Source: Nocardioides sp. HDW12B
GTDB taxonomy: Bacteria > Actinomycetota > Actinomycetes > Propionibacteriales > Nocardioidaceae
Direction of reading: 5' to 3'
Length of the DNA stretch: 64,000 nt
Assembly: GCF_011299595.1 (NCBI RefSeq)
Contig: NZ_CP049867.1
Coordinates: forward strand, 1,054,001-1,118,000
Shown here: positions 1 to 64,000 of the stretch, piece after piece
Layout: each line of letters begins with the position of its first letter
Position numbering within the stretch: position 1 is the first letter of the stretch
Made by a program: the position numbers and the translations under genes
The notes under the pieces: model-generated
What the model saw: only the letters and a program-made list of their open reading frames with translations
What the model was told of the DNA's origin: nothing
The model's database searches: none

Positions 1-774
1 GTCGAGCGCTGCGCCGCGATCGTGCACGTCGTGGACATGGCCACCATGGAGCCCGACCGCAACCCGGTCGCCGACCTCGACGTCATCGAGAACGAGCTGA
101 GCCGCTACGGCGGGCTCGAGGGGCGTCCGCGCATCGTTGCGCTCAACAAGATCGACGTCCCGGACGGCCGCGACATGGCCGACATCGTCATCGACGAGAT
201 CCGCGCCCGCGGCCTACGGGTCTTCCCGGTCTCGGCGGCGAGCCGCGAGGGTCTGCGGGAGCTGTCGTTCGCGATGGCCGAGATCGTCGCGGCCGAGCGC
301 GCCGCCCACGTGGTCGAGGAGGCTCCGCGCATCGTGCTGCGCCCGCGCGGCCGCGGTGACGCCGCGGAGTTCACCATCAGCCAGGAGAACGACGTCTGGC
401 TGGTCCAGGGCGACAAGCCCGAGCGGTGGGTGCGCCAGACCGACTTCAGCAACGAGGAGGCCGTGGGCTTCCTCGCCGACCGCCTGAACCGCCTCGGCGT
501 CGAGGACCGGCTGCTGGCGCTCGGTGCGGCCGAGGGCGACGCGGTCGTCATCGGGTCGCTCGACGGCGGTGTGGTCTTCGACTTCAAGCCGATGGTCGAC
601 GCCGGCGCCTCGGTGCTCGGCAGCCGCCGCGGCGAGGACAACCGGTTCGAGGAGCGACGCCCCAGCGAGCAGCGACGCCGCGCCATCGAGTCGGCGTACG
701 ACGACCGCGGCGAGGGCGAGACCCGCGCCGACGTGGCGCGGCGGGAGGACGACGCGCGACGGGACCAGCCGTGA
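1..774 (+). CDS. obgE: Obg family GTPase, C-terminal part (partial at window edge)
   Basis: The reading frame is open from the first base, so the 5' part lies outside the window. The visible part carries the end of the G domain: the G4 motif NKID (about residues 50-53) and the G5-like motif VSAAS. An Obg C-terminal (OCT) domain of about 70 residues follows, then a charged low-complexity tail rich in Arg, Glu and Asp. Obg GTPases bind the 50S subunit and link ribosome maturation to the stringent response. The stop codon overlaps the GTG of proB by four bases (GTGA), so the two are translationally coupled, as is usual in actinobacteria. Confidence 0.93.
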   Translation, partial: VERCAAIVHVVDMATMEPDRNPVADLDVIENELSRYGGLEGRPRIVALNKIDVPDGRDMADIVIDEIRARGLRVFPVSAASREGLRELSFAMAEIVAAERAAHVVEEAPRIVLRPRGRGDAAEFTISQENDVWLVQGDKPERWVRQTDFSNEEAVGFLADRLNRLGVEDRLLALGAAEGDAVVIGSLDGGVVFDFKPMVDAGASVLGSRRGEDNRFEERRPSEQRRRAIESAYDDRGEGETRADVARREDDARRDQP

Positions 775-1931
775 CCGAGCCCCACGAGCAGGTGGACGAC
801 CCGGCCGGCGCCGCGCGCGCAGCGGTCGTCTCGGCGCGTCGCGTGGTGGTGAAGGTCGGCTCCTCGTCGCTGACAACCGCCGCCGGCGGGCTCGACCCGG
901 AGCGGCTCACCGCTCTGGTCGACACCCTGGCCGGTCTGCGGGCACGCGGCGCCGAGGTCGTGCTGGTCTCCAGCGGCGCCATCGCCACCGGTCTGGCCCC
1001 GCTCGGGCTCAGCAGGCGTCCGCGCGACCTGGCGACGCAGCAGGCGGCCGCGTCGGTCGGGCAGGGGCTGCTGGTGCAGCGCTACACCGAGGCGCTGGCC
1101 GGGCACGGCCTGGTCACCGGCCAGGTGCTGCTCACCCTCGACGACGTGACGCGGCGCAGCCACCACCAGAACGCCTACCGCACGTTCGCCAAGCTGCTCG
1201 AGCTCGGCGTGCTGCCGATCGTCAACGAGAACGACACCGTCGCCACCACCGAGATCCGCTTCGGCGACAACGACCGGCTCGCCGCGCTGGTGGCCCACCT
1301 CGTCCACGCCGACCTGCTGCTCCTGCTCAGCGACGTCGACGGCCTCTACGACCGCAAGCCCAGCGAGGACGGCGCGGTGCGGATCCCCGAGGTCCGCGAC
1401 GAGTCCGACCTGACCGCGGTGGACATCGGGTCGGTCGGGGCCTCGGGCGTCGGGACGGGGGGCATGCAGACCAAGGTCGAGGCAGCGCGCATCGCCACCG
1501 GGGCCGGCATCCCCGCCCTCCTGGCCGCAGCCCCCGACGCCGCCCTGGCCCTGGAGGGTGCGCCGGTCGGCACCCTGTTCCACCCCACCGGCAAGCGTCG
1601 CTCCACCCGGCTGCTGTGGCTCGCCCATGCCACCGAGCCGCGCGGCCGGGTCGTCCTCGACGACGGGGCCGTGCTGGCGCTGACCCACCGACGGGCCTCG
1701 CTGCTGCCGGCCGGCATCGTCGCGGTCGAGGGCGCCTTCGTGGCCGGCGACCCGGTCGACCTGGTGGGCTCCGAGGGGCAGGTGATCGGCCGAGGGCTGG
1801 TCAACTACGACGCCGTCGACCTGCCCGGCATGATCGGTCGGTCCACCCGCGAGCTCGCCCGCGCCCTCGGCTCGGCGTACGAGCGCGAGGTCGTGCACCG
1901 CGACGACCTGGTGATCCTGCGCCGCTCCTGA
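771..1931 (+). CDS. proB: Glutamate 5-kinase
   Basis: Glutamate 5-kinase phosphorylates L-glutamate with ATP, the first step of proline synthesis. The 386-residue product has the amino-acid-kinase fold: KVGSSSL near the N-terminus, the SSGAIATG loop, NENDTV and FGDNDRLAA for glutamate and ATP binding, and GGMQTKVEAA. A C-terminal PUA domain begins at about residue 290. The GTG at 771 is chosen because it overlaps the obg stop and lies about 25 residues before the first kinase strand. The downstream partner proA is separated from it by one small gene of unknown function. Confidence 0.95.
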   Translation: MTEPHEQVDDPAGAARAAVVSARRVVVKVGSSSLTTAAGGLDPERLTALVDTLAGLRARGAEVVLVSSGAIATGLAPLGLSRRPRDLATQQAAASVGQGLLVQRYTEALAGHGLVTGQVLLTLDDVTRRSHHQNAYRTFAKLLELGVLPIVNENDTVATTEIRFGDNDRLAALVAHLVHADLLLLLSDVDGLYDRKPSEDGAVRIPEVRDESDLTAVDIGSVGASGVGTGGMQTKVEAARIATGAGIPALLAAAPDAALALEGAPVGTLFHPTGKRRSTRLLWLAHATEPRGRVVLDDGAVLALTHRRASLLPAGIVAVEGAFVAGDPVDLVGSEGQVIGRGLVNYDAVDLPGMIGRSTRELARALGSAYEREVVHRDDLVILRRS

Positions 1932-2042
1932 CGACACGCCGCCCGCCGCGCGCGACACCTGTGCACTGGGCGAGTTTCCTCCTGCCCATCTGGTCACTCA
2001 GCAGACGCCGCGCCCGGTGCGGGGGGACACTGGGGACCAGAG

Positions 2043-2411
2043 ATGCATACCTTGTCGAGGACCCCCGTGATCGAAGAAGCGCGCCTGTGGCACGTCACCG
2101 TCACCGTCGCCGGTGAGCCGGTGGAGCTGCTGCTCGTGCGCGCCGCCCTCCAGCGCCTCACCCAGCAGCGACCCTTCATCAGCACCATCCGCTTCAACGC
2201 GACGACGGCCGAGATCTCCTACTGGGACGAGGCCGACACCCTCGTCGACGCCGCCTCCCTGGCGCTGAGGCTGTGGAACGAGCACCGCGACAGCGCCCGG
2301 CTCCCGACCTGGGAGGTGGTGGCCCTCGACGTCGCCGAGCGCGAGCGTCGCGCCGACTCCGGCGACACGGCCGACCTGACCGAGCTGAAGCTGCAGGCCC
2401 AGCCCTTCTGA
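2043..2411 (+). CDS. Conserved hypothetical protein between proB and proA
   Basis: A 122-residue protein with no motif I can assign. It has an alternating beta/alpha character (HVTVTVAGEPVELLLVRAALQRL, then a TIRFNATTAEISYWDE stretch) and a hydrophilic C-terminus. It is soluble, with no signal or membrane segment. Two starts are possible: ATG at 2043, and GTG at 2067, which has a GAGG six bases upstream and is the better-placed initiation site. Its position between proB and proA suggests co-expression but does not establish a role in proline synthesis. Confidence 0.75.
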   Translation: MHTLSRTPVIEEARLWHVTVTVAGEPVELLLVRAALQRLTQQRPFISTIRFNATTAEISYWDEADTLVDAASLALRLWNEHRDSARLPTWEVVALDVAERERRADSGDTADLTELKLQAQPF

Positions 2412-2439
2412 GAGCCGGTCGGGACCGTAGGCTGACGCC

Positions 2440-3765
2440 ATGGCTGCCCCGCCCGCCCCGCCCGCACCGCCCGGCTCCCCGGACCCGGCTCCCGACCGAC
2501 CGCTCCTGGACACCCACGCGGCGGTGCTCGAGGCTGCCCGGCGCGCCCGCGCCGCCTCCCACCCGCTGGCCGTCACCTCGCGGGCCGCCAAGGACGCCGC
2601 GCTGCTGGCGATGGCCGACGCGCTCGTGGCACACACCGACGAGGTCCTCGCCGCCAACGCCGAGGACGTGCTCGCCGCCGAGCAGCGGGGGACGCCCGCG
2701 GCGATGGTCGACCGGCTGCGCCTCGACGTCGCGCGCGTCGCCGGCATGGCGACCGGCCTGCGCGAGGTCGCCGCACTGCCCGACCCGGTCGGGGAGGTGC
2801 TGCGCGGCTCGACGCTGGCCAACGGGCTGGAGCTGCGCCAGGTGCGCGTCCCCTTCGGGGTCGTCGGCATCATCTACGAGGCACGGCCCAACGTCACCGC
2901 GGACGCGGCCGGCATCTGCCTGAAGTCCGGCAACGCGGTCCTGCTGCGCGGCTCCTCCAGCGCGCGTCGCAGCAACGAGGCGATCGTCGCGGTGCTGCGC
3001 GACGCCGCGGCCGGCGCCGGCCTCCCGGCCGACGCCGTCCAGCTGGTGCCGGGGGAGGGCCACGACGCGGCGAAGGTCCTCATGCAGGCGCGCGGCCTGG
3101 TCGACGTCCTCATCCCGCGCGGCGGCGCCGGGCTGATCCGCTCGGTGGTCACCGAGTCGCAGGTGCCCGTCATCGAGACCGGCGTCGGCAACTGCCACGT
3201 GTACGTCGACGCGGCGGCCGACCTGGACATGGCGCTGGCCATCGTGCTGAACGCCAAGACCCACCGGCCCTCGGTGTGCAACGCCGCCGAGTCGCTGCTC
3301 GTGCACGCCGACGTCGCCGCGGAGTTCCTGCCCCGGGTGCTGGCGGCCCTGGCGGACGCCGGCGTCACGGTCCACGGCGACGAGCGGGTCGCCGCGCAGG
3401 CCGGCGACGGGAGCGTCGTACCGGCGACCGAGGAGGACTGGGAGACCGAGTACCTCTCCCTCGACCTGTCGGCGGCCGTCGTCGACTCCCTCGACGACGC
3501 CATCGCCCACATCCGGCGCTGGTCCTCGGGCCACACCGAGGCGATCGTGACCGGCTCGCTCGAGGCCTCGCGCCGCTTCACCGCCGAGGTCGACGCCGCG
3601 GCGGTCGTGGTCAACGCCAGCACCCGCTTCACCGACGGCGGCGAGTTCGGCTTCGGCGCCGAGATCGGCATCTCCACGCAGAAGCTGCACGCCCGCGGCC
3701 CCATGGGGCTGCCCGAGATGACCTCGTCGAAGTACGTCGTGACCGGTGATGGACACACGCGCTGA
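2440..3765 (+). CDS. proA: Glutamate-5-semialdehyde dehydrogenase (gamma-glutamyl phosphate reductase)
   Basis: This enzyme reduces the ProB product with NADPH to glutamate semialdehyde, which cyclises toward proline. It has the aldehyde-dehydrogenase superfamily fold. [14 protein letters not shown] and the [11 protein letters not shown] nucleotide-binding segment are present. The catalytic cysteine is in the motif [11 protein letters not shown] (about residue 281), and [21 protein letters not shown] is near the C-terminus. The 441 residues slightly exceed the usual 415-420 because of a Pro/Ala-rich N-terminal extension; a later start is possible. The gene end overlaps the start of the next gene. 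Confidence 0.95.
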
Positions 3766-4387
3766 CCCCGCCACCCTCGACATCTGGACCGATGTCGCGG
3801 GTGAGCGGATCGGCACCTCGGCCACCGTCGTCACCGGCGTCCGCACCGTGGCCGCCGTCGTGCTGGCGGGCCTCGCCGCGCACCAGGAGAGCCTGGAGCT
3901 GCTCGTCGCCTGCCTGGTCGTCTACTGGGTCGGCGACAGCCTCGACGGGTACGTCGCCCGCCTGCGGGGCTGCGAGACGCGGATCGGGGCGTCGCTGGAC
4001 ATCCTGTCCGACCGGTTCTGCGCCGCCGCGTTCTACATCGGGCTGATGTGGCTGGAGCCCGGCTACGCGCCGGCGATCCTGATCTACCTGGCCGAGTTCA
4101 TGGTCGTGGACTGCTTCCTGAGCCTGGCGTTCCTGGCGTGGCCGATCCGCAGCCCCAACTACTTCTTCGCCATCGACCGGCAGCTGTGGCTGTGGAACTG
4201 GTCCAAGCCGGGGAAGGCGGTCAACTCCTCGCTGTTCGCGGTGCTGCTGCTGGTGACCGGCTGGGTGGCGGTGGGGGTCGTCATCGCGACCGCGCTGCTG
4301 GTCCTCAAGGTCGTCTCGCTGGTGCGGCTGTCGCAGATCGGGCTGCCGGTGCCCGCCCGGCCCGAGCCCGTCGGCCGGGCAGGATAG
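3749..4387 (+). CDS. CDP-alcohol phosphatidyltransferase family membrane protein
   Basis: The product has several hydrophobic helices and an intact CDP-alcohol phosphotransferase signature, D-x2-DG-x2-AR-x8-G-x3-D-x3-D. Here it reads [12 protein letters not shown], then GASLDILSD, at about residues 67-92. Such enzymes transfer a phosphoalcohol from or to a CDP-activated group in the membrane (phospholipid or phosphoglycolipid synthesis). The substrate cannot be told from sequence alone. The start is ATG 3749, with a GTG just before at 3746; both lie inside the end of proA, so the pair is probably co-translated. Confidence 0.85.
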
Positions 4388-4397
4388 GCTTCGACCC

Positions 4398-4547
4398 ATG
4401 GCGCTCAACCTGATCACGTTCGCTTCCGAGGCGGAGGCCCACAGCGGTGGCCCCAACCCGTGGGTCATCGGCGGACTCGTCCTGCTGCTGCTCCTCGGCC
4501 TGCTGGCCGGGGTCGTCGCCATCGGCGGCGGCCGCGAGCACTCCTGA
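4398..4547 (+). CDS. Small single-span membrane protein (49 residues)
   Basis: A short frame starts with ATG ten bases after the upstream gene and ends fifteen bases before nadD. The product begins with an amphipathic N-terminus (MALNLITFASEAEAHSGG). It continues with one strong hydrophobic segment (WVIGGLVLLLLLGLLAGVVAIGGG, broken here by Gly) and ends REHS. Its tight placement inside the proA-nadD gene string and its clean one-helix architecture support a real gene. The function is unknown. Confidence 0.6.
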   Translation: MALNLITFASEAEAHSGGPNPWVIGGLVLLLLLGLLAGVVAIGGGREHS

Positions 4548-4562
4548 CGTGCCTGGGGTGAC

Positions 4563-5294
4563 GTGCAGCCCGAGGTGACGACGGGGCAGCCTGACGCTCC
4601 GGCGCGCTCGACCCGCCGCGCCCGGATCGGCGTCATGGGTGGCACCTTCGACCCCATCCACCACGGCCACCTCGTGGCCGCCAGCGAGGTGCAGGCCTGG
4701 TACGACCTCGACGAGGTCGTGTTCGTGCCGACCGGTCAGCCCTACCAGAAGGCGGAGCGGTCGGTCTCCCCGGCCGAGCACCGCTACCTGATGACCGTCA
4801 TCGCGACGGCCTCGAACCCGCGCTTCACGGTCTCCCGCGTCGACATCGACCGCGACGGCCCGACGTACACCGTCGACACGCTGAGCGACCTGGCCGCGGT
4901 CTTCCCCGACGCGGACCTCTACTTCATCACCGGAGCCGACGCGCTCCAGGACATCCTCGGCTGGCGTGCGGCCGACGACCTGTTCGAGCTCGCGCACTTC
5001 GTGGGGTGTACCCGACCCGGCTACGCCATGGACCACGGCACGCTCGCCGGGATGCCGCACGACCGGGTCACCATCGTGGAGATCCCGGCCCTGGCGATCT
5101 CGTCGACCGACTGCCGTGCGCGCACGGCGCGCGGCGAGCCGGTCTGGTACCTCGTGCCCGACGGCGTCGTGCAGTACATCACCAAGCACCGGCTCTACCT
5201 CTCCGACCGGCCCAGCGCCCCCGAGGCGCTCGGGCCGTCGCCCGAGCCGGACCCCGAACCCACCGATCGCACCACCCCGCAGGGAGTCTCGTGA
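4563..5294 (+). CDS. nadD: Nicotinate-nucleotide adenylyltransferase
   Basis: NadD adenylates nicotinate mononucleotide to deamido-NAD. The nucleotidyltransferase signature [12 protein letters not shown] is at about residues 26-37, and the second adenylyltransferase motif ISSTDCR is near residue 180. The GTG at 4563 gives a 24-residue tail before the first strand. A more internal ATG at 4635 (MGGTFDP) would cut the strand, so the upstream start is preferred. A Pro-rich tail ends the protein. The stop overlaps the rsfS GTG by four bases, the standard nadD-rsfS coupling. Confidence 0.94.
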
Positions 5295-5674
5295 CCGCCA
5301 CCGACCATGCCCTCGAGCTCGTCCGAGCCGCCGCCCAGGCCGCCTCGGACAAGCTCGCCGAGGACGTCATCGCCTTCGACGTCAGCGACCAGCTCGTCAT
5401 CACCGACGCGTTCGTCCTCGCCTCCGCCTCCAACGACCGGCAGGTCAAGGCGATCGTGGAGGCGGTCGAGGACTCGTTGCGCGAGCTCGGCGCCAAGCCG
5501 GTACGCCGCGAGGGCGAGCGCGACGGACGCTGGGTGCTGATGGACTACGCCGAGATCGTGGTGCACGTCCAGCACGAGGAGGAGCGCGCGTTCTACGCCC
5601 TCGAGCGGCTGTGGCGCGACTGCCCGCTCATCGAGCTGCCCGAGTCGGTCACCAGCACGCGTCGCTCCAGCTGA
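5291..5674 (+). CDS. rsfS: Ribosomal silencing factor RsfS
   Basis: A 127-residue protein of the RsfS/Iojap family. It binds ribosomal protein uL14 and blocks subunit joining when nutrients are low. Family features are visible: the [26 protein letters not shown] segment, here split by reading in pieces, and the [22 protein letters not shown] stretch that ends in the conserved acidic YAEIVVH strand. GTG 5291 is preferred to the far-upstream starts because it overlaps the nadD stop. The neighbouring nadD and phosphatase genes form the usual actinobacterial triplet. Confidence 0.95.
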
Positions 5675-5688
5675 CGCCGGACCCGCCG

Positions 5689-6336
5689 ATGTCCCAGCAG
5701 CCGTCCAAGCGGCTCTTCCTGCTCCGGCACGGCCGGACCGAGTGGAACCACACACGCCGTGCCCAGGGCCAGGCGAACGTGCCCCTCGACGAGGTCGGTC
5801 ATGCCCAGGCTCAGGCCGCCGCCCCCCGGCTCGCCCTGGTCGGCGCGGTGCGGCTGTGGTCCTCCGACCTCGCGCGCGCTCGGCAGACCGCCGACCACGT
5901 GGCGGCGGCGACCGGGCTGACGGTCGAGGAGGACCCACGGCTGCGCGAGTTCTCCGTCGGCGAGCGGGAGGGCATGACCTGGGACGAGGCCGTCGCGGAG
6001 TTCCCCCAGATGGCCGACGGCATCTCGCTGGGCGAGCGCCTCAAGGGCGTGCCGGGGGCCGAGGACAACGACGACGTACGCGCGCGGATCGTGCCCGCCG
6101 TGGAGGACTGCTTCGCGGCGCTGTCCTGGGGCGAGACCGGGATCGCGGTGTCCCACGGGGCCGCGCTCAAGCTCGCGCTGGGCGGTCTGCTCGGCTGGGA
6201 CGAGCATGCCGTGAACTCGCTGGGCGTCCTCGACAACTGCCACTGGGCCACCGTGCTGGAGCCGGGGGAGGGGCGAGCGCGGCGGCTGCTCGCCTACGGG
6301 GTGGGCGATTTCGCATCCGCCACCACCATTGGCTAA
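5689..6336 (+). CDS. gpgP: Histidine phosphatase, probable glucosyl-3-phosphoglycerate phosphatase
   Basis: A 215-residue phosphoglycerate-mutase-fold phosphatase. The catalytic RHG motif is in LFLLRHGRTEWN (about residues 9-20), and the second catalytic His is in VSHGAALK (about residue 155). In mycobacteria the gene following nadD and rsfS encodes GpgP, which makes glucosylglycerate for polymethylated polysaccharides. The position here is the same, so that role is likely but rests on context. The start is ATG 5689, fifteen bases after rsfS. Confidence 0.85.
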   Translation: MSQQPSKRLFLLRHGRTEWNHTRRAQGQANVPLDEVGHAQAQAAAPRLALVGAVRLWSSDLARARQTADHVAAATGLTVEEDPRLREFSVGEREGMTWDEAVAEFPQMADGISLGERLKGVPGAEDNDDVRARIVPAVEDCFAALSWGETGIAVSHGAALKLALGGLLGWDEHAVNSLGVLDNCHWATVLEPGEGRARRLLAYGVGDFASATTIG

Positions 6337-6339
6337 GAT
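6334..6339 (+). promoter_or_regulatory. Probable -10 element for tRNA-Ala
   Basis: TAAGAT fits the TANNNT -10 consensus. It overlaps the stop of the phosphatase gene and would start transcription near 6346, about 44 bases before the mature tRNA. No convincing -35 box is visible. Confidence 0.4.
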
Positions 6340-6389
6340 TCCCGGGTTGCCTCGAGCCGGGCGGGAGACCACCGGGTGATCGAAGCGGC

Positions 6390-6462
6390 GGGGCTGTGGC
6401 GCAGCTGGTAGCGCACCTCCATGGCATGGAGGGGGTCAGGGGTTCGAGTCCCCTCAGCTCCA
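6390..6462 (+). tRNA. tRNA-Ala (anticodon GGC)
   Basis: A full cloverleaf can be drawn. The 7-bp acceptor stem pairs GGGGCTG with CAGCTCC, with one G-T pair. The D arm is GCGC/GCGC, and the anticodon stem is CCTCC/GGAGG with loop ATGGCAT, giving anticodon GGC for GCC codons. The T stem is AGGGG/CCCCT with loop TTCGAGT. The discriminator base is A at 6462. The CCA end is not encoded, so it must be added after transcription. Confidence 0.97.
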
Positions 6463-6470
6463 CCGAACAC

Positions 6471-6510
6471 GACGAAGGGCGGTCCTCACGGGCCGCCCTT
6501 CGTCTCTTTT
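6471..6510 (+). terminator. Rho-independent terminator of tRNA-Ala
   Basis: A 12-bp perfect stem, GACGAAGGGCGG with CCGCCCTTCGTC, encloses a 10-base loop and is followed by TCTTTT. It begins eight bases after the tRNA. Confidence 0.88.
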
Positions 6511-6544
6511 CTGGGCCTCTCGCTCCCGGGTCTCTGAGGCCCGC

Positions 6545-6603
6545 CAGATGCGTGGGAAAAGCACCTCCGGGAGCCCGGAACGCGTGCTTTTCCCACGCAT
6601 CTG
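6545..6603. repeat. Family A dispersed hairpin, copy 1
   Basis: A perfect 20-bp inverted repeat: CAGATGCGTGGGAAAAGCAC at 6545-6564 pairs with its exact complement at 6584-6603. The 19-base loop itself contains a short GC palindrome (CCGGG/CCCGG). The arms are identical to those at 31991-32049, but the loop differs. This copy lies between the tRNA terminator and a convergent small gene. Confidence 0.9.
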
Positions 6604-6606
6604 CGC

Positions 6607-6855
6607 TCACGGTCGCGTGAACGGCAGGTCAGATCGCGGCTCGGTGGGGGTGTCGGTAGCGATCCCGCAGCACATGCGCTGGGCGAAGGCCCGGATGTCC
6701 TCGTCGTCGAGCCCGCTCACGCCGGCCAAAGGGCGGGTCTGCACCTCGAGGAGCGCCGCGAGGATCGCCCTTACCGTGTCCTGACCATTTCGGGTCTGCA
6801 GGCTTCGGACTACTTCAATAGTCCGGTCGGAAGTGCAATCTGCACCGAGGGCCAA
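6607..6855 (-). CDS. Short hypothetical protein, possibly a gene remnant
   Basis: An 82-residue frame from a TTG start. An in-frame stop lies about 45 bases upstream, and no ATG or GTG is available near the N-terminus. The middle (TIEVVRSLQTRNGQDTVRAILAALLEVQTRP) looks like amphipathic helix, as in a real protein. Without a proper start or a visible ribosome binding site, this may be the 3' remnant of a longer gene. It opens the compositionally odd island at 6.6-8.3 kb. Confidence 0.35.
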   Translation of the reverse strand: MALGADCTSDRTIEVVRSLQTRNGQDTVRAILAALLEVQTRPLAGVSGLDDEDIRAFAQRMCCGIATDTPTEPRSDLPFTRP

Positions 6856-6922
6856 CCATGCAAAGCACCACTTGCGCCACTTGCGCTACCTGCGGCGCAT
6901 AGAGGCAAGTGGGTGCCGTGGC

Positions 6923-7201
6923 TCACCAGGCCCCAGCGCGAACCCGCGGGTCCATCAAGATTGCCCAGGTGTAGGCGGAACCCTGCCTATCCTTGATGTC
7001 GCTCGGCTTCGATGTCGGCATGGCAGCGGCCGCTTTCATGAAGTTGGTTCTCGAAAGCGAACGGTTGATTTCGCGACCATCGCGAGACACTTTGAGGTAA
7101 TCACCTGGTACCCGGTAGGTGAATGGGAGACCGGTCGCCGTGATGAACTGCTGACCGGCATGCTGTTCTATGCGTGTCCAGACGTCGTCGAAACTAGCCA
7201 T
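6923..7201 (-). CDS. Hypothetical protein, 92 residues
   Basis: The product begins MASFDDVWTRIEQHAG and continues with a beta-rich middle (FTYRVPGDYLKVSRDGREINRSLSR). It has a helix (TNFMKAA) and a C-terminal AYTWAILMDPRVR. The start at 7201 is chosen because the preceding in-frame residues look non-coding. I believe it resembles a class of small conserved bacterial proteins, but I cannot name a family. It is divergent from the gene at 7293 and has a less GC-rich third codon position than the surrounding genes. Confidence 0.55.
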   Translation of the reverse strand: MASFDDVWTRIEQHAGQQFITATGLPFTYRVPGDYLKVSRDGREINRSLSRTNFMKAAAAMPTSKPSDIKDRQGSAYTWAILMDPRVRAGAW

Positions 7202-7292
7202 GTCTCGATTCTGGGGCAGGCTCCACGCAACCGCCACATCGCTGTCGGCGGGCCTCGTCACGATCGGGGGACGGCCGACCGAGGGAGACATT

Positions 7293-7604
7293 GTGATCAG
7301 TGCGAACACAGCGAAGAAGCACGCGAACGGGCACCTGCGCGCCGAGGGTTCAAACCTGGTGGCGCTCCACGCTTCCAAAAACAAGCGGCACGGCGTTTGG
7401 ATCGTCGACTACCACGACCCAGACCACCCCAACGAGATGCTGATCGGGGGCGCACTGGTCGTGACGGACGATGGAGAGGTGCACACCATCGGCTCGACGC
7501 CCGATGCGGTGGATCGTCTGATGGAATCGTTGGGGCGCAGCCCGTTCGGATCGGCGGACGACGTGTGGGCTCGCGAAGGCGAGAGGCCCTGCTGGCCGAC
7601 GTAG
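7293..7604 (+). CDS. Hypothetical protein, possible immunity-like fold
   Basis: A 103-residue frame starts at GTG 7293 with GAGGGAG about five bases upstream. The centre reads HGVWIVDYHDPDHPNEMLIGGALVV (split here), then a TDDGEVHTIGSTPDAVDRLME ending. This strand-turn-strand pattern recalls small immunity-type or YrhB-like proteins, but the resemblance is weak. The C-terminal part overlaps the proposed start of the uracil-DNA glycosylase gene, so at least one boundary may be wrong. It lies in the acquired-looking island. Confidence 0.5.
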   Translation: MISANTAKKHANGHLRAEGSNLVALHASKNKRHGVWIVDYHDPDHPNEMLIGGALVVTDDGEVHTIGSTPDAVDRLMESLGRSPFGSADDVWAREGERPCWPT

Positions 7605-8302
7605 ATCCCGAGGAGGCGGCCGGCCTGGCAGCGCTTGCTCGTACGCGGCGCCCATGGCCGGGGGTGCTGGACGATGAGCTCGAGAAGCCGTACTTCAGGG
7701 ACCTGATGGGCATGGTTGATCGGGGGCGGCGTACCGGTGTTGTCTACCCACCGGCTGGCGATCTCTTCGCGGCGTTTCACCTGACGCCCTACGACAAGGT
7801 CAAGGTGGTCATCCTCGGGCAGGACCCATACCACCAGCCCGGTCAAGCCAACGGCCTGTGTTTCTCGGTCCCGCGGGACGTGCCTAGATTGCCACCGTCC
7901 CTGCGGAACATTTACGCAATGATGACGCGCGACGGGCTCACTCCGCCGCCTCACGGCGACCTCACCGAGTGGGCCCAGCGAGGCGTCTTGCTCCTTAACA
8001 CCGCGCTTACGGTCCGCGACTCCAGAGCCAACTCGCACGCGAAGCAGTGGCGCCAGTTCGCCGATGCTGCGATCACTAAACTCAGTGATCGCGACCGTCC
8101 GGTCGTCTTCGTCCTGTGGGGCAAAGCCGCCCAACGCAAGCGTGACCTGATCGACGAAGACCGACATGCGGTCGTCACTGCCCCGCACCCCGCTGCCAGA
8201 GGACGCTCCCAGACGGAGTTCCGCGAGGCGAAGACGCTCACGGAGGTCAACCGACGTCTCGACACCCTCGGGGTGACACCCGTCGACTGGGCCATCACCT
8301 GA
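7565..8302 (+). CDS. Divergent family 1 uracil-DNA glycosylase
   Basis: The protein removes uracil from DNA in base-excision repair. It has the catalytic water-activating motif GQDPYHQPGQANGLCFSVP, then LLLNTALTVR, SHAKQW, and the strand VVFVLWGKAAQ. The family's DNA-intercalation loop, normally HPSPLS, is changed to HPAARG, and the conserved Phe-Phe-Gly that follows is also altered. The start is uncertain: GTG 7565 gives 245 residues, close to the usual 225-235, but it has a poor ribosome binding site. The gene sits in a lower-GC island, so it is probably a transferred second glycosylase rather than the housekeeping Ung. Confidence 0.8.
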   Translation: MGSRRREALLADVDPEEAAGLAALARTRRPWPGVLDDELEKPYFRDLMGMVDRGRRTGVVYPPAGDLFAAFHLTPYDKVKVVILGQDPYHQPGQANGLCFSVPRDVPRLPPSLRNIYAMMTRDGLTPPPHGDLTEWAQRGVLLLNTALTVRDSRANSHAKQWRQFADAAITKLSDRDRPVVFVLWGKAAQRKRDLIDEDRHAVVTAPHPAARGRSQTEFREAKTLTEVNRRLDTLGVTPVDWAIT

Positions 8303-8534
8303 ATCTCATTGGCGCAACATTGCTTGCCTGCATTTCTCGAAGTGCCAATGACTGGCACCACACTTCGCCACGCGGCGCGGCGAACATGCTGGACGGTAGG
8401 GACGGCTTCCGGGTCCTGTTTGCGGCGGAGTGACTCGCATCGGGCCTCAATCGAAAGCGCCCCCGAGATGCCAAGGGTTCGAGGACCGATGTACGCGGAC
8501 CAGCGTCACCTGATGCGCTGCGGGGCTCTGGTCG

Positions 8535-9026
8535 TCACGTGCGCGCGTCAGCCGCGGGGTATCCGCGTCGGACGGTGCGGTCGAGGATGCCGAGCGTGGC
8601 CCGCAGGTTGGCCTCGGAGATCACCGGGAAGACGCCGTTGTCCTTGAAGTCCTGCCGGGCCTCGGACCAGTCGTAGATCGACGTGACGCGGGTGCCCTCC
8701 TCGGCCGGCTCCAACCGGTAGCCGTAGCGGTGGCCGATCTGAGGACGGATGCGGCCGAGGATCGACCAGGTGATGAGCTGGTCGGGCTCGAGCTCCTCGA
8801 TCCGCACGGTCACGTCGTACCGGCCCCAGTCGGGCAGGTCGCCGAGCGCTTCGCGGTCCATGTGGACGACGAAGGAGTCCCCGACGGCAGTGACGGGCTC
8901 ACCGGTGGCGTCCTGGAGCATCCCGGAGGCGTCGATGGCGACGTGGCCCTGCGGGTCGCAGAGCAACGCGAAGATCTCGCTCGCCGGAGCGGGGATGAGC
9001 CGTGAGGTCTCGAGGCATTCGGACAT
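8535..9026 (-). CDS. SRPBCC family protein
   Basis: A 163-residue START/Bet v1-like protein. It begins with the typical SRLIPAPASEIFALLCDPQGHVAID strand-helix and ends in a long C-terminal helix (ISEANLRATLGILDRTVRRGY). The middle strands (RYDVTVRIEELEPDQLITW, RYGYRLEPAEEGTRVTSIYDWS, both shortened here) form the expected curved sheet. Such proteins bind hydrophobic ligands or act as polyketide-type cyclases; the ligand is unknown. The start at 9026 matches the family's N-terminus. The 232 bases between the glycosylase gene and this gene show nothing recognisable. Confidence 0.8.
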   Translation of the reverse strand: MSECLETSRLIPAPASEIFALLCDPQGHVAIDASGMLQDATGEPVTAVGDSFVVHMDREALGDLPDWGRYDVTVRIEELEPDQLITWSILGRIRPQIGHRYGYRLEPAEEGTRVTSIYDWSEARQDFKDNGVFPVISEANLRATLGILDRTVRRGYPAADART

Positions 9027-9136
9027 GCGAGCAGCTCCTGGAGCCGGGGGAGGGGACGTGCCACCCCTACCCACTGCGGCGCCGGTCGGACCGTCGGGGT
9101 CGCGAGCTGTCGGTGTCAGCGGGCACAGTAAGCGGC

Positions 9137-10408
9137 ATGACTGAGCACCCCACTGCCGGACAGCGCCGCGAGGTCGCGGGCGTCGTCGTCACCGACCACT
9201 GGCTGGACCTGCCCCTGGACCATGCGGACCCCACCGGTCCGACGATCGAGGTGTTCGGCCGCGAGGTCGCTGCCCCGGGCGGCTTCGACCGCCCGCTGCT
9301 CGTCTTCCTCCAGGGCGGCCCGGGCCACGAGGCACCGCGTCCGACCGGCTTCCCGGCCGCCCCGGCCTGGCTGGAGCGTGCCCTGCAGGACCACCGGGTG
9401 CTCATGCTCGACCAGCGCGGGACCGGCCTCTCCACGCCGTACGGCGACCCGGACCCCGACCCGGCTGCCGACGCGAATCGGTTGCGCCACTTCCGCGCCG
9501 ACGCGATCGTGCGCGACGCCGAGGCGTTCCGCGAGCACCTGGGGGAGCGGAAGGTCAGCCTGCTGGGGCAGTCGTTCGGCGGCTTCTGCACGCTGCACTA
9601 CCTCAGCAGCGCGCCCGACTCGGTCCGCGCGGCGATCTTCACCGGCGGACTGCCCGTGGTCGGGCGGCCGGTCGACGACGTCTACGCCGCGACCTTCACC
9701 CAGATGCGGCGGCTCAACGAGCTGCACCACCGTCGCTACCCGATGGACCGCGACCGTCTGGCCCGGCTGCTCGCCCTGTGCGACGCCGGCGAGGTGCTCG
9801 ACCCCGAGGGACGCCCGCTGAGCCGGCGCATGGTCCGCACCATCGGGAACCGGCTCGGGTTCGACGGGGGCAGCGAGGAGCTGCACTATCTCCTCGAGCG
9901 CGACCCACACTCAGCGGCGTTCCGCCACGACGTCGTCGGGCTCTTCCCCTTCGGCGCCCGCAACCCGATGTACGCCGTCATCCACGAGTCCAGCTACGCC
10001 GACGGCGTCATCACCGGCTGGTCGGCGGCGCGGGTGCAGCCCGACGACTTCGCCGCCGCCGACTCGCTGCTGCTCACCGGCGAGCACCTCTTCCCGTGGC
10101 ACTTCGAGGAGGACCCCGCCCTGCGCCCGTACGCCGAGGTGGCCGGCCTGCTCGCCGACGAGGCGTGGCCGAAGCTGTTCGACGCGGGCGTGCTGGCGGA
10201 CCTCGACGTGCCCGCGGCCGCCGTGGTCTACGCCGAGGACCCGTTCGTCGACCGCGGGCTCTCGCTGCAGACCGCGGCGCTTGTGCCGTCGCTGCGGACC
10301 TGGGTCACGGACCAGTACCTCCACGGCGGGCTGCGCCACGGCGGCGGCGACCTCCTCGACCGGCTGCTCGGGATGACCAAGGCAGCCGTCGCGGTCCGAG
10401 GTGACTGA
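9137..10408 (+). CDS. Proline iminopeptidase-like S33 alpha/beta hydrolase
   Basis: A 423-residue S33-family peptidase. Visible are the oxyanion segment FLQGGPGHE, the DQRGTGLS motif, and the nucleophile elbow GQSFGG (Ser near residue 155). A large cap domain precedes the C-terminal part, and the catalytic His is in the YLHGGLRHGGG segment. Family members release N-terminal proline from peptides in the cytoplasm. ATG 9137 is preferred because the longer in-frame extension runs through the promoter region shared with the divergent SRPBCC gene. Confidence 0.88.
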   Translation: MTEHPTAGQRREVAGVVVTDHWLDLPLDHADPTGPTIEVFGREVAAPGGFDRPLLVFLQGGPGHEAPRPTGFPAAPAWLERALQDHRVLMLDQRGTGLSTPYGDPDPDPAADANRLRHFRADAIVRDAEAFREHLGERKVSLLGQSFGGFCTLHYLSSAPDSVRAAIFTGGLPVVGRPVDDVYAATFTQMRRLNELHHRRYPMDRDRLARLLALCDAGEVLDPEGRPLSRRMVRTIGNRLGFDGGSEELHYLLERDPHSAAFRHDVVGLFPFGARNPMYAVIHESSYADGVITGWSAARVQPDDFAAADSLLLTGEHLFPWHFEEDPALRPYAEVAGLLADEAWPKLFDAGVLADLDVPAAAVVYAEDPFVDRGLSLQTAALVPSLRTWVTDQYLHGGLRHGGGDLLDRLLGMTKAAVAVRGD

Positions 10409-10417
10409 CGCGAGACG

Positions 10418-11191
10418 TCAGGTCCCGCGGACGGTGGGGGCGGTCCGCTCCGCCAGCCGCACCAGGGACTCCCGGGTCCAGGACTCCGCGCCCGGCCACC
10501 GGCCCACGTAGTCCGCACACTCCTCGGGCGACCAGCCGTGGGCCGCGCGCAGCCCGTCCATGAGCATCGTCAGGTACGTCGCTCCCGGTGCGTTCGGCGG
10601 TGGCGGGTCGGTCGCGGCCAGCGCCACGAGCGGGTGACCGTCGAGCTCGCCGGTGACCAAGGCGTCGTACCACCCGGCGCCGCCGAGGGGCGCCTCCAGG
10701 ACGCTCACCGCGCCGGCTTCGCGGCGGGTCTCCTGTGCCACGATGTCGCAGACCTGCTGGTGGGTGAGGAGGTAGGCCTGGGCGGCGACCTCGCCGGATC
10801 TCGACACGGTCGCTGCGCTCCCTGCTCGATCACCGGGGGCCTGGGCGGCGACCTCGCCGGATCTCGACACGGTCGCTGCGCTCCCTGCTCGATCGACGGG
10901 GGTGGGGCTCCCTGCTCGATCACCCGTCTCGAGGACGGCGACGCCGCCGCCCCACACGGGGGAGTCACCGGCGAAGCGGAGCCGGCCCGGGAGCCAGACC
11001 GAGGCGGTGGCCCGTGGTGGGGAGGGATCGCGGGCGCCGAGGTAGGTGCGCCGCGAGCCGGGCGGGGTGCCGCCGGCGAGGTAGCAGGTGAGCCGCGGCA
11101 CGTGCAGGTTGGAGCCGTAGGCGGCATACCAGACGAGGGCGTGCGGGTTGACGGATCTCGACGACGGGCGCGGGGCGCCCTGCTCGATCAC
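10418..11191 (-). CDS. YGSN-motif (gamma-glutamylcyclotransferase-like) protein interrupted by repeat-derived sequence
   Basis: The conserved part starts with LVWYAAYGSNLHVPRL, the YGSN phosphate-binding motif of gamma-glutamylcyclotransferase-like folds. It ends with a C-terminal helix containing GWSPEECADYVGRW. Between GGGVAVLE and QAYLLTHQQV lies a 50-residue foreign stretch in which a block of 21 residues (GDRAGSAATVSRSGEVAAQ plus two) is repeated. This is translated family C repeat DNA. The first 14 residues (MIEQGAPRPSSRSV) are also repeat DNA, so the original start codon seems to have been lost. The reading frame survives, but function is doubtful. Confidence 0.7.
   Translation of the reverse strand: MIEQGAPRPSSRSVNPHALVWYAAYGSNLHVPRLTCYLAGGTPPGSRRTYLGARDPSPPRATASVWLPGRLRFAGDSPVWGGGVAVLETGDRAGSPTPVDRAGSAATVSRSGEVAAQAPGDRAGSAATVSRSGEVAAQAYLLTHQQVCDIVAQETRREAGAVSVLEAPLGGAGWYDALVTGELDGHPLVALAATDPPPPNAPGATYLTMLMDGLRAAHGWSPEECADYVGRWPGAESWTRESLVRLAERTAPTVRGT
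10777..10925. repeat. Family C repeat inside a coding sequence, 63-bp tandem units
   Basis: Two nearly identical 63-bp units start at 10777 and 10840, and a truncated third copy ends near 10925. Each contains GGATCTCGACACGGTCGCTG and the tail CTCCCTGCTCGATCACC that recurs at 11154-11305. As 63 is a multiple of three, the host gene on the minus strand stays open. Confidence 0.9.
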
Positions 11192-11305
11192 CGGGGGACC
11201 GATCTCGACGACGGGAGCGGGGCGCCCTGCTCGATCACCGGGGGGCCGATCTCGACGACGGGCGCGGGGCGCCCTGCTCGATCACCGGTCCCGCTCGATC
11301 ACCGG
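11154..11305. repeat. Family C repeat, three tandem 47-bp units
   Basis: Units begin at 11154, 11201 and 11248 with GATCTCGACGACGGG and end CTGCTCGATCACCGG. A 17-base partial copy follows. They separate the YGSN-protein gene from the GCS2 ligase gene and supply the present start codon and first residues of the former. Confidence 0.92.
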
Positions 11306-11307
11306 GC

Positions 11308-12390
11308 TCAGCTCGCCGCGGTCCGGCGGGCCAGGTCGGCGACGACCTCGGGCATCGTGGCGCCGTCGCGCACGAGCGCCCGCTGGCGCTCCGCTCCGCC
11401 GCCGTCGGCGAGCACCCGCGACGCCAGCTCACGGACGAGGTCGAGGTCGCCGGTGTCCTCCAGCGCGTCCCGGACGTGCTCGACGAGGGCGTCGAGGACG
11501 GTGGCCGCGGGCGACAGCTTCCACGTCGTCGGGTCGACGAGGCCACCGGCCAGGCCGTCGTGGGCGGCGCGCCACTGGGCCGCGCGCAGCAGGTCGGCCC
11601 GCCACCCCTCGGTGGACGTGCGGCCGGCGGCGGCGGTGGTGACCAGGGCCCGGCCGAGGGCGGCAAGGAGGATCGCGTCGTCGACGTCGGTGCACACGTC
11701 GGCCACACGGATCTCCACGGTGGGCAAGCCGTTGCCCGGCCGGACGTCGAAGTAGACCATCGGCTCGTCGAGCGAGGCACCCCACTCGACGAGCAGGCGG
11801 GTGGTGCGGTCGTACTCCTCCGACGACCCGAACTCCTGCCGGGGCCCGGCCGAGGGCCAGCGCGACCAGACCTGGCTGCGCCACGAGGCGTGCCCGGTGT
11901 CCTCGCCGCGGTTGAACGGGGAGTTCGCGCTGATCGCCAGCAGTGACGGCAGCCAGGGGCGGACGCCGTCGACGACCCGGACGACCTCGTCGTCCTCGAC
12001 CGCGACGTGCAGGTGCATGGCGCAGGCGACGGCGTCGCGGGCCAGCCGCCCGTAGTCCGTCTGGATCCGCTCGTAGCGCTCGTCCGGCGTGAGGTCGGGG
12101 TGGCGCGGCACCGACAGCACCGGCACGGGCATCGCGACCGCGGAGGCCCCCGCGGCACCCGCCGCGGCCACGACGGCGGTGCGGGCCTCGACGAGCCGGC
12201 GCCGCAGGGCGTCGAGGTCGTCCTCGGGCGCGGTGGCCAGCTCGATCTGCTGCTGGTAGAGCTCGAGCTCGATGGTGGTCTCCGCGCTGGTCGCGGCCCG
12301 CGACTCCACCGCGCTCTGCGCGACGGCCGTCAGCTCGCCCGTCGCGGGGTCGACGAGGAAGAGCTCCTCCTCGATGCCGATGGTGCGCAC
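11308..12390 (-). CDS. GCS2-type carboxylate-amine ligase (YbdK-like glutamate-cysteine ligase)
   Basis: A 360-residue ATP-grasp-like ligase of the GCS2 family. It has the N-terminal GIEEELFLVDP motif, then ELELYQQQIELATAP, HLHVAV, and SANSPFNRGEDTGHASWRSQ. The C-terminal half contains PTVEIRVADVCTDVDDA. Members condense glutamate with cysteine or other amines; the precise product here is not known. The GTG at 12390 is supported by GGAGGAG six bases upstream. Family C repeats abut its 3' end. Confidence 0.88.
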   Translation of the reverse strand: MRTIGIEEELFLVDPATGELTAVAQSAVESRAATSAETTIELELYQQQIELATAPEDDLDALRRRLVEARTAVVAAAGAAGASAVAMPVPVLSVPRHPDLTPDERYERIQTDYGRLARDAVACAMHLHVAVEDDEVVRVVDGVRPWLPSLLAISANSPFNRGEDTGHASWRSQVWSRWPSAGPRQEFGSSEEYDRTTRLLVEWGASLDEPMVYFDVRPGNGLPTVEIRVADVCTDVDDAILLAALGRALVTTAAAGRTSTEGWRADLLRAAQWRAAHDGLAGGLVDPTTWKLSPAATVLDALVEHVRDALEDTGDLDLVRELASRVLADGGGAERQRALVRDGATMPEVVADLARRTAAS

Positions 12391-12483
12391 GACGCTCCTC
12401 CCGGACGGACGGGTGCTGGGGGACGGCTGACGCCGGGAACCTACCCACCGCGGTCGCCGCCACCCGCCTGGCAGGATCGGGAC

Positions 12484-13077
12484 GTGAGCGACGTACCGCA
12501 GGACCTGCCCACCTGGGACGAGGCGGCGCGGCCGCGCGGGGCCGGCTACCCCGACGCGACGCCGGCTGAGCGGTCGCAGGGCGAGCACCTGCGGATGGTC
12601 CACGACATGTACCGCCGCAGCCTGGCGCAGGTCGACGACGTTCTCGAGCAGGTCAGGTCCGGCCGGCTGACGGTGGGGGAGGCACGCGGAGCCGTGCACG
12701 CGCTCGGCGTACGCGTCACCTTCGCGCAGCTCGGCTCCTTCTGCGGCCAGCTGTGCCAGAGCGTCGAGACCCACCACCGGATCGAGGACGCCCACCTCTA
12801 CCCGGCGCTGCGGGCGGCCGACAGCGCGCTCGACCCGGTGCTCGACCGCCTCGACCTCGAGCACCGCGTCATCCACGACGTGCTCGAGCGCTTCGACCGG
12901 GTGCTCGTCGCGCTGGCCACCACCAGCGCCGACGGCGACGGACCGGGGGAGGGTGAGAGCGGGCTGCCCGACGTCTACGCCCACTTCGAGCACCTGCGCG
13001 GCCTCCTCGAGTCGCACTTCCGCTACGAGGAGGAGCAGATCGGTACGGCGCTGGGCGTGCACCGCGTCATGGTCTGA
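12484..13077 (+). CDS. Hemerythrin HHE domain protein
   Basis: A 197-residue soluble protein with a four-helix hemerythrin-like core. Metal-ligand motifs appear in order: HLRMVHDMYRR, ETHHRIEDAHLYPAL, LEHRVIHDVLERF and ESHFRYEEEQIG. Such domains bind a di-iron centre and sense or carry oxygen or nitric oxide. The start is GTG 12484. The gene is divergent from the GCS2 ligase gene. Confidence 0.88.
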   Translation: MSDVPQDLPTWDEAARPRGAGYPDATPAERSQGEHLRMVHDMYRRSLAQVDDVLEQVRSGRLTVGEARGAVHALGVRVTFAQLGSFCGQLCQSVETHHRIEDAHLYPALRAADSALDPVLDRLDLEHRVIHDVLERFDRVLVALATTSADGDGPGEGESGLPDVYAHFEHLRGLLESHFRYEEEQIGTALGVHRVMV

Positions 13078-13121
13078 GGGCTCGGACCGGCGACGGCGAT
13101 CGTCGGTTGCCGGTGTGTTCT

Positions 13122-13137
13122 TGTGCCGGTGATCACA
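13122..13137 (+). promoter_or_regulatory. Possible CRP-type operator upstream of the symporter gene
   Basis: TGTGC-N6-TCACA resembles the actinobacterial CRP/GlxR site TGTGA-N6-TCACA with one mismatch. It lies about 60 bases before the symporter start, where cAMP-CRP control of carbon uptake would be expected. Confidence 0.3.
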
Positions 13138-13198
13138 ATGCTGAGGCATATTGGCTCCAGCCCACCGCACGAGCGGAGGGCGGGCGGAAGGACCTCGG

Positions 13199-14896
13199 GT
13201 GATTCTGAACGCGTCGACGGAGCTGCGGCTCGACACCAACTGGATCGACTACCTGCTCATCTTCCTGTACTTCGGGTTCGTGCTCGGCATCGGCATCCTC
13301 GCCCGCCGCTCGGTCTCCAGCAGCATCGACTTCTTCCTGTCGGGACGCTCGCTGCCTGCCTGGGTGACGGGTCTGGCCTTCATCTCGGCCAACCTCGGCG
13401 CCGTCGAGATCATGGGCATGTCCGCCAACGGTGCGCAGTACGGCATCGCGACGGCGCACTACTTCTGGGTCGGCGCCGTGCCCGCGATGCTGTTCCTCGG
13501 CGTCGTGATGATGCCGTTCTACTACGGCTCCAAGGTGCGCTCGGTCCCCGAGTTCATGCTGCGTCGCTTCGGCCCGGGCACCCACCTCGTCACCGGCCTC
13601 AGCTTCGCCCTCGCCCAGCTTCTCATCGCCGGCATCAACCTGTTCCTGCTGGCCACGATCGTCGAGATCCTGCTGGGCTGGCCGCTGTGGGTCTCGCTCG
13701 TCATCGCTGCCGCGATCGTGCTCTCCTACACCGCCCTCGGCGGCCTGTCGGCCGCGATCTACAACGAGGTGCTCCAGTTCTTCGTCATCGTCGCCGCGCT
13801 CGCCCCGCTGACCTTCGTCGGCCTGCACAAGGTCGGCGGCTGGAACGGGCTCACCAGCGAGGTCGAGAACCGCTGGGGCGCCGAGGAGATGTCGTCGTGG
13901 CCGGGCACCACGCTCACCGGGATCGACAGCCCGCTGCTGTCGGTCATCGGCATCGTCTTCGGTCTCGGCTTCGTGCTGTCCTTCGGTTACTGGACGACCA
14001 ACTTCGTCGAGGTGCAGCGGGCCATGGCCAGCAGCTCGATGTCCGCGGCGCGACGCTCGCCGATCATCGGCGCCTTCCCGAAGATGTTCATGCCGTTCAT
14101 CGTCATCGTGCCCGGCATGGTCGCCGCCGTCGCGGTCTCCGAGGTGGTGCAGGCCAAGGAGAGCGGGGCGACGTTCGACTACAACAACTCGCTGCTCTAC
14201 CTGATGCGCGACCTGCTGCCCAACGGCATGCTGGGCCTCGCCCTCGCCGGTCTGCTGGCGTCGTTCATGGCCGGCATGGCGGCGAACATCTCCGCCTTCA
14301 ACACGGTCTTCTCCTACGACATCTGGGAGACCTACGTCGTCAAGGACAAGCCCGACCACTACTACCTGTCGGTGGGCCGGCTCGCGACCGTGGCCGCGAC
14401 GATCGTCGCGATCGGTACGGCGTTCATCGCCTCGCAGTACTCGAACATCATGAACTACATCCAGACGCTGTTCGGGTTCTTCAACGCCCCGCTCTTCGCC
14501 ACGTTCATCCTCGGCCTGCTCTGGGCGCGGATGTCGCCGGCCGCGGGCTGGACGGCCATGGTGGCCGGGCCCGGCGCCGCGGGAGTGGTCGGGTGGCTCT
14601 CGGAAGACACCTTCGGCGGCCTGAGCATCGGCGTCCTGCCGTTCGCCGGACAGGGGGCGAGCTTCGTCGCCGCCGGCGCGGCCTTCGTGGCGAGCATCGT
14701 CGTCGGCACCGTGGTGACGCTCATGAGCAGGACGTTCAAGTCCGAGTCCGAGCTGCGCGGGCTGGTCTGGAAGCTGACGCCGAAGGAGGACATCAGCCAC
14801 ACCGACGAACCAGGTGCCCGCTGGTACCAGAAGCCCGTGCCGCTCGCCGGCGTCGGACTCGCCACCGTCATCGTCCTCAACCTCCTCTTCTGGTGA
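13199..14896 (+). CDS. Sodium:solute symporter (SSS/SLC5 family)
   Basis: A 565-residue protein with at least thirteen hydrophobic segments. The SSS core is visible early: DYLLIFLYFGFVLGIGILARR, FFLSGRSLPAW, then ANLGAVEIMGMSANGAQYG. The sodium-site region and GLLASFMAGMAANISAFNTV occur later. It would import a sugar or organic acid with sodium; the substrate is unclear. GTG 13199 is favoured by GGAAGG seven bases upstream over a TTG 48 bases earlier. A small two-span protein gene follows after ten bases, probably an accessory subunit. Confidence 0.88.
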   Translation: MILNASTELRLDTNWIDYLLIFLYFGFVLGIGILARRSVSSSIDFFLSGRSLPAWVTGLAFISANLGAVEIMGMSANGAQYGIATAHYFWVGAVPAMLFLGVVMMPFYYGSKVRSVPEFMLRRFGPGTHLVTGLSFALAQLLIAGINLFLLATIVEILLGWPLWVSLVIAAAIVLSYTALGGLSAAIYNEVLQFFVIVAALAPLTFVGLHKVGGWNGLTSEVENRWGAEEMSSWPGTTLTGIDSPLLSVIGIVFGLGFVLSFGYWTTNFVEVQRAMASSSMSAARRSPIIGAFPKMFMPFIVIVPGMVAAVAVSEVVQAKESGATFDYNNSLLYLMRDLLPNGMLGLALAGLLASFMAGMAANISAFNTVFSYDIWETYVVKDKPDHYYLSVGRLATVAATIVAIGTAFIASQYSNIMNYIQTLFGFFNAPLFATFILGLLWARMSPAAGWTAMVAGPGAAGVVGWLSEDTFGGLSIGVLPFAGQGASFVAAGAAFVASIVVGTVVTLMSRTFKSESELRGLVWKLTPKEDISHTDEPGARWYQKPVPLAGVGLATVIVLNLLFW

Positions 14897-14906
14897 AGGA
14901 ACCGTC

Positions 14907-15239
14907 ATGAGCGAGCACACGAGCCCCACCTCCGGCCACGACGACGGGTCGACCCCCGAGAAGGCGCACAAGGCAGGGGCGTTCGACGTACGCAACTTCA
15001 TCGGCGCGCTGCTCGGCCTCTACGGGCTGATCCTGCTGCCCACCGGGCTCTTCGCGACCGACGACGCCGCGCTGGCCAAGGCCGACGGGCTGAACGTGAA
15101 CATCTGGACCGGCGTGGCCCTGCTGATCGCGGGAGGGGTGTTCATCGCCTGGGCCAGGCTGCGCCCCGTGGTGGTCCCGGCCGACCCCGACGACCAGCCC
15201 GCCGGCCAGGGCGACGACGGCCAACGCCCCGCGCACTGA
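14907..15239 (+). CDS. Small two-span membrane protein next to the symporter
   Basis: A 110-residue product has a hydrophilic N-terminus and two hydrophobic segments, NFIGALLGLYGLILLPTGLF and WTGVALLIAGGVFIAWA, separated by a short polar loop. A charged tail follows. GAAGGA six bases before ATG 14907 supports the start. It is ten bases behind the symporter gene and almost certainly in its operon. The function is unknown; a partner protein of the transporter is a reasonable guess. Confidence 0.8.
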   Translation: MSEHTSPTSGHDDGSTPEKAHKAGAFDVRNFIGALLGLYGLILLPTGLFATDDAALAKADGLNVNIWTGVALLIAGGVFIAWARLRPVVVPADPDDQPAGQGDDGQRPAH

Positions 15240-15320
15240 CCCGCACACCGACCCATTGCCGCCCCGGCGCGGCCGCACGGATGTGACGGCTGCACCCTCC
15301 CGGGGGTGAGACCATCAGCC

Positions 15321-16139
15321 ATGGCGGCTACTCCCTCGTCCTCGACGAGCCCTGACATCGACGGCAGCGACGTGCTCGACCAGGGCGTGAGGCTGGGCCT
15401 CGTCGCCTACGGTCTGGTCCACCTCGTCGTGGCCTGGACCGCGATCCAGCTGGCGCTGGGCGAGTCCAGCGGCAAGGCCAGCCAGACCGGCGCGCTGCAG
15501 CAGCTGGCCGAGGACAGCATGGGCGGCGCCTCGCTGTACGCCGTGGCGCTCGGCTTCGCGGCGCTGGTGTTCTGGCAGGCCGCGGAGGCGCTGATCGGGC
15601 ACCGCTCCGAGGACGGCGGCAAGCGCGTCTTCAAGCGCGTCGGGTCCGGGGTCAAGGCGGTGGTCTACGGCGCGCTCGCGGTCTCGTCGGTCAAGATCGC
15701 CTCGGGCAACGGCGGCCGGTCGAAGGGCACCGACACCGTCACCGCCCAGGTCATGTCCGCGCCGGGCGGGCAGCTGATCGTCGGTGCAGCCGGTCTGGTG
15801 GTCGTGGCGGTCGGGTGCTACCTGGCCTACAAGGGCGTGACCCAGAAGTTCACCAAGCGCCTCGACACGGAAGGCACGTCGGGCAACCGCCGTACGCCGG
15901 TGGTGGTGCTGGGAACGGTCGGCTACGTCGCCAAGGGCGTGGCGCTGGCGGCCATCGGCGGGCTCTTCGTGAGCGCGGCCGTCCAGCACGACGCCCAGGA
16001 GTCCGGCGGGCTCGACCAGGCCCTCCACGCGTTGCTGCAGCAGCCCTTCGGACGCCCGCTGCTCATCGCGGTCGCGCTCGGCCTGGCGGCGTACGGGCTG
16101 TTCTGCTTCCTGTGGGCCCGCCACCTCAAGCGCGACTGA
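15321..16139 (+). CDS. DUF1206 family membrane protein
   Basis: A 272-residue protein made of three weakly similar two-helix units, as in the DUF1206 family: LGLVAYGLVHLVVAWTAIQL, GVKAVVYGALAVSSVKIASG and GTVGYVAKGVALAAIGGLFV. Each unit begins with the typical G-x-V/A-x-YG or KG turn. The family is membrane-bound and functionally uncharacterised. ATG 15321 is chosen; a GTG at 15306 is a possible alternative. The gene converges on the SDR gene, with a family C repeat between the two. Confidence 0.85.
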   Translation: MAATPSSSTSPDIDGSDVLDQGVRLGLVAYGLVHLVVAWTAIQLALGESSGKASQTGALQQLAEDSMGGASLYAVALGFAALVFWQAAEALIGHRSEDGGKRVFKRVGSGVKAVVYGALAVSSVKIASGNGGRSKGTDTVTAQVMSAPGGQLIVGAAGLVVVAVGCYLAYKGVTQKFTKRLDTEGTSGNRRTPVVVLGTVGYVAKGVALAAIGGLFVSAAVQHDAQESGGLDQALHALLQQPFGRPLLIAVALGLAAYGLFCFLWARHLKRD

Positions 16140-16156
16140 CCCACCCCGCGGCGCTC

Positions 16157-16226
16157 ACCGGGTCTCGACGACGCTCGCTGGCGTTCGCTGCTCCTTGGAT
16201 CGAGCCTGTCGAGATCGACCACCGGG
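16157..16226. repeat. Family C repeat copy between convergent genes
   Basis: The copy reads GGTCTCGACGACGCTCGC, then GCTGCTCCTTGGATCGAGCC and TGTCGAGATCGACCACCGGG. The second half is identical to that of the copy at 21268-21335. It fills the gap between two converging genes and could act as a shared transcription end. Confidence 0.88.
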
Positions 16227-16233
16227 ACGATGC

Positions 16234-16995
<762 letters not shown>

Positions 16996-17057
16996 GGGGA
17001 CTCCTGGGGTGAGAGGGGTGCGGTCGCGCGGTCAGGCTTCGGAGGGGACGGGCGGCC

Positions 17058-18062
17058 TCACTCGTAGCCGAGGATCTCCTTGCGCTTGCGGCCCCAGGCC
17101 AGCGCGGAGGCGATCGCGTCGTCGATGGTCAGGCTCGCGGTCCAGCCCAGGACCTCGCGGGCCTTGTCGACGTTGGCGAAGGCGCCGACGGCGTCGCCCG
17201 GCCGCGGCGGGGCCTCGCGCACCGGCACCTGCTCGCCGAACACCCGCTCGAAGGAGGCGACCAGCTCGCGCACGGTCACCCCGTCACCGGTGCCGACGTT
17301 GATGATCGTGCTGGGGGCGTCGACCGTCGCGAGCACCTCGTCGAAGGTCTCGACCGCGCGCACGTGGGCCTCGGCCAGGTCCCACACGTGGATGTAGTCG
17401 CGGATGCCCGTGCCGTCGCGGGTCGGGTGCTCGACACCGGTGATGGTGAAGGCGTCCTTGAGGCCCTGGGCGGCCATCACGAGCTGGCCCAGCACGTGCG
17501 AGGGCTCCCGGGCGTAGATGCCCGACTCCAGGTCGGGGTCGGAGCCGATCGGGTTGAAGTAGCGCAGGCTGATCGCGCGCAGGTCGGTGGCGGCGGCCAT
17601 GTCGGTCAGCACCATCTCCATGACCCGCTTCGTCCGGGCGTACGGCGAGCCGGGGTCGAGCGGGTCGACCTCGGTCACCTCGAACCCGTCCTTGGTGGCG
17701 TAGAGCGAGGCGCTGGAGGAGAACAGCACCCGCGGCTTGCCCAGCTTCGTGAGCTGGTCGAAGAGCGTGAGGGACTTCGCGACGTTGTCGCGGTAGTACT
17801 CGTAGGGCTGCTCCACCGACTCCGGCACCACGATGCGCGCGGCCATGTGGATCGTCGACTCGATGTCGGGGTGCTCCTCGACAACGCGGCTGAGCAGGTC
17901 GCGGTCGGCGATGTCGCCCTCGTAGAAGATGCGGTCCTTCACGAACACCCGGGGCCCGGTGAGCAGCGAGTCCAGCACCACGGGGGTGTGGCCGGCCGCC
18001 TCCAGCGCCTTGCACGTCGTCGAACCGATGTAGCCGGCACCGCCGGTGACGAGAACCTTCAT
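17058..18062 (-). CDS. galE: UDP-glucose 4-epimerase
   Basis: A 334-residue extended-SDR epimerase. It has TGGAGYIGSTTCKALEAAGH at the N-terminus for NAD binding, SSSASLYA as the catalytic Ser region, and SPYARTK as the YxxxK pair. The ISLRYFNPIGSDP and DGTGIRDYIHVWDLAEAH segments are characteristic of GalE. It interconverts UDP-glucose and UDP-galactose for cell-envelope sugars. The ATG at 18062 lies about 70 bases from the leuS promoter, on the opposite strand. Confidence 0.92.
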   Translation of the reverse strand: MKVLVTGGAGYIGSTTCKALEAAGHTPVVLDSLLTGPRVFVKDRIFYEGDIADRDLLSRVVEEHPDIESTIHMAARIVVPESVEQPYEYYRDNVAKSLTLFDQLTKLGKPRVLFSSSASLYATKDGFEVTEVDPLDPGSPYARTKRVMEMVLTDMAAATDLRAISLRYFNPIGSDPDLESGIYAREPSHVLGQLVMAAQGLKDAFTITGVEHPTRDGTGIRDYIHVWDLAEAHVRAVETFDEVLATVDAPSTIINVGTGDGVTVRELVASFERVFGEQVPVREAPPRPGDAVGAFANVDKAREVLGWTASLTIDDAIASALAWGRKRKEILGYE

Positions 18063-18122
18063 GGTCAGCGACCCTAGCCCAGCCCGCCCACGCCGCCGGG
18101 GAGCCCTGCCCGGTCGGTGCGG

Positions 18123-18128
18123 TAACCT
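18123..18128 (+). promoter_or_regulatory. -10 element of the leuS leader transcript
   Basis: TAACCT fits TANNNT. The expected start point is about 18135, exactly the GTG of the leader peptide, so the transcript is predicted to be leaderless. A clear -35 box is not visible. Confidence 0.5.
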
Positions 18129-18134
18129 GGGCAC

Positions 18135-18170
18135 GTGACCAGCCGTCTGCTTCTTGGACAGCCGCTCTGA
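18135..18170 (+). CDS. leuS leader peptide (11 residues, leucine-rich)
   Basis: The frame reads [11 protein letters not shown]-stop. Three consecutive Leu codons (CTG CTT CTT) include two CTT codons, which are rare in this genome; a fourth Leu precedes the stop. It lies between the leuS promoter and an intrinsic terminator. This is the arrangement expected for ribosome-mediated attenuation in response to charged tRNA-Leu. Without conservation data it is an inference, but the codon content is unlikely to be chance. Confidence 0.65.
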
Positions 18171-18223
18171 GTCGACCGCGATCGACCCCAGAGCGGCCAC
18201 CCTCCTGCCCGGAGGGTTTTTTT
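18162..18223 (+). promoter_or_regulatory. leuS attenuator: leader hairpin and intrinsic terminator
   Basis: CCGCTCTG at 18162-18169, which covers the end of the leader frame, is perfectly complementary to CAGAGCGG at 18189-18196. Three bases later a terminator follows: ACCCTCC, a five-base loop, and GGAGGGT, with seven Ts at 18217-18223. The terminator lies only 35 bases before the leuS start, so it must be regulated. I could not resolve by eye which fold competes with the terminator stem. Confidence 0.75.
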
Positions 18224-18258
18224 GTGCCCCGGAGCGACCACCCAGGAGACCCGAACCG

Positions 18259-20793
<2,535 letters not shown>

Positions 20794-20804
20794 CCTCTCG
20801 CGGT

Positions 20805-21410
20805 GATCGATCTCGACAGGCTCGATCCAAGGAGCCGCGAGTCCCCGGTGGTCGAGCAGCGAGCGCCAGCGAGCGTCGTCGAGACCTCGTGGGGCGCTCA
20901 CCGGGTCTCGACGACGCTCGCCCAGGGGCTCGCTGCTCGACCACCGGGTTGGACCTGGCGAGGTGGTCGCGTCCGGGAGGCGATCCCTTAGGTGGCGGCT
21001 CGACAGGTCTATCGCCTGTCCAGCCACCACATAAGCGTGATCAGAACCCGTTGGTCGAGCAGCGAGCGCTAGCGAGCGTCGTCGAGACCTGGTGGGGTGG
21101 TCACCGGGTCTCGACGACGCTCGCCCAGGGGCTCGCTGCTCGACCACCGGGGTGAGGCCCGGTGAAACGGTCGCGTGGTCTCGACGACGCTCGCCCAGGG
21201 GCTCGCTGCTCCTTAGATCGAGCTCGTCGAGATCGACCACCGGGCTGAGACCTGGGGGGTGGTCACTGGGTCTCGACGACGCTCGCCCAGGGGCTCGCTG
21301 CTCCTTGGATCGAGCCTGTCGAGATCGACCACCGGGGTGAGGCCCGGCGGGACGGTCGCGTGGTCTCGACGACGCTCGCCCAGGGGCTCGCTGCTCGACC
21401 AGCGGGGGAG
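20805..21410. repeat. Dense cluster of family C repeats
   Basis: The 600-bp gap between convergent leuS and an isomerase gene holds no gene. It contains five forward units built on GGTCTCGACGACGCTCGCCC plus GCTCGCTGCT, starting near 20904, 21107, 21180, 21268 and 21362. Reverse-orientation units lie at 20845-20886 and 21051-21089. Some units carry the alternative tail CCTTGGATCGAGCCTGTCGA. Reverse-forward pairs form long imperfect hairpins (20845-20947, 21051-21150). Confidence 0.92.
20991..21028 (+). other. Separate hairpin inside the repeat cluster
   Basis: GGTGGC at 20991-20996 pairs with GCCACC at 21023-21028, and GACAGG at 21002-21007 pairs with CCTGTC at 21015-21020. The two helices share one axis, with a small internal loop between them. 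The sequence around it does not match the family C units, so it may be an older element split by them. Confidence 0.4.
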
Positions 21411-22421
<1,011 letters not shown>

Positions 22422-22431
22422 GTCGTTCCTC

Positions 22432-23622
22432 TCAGGCGGTCACGGGGACGGAGACGGCGAGCTCGTCGGCGCCGACGGCGACGCAGCGCGAGCCGTCGGC
22501 AGCACTCTGCTCCATCGCGGCCAGCACGCGCTGCACCGCCAGGCCGTCCTCGAACGATGGGCGCGGGTCGGTGCCGGTGGCCAGGCAGCGCAGCAGGTCG
22601 GCGGCCTGGTTGGTGAAGGTGTGGTCCCAGCCGAGCACGTGGCCGGTGGGCCACCACGCCTCGAGGTGGGGGTGCCCGGGCTCGGTGACCATGACGTCGG
22701 TGGTGCCGGCTGTCAGTGTCGAGCCGCCGGGGGCGTCGTGGACCCGCAGCTGGTTGAGGTGCTCGAGGTCGAAGGACACCGACCCGCGCGAGCCGTAGAC
22801 CTCGATCTGGAAGCCGTTCTTGCGACCGGCCGCGACCCGGGAGACCTCCAGGCTCGCGACGGCGCCACCGTGGGTCTGCAGCGTCGCCCAGGCGGCGTCC
22901 TCGACGGTGACGGCCTCGGGCCCCGCGGGGCCGGTGCGCTCGGGCACGAAGGTGCGGGTGGTGGCCGAGACCGAGGCCACGCTGTCGCCGGTCAGGAACC
23001 CGAGCTGGTCGACGGCGTGCGAGGCCAGGTCGCCGATCACGCCGGAGCCGGCCTGCTCGCGCCGCAACCGCCACGTCATGGGGGCCGACTCGTCGGTCAG
23101 CCAGTCCTGGAGGTAGCAGATCCGCACCTGTCGCACAGTGCCGATCCGGCCCTGGGCGACCAGGTCGCGGGCGAGCTCGAGCGCCGGCACCCGCCGGTAG
23201 TTGAAACCGACCATCGACCGCACGCCGTGGGCCCGGGCGGACCGGGCGGCCTCCACCAGCGCCTCGGCCTCGGCGACGTCGTTGGCCAGCGGCTTCTCCA
23301 GCAGCACGTGCTTGCCGGCGGCCAGCGCCGCCTGGGCGACCTCGGCGTGGAGGTGGCCGGGCAGGCACACGTCGACGAGGTCGACGTCGGGCCGCTCGAT
23401 CACCTGGCGCCAGTCGGTGGCGGTCTCGTCCCAGCCGTACGCCGCTCCCGCCGCGGCCACCTGCGCGGCGTCACGGCCGACCAGGACCGCCTGGCGGACC
23501 GGGGGCACGTCGGGGAAGAAGGCCCTCACGTTGCGCCACGCGTTGGAGTGGGCCTTGCCCATGAAGGAGTAGCCGAGCACGGCGACGCCGAGGGGGCGCT
23601 CGTGCGGGTGGGCGGCAGTCAT
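22432..23622 (-). CDS. Gfo/Idh/MocA family oxidoreductase
   Basis: A 396-residue NAD(P)-dependent dehydrogenase. The N-terminal Rossmann segment is [20 protein letters not shown], and the family hallmark EKPLAND (EKP) is near residue 105. The [17 protein letters not shown] segment and the C-terminal beta-sheet domain with [13 protein letters not shown] follow. Relatives oxidise myo-inositol, glucose-type sugars or their derivatives. The start overlaps the stop of the upstream isomerase gene (ATGA). Confidence 0.9.
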
Positions 23623-24518
23623 CGGGAACCTCCGGGGGTCGGTGCTCCGGAGCCACTCAGGTGGCGCAGGAACGCCAGGCCGTCACGGGCCAGGTCGTCC
23701 TGGGTGGGAGCGAGGGGTCGCCAGATCGACGCGGCGGTGGCGATGGATGCGTTGTCGGCGGTGAAGCTCTCCAGCACGAGGGGGCCGTCGTAGCCGACCT
23801 CGTCGAGCGCAGAGAGGAGGGCGGGCCAGTCGGTCTGGTCGCCGCCGGGAGCGCCGCGGTCGGAGCCGCAGACCTGCACGTGGACCAGGTGGTCGCCGGC
23901 GGCGCGGACGGCGTCGGCGCTGGAACGCTCCTCGATGTTGAGGTGGTAGGTGTCCAGGGCCAGGCCCACGGCGCCGCCCGGACCGCCGTGGGTGTCGAGC
24001 AGCGGGCCGAGCGCGCTCAGCCCCTGGGCCACGGTGTTGACCAGCGAGGTCTCGTAGCGGTTGAGCGGCTCGATGCCGATCCTCACCCCGGCCTGGGCGG
24101 CGTGGTCGACGACGGGTGCCAGGTGGGTCCGCAGCTCGTCGTATGCCGTCTCCCGCTCGAGGGTGCCCATGCGCCAGACGCGGCCGGTCGATGCGGTGAA
24201 CGGTCCGCACACGGCGGCGGCGCCGATCCCGTGCGCGAGGTCGATGCACGCGCGCAGGTAGTCCTGGGTGCTGCGCACGCGCTCGGGGGGAGCGGCGACG
24301 AGGTCACGCCCGGGCGCCATGGCCCCGACCACGCAGGGAACCAGCGCGGTCTCGTCGAGCAGCGGGCGCAGGACCGCGGGGCTCAGGTCGCCGACGTCCT
24401 CCAGGGGCAGCTCGACGGCGTCGAAGCCCAGGTCGGCCACGTGGTGCAGCAGCTCGGGGGCGTTCGCATCGGTCAGCGGCGAGGTCCAGACCCAGGTGTT
24501 GACGCCGAGCGGTCGCAT
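23619..24518 (-). CDS. Second sugar phosphate isomerase/epimerase
   Basis: A 299-residue TIM-barrel protein of the same superfamily as the product at 21411 but clearly diverged. It begins MRPLGVNTWVWTSPL and has GFDAVELPLEDVGDL, RIGIEPLNRYETSLVN and a GLALDTYHLNIEERS metal-binding segment. The C-terminal DGPLVLESFTADN supplies the last Glu. The EPLNR and DTYH motifs recall the tagatose/psicose 3-epimerase-like branch. Translational overlap with the oxidoreductase gene suggests sequential reactions. Confidence 0.88.
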   Translation of the reverse strand: MRPLGVNTWVWTSPLTDANAPELLHHVADLGFDAVELPLEDVGDLSPAVLRPLLDETALVPCVVGAMAPGRDLVAAPPERVRSTQDYLRACIDLAHGIGAAAVCGPFTASTGRVWRMGTLERETAYDELRTHLAPVVDHAAQAGVRIGIEPLNRYETSLVNTVAQGLSALGPLLDTHGGPGGAVGLALDTYHLNIEERSSADAVRAAGDHLVHVQVCGSDRGAPGGDQTDWPALLSALDEVGYDGPLVLESFTADNASIATAASIWRPLAPTQDDLARDGLAFLRHLSGSGAPTPGGSR

Positions 24519-24581
24519 GACGACACCTTTCGCGGGGGCGGGAGCACGGGAGAGGACGGGGGAGGGGTAGGGCCCCCCGGT

Positions 24582-24617
24582 GGTGCTGCGCGCGGCGGGT
24601 GCACCGCGCGCAGCACC
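24582..24617 (-). terminator. Strong hairpin downstream of the binding-protein gene
   Basis: A 14-bp perfect stem, GGTGCTGCGCGCGG with CCGCGCGCAGCACC, has an 8-base loop and no T tract. It separates the highly expressed binding-protein gene from the enzymes, a position where such hairpins usually cause partial termination or protect mRNA. Confidence 0.6.
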
Positions 24618-24632
24618 GGTGAGCAGGTCGGG

Positions 24633-25868
24633 TCAGGGGATCTGACGCTCCTGCCAGACCTCCGGGTAGCCGGGAAGGTCCTCGCCACCGAACTTCGCGT
24701 AGTGGCCGTCGGGCATGCCCTCGTTGGCGGAGATGAAGTCGGCCCGCTCCTCCTCGGTGATCGGCGTCTGCGGGAGCACCCACTCAGCCGGCACCTCCTC
24801 GCCGGCGAAGATCATCTGCGCGGCGAGCAGCGGCGTACGCCACTGGAAGTTGGAGTACACCGGGGCGAGCCCGGTCAGCCCGGTCTCCTCCCACTTGCGC
24901 AGGAAGGTCATCTCGTCCTCGCCGGTCATGACCGGCAGGTCGGCGCCGGCGTCCTCGAAGGCCTCGATGGCGGCGACGGCACCGTCGCCGGCGTCCATCC
25001 AGACTCCCTGCACGTCACCCTTGGCCAGCTCGTCGGAGACGATCTTCTTGATCTCGGCCGGGTCGGCGCCGGTGAAGTAGTCCACGGCCTCGATGCCGTT
25101 GTCGGAGAAGATCTTGTCGGCAGCGGCCCACCGGTTCTCCAGCACGTCGACGCCGGGCAGGATGCGCAGCGCGACGACCTTGTCGCCCTCCTCGAGGTTC
25201 TCGGAGAGGAAGTTGGCGGTGTCGATGCCCCAGGCGTAGCCGCCGATGGGGTGGATGAAGGTGGTGGCGCAGTCGGTCTCGACGCCGCGGTCGAAGACGA
25301 TGACGGGCTTGCCGGTGTCGCACGCCCGCTCCACCGCCGGGGTCAGCGCGGCCGTCGAGTTCGGCGAGATGATGAAGACGTCGCAGTTGCCCTCGTCGAT
25401 GAAGTAGTCGATGTCGGCGATCTGCGTGTTGTCGTCGTCCTCGGCGTCACGGGTCTCCATCTCGGAGATGACGCCCTCCTCGACGAGCACCTCGAGCTGC
25501 TGGTTCATGGTGATCCAGCCGGTCTGGCGCCACGGGTTGCTGATCGAGGCGTTGGCGAAGCAGGCCTTCTGGGGGCCGTCGGCGGCGAACTCCGCGGTGT
25601 CGGTCATCTCGCCGTCGATGTACTGCAGCCACGGCTCGGACTCGTCGCCCTCGAAGGTGGCGCCGCGCTGCTCGTCCTGCTCGTCGAACACGGCCTGGTC
25701 GAACCACTTCGAGTCCTCGCCCGACTCCTCCGTCGAGCCCGAGGACTCCGAGGACGACTCCCCGGACCCCTCCTCCGCGGCGGGTGCCGACTCGTCGGTC
25801 GAGCAGGACGTCAGGACCAAGGCGGCAGCGGCGGCCGTCACGGCGGTGCGGTACGTGCGTCTGGTCAT
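24633..25868 (-). CDS. Sugar ABC transporter substrate-binding lipoprotein
   Basis: A 411-residue periplasmic-binding-protein-like (type 1) protein. A lipoprotein signal ends in LTSC (Cys about residue 22), followed by a Ser/Glu-rich linker to about residue 52. The core contains DVFIISPNSTAAL, GKPVIVFDRGVETD, VVALRILPGVDVLENRW and VQGVWMDAGDGAVAAIEAF, the usual sugar-binding strands. It captures a sugar or cyclitol for the adjoining importer, whose permease genes lie upstream on the same strand. Confidence 0.9.
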   Translation of the reverse strand: MTRRTYRTAVTAAAAALVLTSCSTDESAPAAEEGSGESSSESSGSTEESGEDSKWFDQAVFDEQDEQRGATFEGDESEPWLQYIDGEMTDTAEFAADGPQKACFANASISNPWRQTGWITMNQQLEVLVEEGVISEMETRDAEDDDNTQIADIDYFIDEGNCDVFIISPNSTAALTPAVERACDTGKPVIVFDRGVETDCATTFIHPIGGYAWGIDTANFLSENLEEGDKVVALRILPGVDVLENRWAAADKIFSDNGIEAVDYFTGADPAEIKKIVSDELAKGDVQGVWMDAGDGAVAAIEAFEDAGADLPVMTGEDEMTFLRKWEETGLTGLAPVYSNFQWRTPLLAAQMIFAGEEVPAEWVLPQTPITEEERADFISANEGMPDGHYAKFGGEDLPGYPEVWQERQIP

Positions 25869-25920
25869 GTGCGGTTTCTCCTGTGTTCGGTGCCCGGCGG
25901 GCGCGGTGGGTTCGGGAGGG

Positions 25921-27048
25921 TCAGGGGGACGGGGCGGAGGGCGGTGCGCCCTCGGCCCCGGCGGTGGTCGCGGGCGCGGGGCCGGGCGCGGCCCCGGGGC
26001 GACGCAGCAGGCGGGGGAGCCGGTTGCCCGAGCTCCAGGCGCGTCCGGCGAGCGCGACGGCGAGGATGATGATCACGCCCTGCACGGTGTCCCTCCAGGT
26101 GGAGGGGATGTCGCGGAAGTTGAGCAGCGTGAAGAGCAGGTCGAGCGCGATGGCGCCGATCGCGGCCGAGATCACCCAGCCGCGGCCGCCGCCGAGCACG
26201 ACGCCGCCGAGGACGACCGCGGTGATGGCGATGAACTCGTAGCCCTGCCCGACCGAGGGGTGCACGCCGGCCTGGCCGACCAGGATGATCCCGGCCAGGG
26301 TCGCGGACAGCGAGGACAGGATGAAGGCCCGGGTCTTGACCCATCAGACGGTGGCGCCGCTGACCTCGGCGGCGCCGGGGTTGTCGCCGGCGGAGACCAG
26401 GGTCATGCCGTAGGGGCGGCGCACCAGCCACGAGGCGAGGGCCCCGACGACGATCAGCAGGATGAGCGGGTAGGGCAGCAGGTCGAGGACCGGGACGCCC
26501 TCGATGCCGCCGCGGCCGATCTCGCGGAAGTTGTCCGACGGGTTGCCGGTCGCGGCCCCGCCGGTGAGGTAGAAGACGAAGCCGGACAGCGCCAGCATCA
26601 TCCCGAGCGTGACGATGAAGCTGGGTACGCCGAGCAGTGTGGTGGCCACACCGTTGAGGAGCCCGACGAGGGCGCCGACGGCGATCATGAGCAGCATCAC
26701 CGGGAGGATCCGGCCGTCGTCGTCACCGATGAGGTTGCCGGCCATCACGACCTGGGCGGCGATGACCGAGCCCATCGACAGGTCGAACTCGCCGGAGACG
26801 ATGACGAAGTACTGCCCGATGGCGAGGATGGCGATCGGGGCGCTGCGCGCCAGCGACCGCACCAGCCGGTCGGGCTCGCCGAAGCTCGGGTTCGAGGCGA
26901 CGATCAGGACCAGCAGCACGACCGCGAGGACGTAGACGGCGCCGCCGGGGGTGGCCAGGGCCCCGAGGAAACGCCGCAGGGGCGTCCCCTCGTCGGCCGG
27001 CAGCTCACGACGTACGCCGCTCCCGTGCGGCGAGAGGGTGGTGCTCAT
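25921..27048 (-). pseudogene. Ribose-type ABC permease with an internal in-frame TGA
   Basis: The gene starts at ATG 27048, overlapping the previous permease stop. It encodes a standard BPD_transp_2 permease (GQYFVIVSGEFDLSMGSVIA, GVPSFIVTLGMMLALSG) for 234 codons. A TGA at 26344-26346 then stops it. Reading on in the same frame restores the family without any gap: WVKTRAFILSSLSATLAGI, GQGYEFIAITAVVLGG and the last helices to 25921. Relatives usually have Arg at that position (NVRRVK-type motif), so a single CGA to TGA change explains it. It could be a real nonsense mutation, readthrough, or a sequencing error. Confidence 0.85.
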
Positions 27049-28127
27049 GCTCGCTCCTGGCTCGACGGGGTGGTGGCGGGTGCGCCGGTCAACGGGGAGG
27101 CGTGCAGGGGGAAGCGCGTGGGCCGGCGGGGGATGGCGCGGCGGGCGTAGACCGCGACGGCGACCACGATGACCAGCCCGCGCACGACGTCGCGGAGGAA
27201 GGAGTTGACCTCCATGACGCTCATGACGTTGTCGAGCACGGCGAAGATCGCGACGCCGCCGAGGGTGCCGACGATGGAGCCGCGACCACCGGCGAGCAGC
27301 GTGCCGCCGAGGACGACGGCGGCGATCGACATGAGGTCGTAGCTGCCCTGGCTGCCGATGGTCGGGCTGCCGACGCTGGTGCGCGAGAGCAGCAGCAGGC
27401 CCGCGACGCCGGAGAGCATGGAGCACAGCACGTGGGCCGCCACGAGGGGCCGGTCGGTGCGCACCCCGGACATGCGGGCTACCTCGCGGCCACCGCCCAC
27501 GGCGTACAGCTGGTGGCCGAGGCGGCTGCGCCGCAGCATCAGCACCGCGGCACCGGCGCACGCCAGCATGACCAGCGTGCTGACGGGGACCGGACCGATG
27601 AGGCTGATGCCCCACAGCTGGAACGACCGGGGCGCGGAGCCGGAGCTGCCCTGGTAGTTGGAGGCGAGGAAGCCGCTGACGATCAGCCCGGTGCCGAGGG
27701 TGGCGATGAACCCGTGGACGTGGAGGCGCGTCACGATGAGCCCGTTGGCGAGTCCGATCAGGCCGCTGACCGCGAGCGCGGCGAGCACGCCGGGAACGAC
27801 GTTGCCGGTCTGGCCCGCCATGATGCCGCCGGCCACGAGGCTGGACAGGCTGATGACGAAGGGCACCGACAGGTCGAGGCTGCCGCCCAGGATGACGAGG
27901 GTCTGCCCGATCGCGACGAAGCCGAGGGTGCTGGTCAGGGTGAGGACCGAGACGATGTTGCCGTTGCGGAAGAAGTTGTCGCCCGAGATCGCGGCGAGCA
28001 CGACTCCGACGAGGACGACCACCACGAAGGCGATCCACACCAGCTGCGTGCTGTCGAGGCTGCGGCGTCCCGAGCGGCCCGCGCTCGGGGTCGCGGTGCC
28101 CGTGGGACGCTCCACGGTCTGGCTCAT
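27045..28127 (-). CDS. Ribose-type ABC transporter permease
   Basis: A 360-residue BPD_transp_2 permease with about ten hydrophobic segments. Typical motifs are GFVAIGQTLVILGGSLDLSV, GLIVTRLHVHGFIATLGTGL and AVGGGREVARMSGVRTD, the loop that contacts the ATPase, followed by SIAAVVLGGTLLAGG. The gene overlaps both neighbours by four bases (ATGA), so ATPase and two permeases are translated as a coupled set. The transporter would normally use both permeases as a heterodimer. Confidence 0.92.
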   Translation of the reverse strand: MSQTVERPTGTATPSAGRSGRRSLDSTQLVWIAFVVVVLVGVVLAAISGDNFFRNGNIVSVLTLTSTLGFVAIGQTLVILGGSLDLSVPFVISLSSLVAGGIMAGQTGNVVPGVLAALAVSGLIGLANGLIVTRLHVHGFIATLGTGLIVSGFLASNYQGSSGSAPRSFQLWGISLIGPVPVSTLVMLACAGAAVLMLRRSRLGHQLYAVGGGREVARMSGVRTDRPLVAAHVLCSMLSGVAGLLLLSRTSVGSPTIGSQGSYDLMSIAAVVLGGTLLAGGRGSIVGTLGGVAIFAVLDNVMSVMEVNSFLRDVVRGLVIVVAVAVYARRAIPRRPTRFPLHASPLTGAPATTPSSQERA

Positions 28128-29695
28128 GCGACCTCCTCGGTCCGGGCGCCGGTGGCCAGCTCGAGCACGGTGACCTCGTCGGAGCCGGCCGGCAGCTCGC
28201 CCGCGATCCGGCCGTCGCGCATCACGACGATCCGGTCGGACATGCCGATGACCTCGGGCAGCTCGCTGGAGACCATGAGCACGGCCTTGCCCTCGGCGGC
28301 GAGGGTGCGCATCAGCTCGTAGATGCCGCGCTTGGCGCCGACGTCGATGCCGCGGGTGGGCTCGTCGAGCAGCACGACCTCGGGGTTGGTGCCCAGGCAG
28401 CGGGCGAGCACGACCTTCTGCTGGTTGCCGCCGGAGAGGTACTGCACCTCCTGCGCCTGGCTGCGGGCGTTGACCTCGAGCGAGCCGAGCAGGCCGGGCA
28501 GGGCAGCGCGGGCGGCCGGGGTGCGGCGGGGGAAGACGGCGCGCACGACGCTGAGGGCGTTGGCGGCGATGCTCTGGTTGAGCGCCAGGCCGGTGGCCTT
28601 GCGGTCCTCGGTGACGAACGCGAGCCCGCGTCGTACGGCGCCGCGGGGGCTGCGCAGGCGGGTCGGCTGTCCGGACACCCGGACCTCGCCACGGGTGAAG
28701 GGGCGGACGCCGAAGACGCCCTCGAGCAGCTCGGTGCGACCCGACCCCTGGAGGCCGGCCAGCCCGACGATCTCGCCGGCGTGGACGGTGAGGTCGACGG
28801 CGTCGACGTACCCGTTGCCGCAGCCGCGGAGCTCGAGCCGCGGCTCGCCAAGGGTGGTGCCCTTCTGCTTGTCGGGGAAGAAGGCGGAGATGGTGCGTCC
28901 GACCATCAGGCGGACGATGGTGGACTCGTCGAGCTCGCTCGCCGGGCGGGAGTCGACCAGCGCCCCGTCCTTGAGGACGGTGATGGTGTCGCAGAGGTCG
29001 AAGATCTCCTTGAGCCGGTGGGAGACGTAGAGGATCGCGACGCCGCGGTCAGTGAGCCGCCGGATGATGGCGTAGAGCAGCCCGACCTCGTGGTCGGCGA
29101 GGGCGGCGGTGGGCTCGTCCATCGAGATGATGCGCGCGTCGTGGCTGACGGCCTTCGCGATCTCGACGACCTGCTGCTCGGCGATCGACAGGGTGCGGAC
29201 CTGGTCGTCGGGGGAGAGCCCGCTGACCCCGAGCCCGTCGAGCAGCTCCTGGGTGTCGCGGCGCATGCGGGCGGAGTCGACGAGGACCCCGCGGCGCGGC
29301 TCGCGGCCGAGGTAGATGTTCTGGGCGATGGTGCGGTCCGGCAGGAGGTTGAACTCCTGGAAGACCGTGGAGACGCCGGCGGCCTGGGCCTGCACCGGGT
29401 GGTGGAAGTGCTGCACCTCGCCGCCGACCTCGATGCTGCCGCTGTCGGGCACGTGCACACCGGCGAGGAGCTTCATCAGCGTGGACTTGCCGGCGCCGTT
29501 CTCGCCGACGAGCCCGTGGACCTGGCCGGGCACGAGGTCGAGGTCGGCGGCCTCCAGCACCACGTTGCCGAGGAAGGACTTGGTCAGTCCCCGGGCCCGC
29601 AGCACGGGTCCGGTGCCCCTCCCGGTCCCGGACCCGTGCGCGGGCAGCGCGGAGGCGTTCGCCGGGGGCTCGTGGGCCGCGTCGCGATCTGCCAT
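28124..29695 (-). CDS. Sugar ABC transporter ATPase with two nucleotide-binding domains
   Basis: A 523-residue RbsA/MglA-type protein. The first domain has Walker A GENGAGKST, the signature LSIAEQQVVEIA and Walker B IISMDEPTAAL. The second has a degenerate Walker A (GLQGSGRTE, normal for the family's second domain), the signature YLSGGNQQKVVLARCL, and Walker B VVLLDEPTRGID. It is the first gene of the leftward transport and catabolism operon and lies directly behind the palindromic operator shared with the ROK gene. Confidence 0.93.
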   Translation of the reverse strand: MADRDAAHEPPANASALPAHGSGTGRGTGPVLRARGLTKSFLGNVVLEAADLDLVPGQVHGLVGENGAGKSTLMKLLAGVHVPDSGSIEVGGEVQHFHHPVQAQAAGVSTVFQEFNLLPDRTIAQNIYLGREPRRGVLVDSARMRRDTQELLDGLGVSGLSPDDQVRTLSIAEQQVVEIAKAVSHDARIISMDEPTAALADHEVGLLYAIIRRLTDRGVAILYVSHRLKEIFDLCDTITVLKDGALVDSRPASELDESTIVRLMVGRTISAFFPDKQKGTTLGEPRLELRGCGNGYVDAVDLTVHAGEIVGLAGLQGSGRTELLEGVFGVRPFTRGEVRVSGQPTRLRSPRGAVRRGLAFVTEDRKATGLALNQSIAANALSVVRAVFPRRTPAARAALPGLLGSLEVNARSQAQEVQYLSGGNQQKVVLARCLGTNPEVVLLDEPTRGIDVGAKRGIYELMRTLAAEGKAVLMVSSELPEVIGMSDRIVVMRDGRIAGELPAGSDEVTVLELATGARTEEVA

Positions 29696-29709
29696 GACCG
29701 GACTGTGGC

Positions 29710-29758
29710 ACGCATCACTGCCTTTTGTCGAGTATCCGGCAAAAGTTGATGGATGCGT
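29710..29758. promoter_or_regulatory. Nested palindromic operator between ABC operon and ROK regulator
   Basis: Two concentric dyads share a centre near 29734. The inner one is TTTTGTCG/CGGCAAAA with one mismatch (29723-29744), and the outer one is ACGCATC/GATGCGT (29710-29716 and 29752-29758). The site lies in the only gap between the divergent genes, 15 bases upstream of the ATPase start. It is the natural binding site for the ROK repressor. Confidence 0.6.
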
Positions 29759-29793
29759 GTCGGAAGGGGGTGGGGCGTGGTTGGATGTGCTCC

Positions 29794-30963
29794 ATGCAGG
29801 CCAGTGACCTCTTCGAGCTGCTGCGGGATGGCCGTCCCCGCACCCGTGCCGAGCTCGCCGAGTCGACCGGCCTGGCGCGTTCGACCGTGGCCGCGCGGGT
29901 CGACCAGCTGATGGCCCTCGGGCTCGTGGCCCCGAGCGGCGGCACGTCGACCGGCGGCCGCCCGCCGTCGCTGTTCTCGATGAACCCGCACGCCCGGGTG
30001 GTGGCCGGCGTCGACGTCGGCGCGACCCACGTGTCGCTGGTGGTCGCCGACCTCGCGGGCACCGTGCTCGCCGAGGCCGGGGAGTCGCTGGAGGTGGCGC
30101 AGGGGCCGGAGGTGGTGCTCGCGTGGGTGACCCGGACGGTGCGCGACCTGCTCGCCGCCCACGACCTGCGGCCCGGCGACCTCGCCGCCGTCGGGATCGG
30201 GCTCCCGGGCCCGGTCGAGCACTCGACCGGTCGGCCCACGAACCCGCCGATCATGCCGGGCTGGGACCGCTACGACGTACCGGCGCGGGTGCAGCAGGAC
30301 CTCGACGTGCCCGTCCTCATCGACAACGACGTGAACATCATGGCGCTGGGGGAGCGGCAGGTCGCCTTCCCCACCACCTCGGACCTCGTGTTCGTCAAGG
30401 TCGCGACCGGCATCGGCGCCGGGATCATCTCGGGCGGCGAGCTGCAGCGGGGAGCCCAGGGCACGGCCGGCGACCTCGGTCACGTCCGGGTGGCCCGCGC
30501 CGACGACGTGCCGTGCCGCTGCGGCAACACCGGCTGCCTCGAGGCCGTGGCCGCGGGCCCGGCACTCGCCGACGCGCTGCGGGCCGCGGGGGTCGACGCC
30601 CGCACCAGCCAGGACGTCGTGGACCTGGCCCGGGCCGGCGACGTCACCGCCCACCAGGTGGTGCGCCAGGCCGGGCGCGACCTGGGCGACGTGCTGGCCA
30701 CCCTGGTGAACCTCATCAACCCCTCGGTGCTCGTCATCGGCGGACGGCTCGCCGGCGCGGGCGAGAGCCTGCTGGCCGGCATCCGCGAGGTCGTCTACCA
30801 ACGGTCGCTGCCGCTCGCGACCGAGCACCTCCAGGTCGTGGCCTCGGTCGCCGGCGACCACGCCGCCGTGCGGGGAGCGGTTGCGCTGGCCGTCGCCCAC
30901 GTGCTGTCCCCGGAGCAGATCGAGCTCGGCGTCCGCCGGTTGGCGGAGGCGCGCACGTCGTAG
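29794..30963 (+). CDS. ROK family transcriptional regulator
   Basis: A 389-residue ROK repressor. An N-terminal winged helix-turn-helix (LRDGRPRTRAELAESTGLAR, then STVAARVDQLMALGLV) is followed by a sugar-kinase-like domain. This has GVDVGATHVSLVVADLAG, GIGLPGP, the DNDVNIMALGE motif and the zinc cluster CRCGNTGCLE near residue 245. Such regulators release DNA when the sugar or its phosphate binds. Divergent orientation to the ABC operon, with a palindrome between, indicates local control. An ATG at 29785 is an alternative start. Confidence 0.9.
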   Translation: MQASDLFELLRDGRPRTRAELAESTGLARSTVAARVDQLMALGLVAPSGGTSTGGRPPSLFSMNPHARVVAGVDVGATHVSLVVADLAGTVLAEAGESLEVAQGPEVVLAWVTRTVRDLLAAHDLRPGDLAAVGIGLPGPVEHSTGRPTNPPIMPGWDRYDVPARVQQDLDVPVLIDNDVNIMALGERQVAFPTTSDLVFVKVATGIGAGIISGGELQRGAQGTAGDLGHVRVARADDVPCRCGNTGCLEAVAAGPALADALRAAGVDARTSQDVVDLARAGDVTAHQVVRQAGRDLGDVLATLVNLINPSVLVIGGRLAGAGESLLAGIREVVYQRSLPLATEHLQVVASVAGDHAAVRGAVALAVAHVLSPEQIELGVRRLAEARTS

Positions 30964-31015
30964 CCCGGGTGGGCGTGCAACGTCGTCGACACACGGCTCG
31001 CCTATCCTTCGCTCC

Positions 31016-31894
31016 ATGTCCCCGGTCGTCGTCGTCACCGACTCCACGGCTGGAGTGCGCGCGGAGACCGCCGAGGCGCTCGGCATCGTCGTGGTGCCGC
31101 TGCAGGTCGTCATCGGGGCCACGTCGTACGCCGACGGGGTCGACCCCGAGGCCAGCCCCGAGTCCGTCGCCCAGGCGCTGCGCGACTACCTCCCCGTCAG
31201 CACATCCCGGCCCAGCCCCCAGGTGCTGCTGGACGCCTACGAGCAGGCCGCCGCCGGGGGGGCGACCGAGATCGTCTCGGTCCACGTCTCCTCCGAGGTC
31301 AGCGCCACCCACGAGTCGGCGCTGCTGGCGGCCAAGCGGTCCCCGGTGCCGGTCCGCGTCGTCGACACCGGCCAGATCGGGGCCGGCACGGGCTGGGCCG
31401 CGGTCGCCGCCGCCCGGGCCGCGGCCGACGGCGCGTCGGGCTTCGAGGCGGCCGACGCGGCGCAGCGACGGGCGGACCACACGACGGCGCTGTTCTCGGT
31501 CGACACGTTGGAGTACCTCCGCCGCGGCGGTCGGATCGGCTCCGCCGCTGCGCTGCTCGGGTCGGCGCTCGCGGTCAAGCCCATCCTCGAGGTCACCGGC
31601 GGCCGGGTCGCACCGCGCGAGAAGGTGCGGACCCAGGGGCGAGCGATCGCCCGGCTGGAGGAGCTCGCGGTGCTCGGCGCAGCGGCGTACGACGTCGAGG
31701 TGACGGTCTGCCACCTCGCCAACGAGTCCGCGGCGACCGGCCTGGCCGGGCGCCTCGCCGAGCGGCTGGCCGACAACCTCGGCGGCCGGGAGATCGAGGT
31801 CTGCGAGGTGGCGGCCGTGCTCGGCGCCCACGTCGGCCCGGGCGTGGTCGGCGTCGTCGTGGCGCCGCTCCTGCCGCCGCACCACGAGGACTGA
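31016..31894 (+). CDS. DegV family fatty-acid-binding protein
   Basis: A 292-residue DegV-fold protein. It has VVVVTDSTAGVRAETAEALG and VVPLQVVIGATSYADGVD at the N-terminus, STSRPSPQVLLDAYEQAA containing the conserved fatty-acid-contacting Thr-Ser, and VDTLEYLRRGGRIGSAAALLG further on. Family members bind a fatty acid and, in some bacteria, present it to a fatty-acid kinase. In actinobacteria a degV gene is commonly found just before comEA, as here. Confidence 0.9.
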   Translation: MSPVVVVTDSTAGVRAETAEALGIVVVPLQVVIGATSYADGVDPEASPESVAQALRDYLPVSTSRPSPQVLLDAYEQAAAGGATEIVSVHVSSEVSATHESALLAAKRSPVPVRVVDTGQIGAGTGWAAVAAARAAADGASGFEAADAAQRRADHTTALFSVDTLEYLRRGGRIGSAAALLGSALAVKPILEVTGGRVAPREKVRTQGRAIARLEELAVLGAAAYDVEVTVCHLANESAATGLAGRLAERLADNLGGREIEVCEVAAVLGAHVGPGVVGVVVAPLLPPHHED

Positions 31895-31990
31895 ACCCCC
31901 CAGCCCGCCGCGGCGGGGCGGGCTGGACCAGCGTCGCTGTGGACTCTCGCCTTCGTCGGCCGGCGACGCTCGCCACGGCGGGACCGACCC

Positions 31991-32049
31991 CAGATGCGTG
32001 GGAAAAGCACCCGCGCAGGCTCGTGCGGGGTGCTTTTCCCACGCATCTG
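31991..32049. repeat. Family A dispersed hairpin, copy 2
   Basis: The arms are 31991-32010 (CAGATGCGTGGGAAAAGCAC) and 32030-32049, perfectly complementary and identical to the copy at 6545-6603. The loop is again 19 bases but has an unrelated sequence with its own short palindrome. It lies in the 253-base gap between degV and comEA. Confidence 0.9.
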
Positions 32050-32147
32050 ACGTGGAGACCCGCATCCGGCGTGGGTGAACAGGCCGGTTCTCCACAGCCG
32101 GCGAGCGGGCGCCCCGCGCCCGTGTCGAGCGCGCCTAGCGTGCCCGG

Positions 32148-33191
32148 ATGCGCAGACGACCCGCCGCTGATGCCCATGCGACCGAGGTCGCCCGCCGACG
32201 CCTCGAGGCGCTGAGCCGCGAGCTCGGTCTGGACGGCGGTCGCGACGACCTGGACGGCACACCGAGCTTCGAGCGCGAGCCGGGTGACGACCGGCTCGTG
32301 GCCGCCGTCGGCGCGATGCACGGAGCGAGCCCCGTGCCGCGACGACGACCGGCGGCGTGGGCCATCGAGGAGAACGTGCCGCGCGGTGCGGTCGAGGGGC
32401 CGGATGAGCCCGCGCACCGGGGACCGGGACGCCACGCGCTGCCGCGGCTCTCGTGGCGCGAGCGCCTGGGCCTGTGGCTGACCGAGCGCTCCGGGGGCGG
32501 GCGCCAGTTCGGGGCCGCTCACCTGGCGGTCGTGGCCCTGCTGGTCGCGGGCAGCCTCGCGCTCGGGGCGTGGCACACGATGCGGGGCTCGGTCGAGCAG
32601 GCACCGGTGTCCGCTCCCACGCTGACCGCCCCCTCCATCGAGGGTGACGACGCCGGAGCAGCGGTGGATCCCGCGGCGGAGTCCGGGGAGACCGCTCCCG
32701 CGGCAGGGACCGCGGCCGGGGACGCGGCGAGCCCGGCGGCCGGGTCGGAGGTGGTCGTCGACGTGGTCGGCCGGGTACGTCGCCCCGGGATCGCCGTCCT
32801 GCCCGCTGGCTCCCGGGTCGTCGATGCGCTCAAGGCCGCCGGCGGCGCCCGCCCCGGGGTGCGCACCGACAGCCTGAACCTGGCGCGACCACTCACCGAC
32901 GGCGAGCAGATCGTGGTGGGTCGTGCGGCAGCCGTGCCGGCACCACCCGCCGCGTCGGGCACGACCTCCGGGGCCACCTCGAGCGGCGCGTCTCCGACTG
33001 CCCTGGTCAACCTGAACACCGCCGACCAGGTGGCGCTCGAGACGCTGCCGGGAGTGGGTCCGGTGACCGCCGCGGCGATCCTGCAGTGGCGCACCGAGCA
33101 CGGCGGGTTCACCGCGGTCGAGGAGCTGCTGGAGGTCAGTGGGATCGGGGACGCCACGCTCGCGGAGATCGCCCCGCACGTGACGATCTGA
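32148..33191 (+). CDS. comEA: ComEA family DNA-binding protein
   Basis: A 347-residue protein with a long basic, disordered cytoplasmic N-terminus and one membrane segment (AAHLAVVALLVAGSLALGAW, about residues 124-143). An SLBB domain follows (VVVDVVGRVRRPGIAVLPAG). At the C-terminus is a double helix-hairpin-helix, LVNLNTADQVALETLPGVG and LEVSGIGDATLAEIAP, that binds DNA outside the membrane. With the ComEC channel gene downstream it forms the DNA-uptake pair. Whether this organism is naturally competent is unknown. Confidence 0.93.
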   Translation: MRRRPAADAHATEVARRRLEALSRELGLDGGRDDLDGTPSFEREPGDDRLVAAVGAMHGASPVPRRRPAAWAIEENVPRGAVEGPDEPAHRGPGRHALPRLSWRERLGLWLTERSGGGRQFGAAHLAVVALLVAGSLALGAWHTMRGSVEQAPVSAPTLTAPSIEGDDAGAAVDPAAESGETAPAAGTAAGDAASPAAGSEVVVDVVGRVRRPGIAVLPAGSRVVDALKAAGGARPGVRTDSLNLARPLTDGEQIVVGRAAAVPAPPAASGTTSGATSSGASPTALVNLNTADQVALETLPGVGPVTAAAILQWRTEHGGFTAVEELLEVSGIGDATLAEIAPHVTI

Positions 33192-33195
33192 CACA

Positions 33196-35646
33196 GTGCG
33201 AGCGGACGGCCCCCGCCCCCTGCTCCCACCGTCGGGCCCGGCGGACCCGGCCGGCCCCTCGGCCGCGGGTGGGGGGACGGCCGCGGCTGAGGGGACGACC
33301 CCGAGCGAGCAGACGGCCGCCGCCCAGCGAGCGGCACAGGACGCAGGGACGGCAGAGGCCGGAGGGACGGCGCGGGCCGGTGGGACTGACCCAGCACCCC
33401 GTGACCTGCGCGCACCGCAGCTCGCGGCGACGGCGTGGGCGGGCTGCGTCGTCGGGTTGCTGACGCCCGGGGCGGTGGCGGTCGCAGCCGTGACCCTGCT
33501 GGCGCTGGCCACGGCGGCTCTGGTCCGCCGCAGCCGGCTGGTCGCCGCCTGCTGCCTGCTCGCTGCGGGACTGTGCGGTCATGCGGCGCTGACCGTCGAC
33601 CGGCTCGACTCCGGCCCGGTCGCAGCATGGGCCCAGGAGCGCCCCATCGTGACGGTGGAGCTGCGGGCGACCGCGGACGGAGTCGTGCGTGAGGGCGACC
33701 ACGGCCCGTTCGCCCTCCTGCGCGCCGAGGGGACCGTGTGGACGGTCCGCGGGGAGACCGCCCGGGTATCCGCGCCGGTGCTCGTCATCGGTGACGAGTC
33801 GTGGGGCGACGTCGCGTGGGGGGACACGGTCCACGCCGTCGCGCGGCTGCAGCCCGCCGACGGGCACGACCTGGCCGCGGTGCTCAGCGCTGTGGGCGAC
33901 CCGGAGGTCGAGGCCGGCCGCTCGGACGTGCTCGCGGGGGCGGACGCCGTACGCACCTCGGTCCGGACCGCCGCCCGGGACGGGCCCGGGCACTCCGACG
34001 CGCTCGTACCGGCGCTGGTGACCGGCGACGACGAGCGGCTGCCCACCGAGGTCACCGACGACTTCCGCACCGCGGGACTGACCCACCTGACCGCGGTGTC
34101 GGGCACGAACCTGACGCTGGTGCTGGCCTCGGTGCTGCTGCTCGCCCGCTGGGTCGGGGTCCGCGCCCGAGGGCTGCTCGTCGTCGGCGCGCTGTGCGTC
34201 GTGGGGTTCGTGCTGGTCGCCCGGCCCGAGCCGTCGGTGCTGCGGGCCGCCGTCATGGGCTCGGTGGCGCTCGTCGGTCTCGGGAGCGGAGGGCGCGCGG
34301 CCGGTGTGCGGGCGCTCGGTGCGGCGGTGGTGGTGCTGCTCGCCCTGACGCCGGCGATGGCGCTCTCACCCGGCTTCGCGCTGTCGGTCTGCGCCACGGC
34401 GGGCATCCTCGTGGGCGCGCCGGCGGTGCGCGACGCGCTGGCGTCGTGGCTGCCGCGCTGGCTGGCCGAGGCGATCGCGGTGCCGTGGGCGGCGCAGATG
34501 GCGTGCACGCCGCTGGTGGCAGGGCTGTCCGGTCAGGTGTCCTTGGTCGCCGTGGTGGCCAACCTGCTGGTCGCCCCGGCGGTCGGTCCGGCCACCGTGC
34601 TCGGCCTCGGCGGCGGGATCGTCGGGCTGCTCGTCCCGCCGCTGGGGCGCGTGGTCGGCTGGCTGGGCTGCTGCTCGGCGTGGCTCATCCTCGCTGTCGC
34701 CGAGCGTGCGGCCCGACTGCCGGGGGCGGAGGTGGCGTGGCCGAGCGGCTCGCTCGCCCTGGTGGTGCTCGTCGTGCTCAGCCTGGTCGGCCTCGTCGGC
34801 GCCTCGTGGGTGATGCGCCACCGGTGGCTCACGGTCGCGGCGGCACTGCTCCTGCTGGTGGCGATCCTGCGGCCGGCGCCGTCACCGGGGTGGCCGCCCG
34901 AGGGGTGGGTCCTGGTGATGTGCGACGTCGGACAGGGCGACGCCCTGGCGCTGCGGACCGGTCCCGCCGAGGCGGTGGTCGTCGACGCAGGGCCCGAGTC
35001 GGCGCTCGTCGACGGCTGTCTCGACGACCTCGGGGTGAGAAGGGTGCCGGCGGTCGTGCTGACCCACTTCCACGCCGACCACGTCGACGGGCTGCAGGGC
35101 GTGCTGGAGGGGCGGGCGGTGGGGGAGGTGCAGGTGACGTCGCTGCGGGAGCCGGCGTACGGCGCCGAGGAGGTGGACCGGCTCGCGGCCGCGCACGGCG
35201 TACCGGTGCGGGTGCCCGCAGTCGGAGAGCAGGCGGCGAGAGGGGAGGTGAGCTGGCGGGTCGTGGGGCCGCCACGGGTGCTGGGGGAGAACCCGAACGA
35301 CGCGTCGCTGGTGCTCCTGGTCGAGGCCGGCGGGCTGCGTCTCCTGCTGGCCGGGGACGCGGAGCCGCCGGAGCAGGGTCAGCTCGAGCGGGCGGGCATC
35401 GGTGACGTCGACGTGCTCAAGGTCGCTCACCACGGCAGCCGCTACCAGGACCACGGGTTCATCGCCGACCTGCGGCCGCAAGTGGCGCTGGTGTCGGTGG
35501 GCGAGGGCAACGACTACGGGCACCCGGCCCCGGACCTGACGGCGTGGCTCACCGACGGCGGGGTCGACGTACGCCGCACCGACCGCGACGGCGACGTGGC
35601 CGTCGTGGTCGGCGAGGACGGGTGGGGCGTGGTGTCCCGGGGGTGA
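33196..35646 (+). CDS. comEC: ComEC/Rec2 DNA-uptake channel protein
   Basis: An 816-residue membrane protein. A Pro/Ala-rich N-terminus precedes several transmembrane segments and the Competence domain (TAGLTHLTAVSGTNLTLVLA). From about residue 575 there is a metallo-beta-lactamase-like domain with CDVGQGDAL, VVDAGPE, LTHFHADHVDGLQG and KVAHHGSRYQD. The HxHADH and HHGS motifs are intact, so the nuclease domain may be active. It follows comEA after four bases. The GTG start has only a weak ribosome binding site, so translation probably depends on comEA. Confidence 0.93.
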   Translation: MRADGPRPLLPPSGPADPAGPSAAGGGTAAAEGTTPSEQTAAAQRAAQDAGTAEAGGTARAGGTDPAPRDLRAPQLAATAWAGCVVGLLTPGAVAVAAVTLLALATAALVRRSRLVAACCLLAAGLCGHAALTVDRLDSGPVAAWAQERPIVTVELRATADGVVREGDHGPFALLRAEGTVWTVRGETARVSAPVLVIGDESWGDVAWGDTVHAVARLQPADGHDLAAVLSAVGDPEVEAGRSDVLAGADAVRTSVRTAARDGPGHSDALVPALVTGDDERLPTEVTDDFRTAGLTHLTAVSGTNLTLVLASVLLLARWVGVRARGLLVVGALCVVGFVLVARPEPSVLRAAVMGSVALVGLGSGGRAAGVRALGAAVVVLLALTPAMALSPGFALSVCATAGILVGAPAVRDALASWLPRWLAEAIAVPWAAQMACTPLVAGLSGQVSLVAVVANLLVAPAVGPATVLGLGGGIVGLLVPPLGRVVGWLGCCSAWLILAVAERAARLPGAEVAWPSGSLALVVLVVLSLVGLVGASWVMRHRWLTVAAALLLLVAILRPAPSPGWPPEGWVLVMCDVGQGDALALRTGPAEAVVVDAGPESALVDGCLDDLGVRRVPAVVLTHFHADHVDGLQGVLEGRAVGEVQVTSLREPAYGAEEVDRLAAAHGVPVRVPAVGEQAARGEVSWRVVGPPRVLGENPNDASLVLLVEAGGLRLLLAGDAEPPEQGQLERAGIGDVDVLKVAHHGSRYQDHGFIADLRPQVALVSVGEGNDYGHPAPDLTAWLTDGGVDVRRTDRDGDVAVVVGEDGWGVVSRG

Positions 35647-35695
35647 GGCCGGCGCCAGAGGAATGCTGTCGACGGGTTGTGGCAGGCTTCGCCGC

Positions 35696-36688
35696 ATGAG
35701 TCCGCGCGCCGCCACCGACACCCACCCCTTGGGCTCGGTGACGCTGGTGACGGGGCCCGAGGAGCTGCTCAACGACCGGGTCGTGCGCGCCGCGCGCGCC
35801 GCCGTACGTCGTGCCGCTCCCGACTCCGACCTCACCGTCGTCCAGGCGGCCGAGCTGACCCGCGGCTCGCTGGGTGAGCTGACCGCGCCGTCGCTGTTCG
35901 CCACGACCCGGCTCGTCGAGGTCCGTCAGCTCGAGGACGTGCCCGAGGACAGCCACGACGGGATCGTGTCCTACGCGACCACCCCGGACGCCGACGTCGC
36001 GCTCGTCCTCGTCCACTCCGGCGGGCAGAAGGGCTCCGGCCTGCTGAATCGGTTGCGCAAGCTGCCGAGCGTGCACGAGCACAAGTCCGAGCAGGTGAAA
36101 CCGGCCAACCTCGTGGGGTTCGTGATGGAGGAGGGCCGCAAGGTCGGGGGACAAGTCGACCGCGACGCCGCCGACGCGCTCGTCGAGGCCATCGGCGGCG
36201 ACCTGCGCGCCCTCGCTGCGGCTGTCGAGCAGCTCAGCCACGACTTCCCGGGCCAGCCGTTGAGCACCGAGATCGTGGGGCGCTACTTCTCGGGACGCGC
36301 GGACGTGAAGGGCTACATCATCGCCGAGCATGCCCTGTCCGGGCGCACGGCGCAGGCGCTCGAGGAGCTGCGCTGGGCGCTCGAGACCGGCGTCGGGGGA
36401 CCGGCCATCACGGGATCGTTCGCCTCGGCGGTGAGGTCGCTGGCACGGCTCAAGGGAGCAGCCCGCGGCATGCGCGACGCCGACCTGGCCCGTGAGGTCG
36501 GCGTGCCGCCGTTCCGCATCCGTCACCTGCGCGACCAGCTGCGCGGCTGGGACGAGCAGGGGCTGGGTGTGGCCGTCGGCGCGGTGGCCACCGCCGACGC
36601 GGAGGTCAAGGGAGCCGGCGCGCACGCCGGCTACTCGCTCGAGCGGATGGTCCTGACCCTGGCCGACGCGAGGGTCGGCGGGCGCTGA
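35696..36688 (+). CDS. holA: DNA polymerase III subunit delta
   Basis: A 330-residue clamp-loader subunit. It has the N-terminal VTLVTGPEELLNDRVVRAAR, then LFATTRLVEVRQLEDV. The middle region contains ALVEAIGGDLRALAAAVEQL, the segment that resembles a sensor motif, and the C-terminal collar is SLERMVLTLADARVGG. It opens the beta clamp during replication. The ATG at 35696 is preferred over an upstream in-frame ATG lying in the promoter region. The order comEC-holA-rpsT(-)-lepA is typical. Confidence 0.92.
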   Translation: MSPRAATDTHPLGSVTLVTGPEELLNDRVVRAARAAVRRAAPDSDLTVVQAAELTRGSLGELTAPSLFATTRLVEVRQLEDVPEDSHDGIVSYATTPDADVALVLVHSGGQKGSGLLNRLRKLPSVHEHKSEQVKPANLVGFVMEEGRKVGGQVDRDAADALVEAIGGDLRALAAAVEQLSHDFPGQPLSTEIVGRYFSGRADVKGYIIAEHALSGRTAQALEELRWALETGVGGPAITGSFASAVRSLARLKGAARGMRDADLAREVGVPPFRIRHLRDQLRGWDEQGLGVAVGAVATADAEVKGAGAHAGYSLERMVLTLADARVGGR

Positions 36689-36789
36689 CCGCGACGCGGC
36701 GTACCGTCCGGCGGGCAGCTCGGCGCCCGGACGCCCGGAAGGGGCTCGCGATCGGCTGAGCCGCCTGTCCGACGGGACCCCGGACGCAC

Positions 36790-36822
36790 GAAAGCCGCCG
36801 ACCCCGGAGGGGCAGCGGCTTC
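36790..36822 (-). terminator. Terminator of rpsT, possibly bidirectional with holA
   Basis: The hairpin is AAGCCGC with GCGGCTT, a small internal loop, then CCCC/GGGG. On the minus strand it ends in TTTC. It lies between the convergent holA and rpsT genes. Confidence 0.65.
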
Positions 36823-36847
36823 GAGCGTCACGCCGTGGAGGAGGGCC

Positions 36848-37108
36848 TCAGAGCGAGGAGGCCTGCTTCGCGATGGCCGACTTGCGGTTCGCGGCCTGGT
36901 TCTTGTGGATGACACCCTTCGAGGCGGCCTTGTCGAGCTTGCGGTTGGCGTCGGCGGCCAAGGTGCGGGCCTTCTCGGCGTCACCGGACTCGGCGGCCTC
37001 CTTGAAGCGGCGGATGGCCGTCTTCAGGGCGGACTTGACCGACTTGTTGCGCTCGTGCGCAACCAGGTTCTGCTTGTTGCGCTTGATCTGGGACTTGATG
37101 TTCGCCAC
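36848..37108 (-). CDS. rpsT: 30S ribosomal protein S20
   Basis: An 86-residue basic protein, the normal length for bS20. It begins [20 protein letters not shown] and contains [19 protein letters not shown] and the C-terminal [18 protein letters not shown]. It binds 16S rRNA helices 9 and 44 as a primary assembly protein. GTG 37108 is the start because the sequence from there matches the family exactly; the longer frame upstream reads through the promoter. Confidence 0.97.
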
Positions 37109-37270
37109 GGGGCAGGCCTCAGTGCTTTCGATTGCGTTGACAGGTCGGATGCTCAGGGGCGCGGCGCACCCGGGGACGACCCGGTCGGCGCGCACGCGAC
37201 AGGTGATCTTAGCAGCGGCGCCGGATCGGCCCCAAATCGAGCCGGGGAGCGCCTGCTTCCCTAACGATCC

Positions 37271-37334
37271 CGGCGCTTCCCGAGCGAAACATCGTTCGGG
37301 AAGTGCCGGTTTCACCAGGTACCTAGTGAAACCG
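37271..37334. repeat. Family B composite palindrome, copy 1
   Basis: The first hairpin pairs CGGCGCTTCCCGA (37271-37283) with TCGGGAAGTGCCG (37296-37308). It overlaps a second near-perfect palindrome, CGGTTTCAC, CAGGTACCTA, GTGAAACCG (37307-37334), with only one central mismatch. It lies between the rpsT promoter region and the phosphotransferase gene. Confidence 0.9.
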
Positions 37335-37348
37335 ACACCGACATCGCG

Positions 37349-38335
37349 CTACCAGTGGCGGCGGGAGGCGAGCCAGGACCAGGCGGCCTCGGCGCTCCAG
37401 CGGGCGTGGACGCCGAGGAAGGGGGAGCTCGCGCGGAGGGGCTGCTCTCCGGCGCGTCGCATCCATCCGGCGTACGCCGCCAGCCACACGTCGATCTCCT
37501 CGCCCGGGACCTCCCCGGTCAAGGGGTGGTCGGCCAGCAGCGGCTCGACGTCGACCCCGTCGCCGTGGGCGGCGACCAGGACGTCGACCACGTCGAGCCA
37601 CACCGGCCCGCGGCACGGCCAGTTCCAGTCGCAGAGCAGCGTGCGGCCGTCGGCGCAGAGCAGGACGTTGTCGTCACGGGCGTCGCCGTGCACGAACCCC
37701 TGGCGCGGCAGGTCGGGCAGGCGGGCCGCCAGCGCGGCGGCCGAGCGGACGTGGCGGTCGTCGGGGGAGCGGGCCGCGAGGACCTGCCAGGCCCCGGCCA
37801 GCCCGGGGAACGCCTCGACGGCCGGGGGCAGCTCGTCGCCGAGGTCGTCGGCCACCTCAGCGGTGGACTGCGCCACCAGCGTCAGCAGCCCGAGGGTGCG
37901 GTCGAGCTCGTCGTCGCGCCACGGCCGCTCGGGGGTCAGCGCCCCGACGTCCTCGATGCCGAGCACCACCCACTCGTCGTCATCGTGGGTCCAGCGCAGC
38001 TCCGGCGCGGGCACGGCGTACGGCGCCAGGCGCGTCAGCACCCGGGCCTCCTCGGTGTAGGAGTCGGCGACGGCCCGTTGCGCGACCTTGCTGGCCGCCT
38101 TGACAAACAGCCGCGTCCCGTCGGCGGTGTGGAGCCGGGAGGCGAAGCCGGGGGTGAACCCGGTGCCCTGCGACTGCGACGACACCACGGGGGAGCCGAG
38201 CCGCTCCTCGACCTTGGCGCGCAGGGCGGCCGGGAGGTGCAGCCACGACAGGCGCCGGGCGGTGCGGCCGTGCGGCACCGCGGGGGCGGTGAGGACGGAC
38301 GTCGAGGAGCCGGGCACCCGGCCATTGAACCGCAC
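37349..38335 (-). CDS. Aminoglycoside phosphotransferase (APH) family protein
   Basis: A 328-residue small-molecule kinase with the protein-kinase-like fold. The [10 protein letters not shown] Lys segment lies in the N-lobe. The catalytic loop [14 protein letters not shown] (H-x-D-x4-N) and the metal-binding [16 protein letters not shown] follow. Family members phosphorylate antibiotics, choline or other hydroxyl compounds. GTG 38335 is the likely start; a longer frame reaches into the lepA promoter region. It is divergent from lepA. Confidence 0.82.
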
Positions 38336-38498
38336 CGTCCGACCGTGGCCCGGCTGCGTGGGACACTGGGGGTGTCCGGCGCGTCGCCGCCCCCGGACCC
38401 CGCTCCACCCGCACCGTCCCCGCCCGTCGGCGGCGACCCAGCGGCCAGTCATCACCCAGCCCCGCCCAGATCATCGCCCAGTCATCGCAAAGGGAGTC

Positions 38499-40373
<1,875 letters not shown>

Positions 40374-40446
40374 CGCCTCCCGCAGGCTCCGCGCGCAGCG
40401 CACGCGGGGCGACGTACGCCACAGGGGAGGGGTGCCCGAGCGGTGC

Positions 40447-40452
40447 TAGGGT
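40447..40452 (+). promoter_or_regulatory. -10 element of the cobalamin operon
   Basis: TAGGGT fits TANNNT and would start the transcript near 40459, immediately before the riboswitch. No clear -35 box is visible. Confidence 0.45.
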
Positions 40453-40458
40453 GAGGCG

Positions 40459-40616
40459 CCGCCGTCCGGCGGCACACAACTCATTCACCTCGCCTGCCAG
40501 GGGAAGCCGGTCCAAGTCCGGCGCTGACCCGCAACCGTAGCCCTCCCTCGGGAGGGGAGCCGGAACACCTGCGGCCAGGGGATCTGACATCCACGCTGTC
40601 GCGGAACGCAGGTGGA
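40459..40616 (+). promoter_or_regulatory. Cobalamin riboswitch
   Basis: The conserved core is recognisable. GCCAGGGGAAGCCGGTCCAA begins at 40496, followed by CGCTGACCCGCAACCGTA, a CCCTCC/GGAGGG stem, and the B12-box segment AGCCGGAACACCTGC at 40558-40572. A leading stem GCCGCCG/CGGCGGC precedes the core. CACCTGC in the B12 box is exactly complementary to GCAGGTG at 40608-40614, a plausible switching pair before the ribosome binding site. High cobalamin should shut off the downstream operon. Confidence 0.93.
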
Positions 40617-40661
40617 CTCCCTCCCGGGGTCCTGCCTGCATTGCAGCGGGAAGGGAAACCG

Positions 40662-41744
40662 ATGCGCTTCCAGCGCTCTGCTCACCGAGCCCTCCTGGGA
40701 CTCACCACCCTCGCCGTCGCCGCCGGTACGACGTTCGTCGGCCCGGCCGCCCAGGCCGCCACGGCTCCGGCGAGCGCCACCTCCGGCTGGCTGACCTCGC
40801 AGCTGCAGGACGGCATGCTGTTCACGACCTACGACGGGGTGCAGTACTCCAGCCCGGGCGTGACGCTCGACGCCGCCACGGCCATGCAGACCGCCGGCGT
40901 CCGGGCAGCGGCCCGCGACCGGGTGCTCGACCGCTTCGAGCGCGACGGCGCCGACTACTACGCGCCCGGAGGCAACGACTCCGCAGGCGGGATCGGCAAG
41001 ACCCTGACCTTCGTCCTCGGCGAGGGCGTCGACGCCGACACCTTCGAGCCCGGCCTCGACGAGCGCCTCGAGGACCGTCTCGTCACGAGCGGGCCCGAGG
41101 CGGGGCGCGCGAAGGACGAGGGCGCGCCGGACTACAGCAACACGATCACGCAGAGCTTCGTCGTGCGAGCCCTGACCCTGGACGCCCCGGGCGCCGCGAG
41201 CGCGGAGCGCGCGACCGACTTCCTGCTGCAGCAGCAGTGCGAGGCCGGCTTCTTCCGGACCTACATGGACTCGGCCGACTTCACCTGTGACGGCGGCACC
41301 GACGAGGAGAGCGGGCCGAGCGTGGACGCCACGGCCTTCGCCGTGCTGGCCCTGGCCGAGTTCGAGCGCACGAGCGGCAGCGACCCTGTCGTCGACACCG
41401 CGCTCGCCGACGCCCGACGGTGGCTCCTGCGGACGCAGGCCGCCAACGGCTCCTTCAGCGACGAGGGAGTCCGCAACGCGAACTCCACCGGCCTCGCGGC
41501 GCACGCACTGTCCGAGCTCGGTCGCAGCGCCGCCGCCCGCGACGCCGCCCGCTGGGTCGCGAAGCTGCGAGTCACCACGAAGATCGCCAACCAGACCGCG
41601 CTCGACAAGGCCGACGTGGGCGCCATCGCCTACACCGCGGCCGACCTCGCCGCGGCCAAGCGACGCGACATCACCGCCGACCGGCTGTACTACTGGCACA
41701 ACGCCTCCGCGCAGGCGCTGGTCTCGCAGAACCTGATCGGCTGA
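40662..41744 (+). CDS. Secreted alpha/alpha-barrel protein, intrinsic-factor alpha-domain-like
   Basis: A 360-residue product with a Sec signal peptide (HRALLGLTTLAVAAG, cleavage after AQA). It continues with repeated helix pairs of the prenyltransferase/squalene-cyclase-like alpha/alpha barrel: GVTLDAATAMQTAGV, SVDATAFAVLALAEFE, DARRWLLRTQAANGSF and NSTGLAAHALSELG. Mammalian intrinsic factor and transcobalamin use this barrel as their cobalamin-binding alpha domain. Its place directly behind a B12 riboswitch, and its four-base TGATG contact with the next gene, suggest an extracellular cobalamin binder. ATG 40662 follows GGAAGGG. Confidence 0.8.
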   Translation: MRFQRSAHRALLGLTTLAVAAGTTFVGPAAQAATAPASATSGWLTSQLQDGMLFTTYDGVQYSSPGVTLDAATAMQTAGVRAAARDRVLDRFERDGADYYAPGGNDSAGGIGKTLTFVLGEGVDADTFEPGLDERLEDRLVTSGPEAGRAKDEGAPDYSNTITQSFVVRALTLDAPGAASAERATDFLLQQQCEAGFFRTYMDSADFTCDGGTDEESGPSVDATAFAVLALAEFERTSGSDPVVDTALADARRWLLRTQAANGSFSDEGVRNANSTGLAAHALSELGRSAAARDAARWVAKLRVTTKIANQTALDKADVGAIAYTAADLAAAKRRDITADRLYYWHNASAQALVSQNLIG

Positions 41745-42703
41745 TGCAGCTCCGGCTCGCTCCGTCGAGGGCGGCGACCGTGGTCGCCGCCCTCGCGGTC
41801 TCGTTCGCTGCCCTCCCGGTCGTGGCGGGCGGGGCTCCCGCGGTCGCCTCGGCCGGCGCGTGCTCGCCGGGGACCGGCGTCACGATCGTGGTCGACCGGA
41901 ACCCCGGCGACGGCGCCGAGGGCGCGAAGTACTGCGCGTCCGGCAGCGGCCGGACGGCCAAGGCCGCGATGGAGGCCGCCGGCGTGCCGGTCGAGGAGGT
42001 CAGCTCCGAGCCGGGCTTCGTCTGCAAGATCCAGGGCTACCCCGCGGAGCAGTCCTGCCAGCAGACGCCGCCGGCGAGCGCCTTCTGGAAGCTCTACTGG
42101 TCCAACGGCACCTCGGCCAGCTGGAACGTGAGCTCCTACGGCTACGCCTCCCTCCGGGTGCCGACCGGTGGCTCGGTGGGCTGGGCCTACCAGGGCGGCG
42201 GCTCGGGGGCCCCCGACGGCTCCCCGAGCACGAAGCCGTCCCCGTCACCCTCGAAGCCGGCCGGTGGGTCCGGGGGGAGCACGAAGCCCTCACCCTCACC
42301 GAGCCAGCCGTCGGCCACGCCGTCGACGTCGGCCCCGGCGCCCTCCGCGTCCGCCTCCACCGCACCGAGCGCGAGCGCCTCGGCCGCGGAGCAGGCCGGT
42401 CCGAAGGTCAGGGAGAAGGCAGCACGCGAGAAGAAGGCCGACACGAAGGGTGAGAAGAAGTCGGACCGGAAGAAGGATGACGACGCTCCCGCCAAGCAGC
42501 GGGGTGCGGGTCGCGACGAGCCGACCGACCTGCTCGAGCCCTCCGAGGGCGAGACGGTGACCTCGGGCGAGCTCGCGACCCCGGTCAGCGCCGATGCCGC
42601 GGGCATGACGGGCAGCGACCTCGCCCTGCTGGGCGTGGCGGGCGTCTGCATCGCCGGGCTCGCCGCCTCGGCCCTCGTCATGGCACGACGTCGGAGGTCC
42701 TGA
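41744..42703 (+). CDS. Secreted, membrane-anchored protein with a transcobalamin-like (DUF4430) domain
   Basis: A 319-residue protein with a signal peptide (TVVAALAVSFAALPVVAGG). A beta domain occupies about residues 45-150: GRTAKAAMEAAGVPVEEV, GFVCKIQGYPAEQSC, FWKLYWSNGTSASW and GGSVGWAYQGG. This fits the DUF4430 family, whose fold is the C-terminal domain of intrinsic factor. A Pro/Ser/Lys-rich linker of about 130 residues leads to a C-terminal helix (LALLGVAGVCIAGLAASALV) and ARRRRS, a stop-transfer tail. It would hold the alpha-barrel partner at the membrane. Confidence 0.82.
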   Translation: MQLRLAPSRAATVVAALAVSFAALPVVAGGAPAVASAGACSPGTGVTIVVDRNPGDGAEGAKYCASGSGRTAKAAMEAAGVPVEEVSSEPGFVCKIQGYPAEQSCQQTPPASAFWKLYWSNGTSASWNVSSYGYASLRVPTGGSVGWAYQGGGSGAPDGSPSTKPSPSPSKPAGGSGGSTKPSPSPSQPSATPSTSAPAPSASASTAPSASASAAEQAGPKVREKAAREKKADTKGEKKSDRKKDDDAPAKQRGAGRDEPTDLLEPSEGETVTSGELATPVSADAAGMTGSDLALLGVAGVCIAGLAASALVMARRRRS

Positions 42704-42709
42704 CCCGGC

Positions 42710-43909
42710 GTGACGCACCCACCGGAGGCCGGGGCCACGAGCGCCGGCTCCGCCACGACAGCCGCCGCGGCGACCACGGGTCGCCGTCGGCGGCTGCCGC
42801 GCGACCTGCACCCGGTCGCCTGGTGGCTGTGGGCCCTCGGGCTGGCCGCCGCGGCGACCCGGACGACCAACCCCTGGCTGCTCGTCCTGATCGTGCTGGT
42901 CGCCTCGGTCACCGTGCTCGCGCGGCGCACCGACGCACCATGGGCGCTGTCGTTCCGGCTCTACCTCGTCCTGGGTGGCGTCGTGGTGCTGCTGCGCGTG
43001 GTCTTCCGCATCCTCTTCGGAAGCGGCTACGGCGAGACCGTGCTCCTCGACCTGCCGGCGGTGCCGCTGCCGGACTGGGCGGCGGGCATCACGCTGCTGG
43101 GACCGGTCGCACTCGAGTCGCTGCTCGCGGGTGCCTACGACGGCATGCGCCTGGCGACGGTCATCATCTGTGTCGGAGCGGCCAACTCGCTGGCCGACCC
43201 GCGCAAGCTGCTGGCCTCGCTGCCCGCGGCGCTCTACGAGGTGGGGACGGCCGTGGTGATCGCCTTCTCGCTGTTCCCGCAGCTCGCCGAGTCCGTCCAG
43301 CGCGTACGACGAGCCCGTCGCCTCCGCGGTGAGACCGGACGGGGCATCCGTGCCCTGCGGCGGATCGTCGTCCCGGTGCTCGAGGACGCCCTGGACCGGT
43401 CGGTCGCCCTGGCCGCGAGCATGGACGCCCGGGGCTACGGCCGCTCGGGTGCCACGAGCCACCGCCGGGTCACCGGGGCCTTCCTGCTGATGGGTCTGCT
43501 CGGGCTCGTCGTGGGGTCCTACGCCTATCTCGACACGACCGCGCCCCGGGTGCTGGCCTGGCCGATGCTGGTGGTCGGCCTCGCGCTGGCGCTGGGCGGG
43601 TTCCTGGCCGCCGGCCGCGGCGTGGCTCGGACCCGCTACCGGCCGCCGCGCTGGCTGGCGGCCGACGTGCTGACCGCCGTGACCGGGCTGGTGGCCGCGG
43701 TGCTGATGACGGTGGCCGCCCGCGACCTCGTCGTGGTGCTGCCCGACCCGTCCCGGGTCCCGCCGCTGTCGTCGCTGGCCCTGCTGGCGTGCCTGGTCGG
43801 GCTCGTCCCCGCCTTCGCCACACCGCCGCCGGTGCTCGGACCCACGACGGGCCAGGCCGGCGCGACCGACGACGTGGCAGGAGGTGAGCCCCTTGCTCGC
43901 GTGGCGTGA
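42710..43909 (+). CDS. ECF transporter transmembrane subunit EcfT
   Basis: A 399-residue membrane protein with about eight hydrophobic segments. It carries the two Arg-rich coupling-helix motifs that contact the ATPases: RVRRARRLRGETGRG and AASMDARGYGRSG, the latter with the Ala-Arg-Gly signature. EcfT joins the S component to the ATPases in energy-coupling factor vitamin importers. The start is GTG 42710, six bases after the preceding gene. Two extra C-terminal helices make it longer than a typical EcfT of about 265 residues. Confidence 0.88.
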   Translation: MTHPPEAGATSAGSATTAAAATTGRRRRLPRDLHPVAWWLWALGLAAAATRTTNPWLLVLIVLVASVTVLARRTDAPWALSFRLYLVLGGVVVLLRVVFRILFGSGYGETVLLDLPAVPLPDWAAGITLLGPVALESLLAGAYDGMRLATVIICVGAANSLADPRKLLASLPAALYEVGTAVVIAFSLFPQLAESVQRVRRARRLRGETGRGIRALRRIVVPVLEDALDRSVALAASMDARGYGRSGATSHRRVTGAFLLMGLLGLVVGSYAYLDTTAPRVLAWPMLVVGLALALGGFLAAGRGVARTRYRPPRWLAADVLTAVTGLVAAVLMTVAARDLVVVLPDPSRVPPLSSLALLACLVGLVPAFATPPPVLGPTTGQAGATDDVAGGEPLARVA

Positions 43910-45530
43910 GGTGTCCTTCGCCTACGACCCGGACGCCGAGCCGGTTCTGCGCGGCGTCGACCTCGAGATCGAGGAGTCCGAGCTGGTGCTGGTCGCCGGG
44001 CGCACCGGCAGCGGCAAGTCGACGCTGCTGCGCACCCTGAACGGCCTGGTCCCGCGCTTCAGCGGCGGGGTGCTGAGCGGCGACGTGGTGGTCGGCGGGC
44101 GGTCGGTCCGTGACGCCAGCCCCCGCGAGCTGGCCGACCTGGTGGGCTTCGTGGGTCAGGACCCGGTGCAGTCGTTCGTCACCGAGGTCGTCGAGGACGA
44201 GCTGGCCTACGGCATGGAGCAGCTCGGCGTCGCCCCCGGCACCATGCGCCGCCGCGTCGAGGAGACCCTCGACCTGCTCGGCATCTCCGAGCTGCGGTCC
44301 CGCTCGTTGCGCACGCTCTCGGGCGGCCAGCAGCAGCGGGTCGCCATCGGCGCGGTTCTCACGATGCACCCGCGGGCTCTGGTGCTCGACGAGCCGACGT
44401 CGGCCCTCGACCCGACCGCGGCCGAGGAGGTCCTCGGCACCCTGGCCCGGCTCGTCGACGACCTGGGACTCACCGTCGTGCTCGCCGAGCACCGCATGGA
44501 GCGGGTCGTGCCGTTCGCCGACCGGCTCGTGCTCGTCGAGGACGGCCGGGTGCAGGTCGGCGACCCGGCGACGATGCTGGAGACCTCGGTCGTCGCGCCG
44601 CCGGTGGTGGAGCTCGGACGTCTCGCCGGCTGGAGCCCGCTGCCGCTGTCGGTGCGCGAGGCCCGGCGACGCTCGCGCGCGCTCAGTGAGCGGCTGGCAG
44701 CAGCCCCGCCGCCGGTGCGTCTCGCCGCGCGCCCGGCCGAGCTGGACACCGCCCCGGACGCGGGCACGACGTCGGGCGGGGCCCCGGCCCCGGTGCTGCG
44801 CGCCACCGACGTGGTCGTGACCTACGGCCGCACGGTCGCGGTGCGTCACGTCTCCCTCGACGCCCACGCCGGGCGGGTGACCGCGATCATGGGCCGCAAC
44901 GGCTCGGGCAAGTCCTCGCTGCTGTGGGCGTTGCAGGGCACCGGTCGACGCCACGGAGGGCGCGTCCTGGTCGAGGGCACCGACCCGGCCGAGGTCGACG
45001 TACCGGCACGGCTGGTGGGGCTGGTGCCGCAGTCGGCCACCGACCTGCTCTACCTCGAGACCGTCGCCGCGGAGTGCGCCGCCGCGGACCGGCAGGCCGG
45101 CGTCGCCGCGGGCTCCTGCCGCGCGCTGCTCGACGAGCTCGTCCCCGACGTGCCCGACGACCGGCACCCGCGCGACCTCTCCGAGGGCCAGCGGCTGTGC
45201 CTCGTGCTGGCGATCGTGCTCGTGGCCAGCCCGCCGGTGGTGGTGCTCGACGAGCCGACCCGCGGCCTGGACTACGCCGCCAAGGCCCACCTCGCCGACA
45301 TCGTGCGGCGCCTGGCCGGTCAGGGCCGGGCCGTGCTGACGGCCTCCCACGACGTCGAGTTCGTCGCGCAGGTCGCCGACGAGGTGGTCGTGATGGCCGC
45401 GGGGGAGACGGTCTCGTCGGGCCCGACCGCCGCGGTGCTGGCCGAGTCGCCGGCCTTCGCGCCGCAGACCACCAAGATCCTCGGCGACGGCTGGCTGACC
45501 GTCGAGCAGGTCCGGGCGGTGGTGGCGTGA
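43884..45530 (+). CDS. ECF transporter ATPase, EcfA1-EcfA2 fusion
   Basis: A 548-residue protein with two ABC ATPase domains. The first has Walker A GRTGSGKST, Q-loop VGQDP, signature LSGGQQQRVAIG and Walker B LVLDEPTSALD. The second has Walker A GRNGSGKSS, signature LSEGQRLCLVLA and Walker B VVLDEPTRGLD. Both sets are intact, so both can hydrolyse ATP. The GTG at 43884 lies inside a strong GGAGG, which would serve better for a TTG at 43893; the true start may be the TTG. It overlaps the EcfT gene. Confidence 0.9.
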   Translation: MSPLLAWREVSFAYDPDAEPVLRGVDLEIEESELVLVAGRTGSGKSTLLRTLNGLVPRFSGGVLSGDVVVGGRSVRDASPRELADLVGFVGQDPVQSFVTEVVEDELAYGMEQLGVAPGTMRRRVEETLDLLGISELRSRSLRTLSGGQQQRVAIGAVLTMHPRALVLDEPTSALDPTAAEEVLGTLARLVDDLGLTVVLAEHRMERVVPFADRLVLVEDGRVQVGDPATMLETSVVAPPVVELGRLAGWSPLPLSVREARRRSRALSERLAAAPPPVRLAARPAELDTAPDAGTTSGGAPAPVLRATDVVVTYGRTVAVRHVSLDAHAGRVTAIMGRNGSGKSSLLWALQGTGRRHGGRVLVEGTDPAEVDVPARLVGLVPQSATDLLYLETVAAECAAADRQAGVAAGSCRALLDELVPDVPDDRHPRDLSEGQRLCLVLAIVLVASPPVVVLDEPTRGLDYAAKAHLADIVRRLAGQGRAVLTASHDVEFVAQVADEVVVMAAGETVSSGPTAAVLAESPAFAPQTTKILGDGWLTVEQVRAVVA

Positions 45531-46447
45531 GCACGCTGCGCGCCTCCCGCCGTGACGGCCCCGGCACCCGCGGCGCCGACCCGGTCGGACGCCACCTGCT
45601 GCCGCTGGGCCGCCGCTCCGCCGCGGTGCTGGGCCTCGCCTCGCTGGCCGGGCTGCTGATGTTCGCCTGGCCGCTGCTGCTGGTGCCGGACCCCGGGGCC
45701 GCCCAGGTGGCCCCGCCGTTCCTGTTCCTGGCCCTGCTGCCGGTGGTCGTCCTCGTGGTGCTCGCCGAGCTGTCCGAGGGCGGGATGGACGCCCGGTCGA
45801 TGGCCCTGCTCGGCGTGCTCACCGCGGTGAACGCGGCGCTGCGCAGCCTGAGCGCGGGCGTGGCCGGCGTCGAGCTCGTCTTCTTCCTGCTGGTGCTGGC
45901 CGGGCGCGTGTTCGGGCCCGGGTTCGGCTTCGTGCTCGGGTGCACCTCGCTGTTCACCTCGGCGCTGCTGACCTCCGGCGTCGGCCCGTGGCTGCCCTAC
46001 CAGATGCTGTGCGCGGCCTGGGTCGGGCTGGGCGCCGGGCTGCTGCCGCGCCGGGTGTTCGGGCGGCCGCTGCTGGGGCGCCGCGAGATCGCGGTGCTCG
46101 TGGTCTACGGCATCCTGTGCGCCTATCTCTTCGGCCTGCTGATGAACCTCTCGTCGTGGCCCTACACGCTCGGCATCGCGGTCCCCGGCCACGAGGGCAC
46201 GCTGTCCTACGTGCCGGGCGCGCCGCTGGTCGAGAACCTCCAGCGCTTCGGGATCTACACGCTGCTGACCTCCACCGGCGGCTGGGACACCGGCCGCGCG
46301 ATCACCAACACCCTGGCGATCCTCCTGCTCGGCCCGGCGGTCCTCGCCACCCTGCGGCGCGCCGCCCGCAAGGTCGCGTACGCCGCTCCCGTCGCGTCCG
46401 CGACGGACGCGACCTCGGGGCAGACGCCGGGACCCGGCACGCGCTGA
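45527..46447 (+). CDS. ECF transporter substrate-binding S component, probably for cobalamin
   Basis: A 306-residue membrane protein. After a basic N-terminus it shows six or more hydrophobic segments: AAVLGLASLAGLLMFAWPLL, PVVVLVVLAELSEGG, GVLTAVNAALRSLSAGV and VFGPGFGFVLGCTSLFTSAL. The Ala-x-x-x-Ala/Asn-rich first helix used to bind EcfT can be seen at AVNAALR. S components capture the vitamin. The B12 riboswitch and the intrinsic-factor-like partners make cobalamin the probable ligand. The GTG overlaps the ATPase stop by four bases. Confidence 0.82.
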   Translation: MSTLRASRRDGPGTRGADPVGRHLLPLGRRSAAVLGLASLAGLLMFAWPLLLVPDPGAAQVAPPFLFLALLPVVVLVVLAELSEGGMDARSMALLGVLTAVNAALRSLSAGVAGVELVFFLLVLAGRVFGPGFGFVLGCTSLFTSALLTSGVGPWLPYQMLCAAWVGLGAGLLPRRVFGRPLLGRREIAVLVVYGILCAYLFGLLMNLSSWPYTLGIAVPGHEGTLSYVPGAPLVENLQRFGIYTLLTSTGGWDTGRAITNTLAILLLGPAVLATLRRAARKVAYAAPVASATDATSGQTPGPGTR

Positions 46448-47379
46448 TGGTCCACCTGCCCGCCGGGGTGCGCGGCATGGCCGGCCGCGGCGAGACCTGG
46501 GCCGCCTGGGTCCGCGGGCTGCCCCGGCTGGCGGACGACCTGCTGGGGGAGTGGGACCTGCGCCAGGACGGCCTGGCCCAGCACGGCTACACGGCGCTCG
46601 TGCTCCCGGTCCGGGACCGCCAGGAGCAGCCGACCGTGCTCAAGATCGCCTTCCCCGACGACGAGTCGGCGTACGAGCACCTGGCGCTGCGGACCTGGCA
46701 GGGCCACGGTGCCGTGCGTCTGGTCCGGGCCGACCCGCGGCGGCGGGCGCTGCTGCTGGAGCGGCTGGAGGACCGCACGCTCGACACCGTCGACGCGATC
46801 GAGGCCTGCGAGGTCGTGGCCGGGCTCTACGGCCGGCTGCACGTGCCGGCCCCGCCCCAGCTTGACCTGCTGTCGGCCCGGGCGGCGCGCTGGGCCACCC
46901 GGCTGCGGGCCCTGCCGCGCGGCGCGCCGGTGCCGCACCGGCTCGTCGAGCAGGCCGCCTCCCTGGCCGAGGACCTGGCGCTCGACCCCGCCACCGACGG
47001 GCGGCTGGTCCACTTCGACCTGCACTTCCGCAACGTCCTGGCCGCCGGGCGCGGACCGTGGCTGGCGATCGACCCCAAGCCGCTGAGCGGTGACCCGCAC
47101 GCGGAGGTCGCCCCGATGCTGTGGAACCGCTGGGACGAGGTGGTCGCGAGCGGCGACGTGCGCGAGGCCGTCCGAGACCGGTTCTTCACCCTCGTCGACC
47201 ACGCCGAGCTCGACGAGGACCGGGCACGCGCCTGGGTCGTGCTGCGGGAGATGGTGATGGCCGTCGAGGAGCTCACCGCCGACGACGCGGGGCGCCGGTC
47301 CGAGAGCGCCGCCGCGGCGGCCGCGGTCACCACCGCAGTCACCATCGCGGTCACCATCGCGAAGGCCGTGCAGGACTGA
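46447..47379 (+). CDS. APH(6)/hydroxyurea-type phosphotransferase co-transcribed with the ECF genes
   Basis: A 310-residue kinase of the streptomycin 6-kinase-like family. It has VLKIAFPDDESAYEHLALRT (nucleotide lobe), RRRALLLERLEDRTLD (hinge), and the catalytic loop VHFDLHFRNVLAAG. The metal motif WLAIDPKPLSGDPHAEVAPM completes it. Its ATG overlaps the S-component stop (TGATG), so it belongs to the cobalamin operon. Possible roles are phosphorylation of a corrinoid side-chain precursor or an unrelated compound; neither is shown by the sequence. An Ala/Thr/Val-rich tail ends the protein. Confidence 0.8.
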   Translation: MVHLPAGVRGMAGRGETWAAWVRGLPRLADDLLGEWDLRQDGLAQHGYTALVLPVRDRQEQPTVLKIAFPDDESAYEHLALRTWQGHGAVRLVRADPRRRALLLERLEDRTLDTVDAIEACEVVAGLYGRLHVPAPPQLDLLSARAARWATRLRALPRGAPVPHRLVEQAASLAEDLALDPATDGRLVHFDLHFRNVLAAGRGPWLAIDPKPLSGDPHAEVAPMLWNRWDEVVASGDVREAVRDRFFTLVDHAELDEDRARAWVVLREMVMAVEELTADDAGRRSESAAAAAAVTTAVTIAVTIAKAVQD

Positions 47380-47427
47380 GACGACCGAAAGCGCCCCTCG
47401 GGGGCGGGGGCGGCCCACACTGGGGCC

Positions 47428-48078
47428 ATGAGCTTCCCGCGCCTCGCGTCGGTCAACGTCGGGACCGCGCGCACCCTCGAGCACAAGCCGCTGCTGGTCT
47501 CGGCCATCGACAAGCTGCCCGCACGCGGGACCGTCGAGGTCGACGGGTCGTCCCTGGTCGGTGACGAGGTCGCCGACACCCGGCAGCACGGGGGCACCTA
47601 CCAGGCGGTCCACGCCTACGCCTCCGAGGACCTGGCCTGGTGGACCCAGGAGCTCGGGCGCCACGTCCGTCCCGGGCTGTTCGGCGAGAACCTCACCACC
47701 CTCGACCTGGACCTCAACGCGTGCATCGTGGGCGAGCAGTGGCTCGTGGGCACCGCACGCTTCCAGGTGTCCTCGGTCCGCACGCCGGGCCCCACCTTCG
47801 CCCGCTGGATGGGGCTGCAGGGCTTCGACAACGACCGCTGGACCGAGCGGTTCACCCGCCACGGGCGGGCCGGCGTCCACCTCACCGTCCTGGAGCGGGG
47901 ATGGGTGCAGGAAGGCGACATGGTCACGGTCGTCGACCAGCCGAGCCACGGCCTGACCGCCGGCACGATGTTCCGCGCACTGACCACCGAGCCGGCCCTG
48001 CTGCCGCTGCTGCTGGAGGTCGACGGCCTGCCGCTGCACGTCTACGAGCGGGCCGAGCAGGGGCTGACCCGGCGCTGA
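47428..48078 (+). CDS. MOSC domain protein lacking the usual cysteine
   Basis: A 216-residue YiiM-like MOSC protein. It has VADTRQHGGTYQAVHAYASE, WWTQELGRHVRPGLFGENLT, and LVGTARFQVSSVRTPGPTF. In relatives the last motif carries a Cys (RxPC) thought to hold the molybdenum cofactor sulfur, but here it is Gly. The C-terminal helix-turn-helix-like tail follows. The protein may still bind a ligand, or may have lost cofactor use. It stands alone, 48 bases behind the cobalamin operon. Confidence 0.82.
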   Translation: MSFPRLASVNVGTARTLEHKPLLVSAIDKLPARGTVEVDGSSLVGDEVADTRQHGGTYQAVHAYASEDLAWWTQELGRHVRPGLFGENLTTLDLDLNACIVGEQWLVGTARFQVSSVRTPGPTFARWMGLQGFDNDRWTERFTRHGRAGVHLTVLERGWVQEGDMVTVVDQPSHGLTAGTMFRALTTEPALLPLLLEVDGLPLHVYERAEQGLTRR

Positions 48079-48159
48079 GCCGCGGCTCGGCGTACGTCCC
48101 CGGGTGCGCCCGTCTCTCTGCCTGGCTCTGCGCCCCGCTCCGCGTGGGGACCCGGGTAC

Positions 48160-48190
48160 CTACCCATCGGTAGAACCGGTGAACTAGGGT
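48160..48190 (+). promoter_or_regulatory. Inverted repeat and -10 element before the acyl-CoA ligase gene
   Basis: CTACC-CATC-GGTAG at 48160-48173 is a perfect 5-4-5 dyad, shaped like a TetR-family operator. TAGGGT at 48185-48190 fits a -10 box. The distance allows a repressor on the dyad to block polymerase. Confidence 0.4.
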
Positions 48191-48266
48191 TCGCTCCAAC
48201 ACAACTGAGGCGGCCGTCACACCGGGGTGACGCGGTCGACCCACGGAGCCGGAGAGGTGTGCTGGG

Positions 48267-50084
48267 GTGTCCCCAATCGTCAAGGATGCAAGCGTCGTCG
48301 AGGACCGTCCGATGACGGTCGGCGAGCAGTTCATGGACCGTGTGGCCGCGGGAGGGGACCGTGAGGCCTTCCGTTTCCCCGACGGTGACGACTGGGCGTC
48401 GATCTCCTGGAAGGAGGTCGGGGCGAAGGTCACCCGCCTCGCCGCCGGGCTGGTCAAGCTCGGCATCGAGCCGCAGCAGCGCGTCGGCATCGCCTCGGGC
48501 ACGCGCGTCGAGTGGATCTACGCCGACCTCGCCATCATGTGCGCCGGCGCGGCCACGACCACGGTCTACCCGTCCACGATGACCGACGACGTGGCCTACA
48601 TCCTCTCGGACTCCGAGTGCCACATCGTCTTCGCCGAGGACGACGCCCAGATCGCCAAGCTGCGCGAGAAGAAGTCCGAGCTGCCGCACGTCCACAAGGT
48701 CGTCACCTTCGAGGGCACGGCGGACGGCGACTGGGTCATCGGCCTCGCCGACCTCGAGAAGCTCGGCGAGGACCTGCTCAACGAGAACGGCTCCGCGGTG
48801 CAGGAGCGCATCGACGGCACCGAGGGCGACTCGCTGGCCACCCTCATCTACACCTCCGGCACCACCGGCCGCCCCAAGGGCGTGCGGCTGCGGCACAAGT
48901 CGTGGACCTACGAGGGCGCGGCGATCCAGGCGCAGAACATCCTCTCCGAGGACGACCTGCAGTATCTCTGGCTGCCGATGGCGCACTCCTTCGGCAAGGT
49001 GCTGCTGAGCACCCAGCTGGCGATCGGCTTCGCCACGGCGGTCGACGGCCGGGTCGAGAAGATCATCGAGAACCTCGCTGTCGTGAAGCCGACCTTCATG
49101 GGCGCCGCCCCGCGCATCTTCGAGAAGGCGCACGGTCGCATCATGACGATGCAGGCGCAGGAGGGCGGGCTGAAGGAGAAGATCTTCAACGCCGCCTTCG
49201 CCGTCGGCAAGCAGGTCGAGAGCCGCAAGGCGCAGGGCAAGGGCATCCCGCCGCACCTGAAGGTGCTGCACGGGCTCTTCGACAAGTTGGTCTTCAGCAA
49301 GATCCGCGAGCGCTTCGGAGGGCGGGTCCGCTTCTTCATCTCCGGCGCCGCCGCGCTGAACCGCGAGGTGGCGGAGTGGTTCCACGTCGCCGGCATCCTC
49401 ATCCTCGAGGGCTACGGCATGACGGAGACCTCCGCCGGCTCGGTGGTCAACCACCCCGACTCCTACAAGTTCGGCACCGTGGGCATCCCGATGCCCGGCA
49501 CCGAGATCAAGATCGCCGAGGACGGCGAGATCTGCATCAAGGGCCCGGGCGTCATGGAGGGCTACCACAACATGCCCGAGGCGACCGACGAGACGCTGGT
49601 CGACGGCTGGGTCCACACCGGTGACATCGGTGAGTTCGACGGCGAGCACCTCAAGATCACCGACCGCAAGAAGGACCTCTTCAAGACCTCCGGCGGCAAG
49701 TACATCGCGCCGTCGGCGATCGAGTCGCAGTTCAAGGCGATCTCCCCGCTGGCCAGCCAGTTCCTCGTGCACGGCAACGAGCGCAACTACTGCGTCGCGC
49801 TGATCGCGCTCGACCCCGATGCTCTGGCCGACTGGGGCAACCACGCCGGCAAGGGGGAAAAGTCCTACGCCGAGCTGGTGAAGGACCCCGACCTCGAGAA
49901 GGTCATCGGCGAGCAGGTCGAGGAGCTCAACAAGCGCCTCAACCGCTGGGAGTCGATCAAGAAGTGGGTCATCCTCGACCACGACCTGACCGTCGAGTCC
50001 GGCGAGCTGACCCCCTCGATGAAGGTCAAGCGCAAGGTCGTGGAGCAGAACAACAAGGAGCAGATCGAGAAGCTCTACGCCTGA
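48267..50084 (+). CDS. Long-chain fatty acid--CoA ligase (AMP-forming)
   Basis: A 605-residue ANL-superfamily enzyme of the FadD15 type. The AMP-binding motif LIYTSGTTGRPKGV is near residue 195. ISGAAALNREVAEWF, GYGMTETSAGSVV and the hinge/catalytic segment HTGDIGEFDGEHLKITDRKKD follow. A C-terminal Lys (SMKVKRK) for adenylation is present. It activates fatty acids for degradation or lipid synthesis at the membrane. GTG 48267 follows GGAGAGG. The stop codon lies in an 8-bp tandem repeat. Confidence 0.93.
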   Translation: MSPIVKDASVVEDRPMTVGEQFMDRVAAGGDREAFRFPDGDDWASISWKEVGAKVTRLAAGLVKLGIEPQQRVGIASGTRVEWIYADLAIMCAGAATTTVYPSTMTDDVAYILSDSECHIVFAEDDAQIAKLREKKSELPHVHKVVTFEGTADGDWVIGLADLEKLGEDLLNENGSAVQERIDGTEGDSLATLIYTSGTTGRPKGVRLRHKSWTYEGAAIQAQNILSEDDLQYLWLPMAHSFGKVLLSTQLAIGFATAVDGRVEKIIENLAVVKPTFMGAAPRIFEKAHGRIMTMQAQEGGLKEKIFNAAFAVGKQVESRKAQGKGIPPHLKVLHGLFDKLVFSKIRERFGGRVRFFISGAAALNREVAEWFHVAGILILEGYGMTETSAGSVVNHPDSYKFGTVGIPMPGTEIKIAEDGEICIKGPGVMEGYHNMPEATDETLVDGWVHTGDIGEFDGEHLKITDRKKDLFKTSGGKYIAPSAIESQFKAISPLASQFLVHGNERNYCVALIALDPDALADWGNHAGKGEKSYAELVKDPDLEKVIGEQVEELNKRLNRWESIKKWVILDHDLTVESGELTPSMKVKRKVVEQNNKEQIEKLYA

Positions 50085-50110
50085 TCGCCTGATCGCCTGA
50101 TCGCCTGATC
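50079..50110 (+). repeat. Four tandem copies of GCCTGATC across a stop codon
   Basis: GCCTGATC occurs four times without change at 50079, 50087, 50095 and 50103. The first copy contains the TGA of the acyl-CoA ligase gene. Confidence 0.9.
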
Positions 50111-50122
50111 ACCCGCACTCCC

Positions 50123-50160
50123 GTCGCGCCCGGCCCTCGTGGCCGGGCGCGACGCGTTTT
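50123..50160 (+). terminator. Rho-independent terminator after the acyl-CoA ligase gene
   Basis: A perfect 13-bp stem, GTCGCGCCCGGCC with GGCCGGGCGCGAC, has a five-base loop and is followed by GCGTTTT. It ends transcription 34 bases before hemW. Confidence 0.8.
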
Positions 50161-50193
50161 GGGCCCGGCTCGCCCGCGGGGGAGGATGGGGCC

Positions 50194-51444
50194 ATGCCGT
50201 CGGTCCCCCCTGAAGGCGAGCCGGCCCCGAGCGACGGCTCGCTGCCCGCCCCCGCCCTGGACGGGGCCGCCGAGCGACCGCTCGGGTTCTACGTGCACGT
50301 GCCGTTCTGCGCGACCCGGTGCGGCTACTGCGACTTCAACACCTACACGGCGGCCGAGCTCGGCGGGGCGGGCGCGCCTCCCGGGGCGTCGCGCGACTCC
50401 TACGCCTCGGCGGCGGACGTCGAGACCCGCTTCGCAGCCACGGTGCTGGGGGCGGCGGCCCGACCGGTCTCCACGGTGTTCTTCGGCGGCGGCACGCCGA
50501 CGCTGCTGCCGCCGGACCACCTGGTGGACATGCTCGAGCAGATCCGCTCGTCCTTCGGGCTGGTCGACGGGGCCGAGGTGACGACCGAGTCGAACCCCGA
50601 CAGCGTCGATCTCGCCGACCTCGAGCGGCTGCGCGAGGGCGGGATCAACCGCATCTCCTTCGGGATGCAGTCGAGCGTGTCCCACGTGCTGCAGGTCCTC
50701 GACCGCACCCACGACCCGGAGCGGCTGCCGCGGGTGGTCGAGTGGGCGCGGCAGGCCGGGTTCGAGCAGGTGAGCCTCGACCTGATCTACGGCACGCCGG
50801 GGGAGTCGCTGGCGGACTGGGCCGGGTCGCTCGACGCCGCTCTTTCTTGTCGACCCGACCACATCTCGGCGTACGCCCTGATCGTGGAGGACGGGACCGG
50901 GCTCGCCCGACGGGTGCGACGCGGCGAGGTGGCGACGCCCGACGACGACGAGATGGCCGACAAGTACGTCATGGCCGACGAGGTGCTCGGCTCCGCGGGG
51001 CTGGGCTGGTACGAGCTGTCGAACTGGGCGCGCGACGAGGCGGCCCGCTGCCGGCACAACCTGCTCTACTGGCGCGGCGGCGACTGGTGGGGCGTCGGTC
51101 CCGGCGCGCACTCCCACGTCGGTGGGGTGCGGTGGTGGAACGTGCGGCACCCCGCGGCGTACGCCGAGCGGCTGGCCGCCGGGGTCAGCCCGGCCCAGGC
51201 GCGCGAGGTGCTCGACGACGAGACCCGACGGGTGGAGCGGATCCTGCTCGAGACCCGGCTGGTCGACGGGTTGGCCGTCGACGTGCTCGACGACGCCGGC
51301 CGGTCCTGGCTGCCCGACCTCGTGGACAACGGCCTCGTCGAGCTCCTCGCCTCCTCGGGTGGAGCCGCCCCCGACGACCGGGTGGTGCTGACCCTCAAGG
51401 GCCGCATGCTCGCCGACGCCGTCGTCCGCGACCTCGTCCCCTGA
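50194..51444 (+). CDS. hemW: Radical SAM protein HemW
   Basis: A 416-residue protein of the HemW branch. The radical-SAM cysteines are in [14 protein letters not shown] at residues 39, 43 and 46. [41 protein letters not shown] and [10 protein letters not shown] follow, as in heme-trafficking HemW. HemW binds heme and delivers it to target proteins; older annotation as coproporphyrinogen oxidase is misleading. lepA-hemW-hrcA is the usual order, but here a 10-kb block separates lepA from hemW. Confidence 0.92.
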
Positions 51445-51586
51445 CCGACCGTCTTCCCCCGCGAAGCGTCGATCGTGCACGCGCGAAACGTCAGTCGTGC
51501 ACGTGCAGGGGAGGGATCGTGCAGGTCGCGAACTGACGCGCGCGTCCCTCCGCGATCGGCCGGACGGGGGCGCATACGCTTCCGCC

Positions 51587-52282
51587 ATGACCTCCACCCC
51601 TCCCGACCGTCCCGAGGACGAGGGCGACGGCCCGCCGCCCCCTCCCGCCTGGGGACAGCAGCCCCCGACGCCGTCGGACTCCCCGGTCCCGCCGCCGGCG
51701 CCCGGCTACGGCCAGCCCGGTGACAGCGCGTCGGGCCACCCCCAGTCGGGCTCCGGCGACTCGGCCTACGGCGACCAGGGCTACGGCCAGCAGGGCTACC
51801 CCCAGTCCGGCTACGGGCAGCCGGGGTACGACCAGGGCTACGGCCAGCAGGGCTACCCCCAGTCCGGCTACGGGCAGCCGGGGTACGACCAGGGCTACGG
51901 GCAGCAGGGCTATGCGCAGCAGGGCTACGGCCAGGGCTACGGGCAGCCGGGCTACGGACAGCCCGCCTACGGACAGGGCTACGGCCAGCAGTACGGACAG
52001 GCCCCCAGCCCCTACGGACCGCAGCCGGGCGCGCCGTACGGCGTCGACCCGAAGACGGGGCGACCGTTCTCGGAGAAGCAGAAGCTCGTCGCCGGGCTGC
52101 TCCAGGTCCTGCTGCCGCTCGGCATCGGGCGCATGTACATGGGCGACGTGGGGGTCGGGGTGGCGCAGCTCGTCGTCACGCTCGTGACCTGCGGCATCGG
52201 CGCACTGTGGCCCTTCATCGACGGCATCCTCATCCTCGTCGGCGACCCGGTCGACTCCGACGGGCGGCCGCTGCGGTCCTGA
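51587..52282 (+). CDS. TM2 domain protein with Gly/Tyr/Gln repeats
   Basis: A 231-residue protein. The N-terminal 150 residues are Pro-rich, then GYGQ-type low-complexity repeats. These include a perfect 57-bp DNA duplication (51778 and 51835) that encodes two copies of a 19-residue unit. The C-terminus is a TM2 domain: [20 protein letters not shown] and [20 protein letters not shown], two helices with a short MGDVGVG turn. Such disordered Tyr/Gln tails often self-associate; function is unknown. The upstream 140 bases hold only short imperfect CGTGCACG repeats. Confidence 0.85.
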
Positions 52283-52295
52283 GAGCGCCGGAGCC

Positions 52296-53426
52296 TCAGG
52301 CGTCGAGGCGGGTGTCGAAGAACCGCACGGTGCGATCCATCGCGGCGAAGAACGCCGGCCCGAAGGCGTGCCCGTCGTCGTACCACTCCAGCTGCGAGTC
52401 GACGCCGGCCCGTGTCATCGCCTTCTGTGTTGCCGACGCCCAGCGCGGGGGACAGGTGTCGTCGTACCGTCCGTGCACGAGGAGCACCGGTTCGGTGATG
52501 CGGTCGAGGTAGGGCCGCGACGACGCCGCGGACCAGAAGTCGGGGTTGTCCTCGGGCAGCCCGTAGCGGCGCTCGATGACGTCACGCAGCCCGGCGTCCT
52601 CGGGATCGTCGCGCTGGAACTGGTCGTAGTTCTCGCCCTCCAGCGACGAGACCGAGGCCCAGGCGGACGCGGCGCCAGCGAGACCGGGCTCGGCGATGAG
52701 CGCCTTCTGCACGACCCCACCGCCCATGGAGCGGCCGAAGAGACCGATGCGGTCGTCGGCCACCGGGACGTCGCGGCTCGCCTGCAGGGCCTTGACCGCG
52801 TTGACGACGTCGGCGGCGTACCCCAGCCGCAGGTCGTTCTCCCCGTCGGGCGCGTCGTCGGACTCCGCGTGGTTGCGGTAGTCGACGTGCAGGGCGACGT
52901 AGCCGCGCGAGGCGAGGTAGCCGCGCTCACGCGTCATGCCCTGGCCGCGCACGTAGATCGCCGGGTCGATGTAGCCGTGGGCGAGCACGACCGCGGGGAA
53001 CGGTCCCCTCCCGGTCGGGACGTTGAGGACGCCGGTGATGCGGTAGATCTCCTTCTCGCCACGCGCGTCGATCGTGATGCTGCGATACGCGACGTCGTAC
53101 GACGTGTAGGCCGCCGTGCGCTCGCGGACCGCGCCGAGGGTCAACCGGTCGCCGCGGTGCTCGGCGGCGTCGAGGGCCTCGACCGACACCGGGCGCGGGA
53201 GCGGCGTGCGTGAGGGGGTCGGGCTCGTGTCCGACCGGTCGGAGGTGCCGCCGGGGGACCGGCTCGGGGTCTCCGACGGGCGGGGGCTCGCCGACGCGCT
53301 CGGCGGGTCCGAGGGGCTGCTCGACGTGCTGCCCCCGCTGGGGGCGGCCTCCGTGGTGTCGCTGGTGCAGGCGCTGAGCAGGCCGACCGCCGTCAGGGCG
53401 GAGACGACTCCGAGTCGGGTGCGCAC
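52296..53426 (-). CDS. Secreted alpha/beta hydrolase lipoprotein (S9-like)
   Basis: A 376-residue exported protein. The lipobox LLSAC is at about residues 16-20, followed by a Ser/Pro/Thr-rich linker of about 55 residues. The hydrolase core has VVLAHGYIDPAIYV (oxyanion region), the nucleophile elbow FGRSMGGG, and catalytic Asp in VLLVHGRYDDTCPP. The His is in YDDGHAFG. It resembles dienelactone hydrolase or acyl-peptide hydrolase families; substrate unknown. It converges on the TM2 gene. Confidence 0.87.
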   Translation of the reverse strand: MRTRLGVVSALTAVGLLSACTSDTTEAAPSGGSTSSSPSDPPSASASPRPSETPSRSPGGTSDRSDTSPTPSRTPLPRPVSVEALDAAEHRGDRLTLGAVRERTAAYTSYDVAYRSITIDARGEKEIYRITGVLNVPTGRGPFPAVVLAHGYIDPAIYVRGQGMTRERGYLASRGYVALHVDYRNHAESDDAPDGENDLRLGYAADVVNAVKALQASRDVPVADDRIGLFGRSMGGGVVQKALIAEPGLAGAASAWASVSSLEGENYDQFQRDDPEDAGLRDVIERRYGLPEDNPDFWSAASSRPYLDRITEPVLLVHGRYDDTCPPRWASATQKAMTRAGVDSQLEWYDDGHAFGPAFFAAMDRTVRFFDTRLDA

Positions 53427-53596
53427 AGCCAGCTCCTCGCGGTCGGGGACCTGCTGGGGACGCTACCGGGGTGTCCGAAACGAGGGCTCGGTCCGCTGCG
53501 GGCGACGTGTGCCGGCCGGTCCAGTCGAGCCTGGTGACGCGGGCCCGGCGGTGCCACGCTGGGAGGAGTGACGGGGAGACGAGGAGGTCACCGGCC

Positions 53597-54514
53597 GTGG
53601 ACGTGTTCACCCTCTACCACCGCAGCGTCGAGACCTGGGCCGACCGGGTCAACGCCGTACGTCCCGAGCAGTGGGACCTGCCCACGCCGTGCCGCGAGTG
53701 GTCGGTGCGCGACCTGACCAACCACGTCACGGGCGAGGACCGCTGGACCGTGCCGTTGATGCGAGGGAGCACCCCCGACGAGGTGGGCGGTCGGCTCGAC
53801 GGCGACCTGCTGGGCGACGACCCGATCGAGGCCTCCCTGACCGCGGCGGCCGACGCGACCACGGTGGTCCGCGAGACCGTGGCCTCGGACAAGCCGGTGC
53901 ACCTGTCGTACGGCGACGAGGGTCGGGGGGAGTACCTGCACCAGCTCGCGGCCGACCACCTGGTCCACGGCTGGGACCTGGCGGTGGCGACCGGGAGCGA
54001 CCCGCGCCTGGACCCGGCGCTGGTCCACGAGGTCGCGTCGTGGTTCGCCGCGCGGGAGGAGATGTACCGCAGCGCCGGCGTCGTGGGTGCCCCGGCGGTG
54101 GGAGCGGTCGCGGCCGGCGACGCGCAGGCCGAGCTCCTCGCGCGGTTCGGCCGGGACCCCGCCTGGGGGCCGAACCACGCCGCCCTGTTCCGGCTGTCCG
54201 AGGCGTTCGGGCGCGGCGACGTCGACGCGATCATGGCCACGCTCACCGACGACTGCGTCTTCGAGTCGACCTCGCCCCCCGACGGTGAGGTCGTCGTGGG
54301 CGCCGACGCCATCCGCGCGGTGTGGACGGACCTGTTCGCCGGCGCGGGTGCGCGGTTCGAGGAGGAGGAGCTCGTCGTCGCGGGCGACCGCGGGGTGCTC
54401 GCCTGGCGCTACTCCTGGACCGGTGAGGACGGCCCCGGGCACGTGCGCGGCGTCGACGTGCTGCGGTTCCGCGACGGTCGGGTCTGCGAGAAGCGGTCGT
54501 ACGTCAAGGGCTGA
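53597..54514 (+). CDS. Fusion of a DinB-like TIGR03086-type domain and a SnoaL-like domain
   Basis: A 305-residue protein. Residues 1-185 form a maleylpyruvate-isomerase/DinB-like helical domain (WDLPTPCREWSVRDLTNHV, then ADHLVHGWDLAVATG) with the conserved His residues for metal. Residues 195-305 form an NTF2/SnoaL domain (FRLSEAFGRGDVDAIMATL, VVVGADAIRAVWTDLFAG). Each domain is common alone in actinobacteria. The GTG at 53597 follows GAGGAGG. The combination suggests a thiol-dependent step on a small molecule, which is inference. Confidence 0.82.
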   Translation: MDVFTLYHRSVETWADRVNAVRPEQWDLPTPCREWSVRDLTNHVTGEDRWTVPLMRGSTPDEVGGRLDGDLLGDDPIEASLTAAADATTVVRETVASDKPVHLSYGDEGRGEYLHQLAADHLVHGWDLAVATGSDPRLDPALVHEVASWFAAREEMYRSAGVVGAPAVGAVAAGDAQAELLARFGRDPAWGPNHAALFRLSEAFGRGDVDAIMATLTDDCVFESTSPPDGEVVVGADAIRAVWTDLFAGAGARFEEEELVVAGDRGVLAWRYSWTGEDGPGHVRGVDVLRFRDGRVCEKRSYVKG

Positions 54515-54551
54515 GATCGGGCGCGCGTCGACGTACGCGCCGTCTCGTCGC

Positions 54552-54617
54552 GACGGGAGTGACGCTTCGCTGCGACGCGGGTGACGCTTCGCCGCGACGC
54601 GAGCGACGCTTCGCCGG
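54552..54617 (+). repeat. Three tandem 22-bp imperfect repeats
   Basis: Units start at 54552, 54574 and 54596 and share GACG-x-G-x-G-x-GACGCTTCGC. They fill the short gap between convergent genes. No spacer structure suggests CRISPR. Confidence 0.85.
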
Positions 54618-54638
54618 GAAGGGCGGGGTGGGCGCGGG

Positions 54639-55484
54639 TCAGTCGGTGGTGACGAAGTCGATGAGCTCCTCGACGCGGCCGAGGAGGGCCGGCTCGAGGT
54701 CGGCGTAGGACCGCACGGTCCCGAGGATGCGCTTCCAGGCCTGGGCGACGTCGGCCTGCGTGCGGTGCGGCCAGCCGAGGTGGGTGCAGATGCCGTGCTT
54801 CCACTCCATCGTCCGCGGCACGGCGGGCCACGTCTCGAGACCGAGGCGCTGCGGCTTCACCGCCTGCCAGACGTCGACGTAGGGGTGGCCGACGATCAGC
54901 ACGTGCGCGCCGTTCGGCCCGCGGCGTACGGCGTCCGCGATGCGGCTCTCCTTCGACCCCGCCACCAGGTGGTCGACCAGCACGCCGACCTTCCGGCCAG
55001 GGCCCGGGCCGAAGTCCTTGAGGTGCGAGCCCAGGTCGTCGACGCCGCCGAGGTACTCCACCACCACACCTTCGAGCCGCAGGTCCTCGCCCCAGACCTT
55101 CTCGACGAGCTCGGCGTCGTGCCGGCCCTCGACGTAGATCCGGCTGGCGCGCGCGACGCGGGCCTTCGCGCCCTGGACCGCCATCGAGCCCGACGCCGTG
55201 CGCGTCGGGGCCGCCGGGCCGCTGCGGACCGGCGGGCGGAGGGTGACGGGCTTGCCGTCGAGGTGGAAGCCGGGACCGAGGGGGAACACCTTGCGGCGGT
55301 TGCGCCGGTCCTCGAGCGTGACGGTGCCGATGTCGCGGTCGACCTTGACGATCTCGCCGCAGAACCCGGTCGTGGCGTCCTCGACGACCATGCCCTTCTC
55401 CGCCGGGGTGTCGACGGAGCGGCCCTTCTTGGGCCTGCGCCAGTCGTCGGTGAGCACGTCGGAGCCGTAGCGGTCGTGGGACAT
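54639..55484 (-). CDS. DUF3097 family protein
   Basis: A 281-residue protein of the actinobacterial DUF3097 family. It begins MSHDRYGSDVLTDDWRRP, has a small beta domain (VDRDIGTVTLEDRRNRRKVF), and a core with SRIYVEGRHDAELVEKVWG and VGVLVDHLVAGSKES. The YVEGRHD and LVDHLVAG segments resemble a Toprim fold. The C-terminal part, TMEWKHGICTHLGWP, is highly conserved in my recollection of the family. Function is unknown; it may act on nucleic acid. Confidence 0.87.
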   Translation of the reverse strand: MSHDRYGSDVLTDDWRRPKKGRSVDTPAEKGMVVEDATTGFCGEIVKVDRDIGTVTLEDRRNRRKVFPLGPGFHLDGKPVTLRPPVRSGPAAPTRTASGSMAVQGAKARVARASRIYVEGRHDAELVEKVWGEDLRLEGVVVEYLGGVDDLGSHLKDFGPGPGRKVGVLVDHLVAGSKESRIADAVRRGPNGAHVLIVGHPYVDVWQAVKPQRLGLETWPAVPRTMEWKHGICTHLGWPHRTQADVAQAWKRILGTVRSYADLEPALLGRVEELIDFVTTD

Positions 55485-55549
55485 GGTGCGAACGCTACGG
55501 CGACTCGCGCGGGCCGGTCGCGCGGACGCGCCGGGGGCTCCGTGGGCGG

Positions 55550-56443
55550 TCAGGCCAGCGGGAGCTGGCGCGCCGAGCCGGGGGTGACGGGGGCAGGCAG
55601 CTGCGCGAAGCCGCGGCGTACGGCGTGCTCGAGCCCCTCGGCGGGGAACGGCCACTCAGCGTCGCGCAGCGTCTCCTCGACGCTCAGCCCCTGGGCGGCC
55701 GCGGCGCGGATGTTCTCCGCCACCGCCGTGATGTCGCCGCGCTGGTCGGTGACGAACGAGCGCGGCACCACCGCCCCGTGACCGGGCACGACCGTGGTCG
55801 ACTCCGTCGTCAGGCCGATGGCGGTGTCCAGGGTCGCGGCCCACTCGAGGGGGAACGAGTCCGCCCCGTACGCCGGCGGGCCGGCCTCCTCGACCAGGTC
55901 ACCGAAGACGACGAGGTCGACGTCGCCGATGCGCACGACCAGGTCGCCGCCGGTGTGGCCGCGCCCGGGGTGCATCAGCTCCAGGACCCGGTCGCCGAGG
56001 TCGACGACCCCGACCGAGCTGAACACGGTCTCTGCCGACAGGACGTCGGTCTCCAGCACGTCCGGGCCGTAGGGGTCGTCCGGGTCGTCGCGGAAGTAGC
56101 CCTTGACCCGCTCGGCCGCCTCCTGGGTCCGGGCCGCCGCCTCCTCGTGGGCGTGCAGGGCGGTGTCCGGCCACGTCCCGCGCAGCGTCGCGTTGCCCAG
56201 GACGTGGTCCCAGTGCTCGTGGGTGTTGACCGCCGCGACCAGCCCGCGCTCGGCGTACGGCAGCGACCGGAGGTCCTCGACGAGCCCGGCGGCCGCGGCC
56301 CCGGAGCCCAGCGTGTCGATGACCGCCAGGCCGCGCTCGCCGGCGACGACCGTGACGTTGAGCTCCATCCACTCGTGGTGGACCACCCAGACACGGTCGG
56401 CGATCTCGGTCAGCTGCCGGACGTAGCGCTGGGGGGAGGCCAT
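55550..56443 (-). CDS. Metallo-beta-lactamase fold hydrolase
   Basis: A 297-residue MBL protein. The metal-binding motif NTHEHWDHVLGN (H-x-H-x-D-H) is near residue 75; HPGRGHTGGDLVV provides the next His, FGDLVEEAG the Asp, and VVPGHGAVV the last His. Metal ligands are complete. The substrate is not clear; relatives include thioesterase, lactonase and detoxifying enzymes. The ATG at 56443 is followed by a short polar N-terminus, so the protein is cytoplasmic. It is divergent from hrcA. Confidence 0.88.
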   Translation of the reverse strand: MASPQRYVRQLTEIADRVWVVHHEWMELNVTVVAGERGLAVIDTLGSGAAAAGLVEDLRSLPYAERGLVAAVNTHEHWDHVLGNATLRGTWPDTALHAHEEAAARTQEAAERVKGYFRDDPDDPYGPDVLETDVLSAETVFSSVGVVDLGDRVLELMHPGRGHTGGDLVVRIGDVDLVVFGDLVEEAGPPAYGADSFPLEWAATLDTAIGLTTESTTVVPGHGAVVPRSFVTDQRGDITAVAENIRAAAAQGLSVEETLRDAEWPFPAEGLEHAVRRGFAQLPAPVTPGSARQLPLA

Positions 56444-56550
56444 GGCCGCCACTGTAGGTCGGGCACGGGTCGGGCAGAGGTGCCCGGAGGTCGGCACGAG
56501 GGCTGGACCACACGCTGCGGACCTGCCTCCGGGCGCCCCGCGCGTTAGGA

Positions 56551-56577
56551 TTGGCACTCGCGAGATGTGAGTGCCAA
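56551..56577 (+). promoter_or_regulatory. CIRCE operator of hrcA
   Basis: TTGGCACTC-N9-GAGTGCCAA is a perfect 9-9-9 inverted repeat, one base per arm from the CIRCE consensus TTAGCACTC-N9-GAGTGCTAA. A TAGGAT -10 box at 56546-56551 touches it, so HrcA binding would block its own promoter. Confidence 0.95.
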
Positions 56578-56596
56578 CGAGGAGCGAGGAGGAGCC

Positions 56597-57619
56597 ATGG
56601 TCGAGGAGCGCAAGCTGGCCGTCCTCCGCGCGATCGTGCAGGACTACGTCTCCACCCAGGAGCCCGTCGGCTCGAAGTCGCTGGTCGAGCGCCACCAGCT
56701 CGGGGTGTCCCCGGCGACGGTGCGCAACGACATGTCTGCGCTGGAGGAGGAGGGGCTCATCGCTCAGCCCCACACCAGCGCCGGGCGGATCCCGACCGAC
56801 AAGGGCTACCGCGTCTTCGTCGACCGGCTGAGCGCCATCAAGCCGCTCTCGACGGCCGAGCGCCGCGCCATCACCACGCTGCTCGAGGGCGCGGTCGACC
56901 TCGACGACGTCGTGGCCCGCTCGGTGCGGCTGCTGGCCCAGCTGACGCGGCAGGTCGCGATCGTGCAGTACCCGACCCTGTCGCGCTCGACCGTGCGCCA
57001 CGTCGAGATGGTCACCCTCAGCGCCACCCGCATGCTGCTGGTGCTGATCCTGTCGACCGGCCGTGTCGAGCAGCGCGTCGTCGAGCTGCCCGTCACCCTC
57101 GACGACGAACAGGTCGGCTCCTTCCGCCGCGCGGTCAACCGCGCGGTGATGGGCGAGCGCATCGCCGACGCCACCGAGAAGCTCGCCGCGCTGCCGGGCA
57201 CGTTCGACAAGGCCGACCGGCCGGTGCTGAGCGTGGTCGTCGCGGCGCTGGTCGAGGCCATGAGCGACCACCGCTCCGACGAGCGGGTGATGGTCGGCGG
57301 CACCGCCAACCTGGCCCGCTTCGGCGACGGCTTCGACGTGACGATCCGTCCGCTGCTCGAGGCGCTCGAGGAGCACGTGCTGCTGCTCAAGCTGCTCGGC
57401 GAGGCCAGCTCGCCCTCGGCGCTGACGGTCCGGATCGGCCACGAGGTGCCCCACGAGGGCCTGGTCTCGACCTCGGTCGTGGCCAGCGGCTACGGCCCCG
57501 GTGTCGAGTCGCTGGGCACCATGGGGGTGCTGGGTCCGACCCGCATGGACTACCCCGGCGCCATGGCCAGCGTCCGGGCGGTCGCGCACTACCTGTCCAA
57601 GATCCTCGACGAGGCATGA
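56597..57619 (+). CDS. hrcA: Heat-inducible transcription repressor HrcA
   Basis: A 340-residue repressor. The winged helix-turn-helix contains [20 protein letters not shown] and [20 protein letters not shown], then [11 protein letters not shown]. The C-terminal GAF-like domain ends [20 protein letters not shown]. It represses class I heat-shock genes through CIRCE. ATG 56597 follows GAGGAGGAG. dnaJ follows 82 bases downstream. Confidence 0.96.
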
Positions 57620-57701
57620 CGGCCACCTCGGCGGCCCCCGGTCGCCGTACGCCGTGCCTGGTCCGCTGTCCCTTCACCTACGACGTGTCTGAGAGTTCTG
57701 A

Positions 57702-58898
57702 GTGAGTCACGACCCCTACGAGGTCCTCGGTGTCGCCCGCGACGCGGACGAGACGACCATCAAGAAGGCCTACCGCAAGCTCGCGCGCGAGCTGCACCCC
57801 GACGTCAACCCCGACCCGGCGACGCAGGAGCGGTTCAAGGACGTCAGCCGCGCCTACGAGATCCTGTCCGACCCGCAGAAGCGGCGGCAGTACGACCTCG
57901 GCGGCGGCGAGAGCGGCTTCGGCGGGTTCGGCGGCGCCGGGGCCGGGGCGGGCTTCTCGTTCACCGACATCATGGACGCCTTCTTCGGCGGCGGAGCCGG
58001 GGGCGGCCAGGGACGCGGTCCGCGGCCGCGGGTGCGTCGCGGCCAGGACGCGCTGATCTCGCTCGACATCGACCTCGCCGAGGCGGCCTTCGGGACCACG
58101 CGCGAGCTCAAGGTCGACACCGCGGTCCTCTGCTCGACCTGCTCCGGCGACGGCACCGCGCCCGGCACCCGCCCCGTCGTGTGCGAGACCTGCCAGGGTC
58201 GCGGCGAGACCTTCCACGTGCAGCGCTCGCTGCTCGGCGAGGTCCGCACCATGCGACCCTGCGCCGCCTGCCGCGGCTACGGCCAGCTCATCCCCGAGCC
58301 GTGCCGCGAGTGCGCCGGCGACGGCCGCGTCCGCTCGCGCCGCACGATCACGGTCAAGATCCCCGCCGGCGTCGACGCCGGCACCCGCGTCCAGCTCTCC
58401 GAGCAGGGCGAGGTCGGCCCGGGTGGCGGACCCGCCGGCGACCTGTACGTCGAGCTGCGGGTCAACGACCACCCGGTCTTCGTCCGGCACGGCAAGGACC
58501 TGCTCTGCACGGTCACGCTGCCCATGACGGCCGCCGCGCTCGGCGTACCCCTGCGGCTGCCGACGCTGGAGGCCGACCTCGGGGACGCCGAGGCCGCCGA
58601 GGCCGGGTTCTCCGGCCCGCCACCGGTCGACCTGGCCGTCGAGATCAAGCCCGGCACCCAGTCCGGCGCCGAGATCGTGATGCCCGGCCAGGGCGTGCCC
58701 GCGCTGCGCGGGGGCAACCGCGGCAACCTCGTCGTGCGCGTGGTGGTGGAGACGCCGACGCGCCTCGACGACGAGCAGGCCGAGCTGCTGCGCCGTCTCG
58801 CCGAGCTGCGCGGCGAGGAGAAGCCGGCCGGCCAGGTCGAGAGCTCCTCGCACAAGGGTGTCTTCGGCCGCCTGCGCGACGCGTTCGGGCCCCGATGA
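57702..58898 (+). CDS. dnaJ: Chaperone DnaJ
   Basis: A 398-residue type I J-protein. The J domain has [14 protein letters not shown] (HPD at about residues 31-33). A Gly/Phe-rich region ([14 protein letters not shown]) is followed by four zinc repeats: [24 protein letters not shown] and CRECAGDG. The C-terminal substrate-binding domains complete it. It stimulates DnaK. This is the DnaJ2-type copy associated with hrcA in actinobacteria, so it is probably under HrcA control. Confidence 0.95.
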
Positions 58899-59635
58899 GC
58901 CTGGCGACCTTCGTCCACCCCGACGTCGGCTCGGCCGGCGTGGGGGAGCAGGTGCGCCTGGACGGCGAGGAGGGCCACCACGCCGCCGTCGTACGCCGCG
59001 TCGCCGCCGGTGAGCAGGTCACGCTGACCGACGGGGCCGGCCACGTGGCGCGGTGCCGCGTCGTCGAGGCCGGCAAGGGCTGGCTCGACCTGTCGGTGCT
59101 CGAGGTGGCGGCGCACCAGGCGGAGATGCCGCGGCTTGTCGTCGTGCAGGCGCTGCCCAAGGGCGAGCGCGGCGAGCTCGCCGTGGAGATGCTGACCGAG
59201 GTCGGCGTCGACGTGATCGTGCCGTGGTCGGCCTCGCGCTCGATCGCCCGCTGGAAGGGCGACCGGGTCGAGAAGTCGCTGGCGAAGTGGCGCTCGGCGG
59301 CCCGCGAGGCGGCCAAGCAGTCGCGCCGCTCGTGGTTCCCCGAGGTCGCCGACCTGGCGACCACCGCGGACGTCGTGGCGCTCCTCGCCTCCGCCTCGGT
59401 GCGCGTCGTGCTGCACGAGGCGGCGTCCGGCCCGCTGGCCGACGTGCCGGTGCCGGGCCGCGGGCAGATCGTCATCGTCGTCGGCCCCGAGGGCGGGATC
59501 ACCGACGAGGAGCTCGAGGCGTTCTCCGCCGTCGGCGCTGAGCCGCTCCGCATGGGCTCCTCGGTGCTGCGTTCCTCGACCGCCGGCGTCGCCGCCGCGG
59601 CCGCGCTCCTCGCCCGCACCCCTCGCTGGCGCTGA
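58895..59635 (+). CDS. rsmE: 16S rRNA (uracil-1498-N3)-methyltransferase
   Basis: A 246-residue SPOUT methyltransferase. It has the N-terminal PUA-like part ([20 protein letters not shown]), then [20 protein letters not shown] and [20 protein letters not shown]. The SAM-knot motifs [17 protein letters not shown] and [17 protein letters not shown] follow. It methylates U1498 in 16S rRNA. The ATG overlaps the dnaJ stop by four bases. Confidence 0.94.
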
Positions 59636-59645
59636 GGGGCCCTGT

Positions 59646-59709
59646 CGGTTTCACCAGGTACCTAGTGACTCCGGCGCTTCCCGAACGAAACATCGCTCGG
59701 GAAGCGCCA
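59646..59709. repeat. Family B composite palindrome, copy 2
   Basis: The CGGTTTCACCAGGTACCTAG palindrome, with a decayed right arm (GTGACTCCGG), comes first at 59646. The second hairpin pairs GGCGCTTCCCGA (59673-59684) with TCGGGAAGCGCC (59697-59708). The order of the two palindromes is the reverse of the copy at 37271. Confidence 0.88.
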
Positions 59710-59847
59710 GTTTCGTCGGGGGAGCTGGCACGTCTCGGCGCACGTACGTCGTGACGCGGCCGGCTCAGGCGGGTAGTGGCAGACCGTTCGGTGCGCCCGG
59801 CCGCACCGGGTCGACGTACGCCTGGGGAGGTTGCTTCCCGAGCGAAA

Positions 59848-59912
59848 CCGGCGCTTCCCGAGCGAAACTTCGCTCGGGAAGCGCCGGTTTCACCAGGTAC
59901 CTAGTGAAACCG
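59848..59912. repeat. Family B composite palindrome, copy 3
   Basis: A perfect 19-bp stem, CCGGCGCTTCCCGAGCGAA (59848-59866) with its exact complement at 59869-59887, overlaps the second palindrome, CGGTTTCAC to GTGAAACCG (59885-59912). A partial extra copy of TTCCCGAGCGAAAC precedes it at 59835. It lies ten bases from the 3' end of the gene on the minus strand. Confidence 0.92.
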
Positions 59913-59922
59913 ACACCCCCAC

Positions 59923-61005
59923 CTACTCGACGGTGAGGCGCTTGGTGTCCTCGGTCTCGACGGCGCCGGGCTCGCCGGAGGTGTCGGCCTGGTAGACGCG
60001 CAGGGTGTAGTCGCCGGGGTCGACGTCCTTGACCTGGAAGCGGTACGGCGACATCACGCAGCACTCGCGGGCCGTGGTGAACCCCTCCTTCACCACCTCG
60101 CCGGGGGGATCGAGGAGCTGCCAGGAGACGGTCGCCTCGAAGAACGCGCCCTGGCCCTCGACGGCGAAGGTCGAGCCCACGGTGTCGCCGTCCTGGGGGC
60201 TGGTGACCCACACGGGCGCCAGGGTCGACATCGCCTCGCCGCGGCTCACCCCGCCCGTGACGTCGACGCCGAGCAGGGTGTCGGGTGCGTCGCCGTCGAC
60301 CTCGAAGGTCACCGGCACGTCGCGCTGCAACGCGGCTGTCGCGGTCCACACCAGCTGCTGCACCGCGAGACGCGCGTCCGCCGCGCTCATGCCGTCCGGC
60401 CGCTCGGCGAGGTCGGGTCCGCTCCCGCTCAGGGCGAGGAGGATAACGTCGCCCGCAGGGGGCGCGGCGTCGACCTGGGCGCCGAGGCCCTCCCACAGCG
60501 AGGAGTAGTCGGGGTCCAGGGACGCGCCGCTCAGTGACGCGCCCACCGCGCTCAGCAACGGGTCGTCGCCCTCCCCGGCCTGGAACTCGCGGTACAGCCC
60601 CAGGCCCCTGCCGGTGGACCCGACCAGGTAGACCGGGACCGTCCCGGAGACCACGGCCGACCCGGACGGCTCGGGGTCGGCCGTCTCCGAGGTCTCGGCC
60701 GACTCCGACGGCTCGGGTGACCCGGACGGCTCGGCAAGGTCGGAGCTGGCGGAGGGGGCAGGGTCCCCGGAGCCCGCGACCGGGGTGTCGTCGGAGTCGC
60801 TGAGCACGGTCACCGCGACGACGGTGGCGGCGGTCGCCACCGCCGCACCGAGGGCGCCGTAGATCCAGGGTCGCTTGTCGCTCATGGGGGTCGCCTTCGT
60901 TCGGTCGCGGATGTGGTCCAGGGCGGGTGCGGGGTCGACGTCGTCGACCGCGTGGTGGAGAAGACGCCGCAGATCGGCGTCGTCGGGGGGCGTGCGCTCG
61001 TTCAC
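59923..61005 (-). CDS. Anchored GerMN/Gmad2-type extracytoplasmic protein
   Basis: A 360-residue protein. A cytoplasmic N-terminus (RRLLHHAVDDVDPAPALDHI, resembling short anti-sigma tails) precedes one membrane segment (WIYGALGAAVATAATVVAVT, about residues 47-66). A Ser/Glu/Pro-rich linker follows, then a GerMN-like domain (VPVYLVGSTGRGLGLYREF) and a C-terminal Ig-like Gmad2 domain (SPQDGDTVGSTFAVEGQGAF, MSPYRFQVKDVDPGDYTLRV). Overlap with the upstream sigma gene suggests it is its anti-sigma factor or sensor. Confidence 0.8.
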   Translation of the reverse strand: MNERTPPDDADLRRLLHHAVDDVDPAPALDHIRDRTKATPMSDKRPWIYGALGAAVATAATVVAVTVLSDSDDTPVAGSGDPAPSASSDLAEPSGSPEPSESAETSETADPEPSGSAVVSGTVPVYLVGSTGRGLGLYREFQAGEGDDPLLSAVGASLSGASLDPDYSSLWEGLGAQVDAAPPAGDVILLALSGSGPDLAERPDGMSAADARLAVQQLVWTATAALQRDVPVTFEVDGDAPDTLLGVDVTGGVSRGEAMSTLAPVWVTSPQDGDTVGSTFAVEGQGAFFEATVSWQLLDPPGEVVKEGFTTARECCVMSPYRFQVKDVDPGDYTLRVYQADTSGEPGAVETEDTKRLTVE

Positions 61006-61574
61006 GGGCGGTCCTCCGGGGTCGCGGACGGCGTGCCGCCGTCGCGGTCGAGGTGGCGGCGCAGGGTGGCGGCGCCGCGCGAGGCGTGGCTCTTGACCGC
61101 GCCCCGGCTGATGCCGAGCTCCGCGGCGATCCCGGCCTCGTCGAGGTCGAGGTAGTAGCGCAGGACGAGGACCTCGCGCTGGCGCGACGGCAGCCGGCCG
61201 AGAGCAGACAGCACCGCGTCACGGCGTACGCCGTCCTCGGCGGGGTCGGTGACCAGCGCACCGGCGTCGGTGGCCAGGGTCGGCGCGTGCCGCCGCTCCA
61301 CGCCGCGGTGCCGCAGCACCGACCGGGAGCGGTTGACGACCGACTGCCGCAGGTAGGCCAGAGCCTTGTCCGGCTCGCGGAGCCGACGCCACCGGCCGTG
61401 CATGGCCACGAAGCAGTCCTGCACGACGTCCTCGGCGGCGGCGCGCTCGCCGACCAGCAGGACCGCCAGTCGCACGAGGGAGGCGTAGTGGGCGGCGTAC
61501 AGCTGCTCGACCGCGGTGTCGGCGTCCCACGCCGAACCCGCGGACCGCGCCGCCTCCGTCATCACACCCGTCAC
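61002..61574 (-). CDS. ECF (SigE/SigM-like) RNA polymerase sigma factor
   Basis: A 190-residue sigma factor of region 2 plus region 4 type. Region 2 reads LYAAHYASLVRLAVLLVGER and AAAEDVVQDCFVAMHGRW; region 4 reads LPSRQREVLVLRYYLDLDEA and GIAAELGISRGAVKSHASRG. Region 3 is absent, as in ECF sigmas. It overlaps the downstream anchored protein gene by four bases, the usual sigma and anti-sigma arrangement. Upstream repeats of CGGTTCAC may belong to its own promoter. Confidence 0.9.
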   Translation of the reverse strand: MTGVMTEAARSAGSAWDADTAVEQLYAAHYASLVRLAVLLVGERAAAEDVVQDCFVAMHGRWRRLREPDKALAYLRQSVVNRSRSVLRHRGVERRHAPTLATDAGALVTDPAEDGVRRDAVLSALGRLPSRQREVLVLRYYLDLDEAGIAAELGISRGAVKSHASRGAATLRRHLDRDGGTPSATPEDRP

Positions 61575-61601
61575 GCTAGTTCCACGCGCTCCTCGCCCCT
61601 C

Positions 61602-61673
61602 CGGTTCACACGCCGGGACGACTGGGTGATTTCTCCCGGTTCACCCTCGCTCCCGGTGGACGCGTCGGTTCAC
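61602..61673 (-). promoter_or_regulatory. Three GTGAACCG motifs upstream of the ECF sigma gene
   Basis: CGGTTCAC on the plus strand occurs at 61602, 61637 and 61666, reading GTGAACCG toward the sigma gene. AACC-containing boxes are typical of ECF -35 elements, so autoregulation is possible. No matching -10 elements are clear. Confidence 0.35.
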
Positions 61674-61710
61674 GGCCCGGGTCCTCCACCGGCGCTCTAG
61701 GTTGGTCGCC

Positions 61711-62253
61711 ATGAGCGCATCCCAGCAGCTGGTCGAGGCCGTGCGGGCCCGGCTGGTCGGCACGCCCTACCGGCTGGTCGAGACCGAGCACGGCTTCGAC
61801 GTCGGGGTCGACCTCGCCGACGCGACCTACTACACGCTGATGTACCAGCAGCACCTCGAGAAGACCTTCACCTACCGCGCGCGGCTCGACGAGGACGCGA
61901 AGGTGCTGGCGATCACCGACGACAGCTACGAGCTGGAGTGGAGGCGCGGGGCCGACGTCTCGGGAGGCGTCCCGGTGCCGACGATGGGTGCGCGGCTGTC
62001 GCGGCAGATGGGGCGCCTGGAGTCGAAGAGCTTCCAGCGCACCTACGCGATCGGGGAGGACGGGAAGTACGGCAAGGTCGTCGACTTCACCTTCGACTCC
62101 GGCGAGGGGCGCCGCCTGATCCGCGAGCCGGCGCGCGAGCTCGGGTGGACCGAGAAGGCCGGTACGGCGCAGCGTGTCGGCCTCGCCTTCGCCCTGGTCG
62201 GCGGCATCGGCGCGCTCATCACGATCGTCGTGCTGCTGCTCGCCCTGCTCTGA
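61711..62253 (+). CDS. Hypothetical tail-anchored protein
   Basis: A 180-residue protein with a soluble beta-rich region (YRLVETEHGFDVGVDLADAT, then TFTYRARLDEDAKVLAITDD). One C-terminal membrane helix (VGLAFALVGGIGALITIVVL) is followed by only a few residues, the layout of a tail-anchored protein. I do not recognise a family. It is divergent from the ECF sigma gene and has TAGGTT as a likely -10 box at 61698. Confidence 0.75.
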   Translation: MSASQQLVEAVRARLVGTPYRLVETEHGFDVGVDLADATYYTLMYQQHLEKTFTYRARLDEDAKVLAITDDSYELEWRRGADVSGGVPVPTMGARLSRQMGRLESKSFQRTYAIGEDGKYGKVVDFTFDSGEGRRLIREPARELGWTEKAGTAQRVGLAFALVGGIGALITIVVLLLALL

Positions 62254-62329
62254 CACGGGCCTCGACGGAGACCCCGACGTCATGGTCACCCGGGCGTCCT
62301 AGACTGGCCCCCGAGCCGAACCGGCTCGA

Positions 62330-62369
62330 CCGGACGAGGGAGCCGTACCCGGACCGCGACAAGACGGCC
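62330..62369 (+). promoter_or_regulatory. Guanidine-III riboswitch (ykkC-III)
   Basis: CCGGACGAGG, GCCGTACCCGG and GACAAGACGGC occur in the order and near spacing of the guanidine-III class, whose H-type pseudoknot binds guanidinium. It ends 15 bases before the SMR gene start, so it can cover the GAGGAG ribosome binding site. A GAGCC/GGCTC hairpin at 62313-62327 lies just upstream, and TAGACT at 62300-62305 may be the -10 box. Confidence 0.92.
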
Positions 62370-62384
62370 ACCGAGGAGTCCGTC

Positions 62385-62699
62385 ATGGCGTGGTTGGTCC
62401 TGATCGTCTCAGGTGTCCTGGAGGCCGTGTGGGCCGTGGCGCTGGGCAAGTCCGAGGGGTTCACCCGGCTGACGCCCTCGCTGGTCTTCCTCGGCGCGAT
62501 CGCGCTCAGCATGGCCGGGCTGGCCTACGCCCTGCGCACCCTGCCGGTCGGCACGGGCTACGCCGTCTGGGTGGGGACCGGTGCCGCCCTGACGGTCGCC
62601 TACGGGATGGCCACAGGAGCGGAGCCGCTCACCGCGGCGAAGGTGCTGCTGCTCGTCGGCCTGGTCGGCTGCATCGTCGGCCTCAAGCTGGTGCACTGA
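62385..62699 (+). CDS. gdx: SMR family guanidinium exporter
   Basis: A 104-residue four-helix protein: MAWLVLIVSGVLEAVWAVAL contains the essential membrane Glu (residue 13), and GKSEGFTRLTP, LPVGTGYAVWVGTGAALTVA and VLLLVGLVGCIVGLKLVH follow. The Gly-Lys-Ser/Leu pattern after helix 1 is typical of the SugE/Gdx branch. Gdx exports guanidinium in exchange for protons. The guanidine-III riboswitch directly upstream strongly supports this substrate. Confidence 0.92.
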   Translation: MAWLVLIVSGVLEAVWAVALGKSEGFTRLTPSLVFLGAIALSMAGLAYALRTLPVGTGYAVWVGTGAALTVAYGMATGAEPLTAAKVLLLVGLVGCIVGLKLVH

Positions 62700-62789
62700 G
62701 CCCGCTGTGACGCGCGGACGCCCACCTGCGTCCTCGGGGGACGACGGGTGGGCGTCGCGTCGGTCGGGCCCGGGCCGGCCCGGGCCGGC

Positions 62790-62930
62790 TCAGAGCTGGT
62801 CGCGCCGGGTGGGGTAGGTCAGCGGCGGCTGCGGGTTGAAGGCCCACAGGGTGTAGCCGTCGAGCTTGCGCAGGGCACGTCGGGCGCGGCGCGAGGTGGG
62901 GACGGGGGGCAGGGTGGTCGCCATGCTCAT
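62790..62930 (-). CDS. Small basic protein, 46 residues
   Basis: The frame starts at ATG 62930 with AGGAAGGA seven bases upstream, among the best ribosome binding sites in the window. The product is MSMATTLPPVPTSRRARR, then ALRKLDGYTLWAFNPQPPLT and YPTRRDQL. It is basic, with a Trp/Tyr-rich middle and no membrane segment. An AT-rich stretch at 63000-63012 gives TAAAAT on the minus strand, a strong -10 box in this GC-rich genome. Function unknown. Confidence 0.6.
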   Translation of the reverse strand: MSMATTLPPVPTSRRARRALRKLDGYTLWAFNPQPPLTYPTRRDQL

Positions 62931-63103
62931 GACGGGTCCTTCCTGATCGAGGTGGGATGTCGTGGGGGCGGGCCGTGGGCAGCCTCGCCGTCTGTCACTT
63001 ATTTTAACGATCCAAGCATGTGGGTTCATCCCCGAACGGGCCCGAACATGTGTGATCCCGCGCACGGCGTACGACGACGCGGGCCCCGTGGTTGGCTGGC
63101 GCC

Positions 63104-63451
63104 ATGACCGACTCCGACTGCCTGTTCTGCCGTTTCGTGGCCGGCGAGCCCGCCCCCGACGTGGTGCACGAGACGGCCACGACGCTGGCCTTCCGCGACA
63201 TCAACCCGCAGGCGCCCACGCACGTGCTCGTGGTGCCGAAGGCGCACCACCGCGACGCCGCGGCGCTGGCCGCGGCCGAGCCCGCGGTGATGGCCGACCT
63301 GGTGGCGTCCGCGGCCGAGGTCGCGCGGGCCGAGGGTCTCGGCGACGGCTACCGCCTCGTGCTCAACACCGGCGAGGGGGCCGGTCAGACGGTGTTCCAC
63401 GTGCACCTGCACGTGCTGGGCGGGCGCGCTATGCAGTGGCCTCCGGGCTGA
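63104..63451 (+). CDS. HIT family nucleotide-binding protein
   Basis: A 115-residue histidine-triad protein. It has DCLFCRFVAGE with the two Cys of a zinc site, FRDINPQAPTHVLVVPKAHH, and NTGEGAGQTVFHVHLHVLGG carrying the H-x-H-x-H triad. HINT-type members hydrolyse purine nucleoside phosphoramidates. rsmE, HIT and phoH usually stand together in actinobacteria; here a 3.5-kb accessory block separates rsmE from the others. Confidence 0.93.
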   Translation: MTDSDCLFCRFVAGEPAPDVVHETATTLAFRDINPQAPTHVLVVPKAHHRDAAALAAAEPAVMADLVASAAEVARAEGLGDGYRLVLNTGEGAGQTVFHVHLHVLGGRAMQWPPG

Positions 63452-63565
63452 GCGCGTGGTGCGTCCCGGTCCGGGCCGAAACGACCACGACGGGTGTCGC
63501 CGTGCTCCCGTAGCATGGCGATGACCGTTCCCTGATCGAGGAGGCCAGGCCGTCGAGGCCCGTCC

Positions 63566-64000
63566 ATGACTGACACGACATCCCACGACACCGCCGCCGG
63601 CGCGGGCTCCCGCGACGCGCGCCGCGACCAGCCGCAGCACATCGTCGACGTGCCCAACAGCATCAACATGGTCTCGCTGCTCGGCCCCAACGACGAGCAC
63701 CTGGCGATCATCGAGAAGGCCTTCGACGCCGACATCCACGTCCGCGGCAACCGGGTGACGATGCGCGGCGAGTCCGCCGAGCTCGCCCTGGCCGAGCGGC
63801 TGCTCGACGAGCTGGTCACGATCCTGCGCACCGGCCAGGGGCTGACCCCCGAGACCGTCGAGCGCGCCGCCGGCATGCTGCGCGCGGAGTCGCAGGAGCG
63901 CCCGGCCGACGTGCTGAGCCTCAACATCCTGTCCAACCGCGGCCGCACGATCCGGCCCAAGACGCTGAACCAGAAGCGCTACGTCGACGCCATCGACAAG
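63566..64000 (+). CDS. phoH: PhoH family protein, N-terminal part (cut by window edge)
   Basis: The frame runs from ATG 63566 to the end of the window (145 codons). It begins with a Ser/Thr/Ala-rich tail, then VDVPNSINMVSLLGPNDEHL, a KH-like segment (EKAFDADIHVRGNRVTMRGE), and ends RGRTIRPKTLNQKRYVDAID, the conserved entry to the PhoH P-loop domain. The ATPase core is outside the window. PhoH ATPases are usually followed by ybeY for rRNA maturation. Confidence 0.9.
   Translation, partial: MTDTTSHDTAAGAGSRDARRDQPQHIVDVPNSINMVSLLGPNDEHLAIIEKAFDADIHVRGNRVTMRGESAELALAERLLDELVTILRTGQGLTPETVERAAGMLRAESQERPADVLSLNILSNRGRTIRPKTLNQKRYVDAIDK

Follow-up and report, generated by a model that had tools for sequence, protein, structure and literature searches.

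The window, i.e. the whole stretch of 64,000 nt of DNA that was analyzed, carries a cobalamin riboswitch aptamer (RF00174; 40446..40590, + strand) followed on the same strand by six reading frames that span 40662-47379, all of them open, with neighbors that overlap or lie at most 10 bases apart. The first gene (40662..41744, +) encodes a secreted alpha/alpha-barrel protein of 360 aa, similar to the NCBI SCO2321 family, as judged by Pfam, NCBIfam and AlphaFold2, and the second (41744..42703, +) a secreted protein of 319 aa with a predicted transcobalamin-type beta-grasp fold. These are followed by EcfT of the CbiQ family (42710..43909, +; Pfam CbiQ, E 3.5e-11), a fused EcfA-EcfA ATPase with two ABC domains (43884..45530, +; Pfam ABC_tran in two stretches), an ECF S component belonging to a distinct family from actinobacteria, recognized through Pfam matches below cut-off (45527..46447, +), and a kinase of the APH(6)/hydroxyurea type (46447..47379, +; Pfam APH_6_hur, E 9e-33). 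An earlier description made from the letters alone (hereafter the sequence-only reading) had seen a B12 riboswitch ahead of six overlapping or nearly overlapping genes, and both this layout and the identities it gave to EcfT, the fused EcfA, the S component and the kinase agree with the RF00174, reading frame and Pfam results.

The fused EcfA also matched NCBIfam ECF_ATPase_2 with an E of 1.4e-86, which is below the cut-off of that model. Together with EcfT and the S component, the two EcfA domains make up an ECF transporter within one operon (Pfam, NCBIfam), while FecCD and PF01497 domains are absent from the operon by Pfam and CbiQ and ABC_tran were found, so the importer is not of the BtuFCD type. 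The kinase had been listed with the other five genes but is no member of the conserved module: among 40 fetched loci, several of which are incomplete and one of which (L071) is not an operon locus, its gene occurred in four, all in genomes of the same genus, and it occurred in none of 80 loci at E <= 1e-40. It was therefore dropped as a part of the uptake system, and we treat it as a genus-level add-on outside the core.

Riboswitch and gene neighborhood

The RF00174 match, which covers model positions 1-189, scored 31.0 bits versus a cut-off of 31.5, with an E of 3.4e-6 in a 461-base stretch and of 7.2e-6 genome-wide (4.19 Mb), and it was not listed in a scan of the 64,000-nt window at the gathering threshold. 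It is one of two RF00174 matches in the genome, the other of which adjoins nrdAB. A leader model (R1), whose 23 building sequences include the leader of the window itself, matched 40470-40590 at 116 bits, and the B12 aptamer core is strongly conserved in 23 aligned leaders, all of which had been found with RF00174. On folding, the leader 3' of the aptamer formed a strong hairpin ahead of the start codon.

The barrel gene is adjoined by a riboswitch in 27 of 29 loci (Rfam, E <= 0.1), 14 of the 29 exceeding the gathering score, and a gene-neighborhood survey, which the sequence-only reading had put forward as a check, placed a cobalamin riboswitch upstream in 63 of 64 S-component loci. EcfT and EcfA were present in all 64, and barrel and beta both lay upstream in 56. 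Among loci retrieved across the phylum with a beta profile, 18 of 20 had a riboswitch ahead of the barrel or the beta gene. Either gene can also stand apart with a riboswitch of its own (L075, L077, L079, L087, L088, L104, L105, L145 and L188); in L179 barrel and beta follow the riboswitch, with the transporter genes oppositely oriented, and in L178 and L189 riboswitch, barrel and beta are present in a stretch from which both EcfT and S are absent. In eleven loci the barrel and beta parts are fused into one chain, in both domain orders.

The two secreted proteins

Structures were predicted for the window's own barrel and own beta protein, each as a single chain. The barrel protein has a signal peptide, judged by eye from the translation, with no anchor seen, and its AlphaFold2 model is an alpha/alpha toroid (pLDDT 95.9), in keeping with the secreted alpha/alpha barrel originally described. 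It matched Pfam TED_complement (3.7e-6) and, below cut-off, PF01122 Cobalamin_bind (18.6 bits, cut-off 25, E 0.001), which 10 of 77 barrels matched at E <= 0.1. NCBIfam SCO2321_fam was reached at E 2.7e-11, with 43 bits versus a cut-off of 300, and 72 of the 77 barrels matched it at E <= 0.001. The top fold matches of the model were terpene cyclases, GH105/GH76 enzymes and sugar epimerases, with transcobalamin first appearing at rank 41 in the Foldseek list; the VIA list held no B12 carrier among the 50 rows listed, which excludes nothing. Searched against the PDB, the barrel profile found squalene-hopene cyclases and complement C4, with no B12 carrier at E <= 1, and the single barrel sequence found a designed repeat alone (E 0.72); a scan of genome contigs with the single barrel yielded 29 pattern matches, none of which was confirmed as a relative. 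Judged from the model, the barrel fold is generic, and the fold lists do not place it specifically nearest to intrinsic factor.

The beta protein continues into a Ser/Pro/Lys-rich linker and a C-terminal membrane anchor. It had been described as a DUF4430-type protein, but DUF4430 (PF14478) scored 14.8 bits versus a cut-off of 23.8, at an E of 0.04, so that the protein is identified by its predicted fold, which is of the transcobalamin type. DUF4430 matched 1 of 75 beta members at E <= 0.1, and 2 of 23 in a wider beta set. The model folds as a beta-grasp, like the beta domain of transcobalamin, and matches animal B12 carriers, at 10-20% identity over that domain, and one bacterial protein, 3u7z, with other folds well below; none of 117 Foldseek matches had an E <= 0.001, the best being 0.0094. 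DSSP assigned a helix at 38-44, then strands at 49-51 and 59-62 and, after these, the core strand at 79-86, which, read from DSSP and not by superposition, gives the beta-hairpin insert following the helix that marks the transcobalamin-like SLBB clade (PMC1796856). Beta profiles found no PDB chain at E <= 10. NCBIfam SCO2322_fam was matched by 19 of 75 betas at E <= 0.001, a threshold at which the window beta gave no match; both NCBI families, SCO2321 and SCO2322, carry names without a function.

The S component and the B12 economy of the host

The S component matched Pfam ECF_trnsprt and ECF-ribofla_trS, both at an E of about 8e-6 and below their cut-offs. In 29 relatives that adjoin EcfT and EcfA, the S protein shares 58-79% identity with that of the window, and relatives are encoded in at least 478 of the 594 pattern-matched stretches listed (tblastn, E <= 1e-3, genome contigs), the best 80 of which formed the follow-up set. 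An S profile found no PDB chain at E <= 1, and hence matched no solved cobalamin S component.

The host genome gave no match to CbiC, CobS, MetE (TIGR01371) or PF06472, and it encodes MetH, two methylmalonyl-CoA mutases and NrdJ. Its FecCD permeases comprise one adjacent pair and one weak match (27.1 bits, cut-off 26.5), and of its PF01497 binders one adjoins two FecCD permeases and one is distant. By its gene content, the host appears to be a B12 auxotroph in which no other B12 importer is clearly recognizable. An expectation that the barrel accompanies loss of de novo B12 synthesis failed: in 149 genomes of the family, including the host, 46 had barrel and CbiC, 42 barrel only, 36 CbiC only and 25 neither, with no association between barrel presence and CbiC loss (Fisher p 0.50).

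Proposed cobalamin capture, its alternatives and related systems

In intrinsic factor and transcobalamin, an alpha and a beta domain of one chain sandwich cobalamin. We propose, with a probability of about three in four, that the operon is a riboswitch-controlled system for the capture and import of cobalamin (cobamide) via a two-part clamp and an ECF transporter. At low intracellular B12 the leader RNA would permit expression; the secreted barrel and the membrane-anchored beta protein, given their predicted folds, would form a two-part extracytoplasmic clamp that sandwiches cobalamin and passes it to the S component, and the S component, EcfT and fused EcfA-EcfA would, going by their families, carry it into the cell. 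The operon is probably the main or sole B12 importer of the host. That barrel and anchored beta, as separate chains, close round cobalamin, from where it would pass to an S component of a new family, is a part of the proposal that we regard as reasonably probable. The split intrinsic-factor-like device of the sequence-only reading gains from the predicted beta fold, the toroid and the one-chain fusions in relatives, but not from the generic barrel fold.

Alternatively, the S component and EcfT-EcfA alone import cobalamin, while barrel and beta are accessory and act separately, e.g. with beta capturing cobalamin and the barrel having a role at the cell wall, which we consider unlikely but the most serious competitor. 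In ECF-CbrT the S component itself binds cobalamin (PMC5997447), and PDB 5np4 is, by its title, the human transcobalamin beta domain alone with cyanocobalamin. At its usual place, the barrel is missing from five of the 20 loci across the phylum and from eight of the 64 S loci; nine loci have a beta without a barrel adjoining the S gene (L115, L122, L138 and L150 among the S loci, and L176, L182, L184, L191 and L192 among the beta-profile loci), and L082, L119 and L126 have neither upstream, with beta 3' of S in L082 and L119. Against separate action stand the eleven loci in which the two are fused and the predominance of S loci with both genes upstream.

It is improbable that the substrate is another corrinoid or precursor (such as cobinamide or a cobamide whose lower base differs) or some other B12-regulated compound, even though cobalamin-class riboswitches respond to cobalamin irrespective of the substrate transported, and the S component has neither a PDB match nor a strong NCBI one. 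CobS is without a match in the host, which could therefore not finish cobinamide by the usual route and whose B12 enzymes require a complete cobamide. Very improbable is an S component for another vitamin with an incidental riboswitch link: the window S scored 26.5 bits versus a cut-off of 26.7 for the riboflavin S family and 22.7 versus 60 for the folate S family, the latter being the weak best NCBI match (reached by 11 of 30 S members at E <= 0.001, down to 4.3e-7). The riboswitch survey and the predicted B12-carrier fold of the neighboring beta protein speak against such a vitamin. That the barrel is a secreted enzyme, a terpene cyclase or sugar hydrolase as its top folds might suggest, in an operon unrelated to B12 capture is likewise very improbable, given the riboswitch, the beta partner and the presence of DxDD, the catalytic motif of class II terpene cyclases, in 0 of 77 barrel rows.

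Cobalamin capture by a clamp of this kind would have several known counterparts. Burroughs et al. (2007) predicted B12 scavenging for operons with a secreted beta-grasp protein, a toroid, an ABC ATPase and CbiQ, described toroid-beta fusions in both orders, named low-GC Gram-positives, planctomycetes and euryarchaea as hosts of the clade, and proposed a bacterial origin of the animal two-domain B12 carriers (PMC1796856). These components, including the fusions in both orders, recur here, and the window has the toroid, CbiO-like ATPase and CbiQ operon of the transcobalamin-like SLBB clade. The present loci differ from those SLBB operons in lying in Actinomycetota, in the cobalamin riboswitch and S component, and in a barrel and beta that are usually split; the SLBB text of that paper does not mention riboswitches, and no S component was seen in the sections consulted (PMC1796856). 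The idea of a transcobalamin-like domain with a toroid and CbiO/CbiQ thus dates from 2007 and is less new than the sequence-only reading held; a test of the B12-carrier proposal was not found among the open-licence papers searched.

ECF-CbrT of Lactobacillus delbrueckii likewise combines an ECF module with a cobalamin S component, but CbrT captures cobalamin itself and uses an ECF module common to other S components (PMC5997447), whereas the S gene here lies beside its own EcfT-EcfA and extracytoplasmic partners. BtuF-BtuCD also joins an extracytoplasmic cobalamin binder to an ABC importer, although the binder folds are unrelated and the importer here is of the ECF type, and BtuG of Bacteroides likewise captures cobalamin at the surface, in another phylum and acting with BtuB at the outer membrane (PMC6143338). 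Transcobalamin, intrinsic factor and haptocorrin are single chains that deliver to an endocytic receptor, in contrast to the two polypeptides here, one of them membrane-anchored, which would deliver to a membrane transporter.

These results offer a testable function for the SCO2321 and SCO2322 families and for an S-component family encoded in at least 478 related stretches, hint at a route, distinct from BtuFCD, by which many actinobacteria may import cobalamin, and provide a bacterial counterpart, split and fused, to the animal two-domain B12 carriers. If true, the proposal would go against the working rule that binding in ECF transporters falls to the S component alone, and the split form of intrinsic factor would have a living source in actinobacteria.

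The operon in the window and its closest relatives

The source genome is complete (4.19 Mb), and the operon opens with a cobalamin riboswitch at 40446-40590 (+) that scores 31.0 bits, 0.5 bit below the curated cut-off, with E values of 3.4e-6 locally and 7.2e-6 genome-wide. Six genes follow on the same strand, overlapping or separated by a few bases, as the sequence-only reading had described. They encode a secreted alpha/alpha barrel protein (40662-41744), a transcobalamin-type beta-grasp protein, here called beta (41744-42703), EcfT (42710-43909), a fused EcfA-EcfA (43884-45530), an ECF S component (45527-46447) and a kinase (46447-47379). Pfam and NCBIfam assigned EcfT (CbiQ), the two-domain ECF ATPase and the APH(6)/hydroxyurea-type kinase, and all matches of the S component lay below their cut-offs. 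Predicted structures provide computational support for the folds of barrel and beta. Secretion was judged by eye from the translations: the barrel carries a signal peptide and no visible anchor, and beta combines a signal peptide with a Ser/Pro/Lys-rich linker and an Arg-tailed C-terminal membrane segment, in agreement with the earlier proposal of two secreted proteins, the second membrane-anchored. The kinase is attached to the operon, scores under the NCBI cut-offs and is confined, among the fetched loci, to those of the same genus. Elsewhere in the window, a Guanidine-III riboswitch was found at 62308-62372 (+; 49.9 bits).

The barrel search found this protein in 88 of 149 family genomes, the source genome included. 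A cobalamin riboswitch (Rfam, E <= 0.1) adjoined the barrel in 16/16 and 11/13 of 29 loci taken from among the best, exceeding the gathering score in 14 of the 29. Scanning genome contigs with the S component (A1), which is blind to barrel and beta, matched at least 594 stretches; among the matches listed, 478 encode a relative, and the best 80 of these were kept for locus reading. These came from Nocardioides, Aeromicrobium, Kribbella, Amycolatopsis, Actinomadura, Saccharothrix, Phytohabitans, Ornithinimicrobium, Streptomyces and others. Sixteen with less than 6.5 kb ahead of the S domain were excluded. Of the remaining 64, EcfT and EcfA occurred in 64/64, beta in 61/64, barrel and beta together in 56/64, and a riboswitch in 63/64 (model R1, E <= 0.01), counts that are not independent events, as R1 was trained on 23 leaders of the same kind and the 80 loci are closest relatives of common ancestry. 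At L082, L090 and L119 (the latter two labelled Aeromicrobium), a beta gene lies downstream of S, with no barrel in the fetched stretch.

Distant, fused and stand-alone forms

Across the phylum, a beta profile matched in 53 of 296 genomes, and 20 loci from 20 of these 53 were read. The riboswitch lies upstream of barrel or beta in 18 of the 20 (weakly at L186, 17.7 bits), S, EcfT and EcfA are encoded in 17, and a barrel in 15. At L179 (2297-7852), riboswitch, barrel and beta occupy one strand and EcfT, EcfA and S the other, indicating that the two halves can be transcribed separately. EcfT and S were absent from the stretches examined at L178 and L189. Beta genes with a lipobox-like signal (by eye) adjoin EcfT, two EcfA and S at L191 (7976-8374, -) and L192 (7654-8052, -); neither locus has a barrel or a riboswitch match, perhaps representing a beta-only form or a different substrate.

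Barrel and beta share one stop-free frame at eleven distinct loci, with the barrel first at L136 (= L053), L055, L047, L175, L189 and L190, and beta first at L063, L103 (= L072), L095, L124 and L134. L142 formally qualifies and was not counted, since its barrel is split over two frames. The fusion at L136 (5604-7307), placed immediately after the riboswitch and ahead of EcfT, is a 568-residue chain in which, judged by eye, barrel and beta are joined by a signal peptide and a membrane segment; in outline it resembles a single-chain bacterial intrinsic factor. A barrel or beta gene stands alone under a riboswitch of its own at L075, L077, L079, L087, L088, L104, L105, L145 and L188. At L075 (2013-3104, -), a second, divergent barrel gene has its cobalamin riboswitch back to back with that of the operon, as is also seen at L077, L079 and L104, and the solitary beta gene at L188 (4908-5619, +), with a lipobox-like signal (by eye), stands opposite the main operon. 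Barrel or barrel-beta proteins at L187 (8341-10149), L189 (4483-6834) and L190 (4069-6381) end in C-terminal repeats resembling S-layer or cell-wall-binding modules (by eye).

Earlier prediction and proposed mechanism

A transcobalamin-like clade in bacteria was described by Burroughs, Balaji, Iyer and Aravind in 2007 (PMC1796856), whose members are fused to a toroid on either side and lie in operons with a CbiO-like ATPase and CbiQ; the authors predicted that these systems scavenge B12 and that the animal carriers originated in bacteria. The clade's listed hosts are low-GC Gram-positives, planctomycetes and euryarchaea; in the main text the word 'riboswitch' does not appear and actinobacteria are named for ComEA only. 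Searches of the open-licence literature returned no later paper that tests these proteins or connects them with an ECF S component, and the NCBI family names SCO2321 and SCO2322 carry no function. Thus, as far as these sources go, the kind of system had already been predicted, and the form described here appears new.

The riboswitch, the ECF module, their conservation and the fusions are established computationally. In the mechanism we propose, barrel and beta would close around cobalamin in the fashion of transcobalamin, anchored beta would hold the complex on the membrane, the vitamin would pass to the S component, the ATPase would power import, and B12 would switch the operon off.

B12 economy of the host

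The host encodes MetH, two methylmalonyl-CoA mutases, a MeaB-linked B12 protein, an ornithine aminomutase-type protein and NrdJ (621 bits). The genome's other cobalamin riboswitch (81.4 bits; L071 8815-9002, genome 2938814-2939001) lies away from nrdJ and ahead of nrdAB, the B12-independent ribonucleotide reductase, a placement that fits B12 sensing. A histidine kinase with B12-binding domains (L157, genome 3420765-3421115) is possibly a B12- or light-dependent sensor. Across family genomes, barrel presence showed no association with loss of CbiC, a marker of de novo synthesis, which counts against a simple story. FecCD permeases are represented by two neighbouring genes that accompany a binder and resemble a siderophore system, and by a weak third barely above the cut-off. 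The host genome has no match at E <= 0.001 to CbiC, CobS, MetE (TIGR01371) or ABC_membrane_2 (PF06472), the family of the mycobacterial cobalamin transporter. Given these absences, the B12 enzymes present and the siderophore-like FecCD pair, the cell most likely depends on an external supply of complete cobamides, and the operon is, among the transporter families searched (PF06472, FecCD), the best candidate for its B12 importer.
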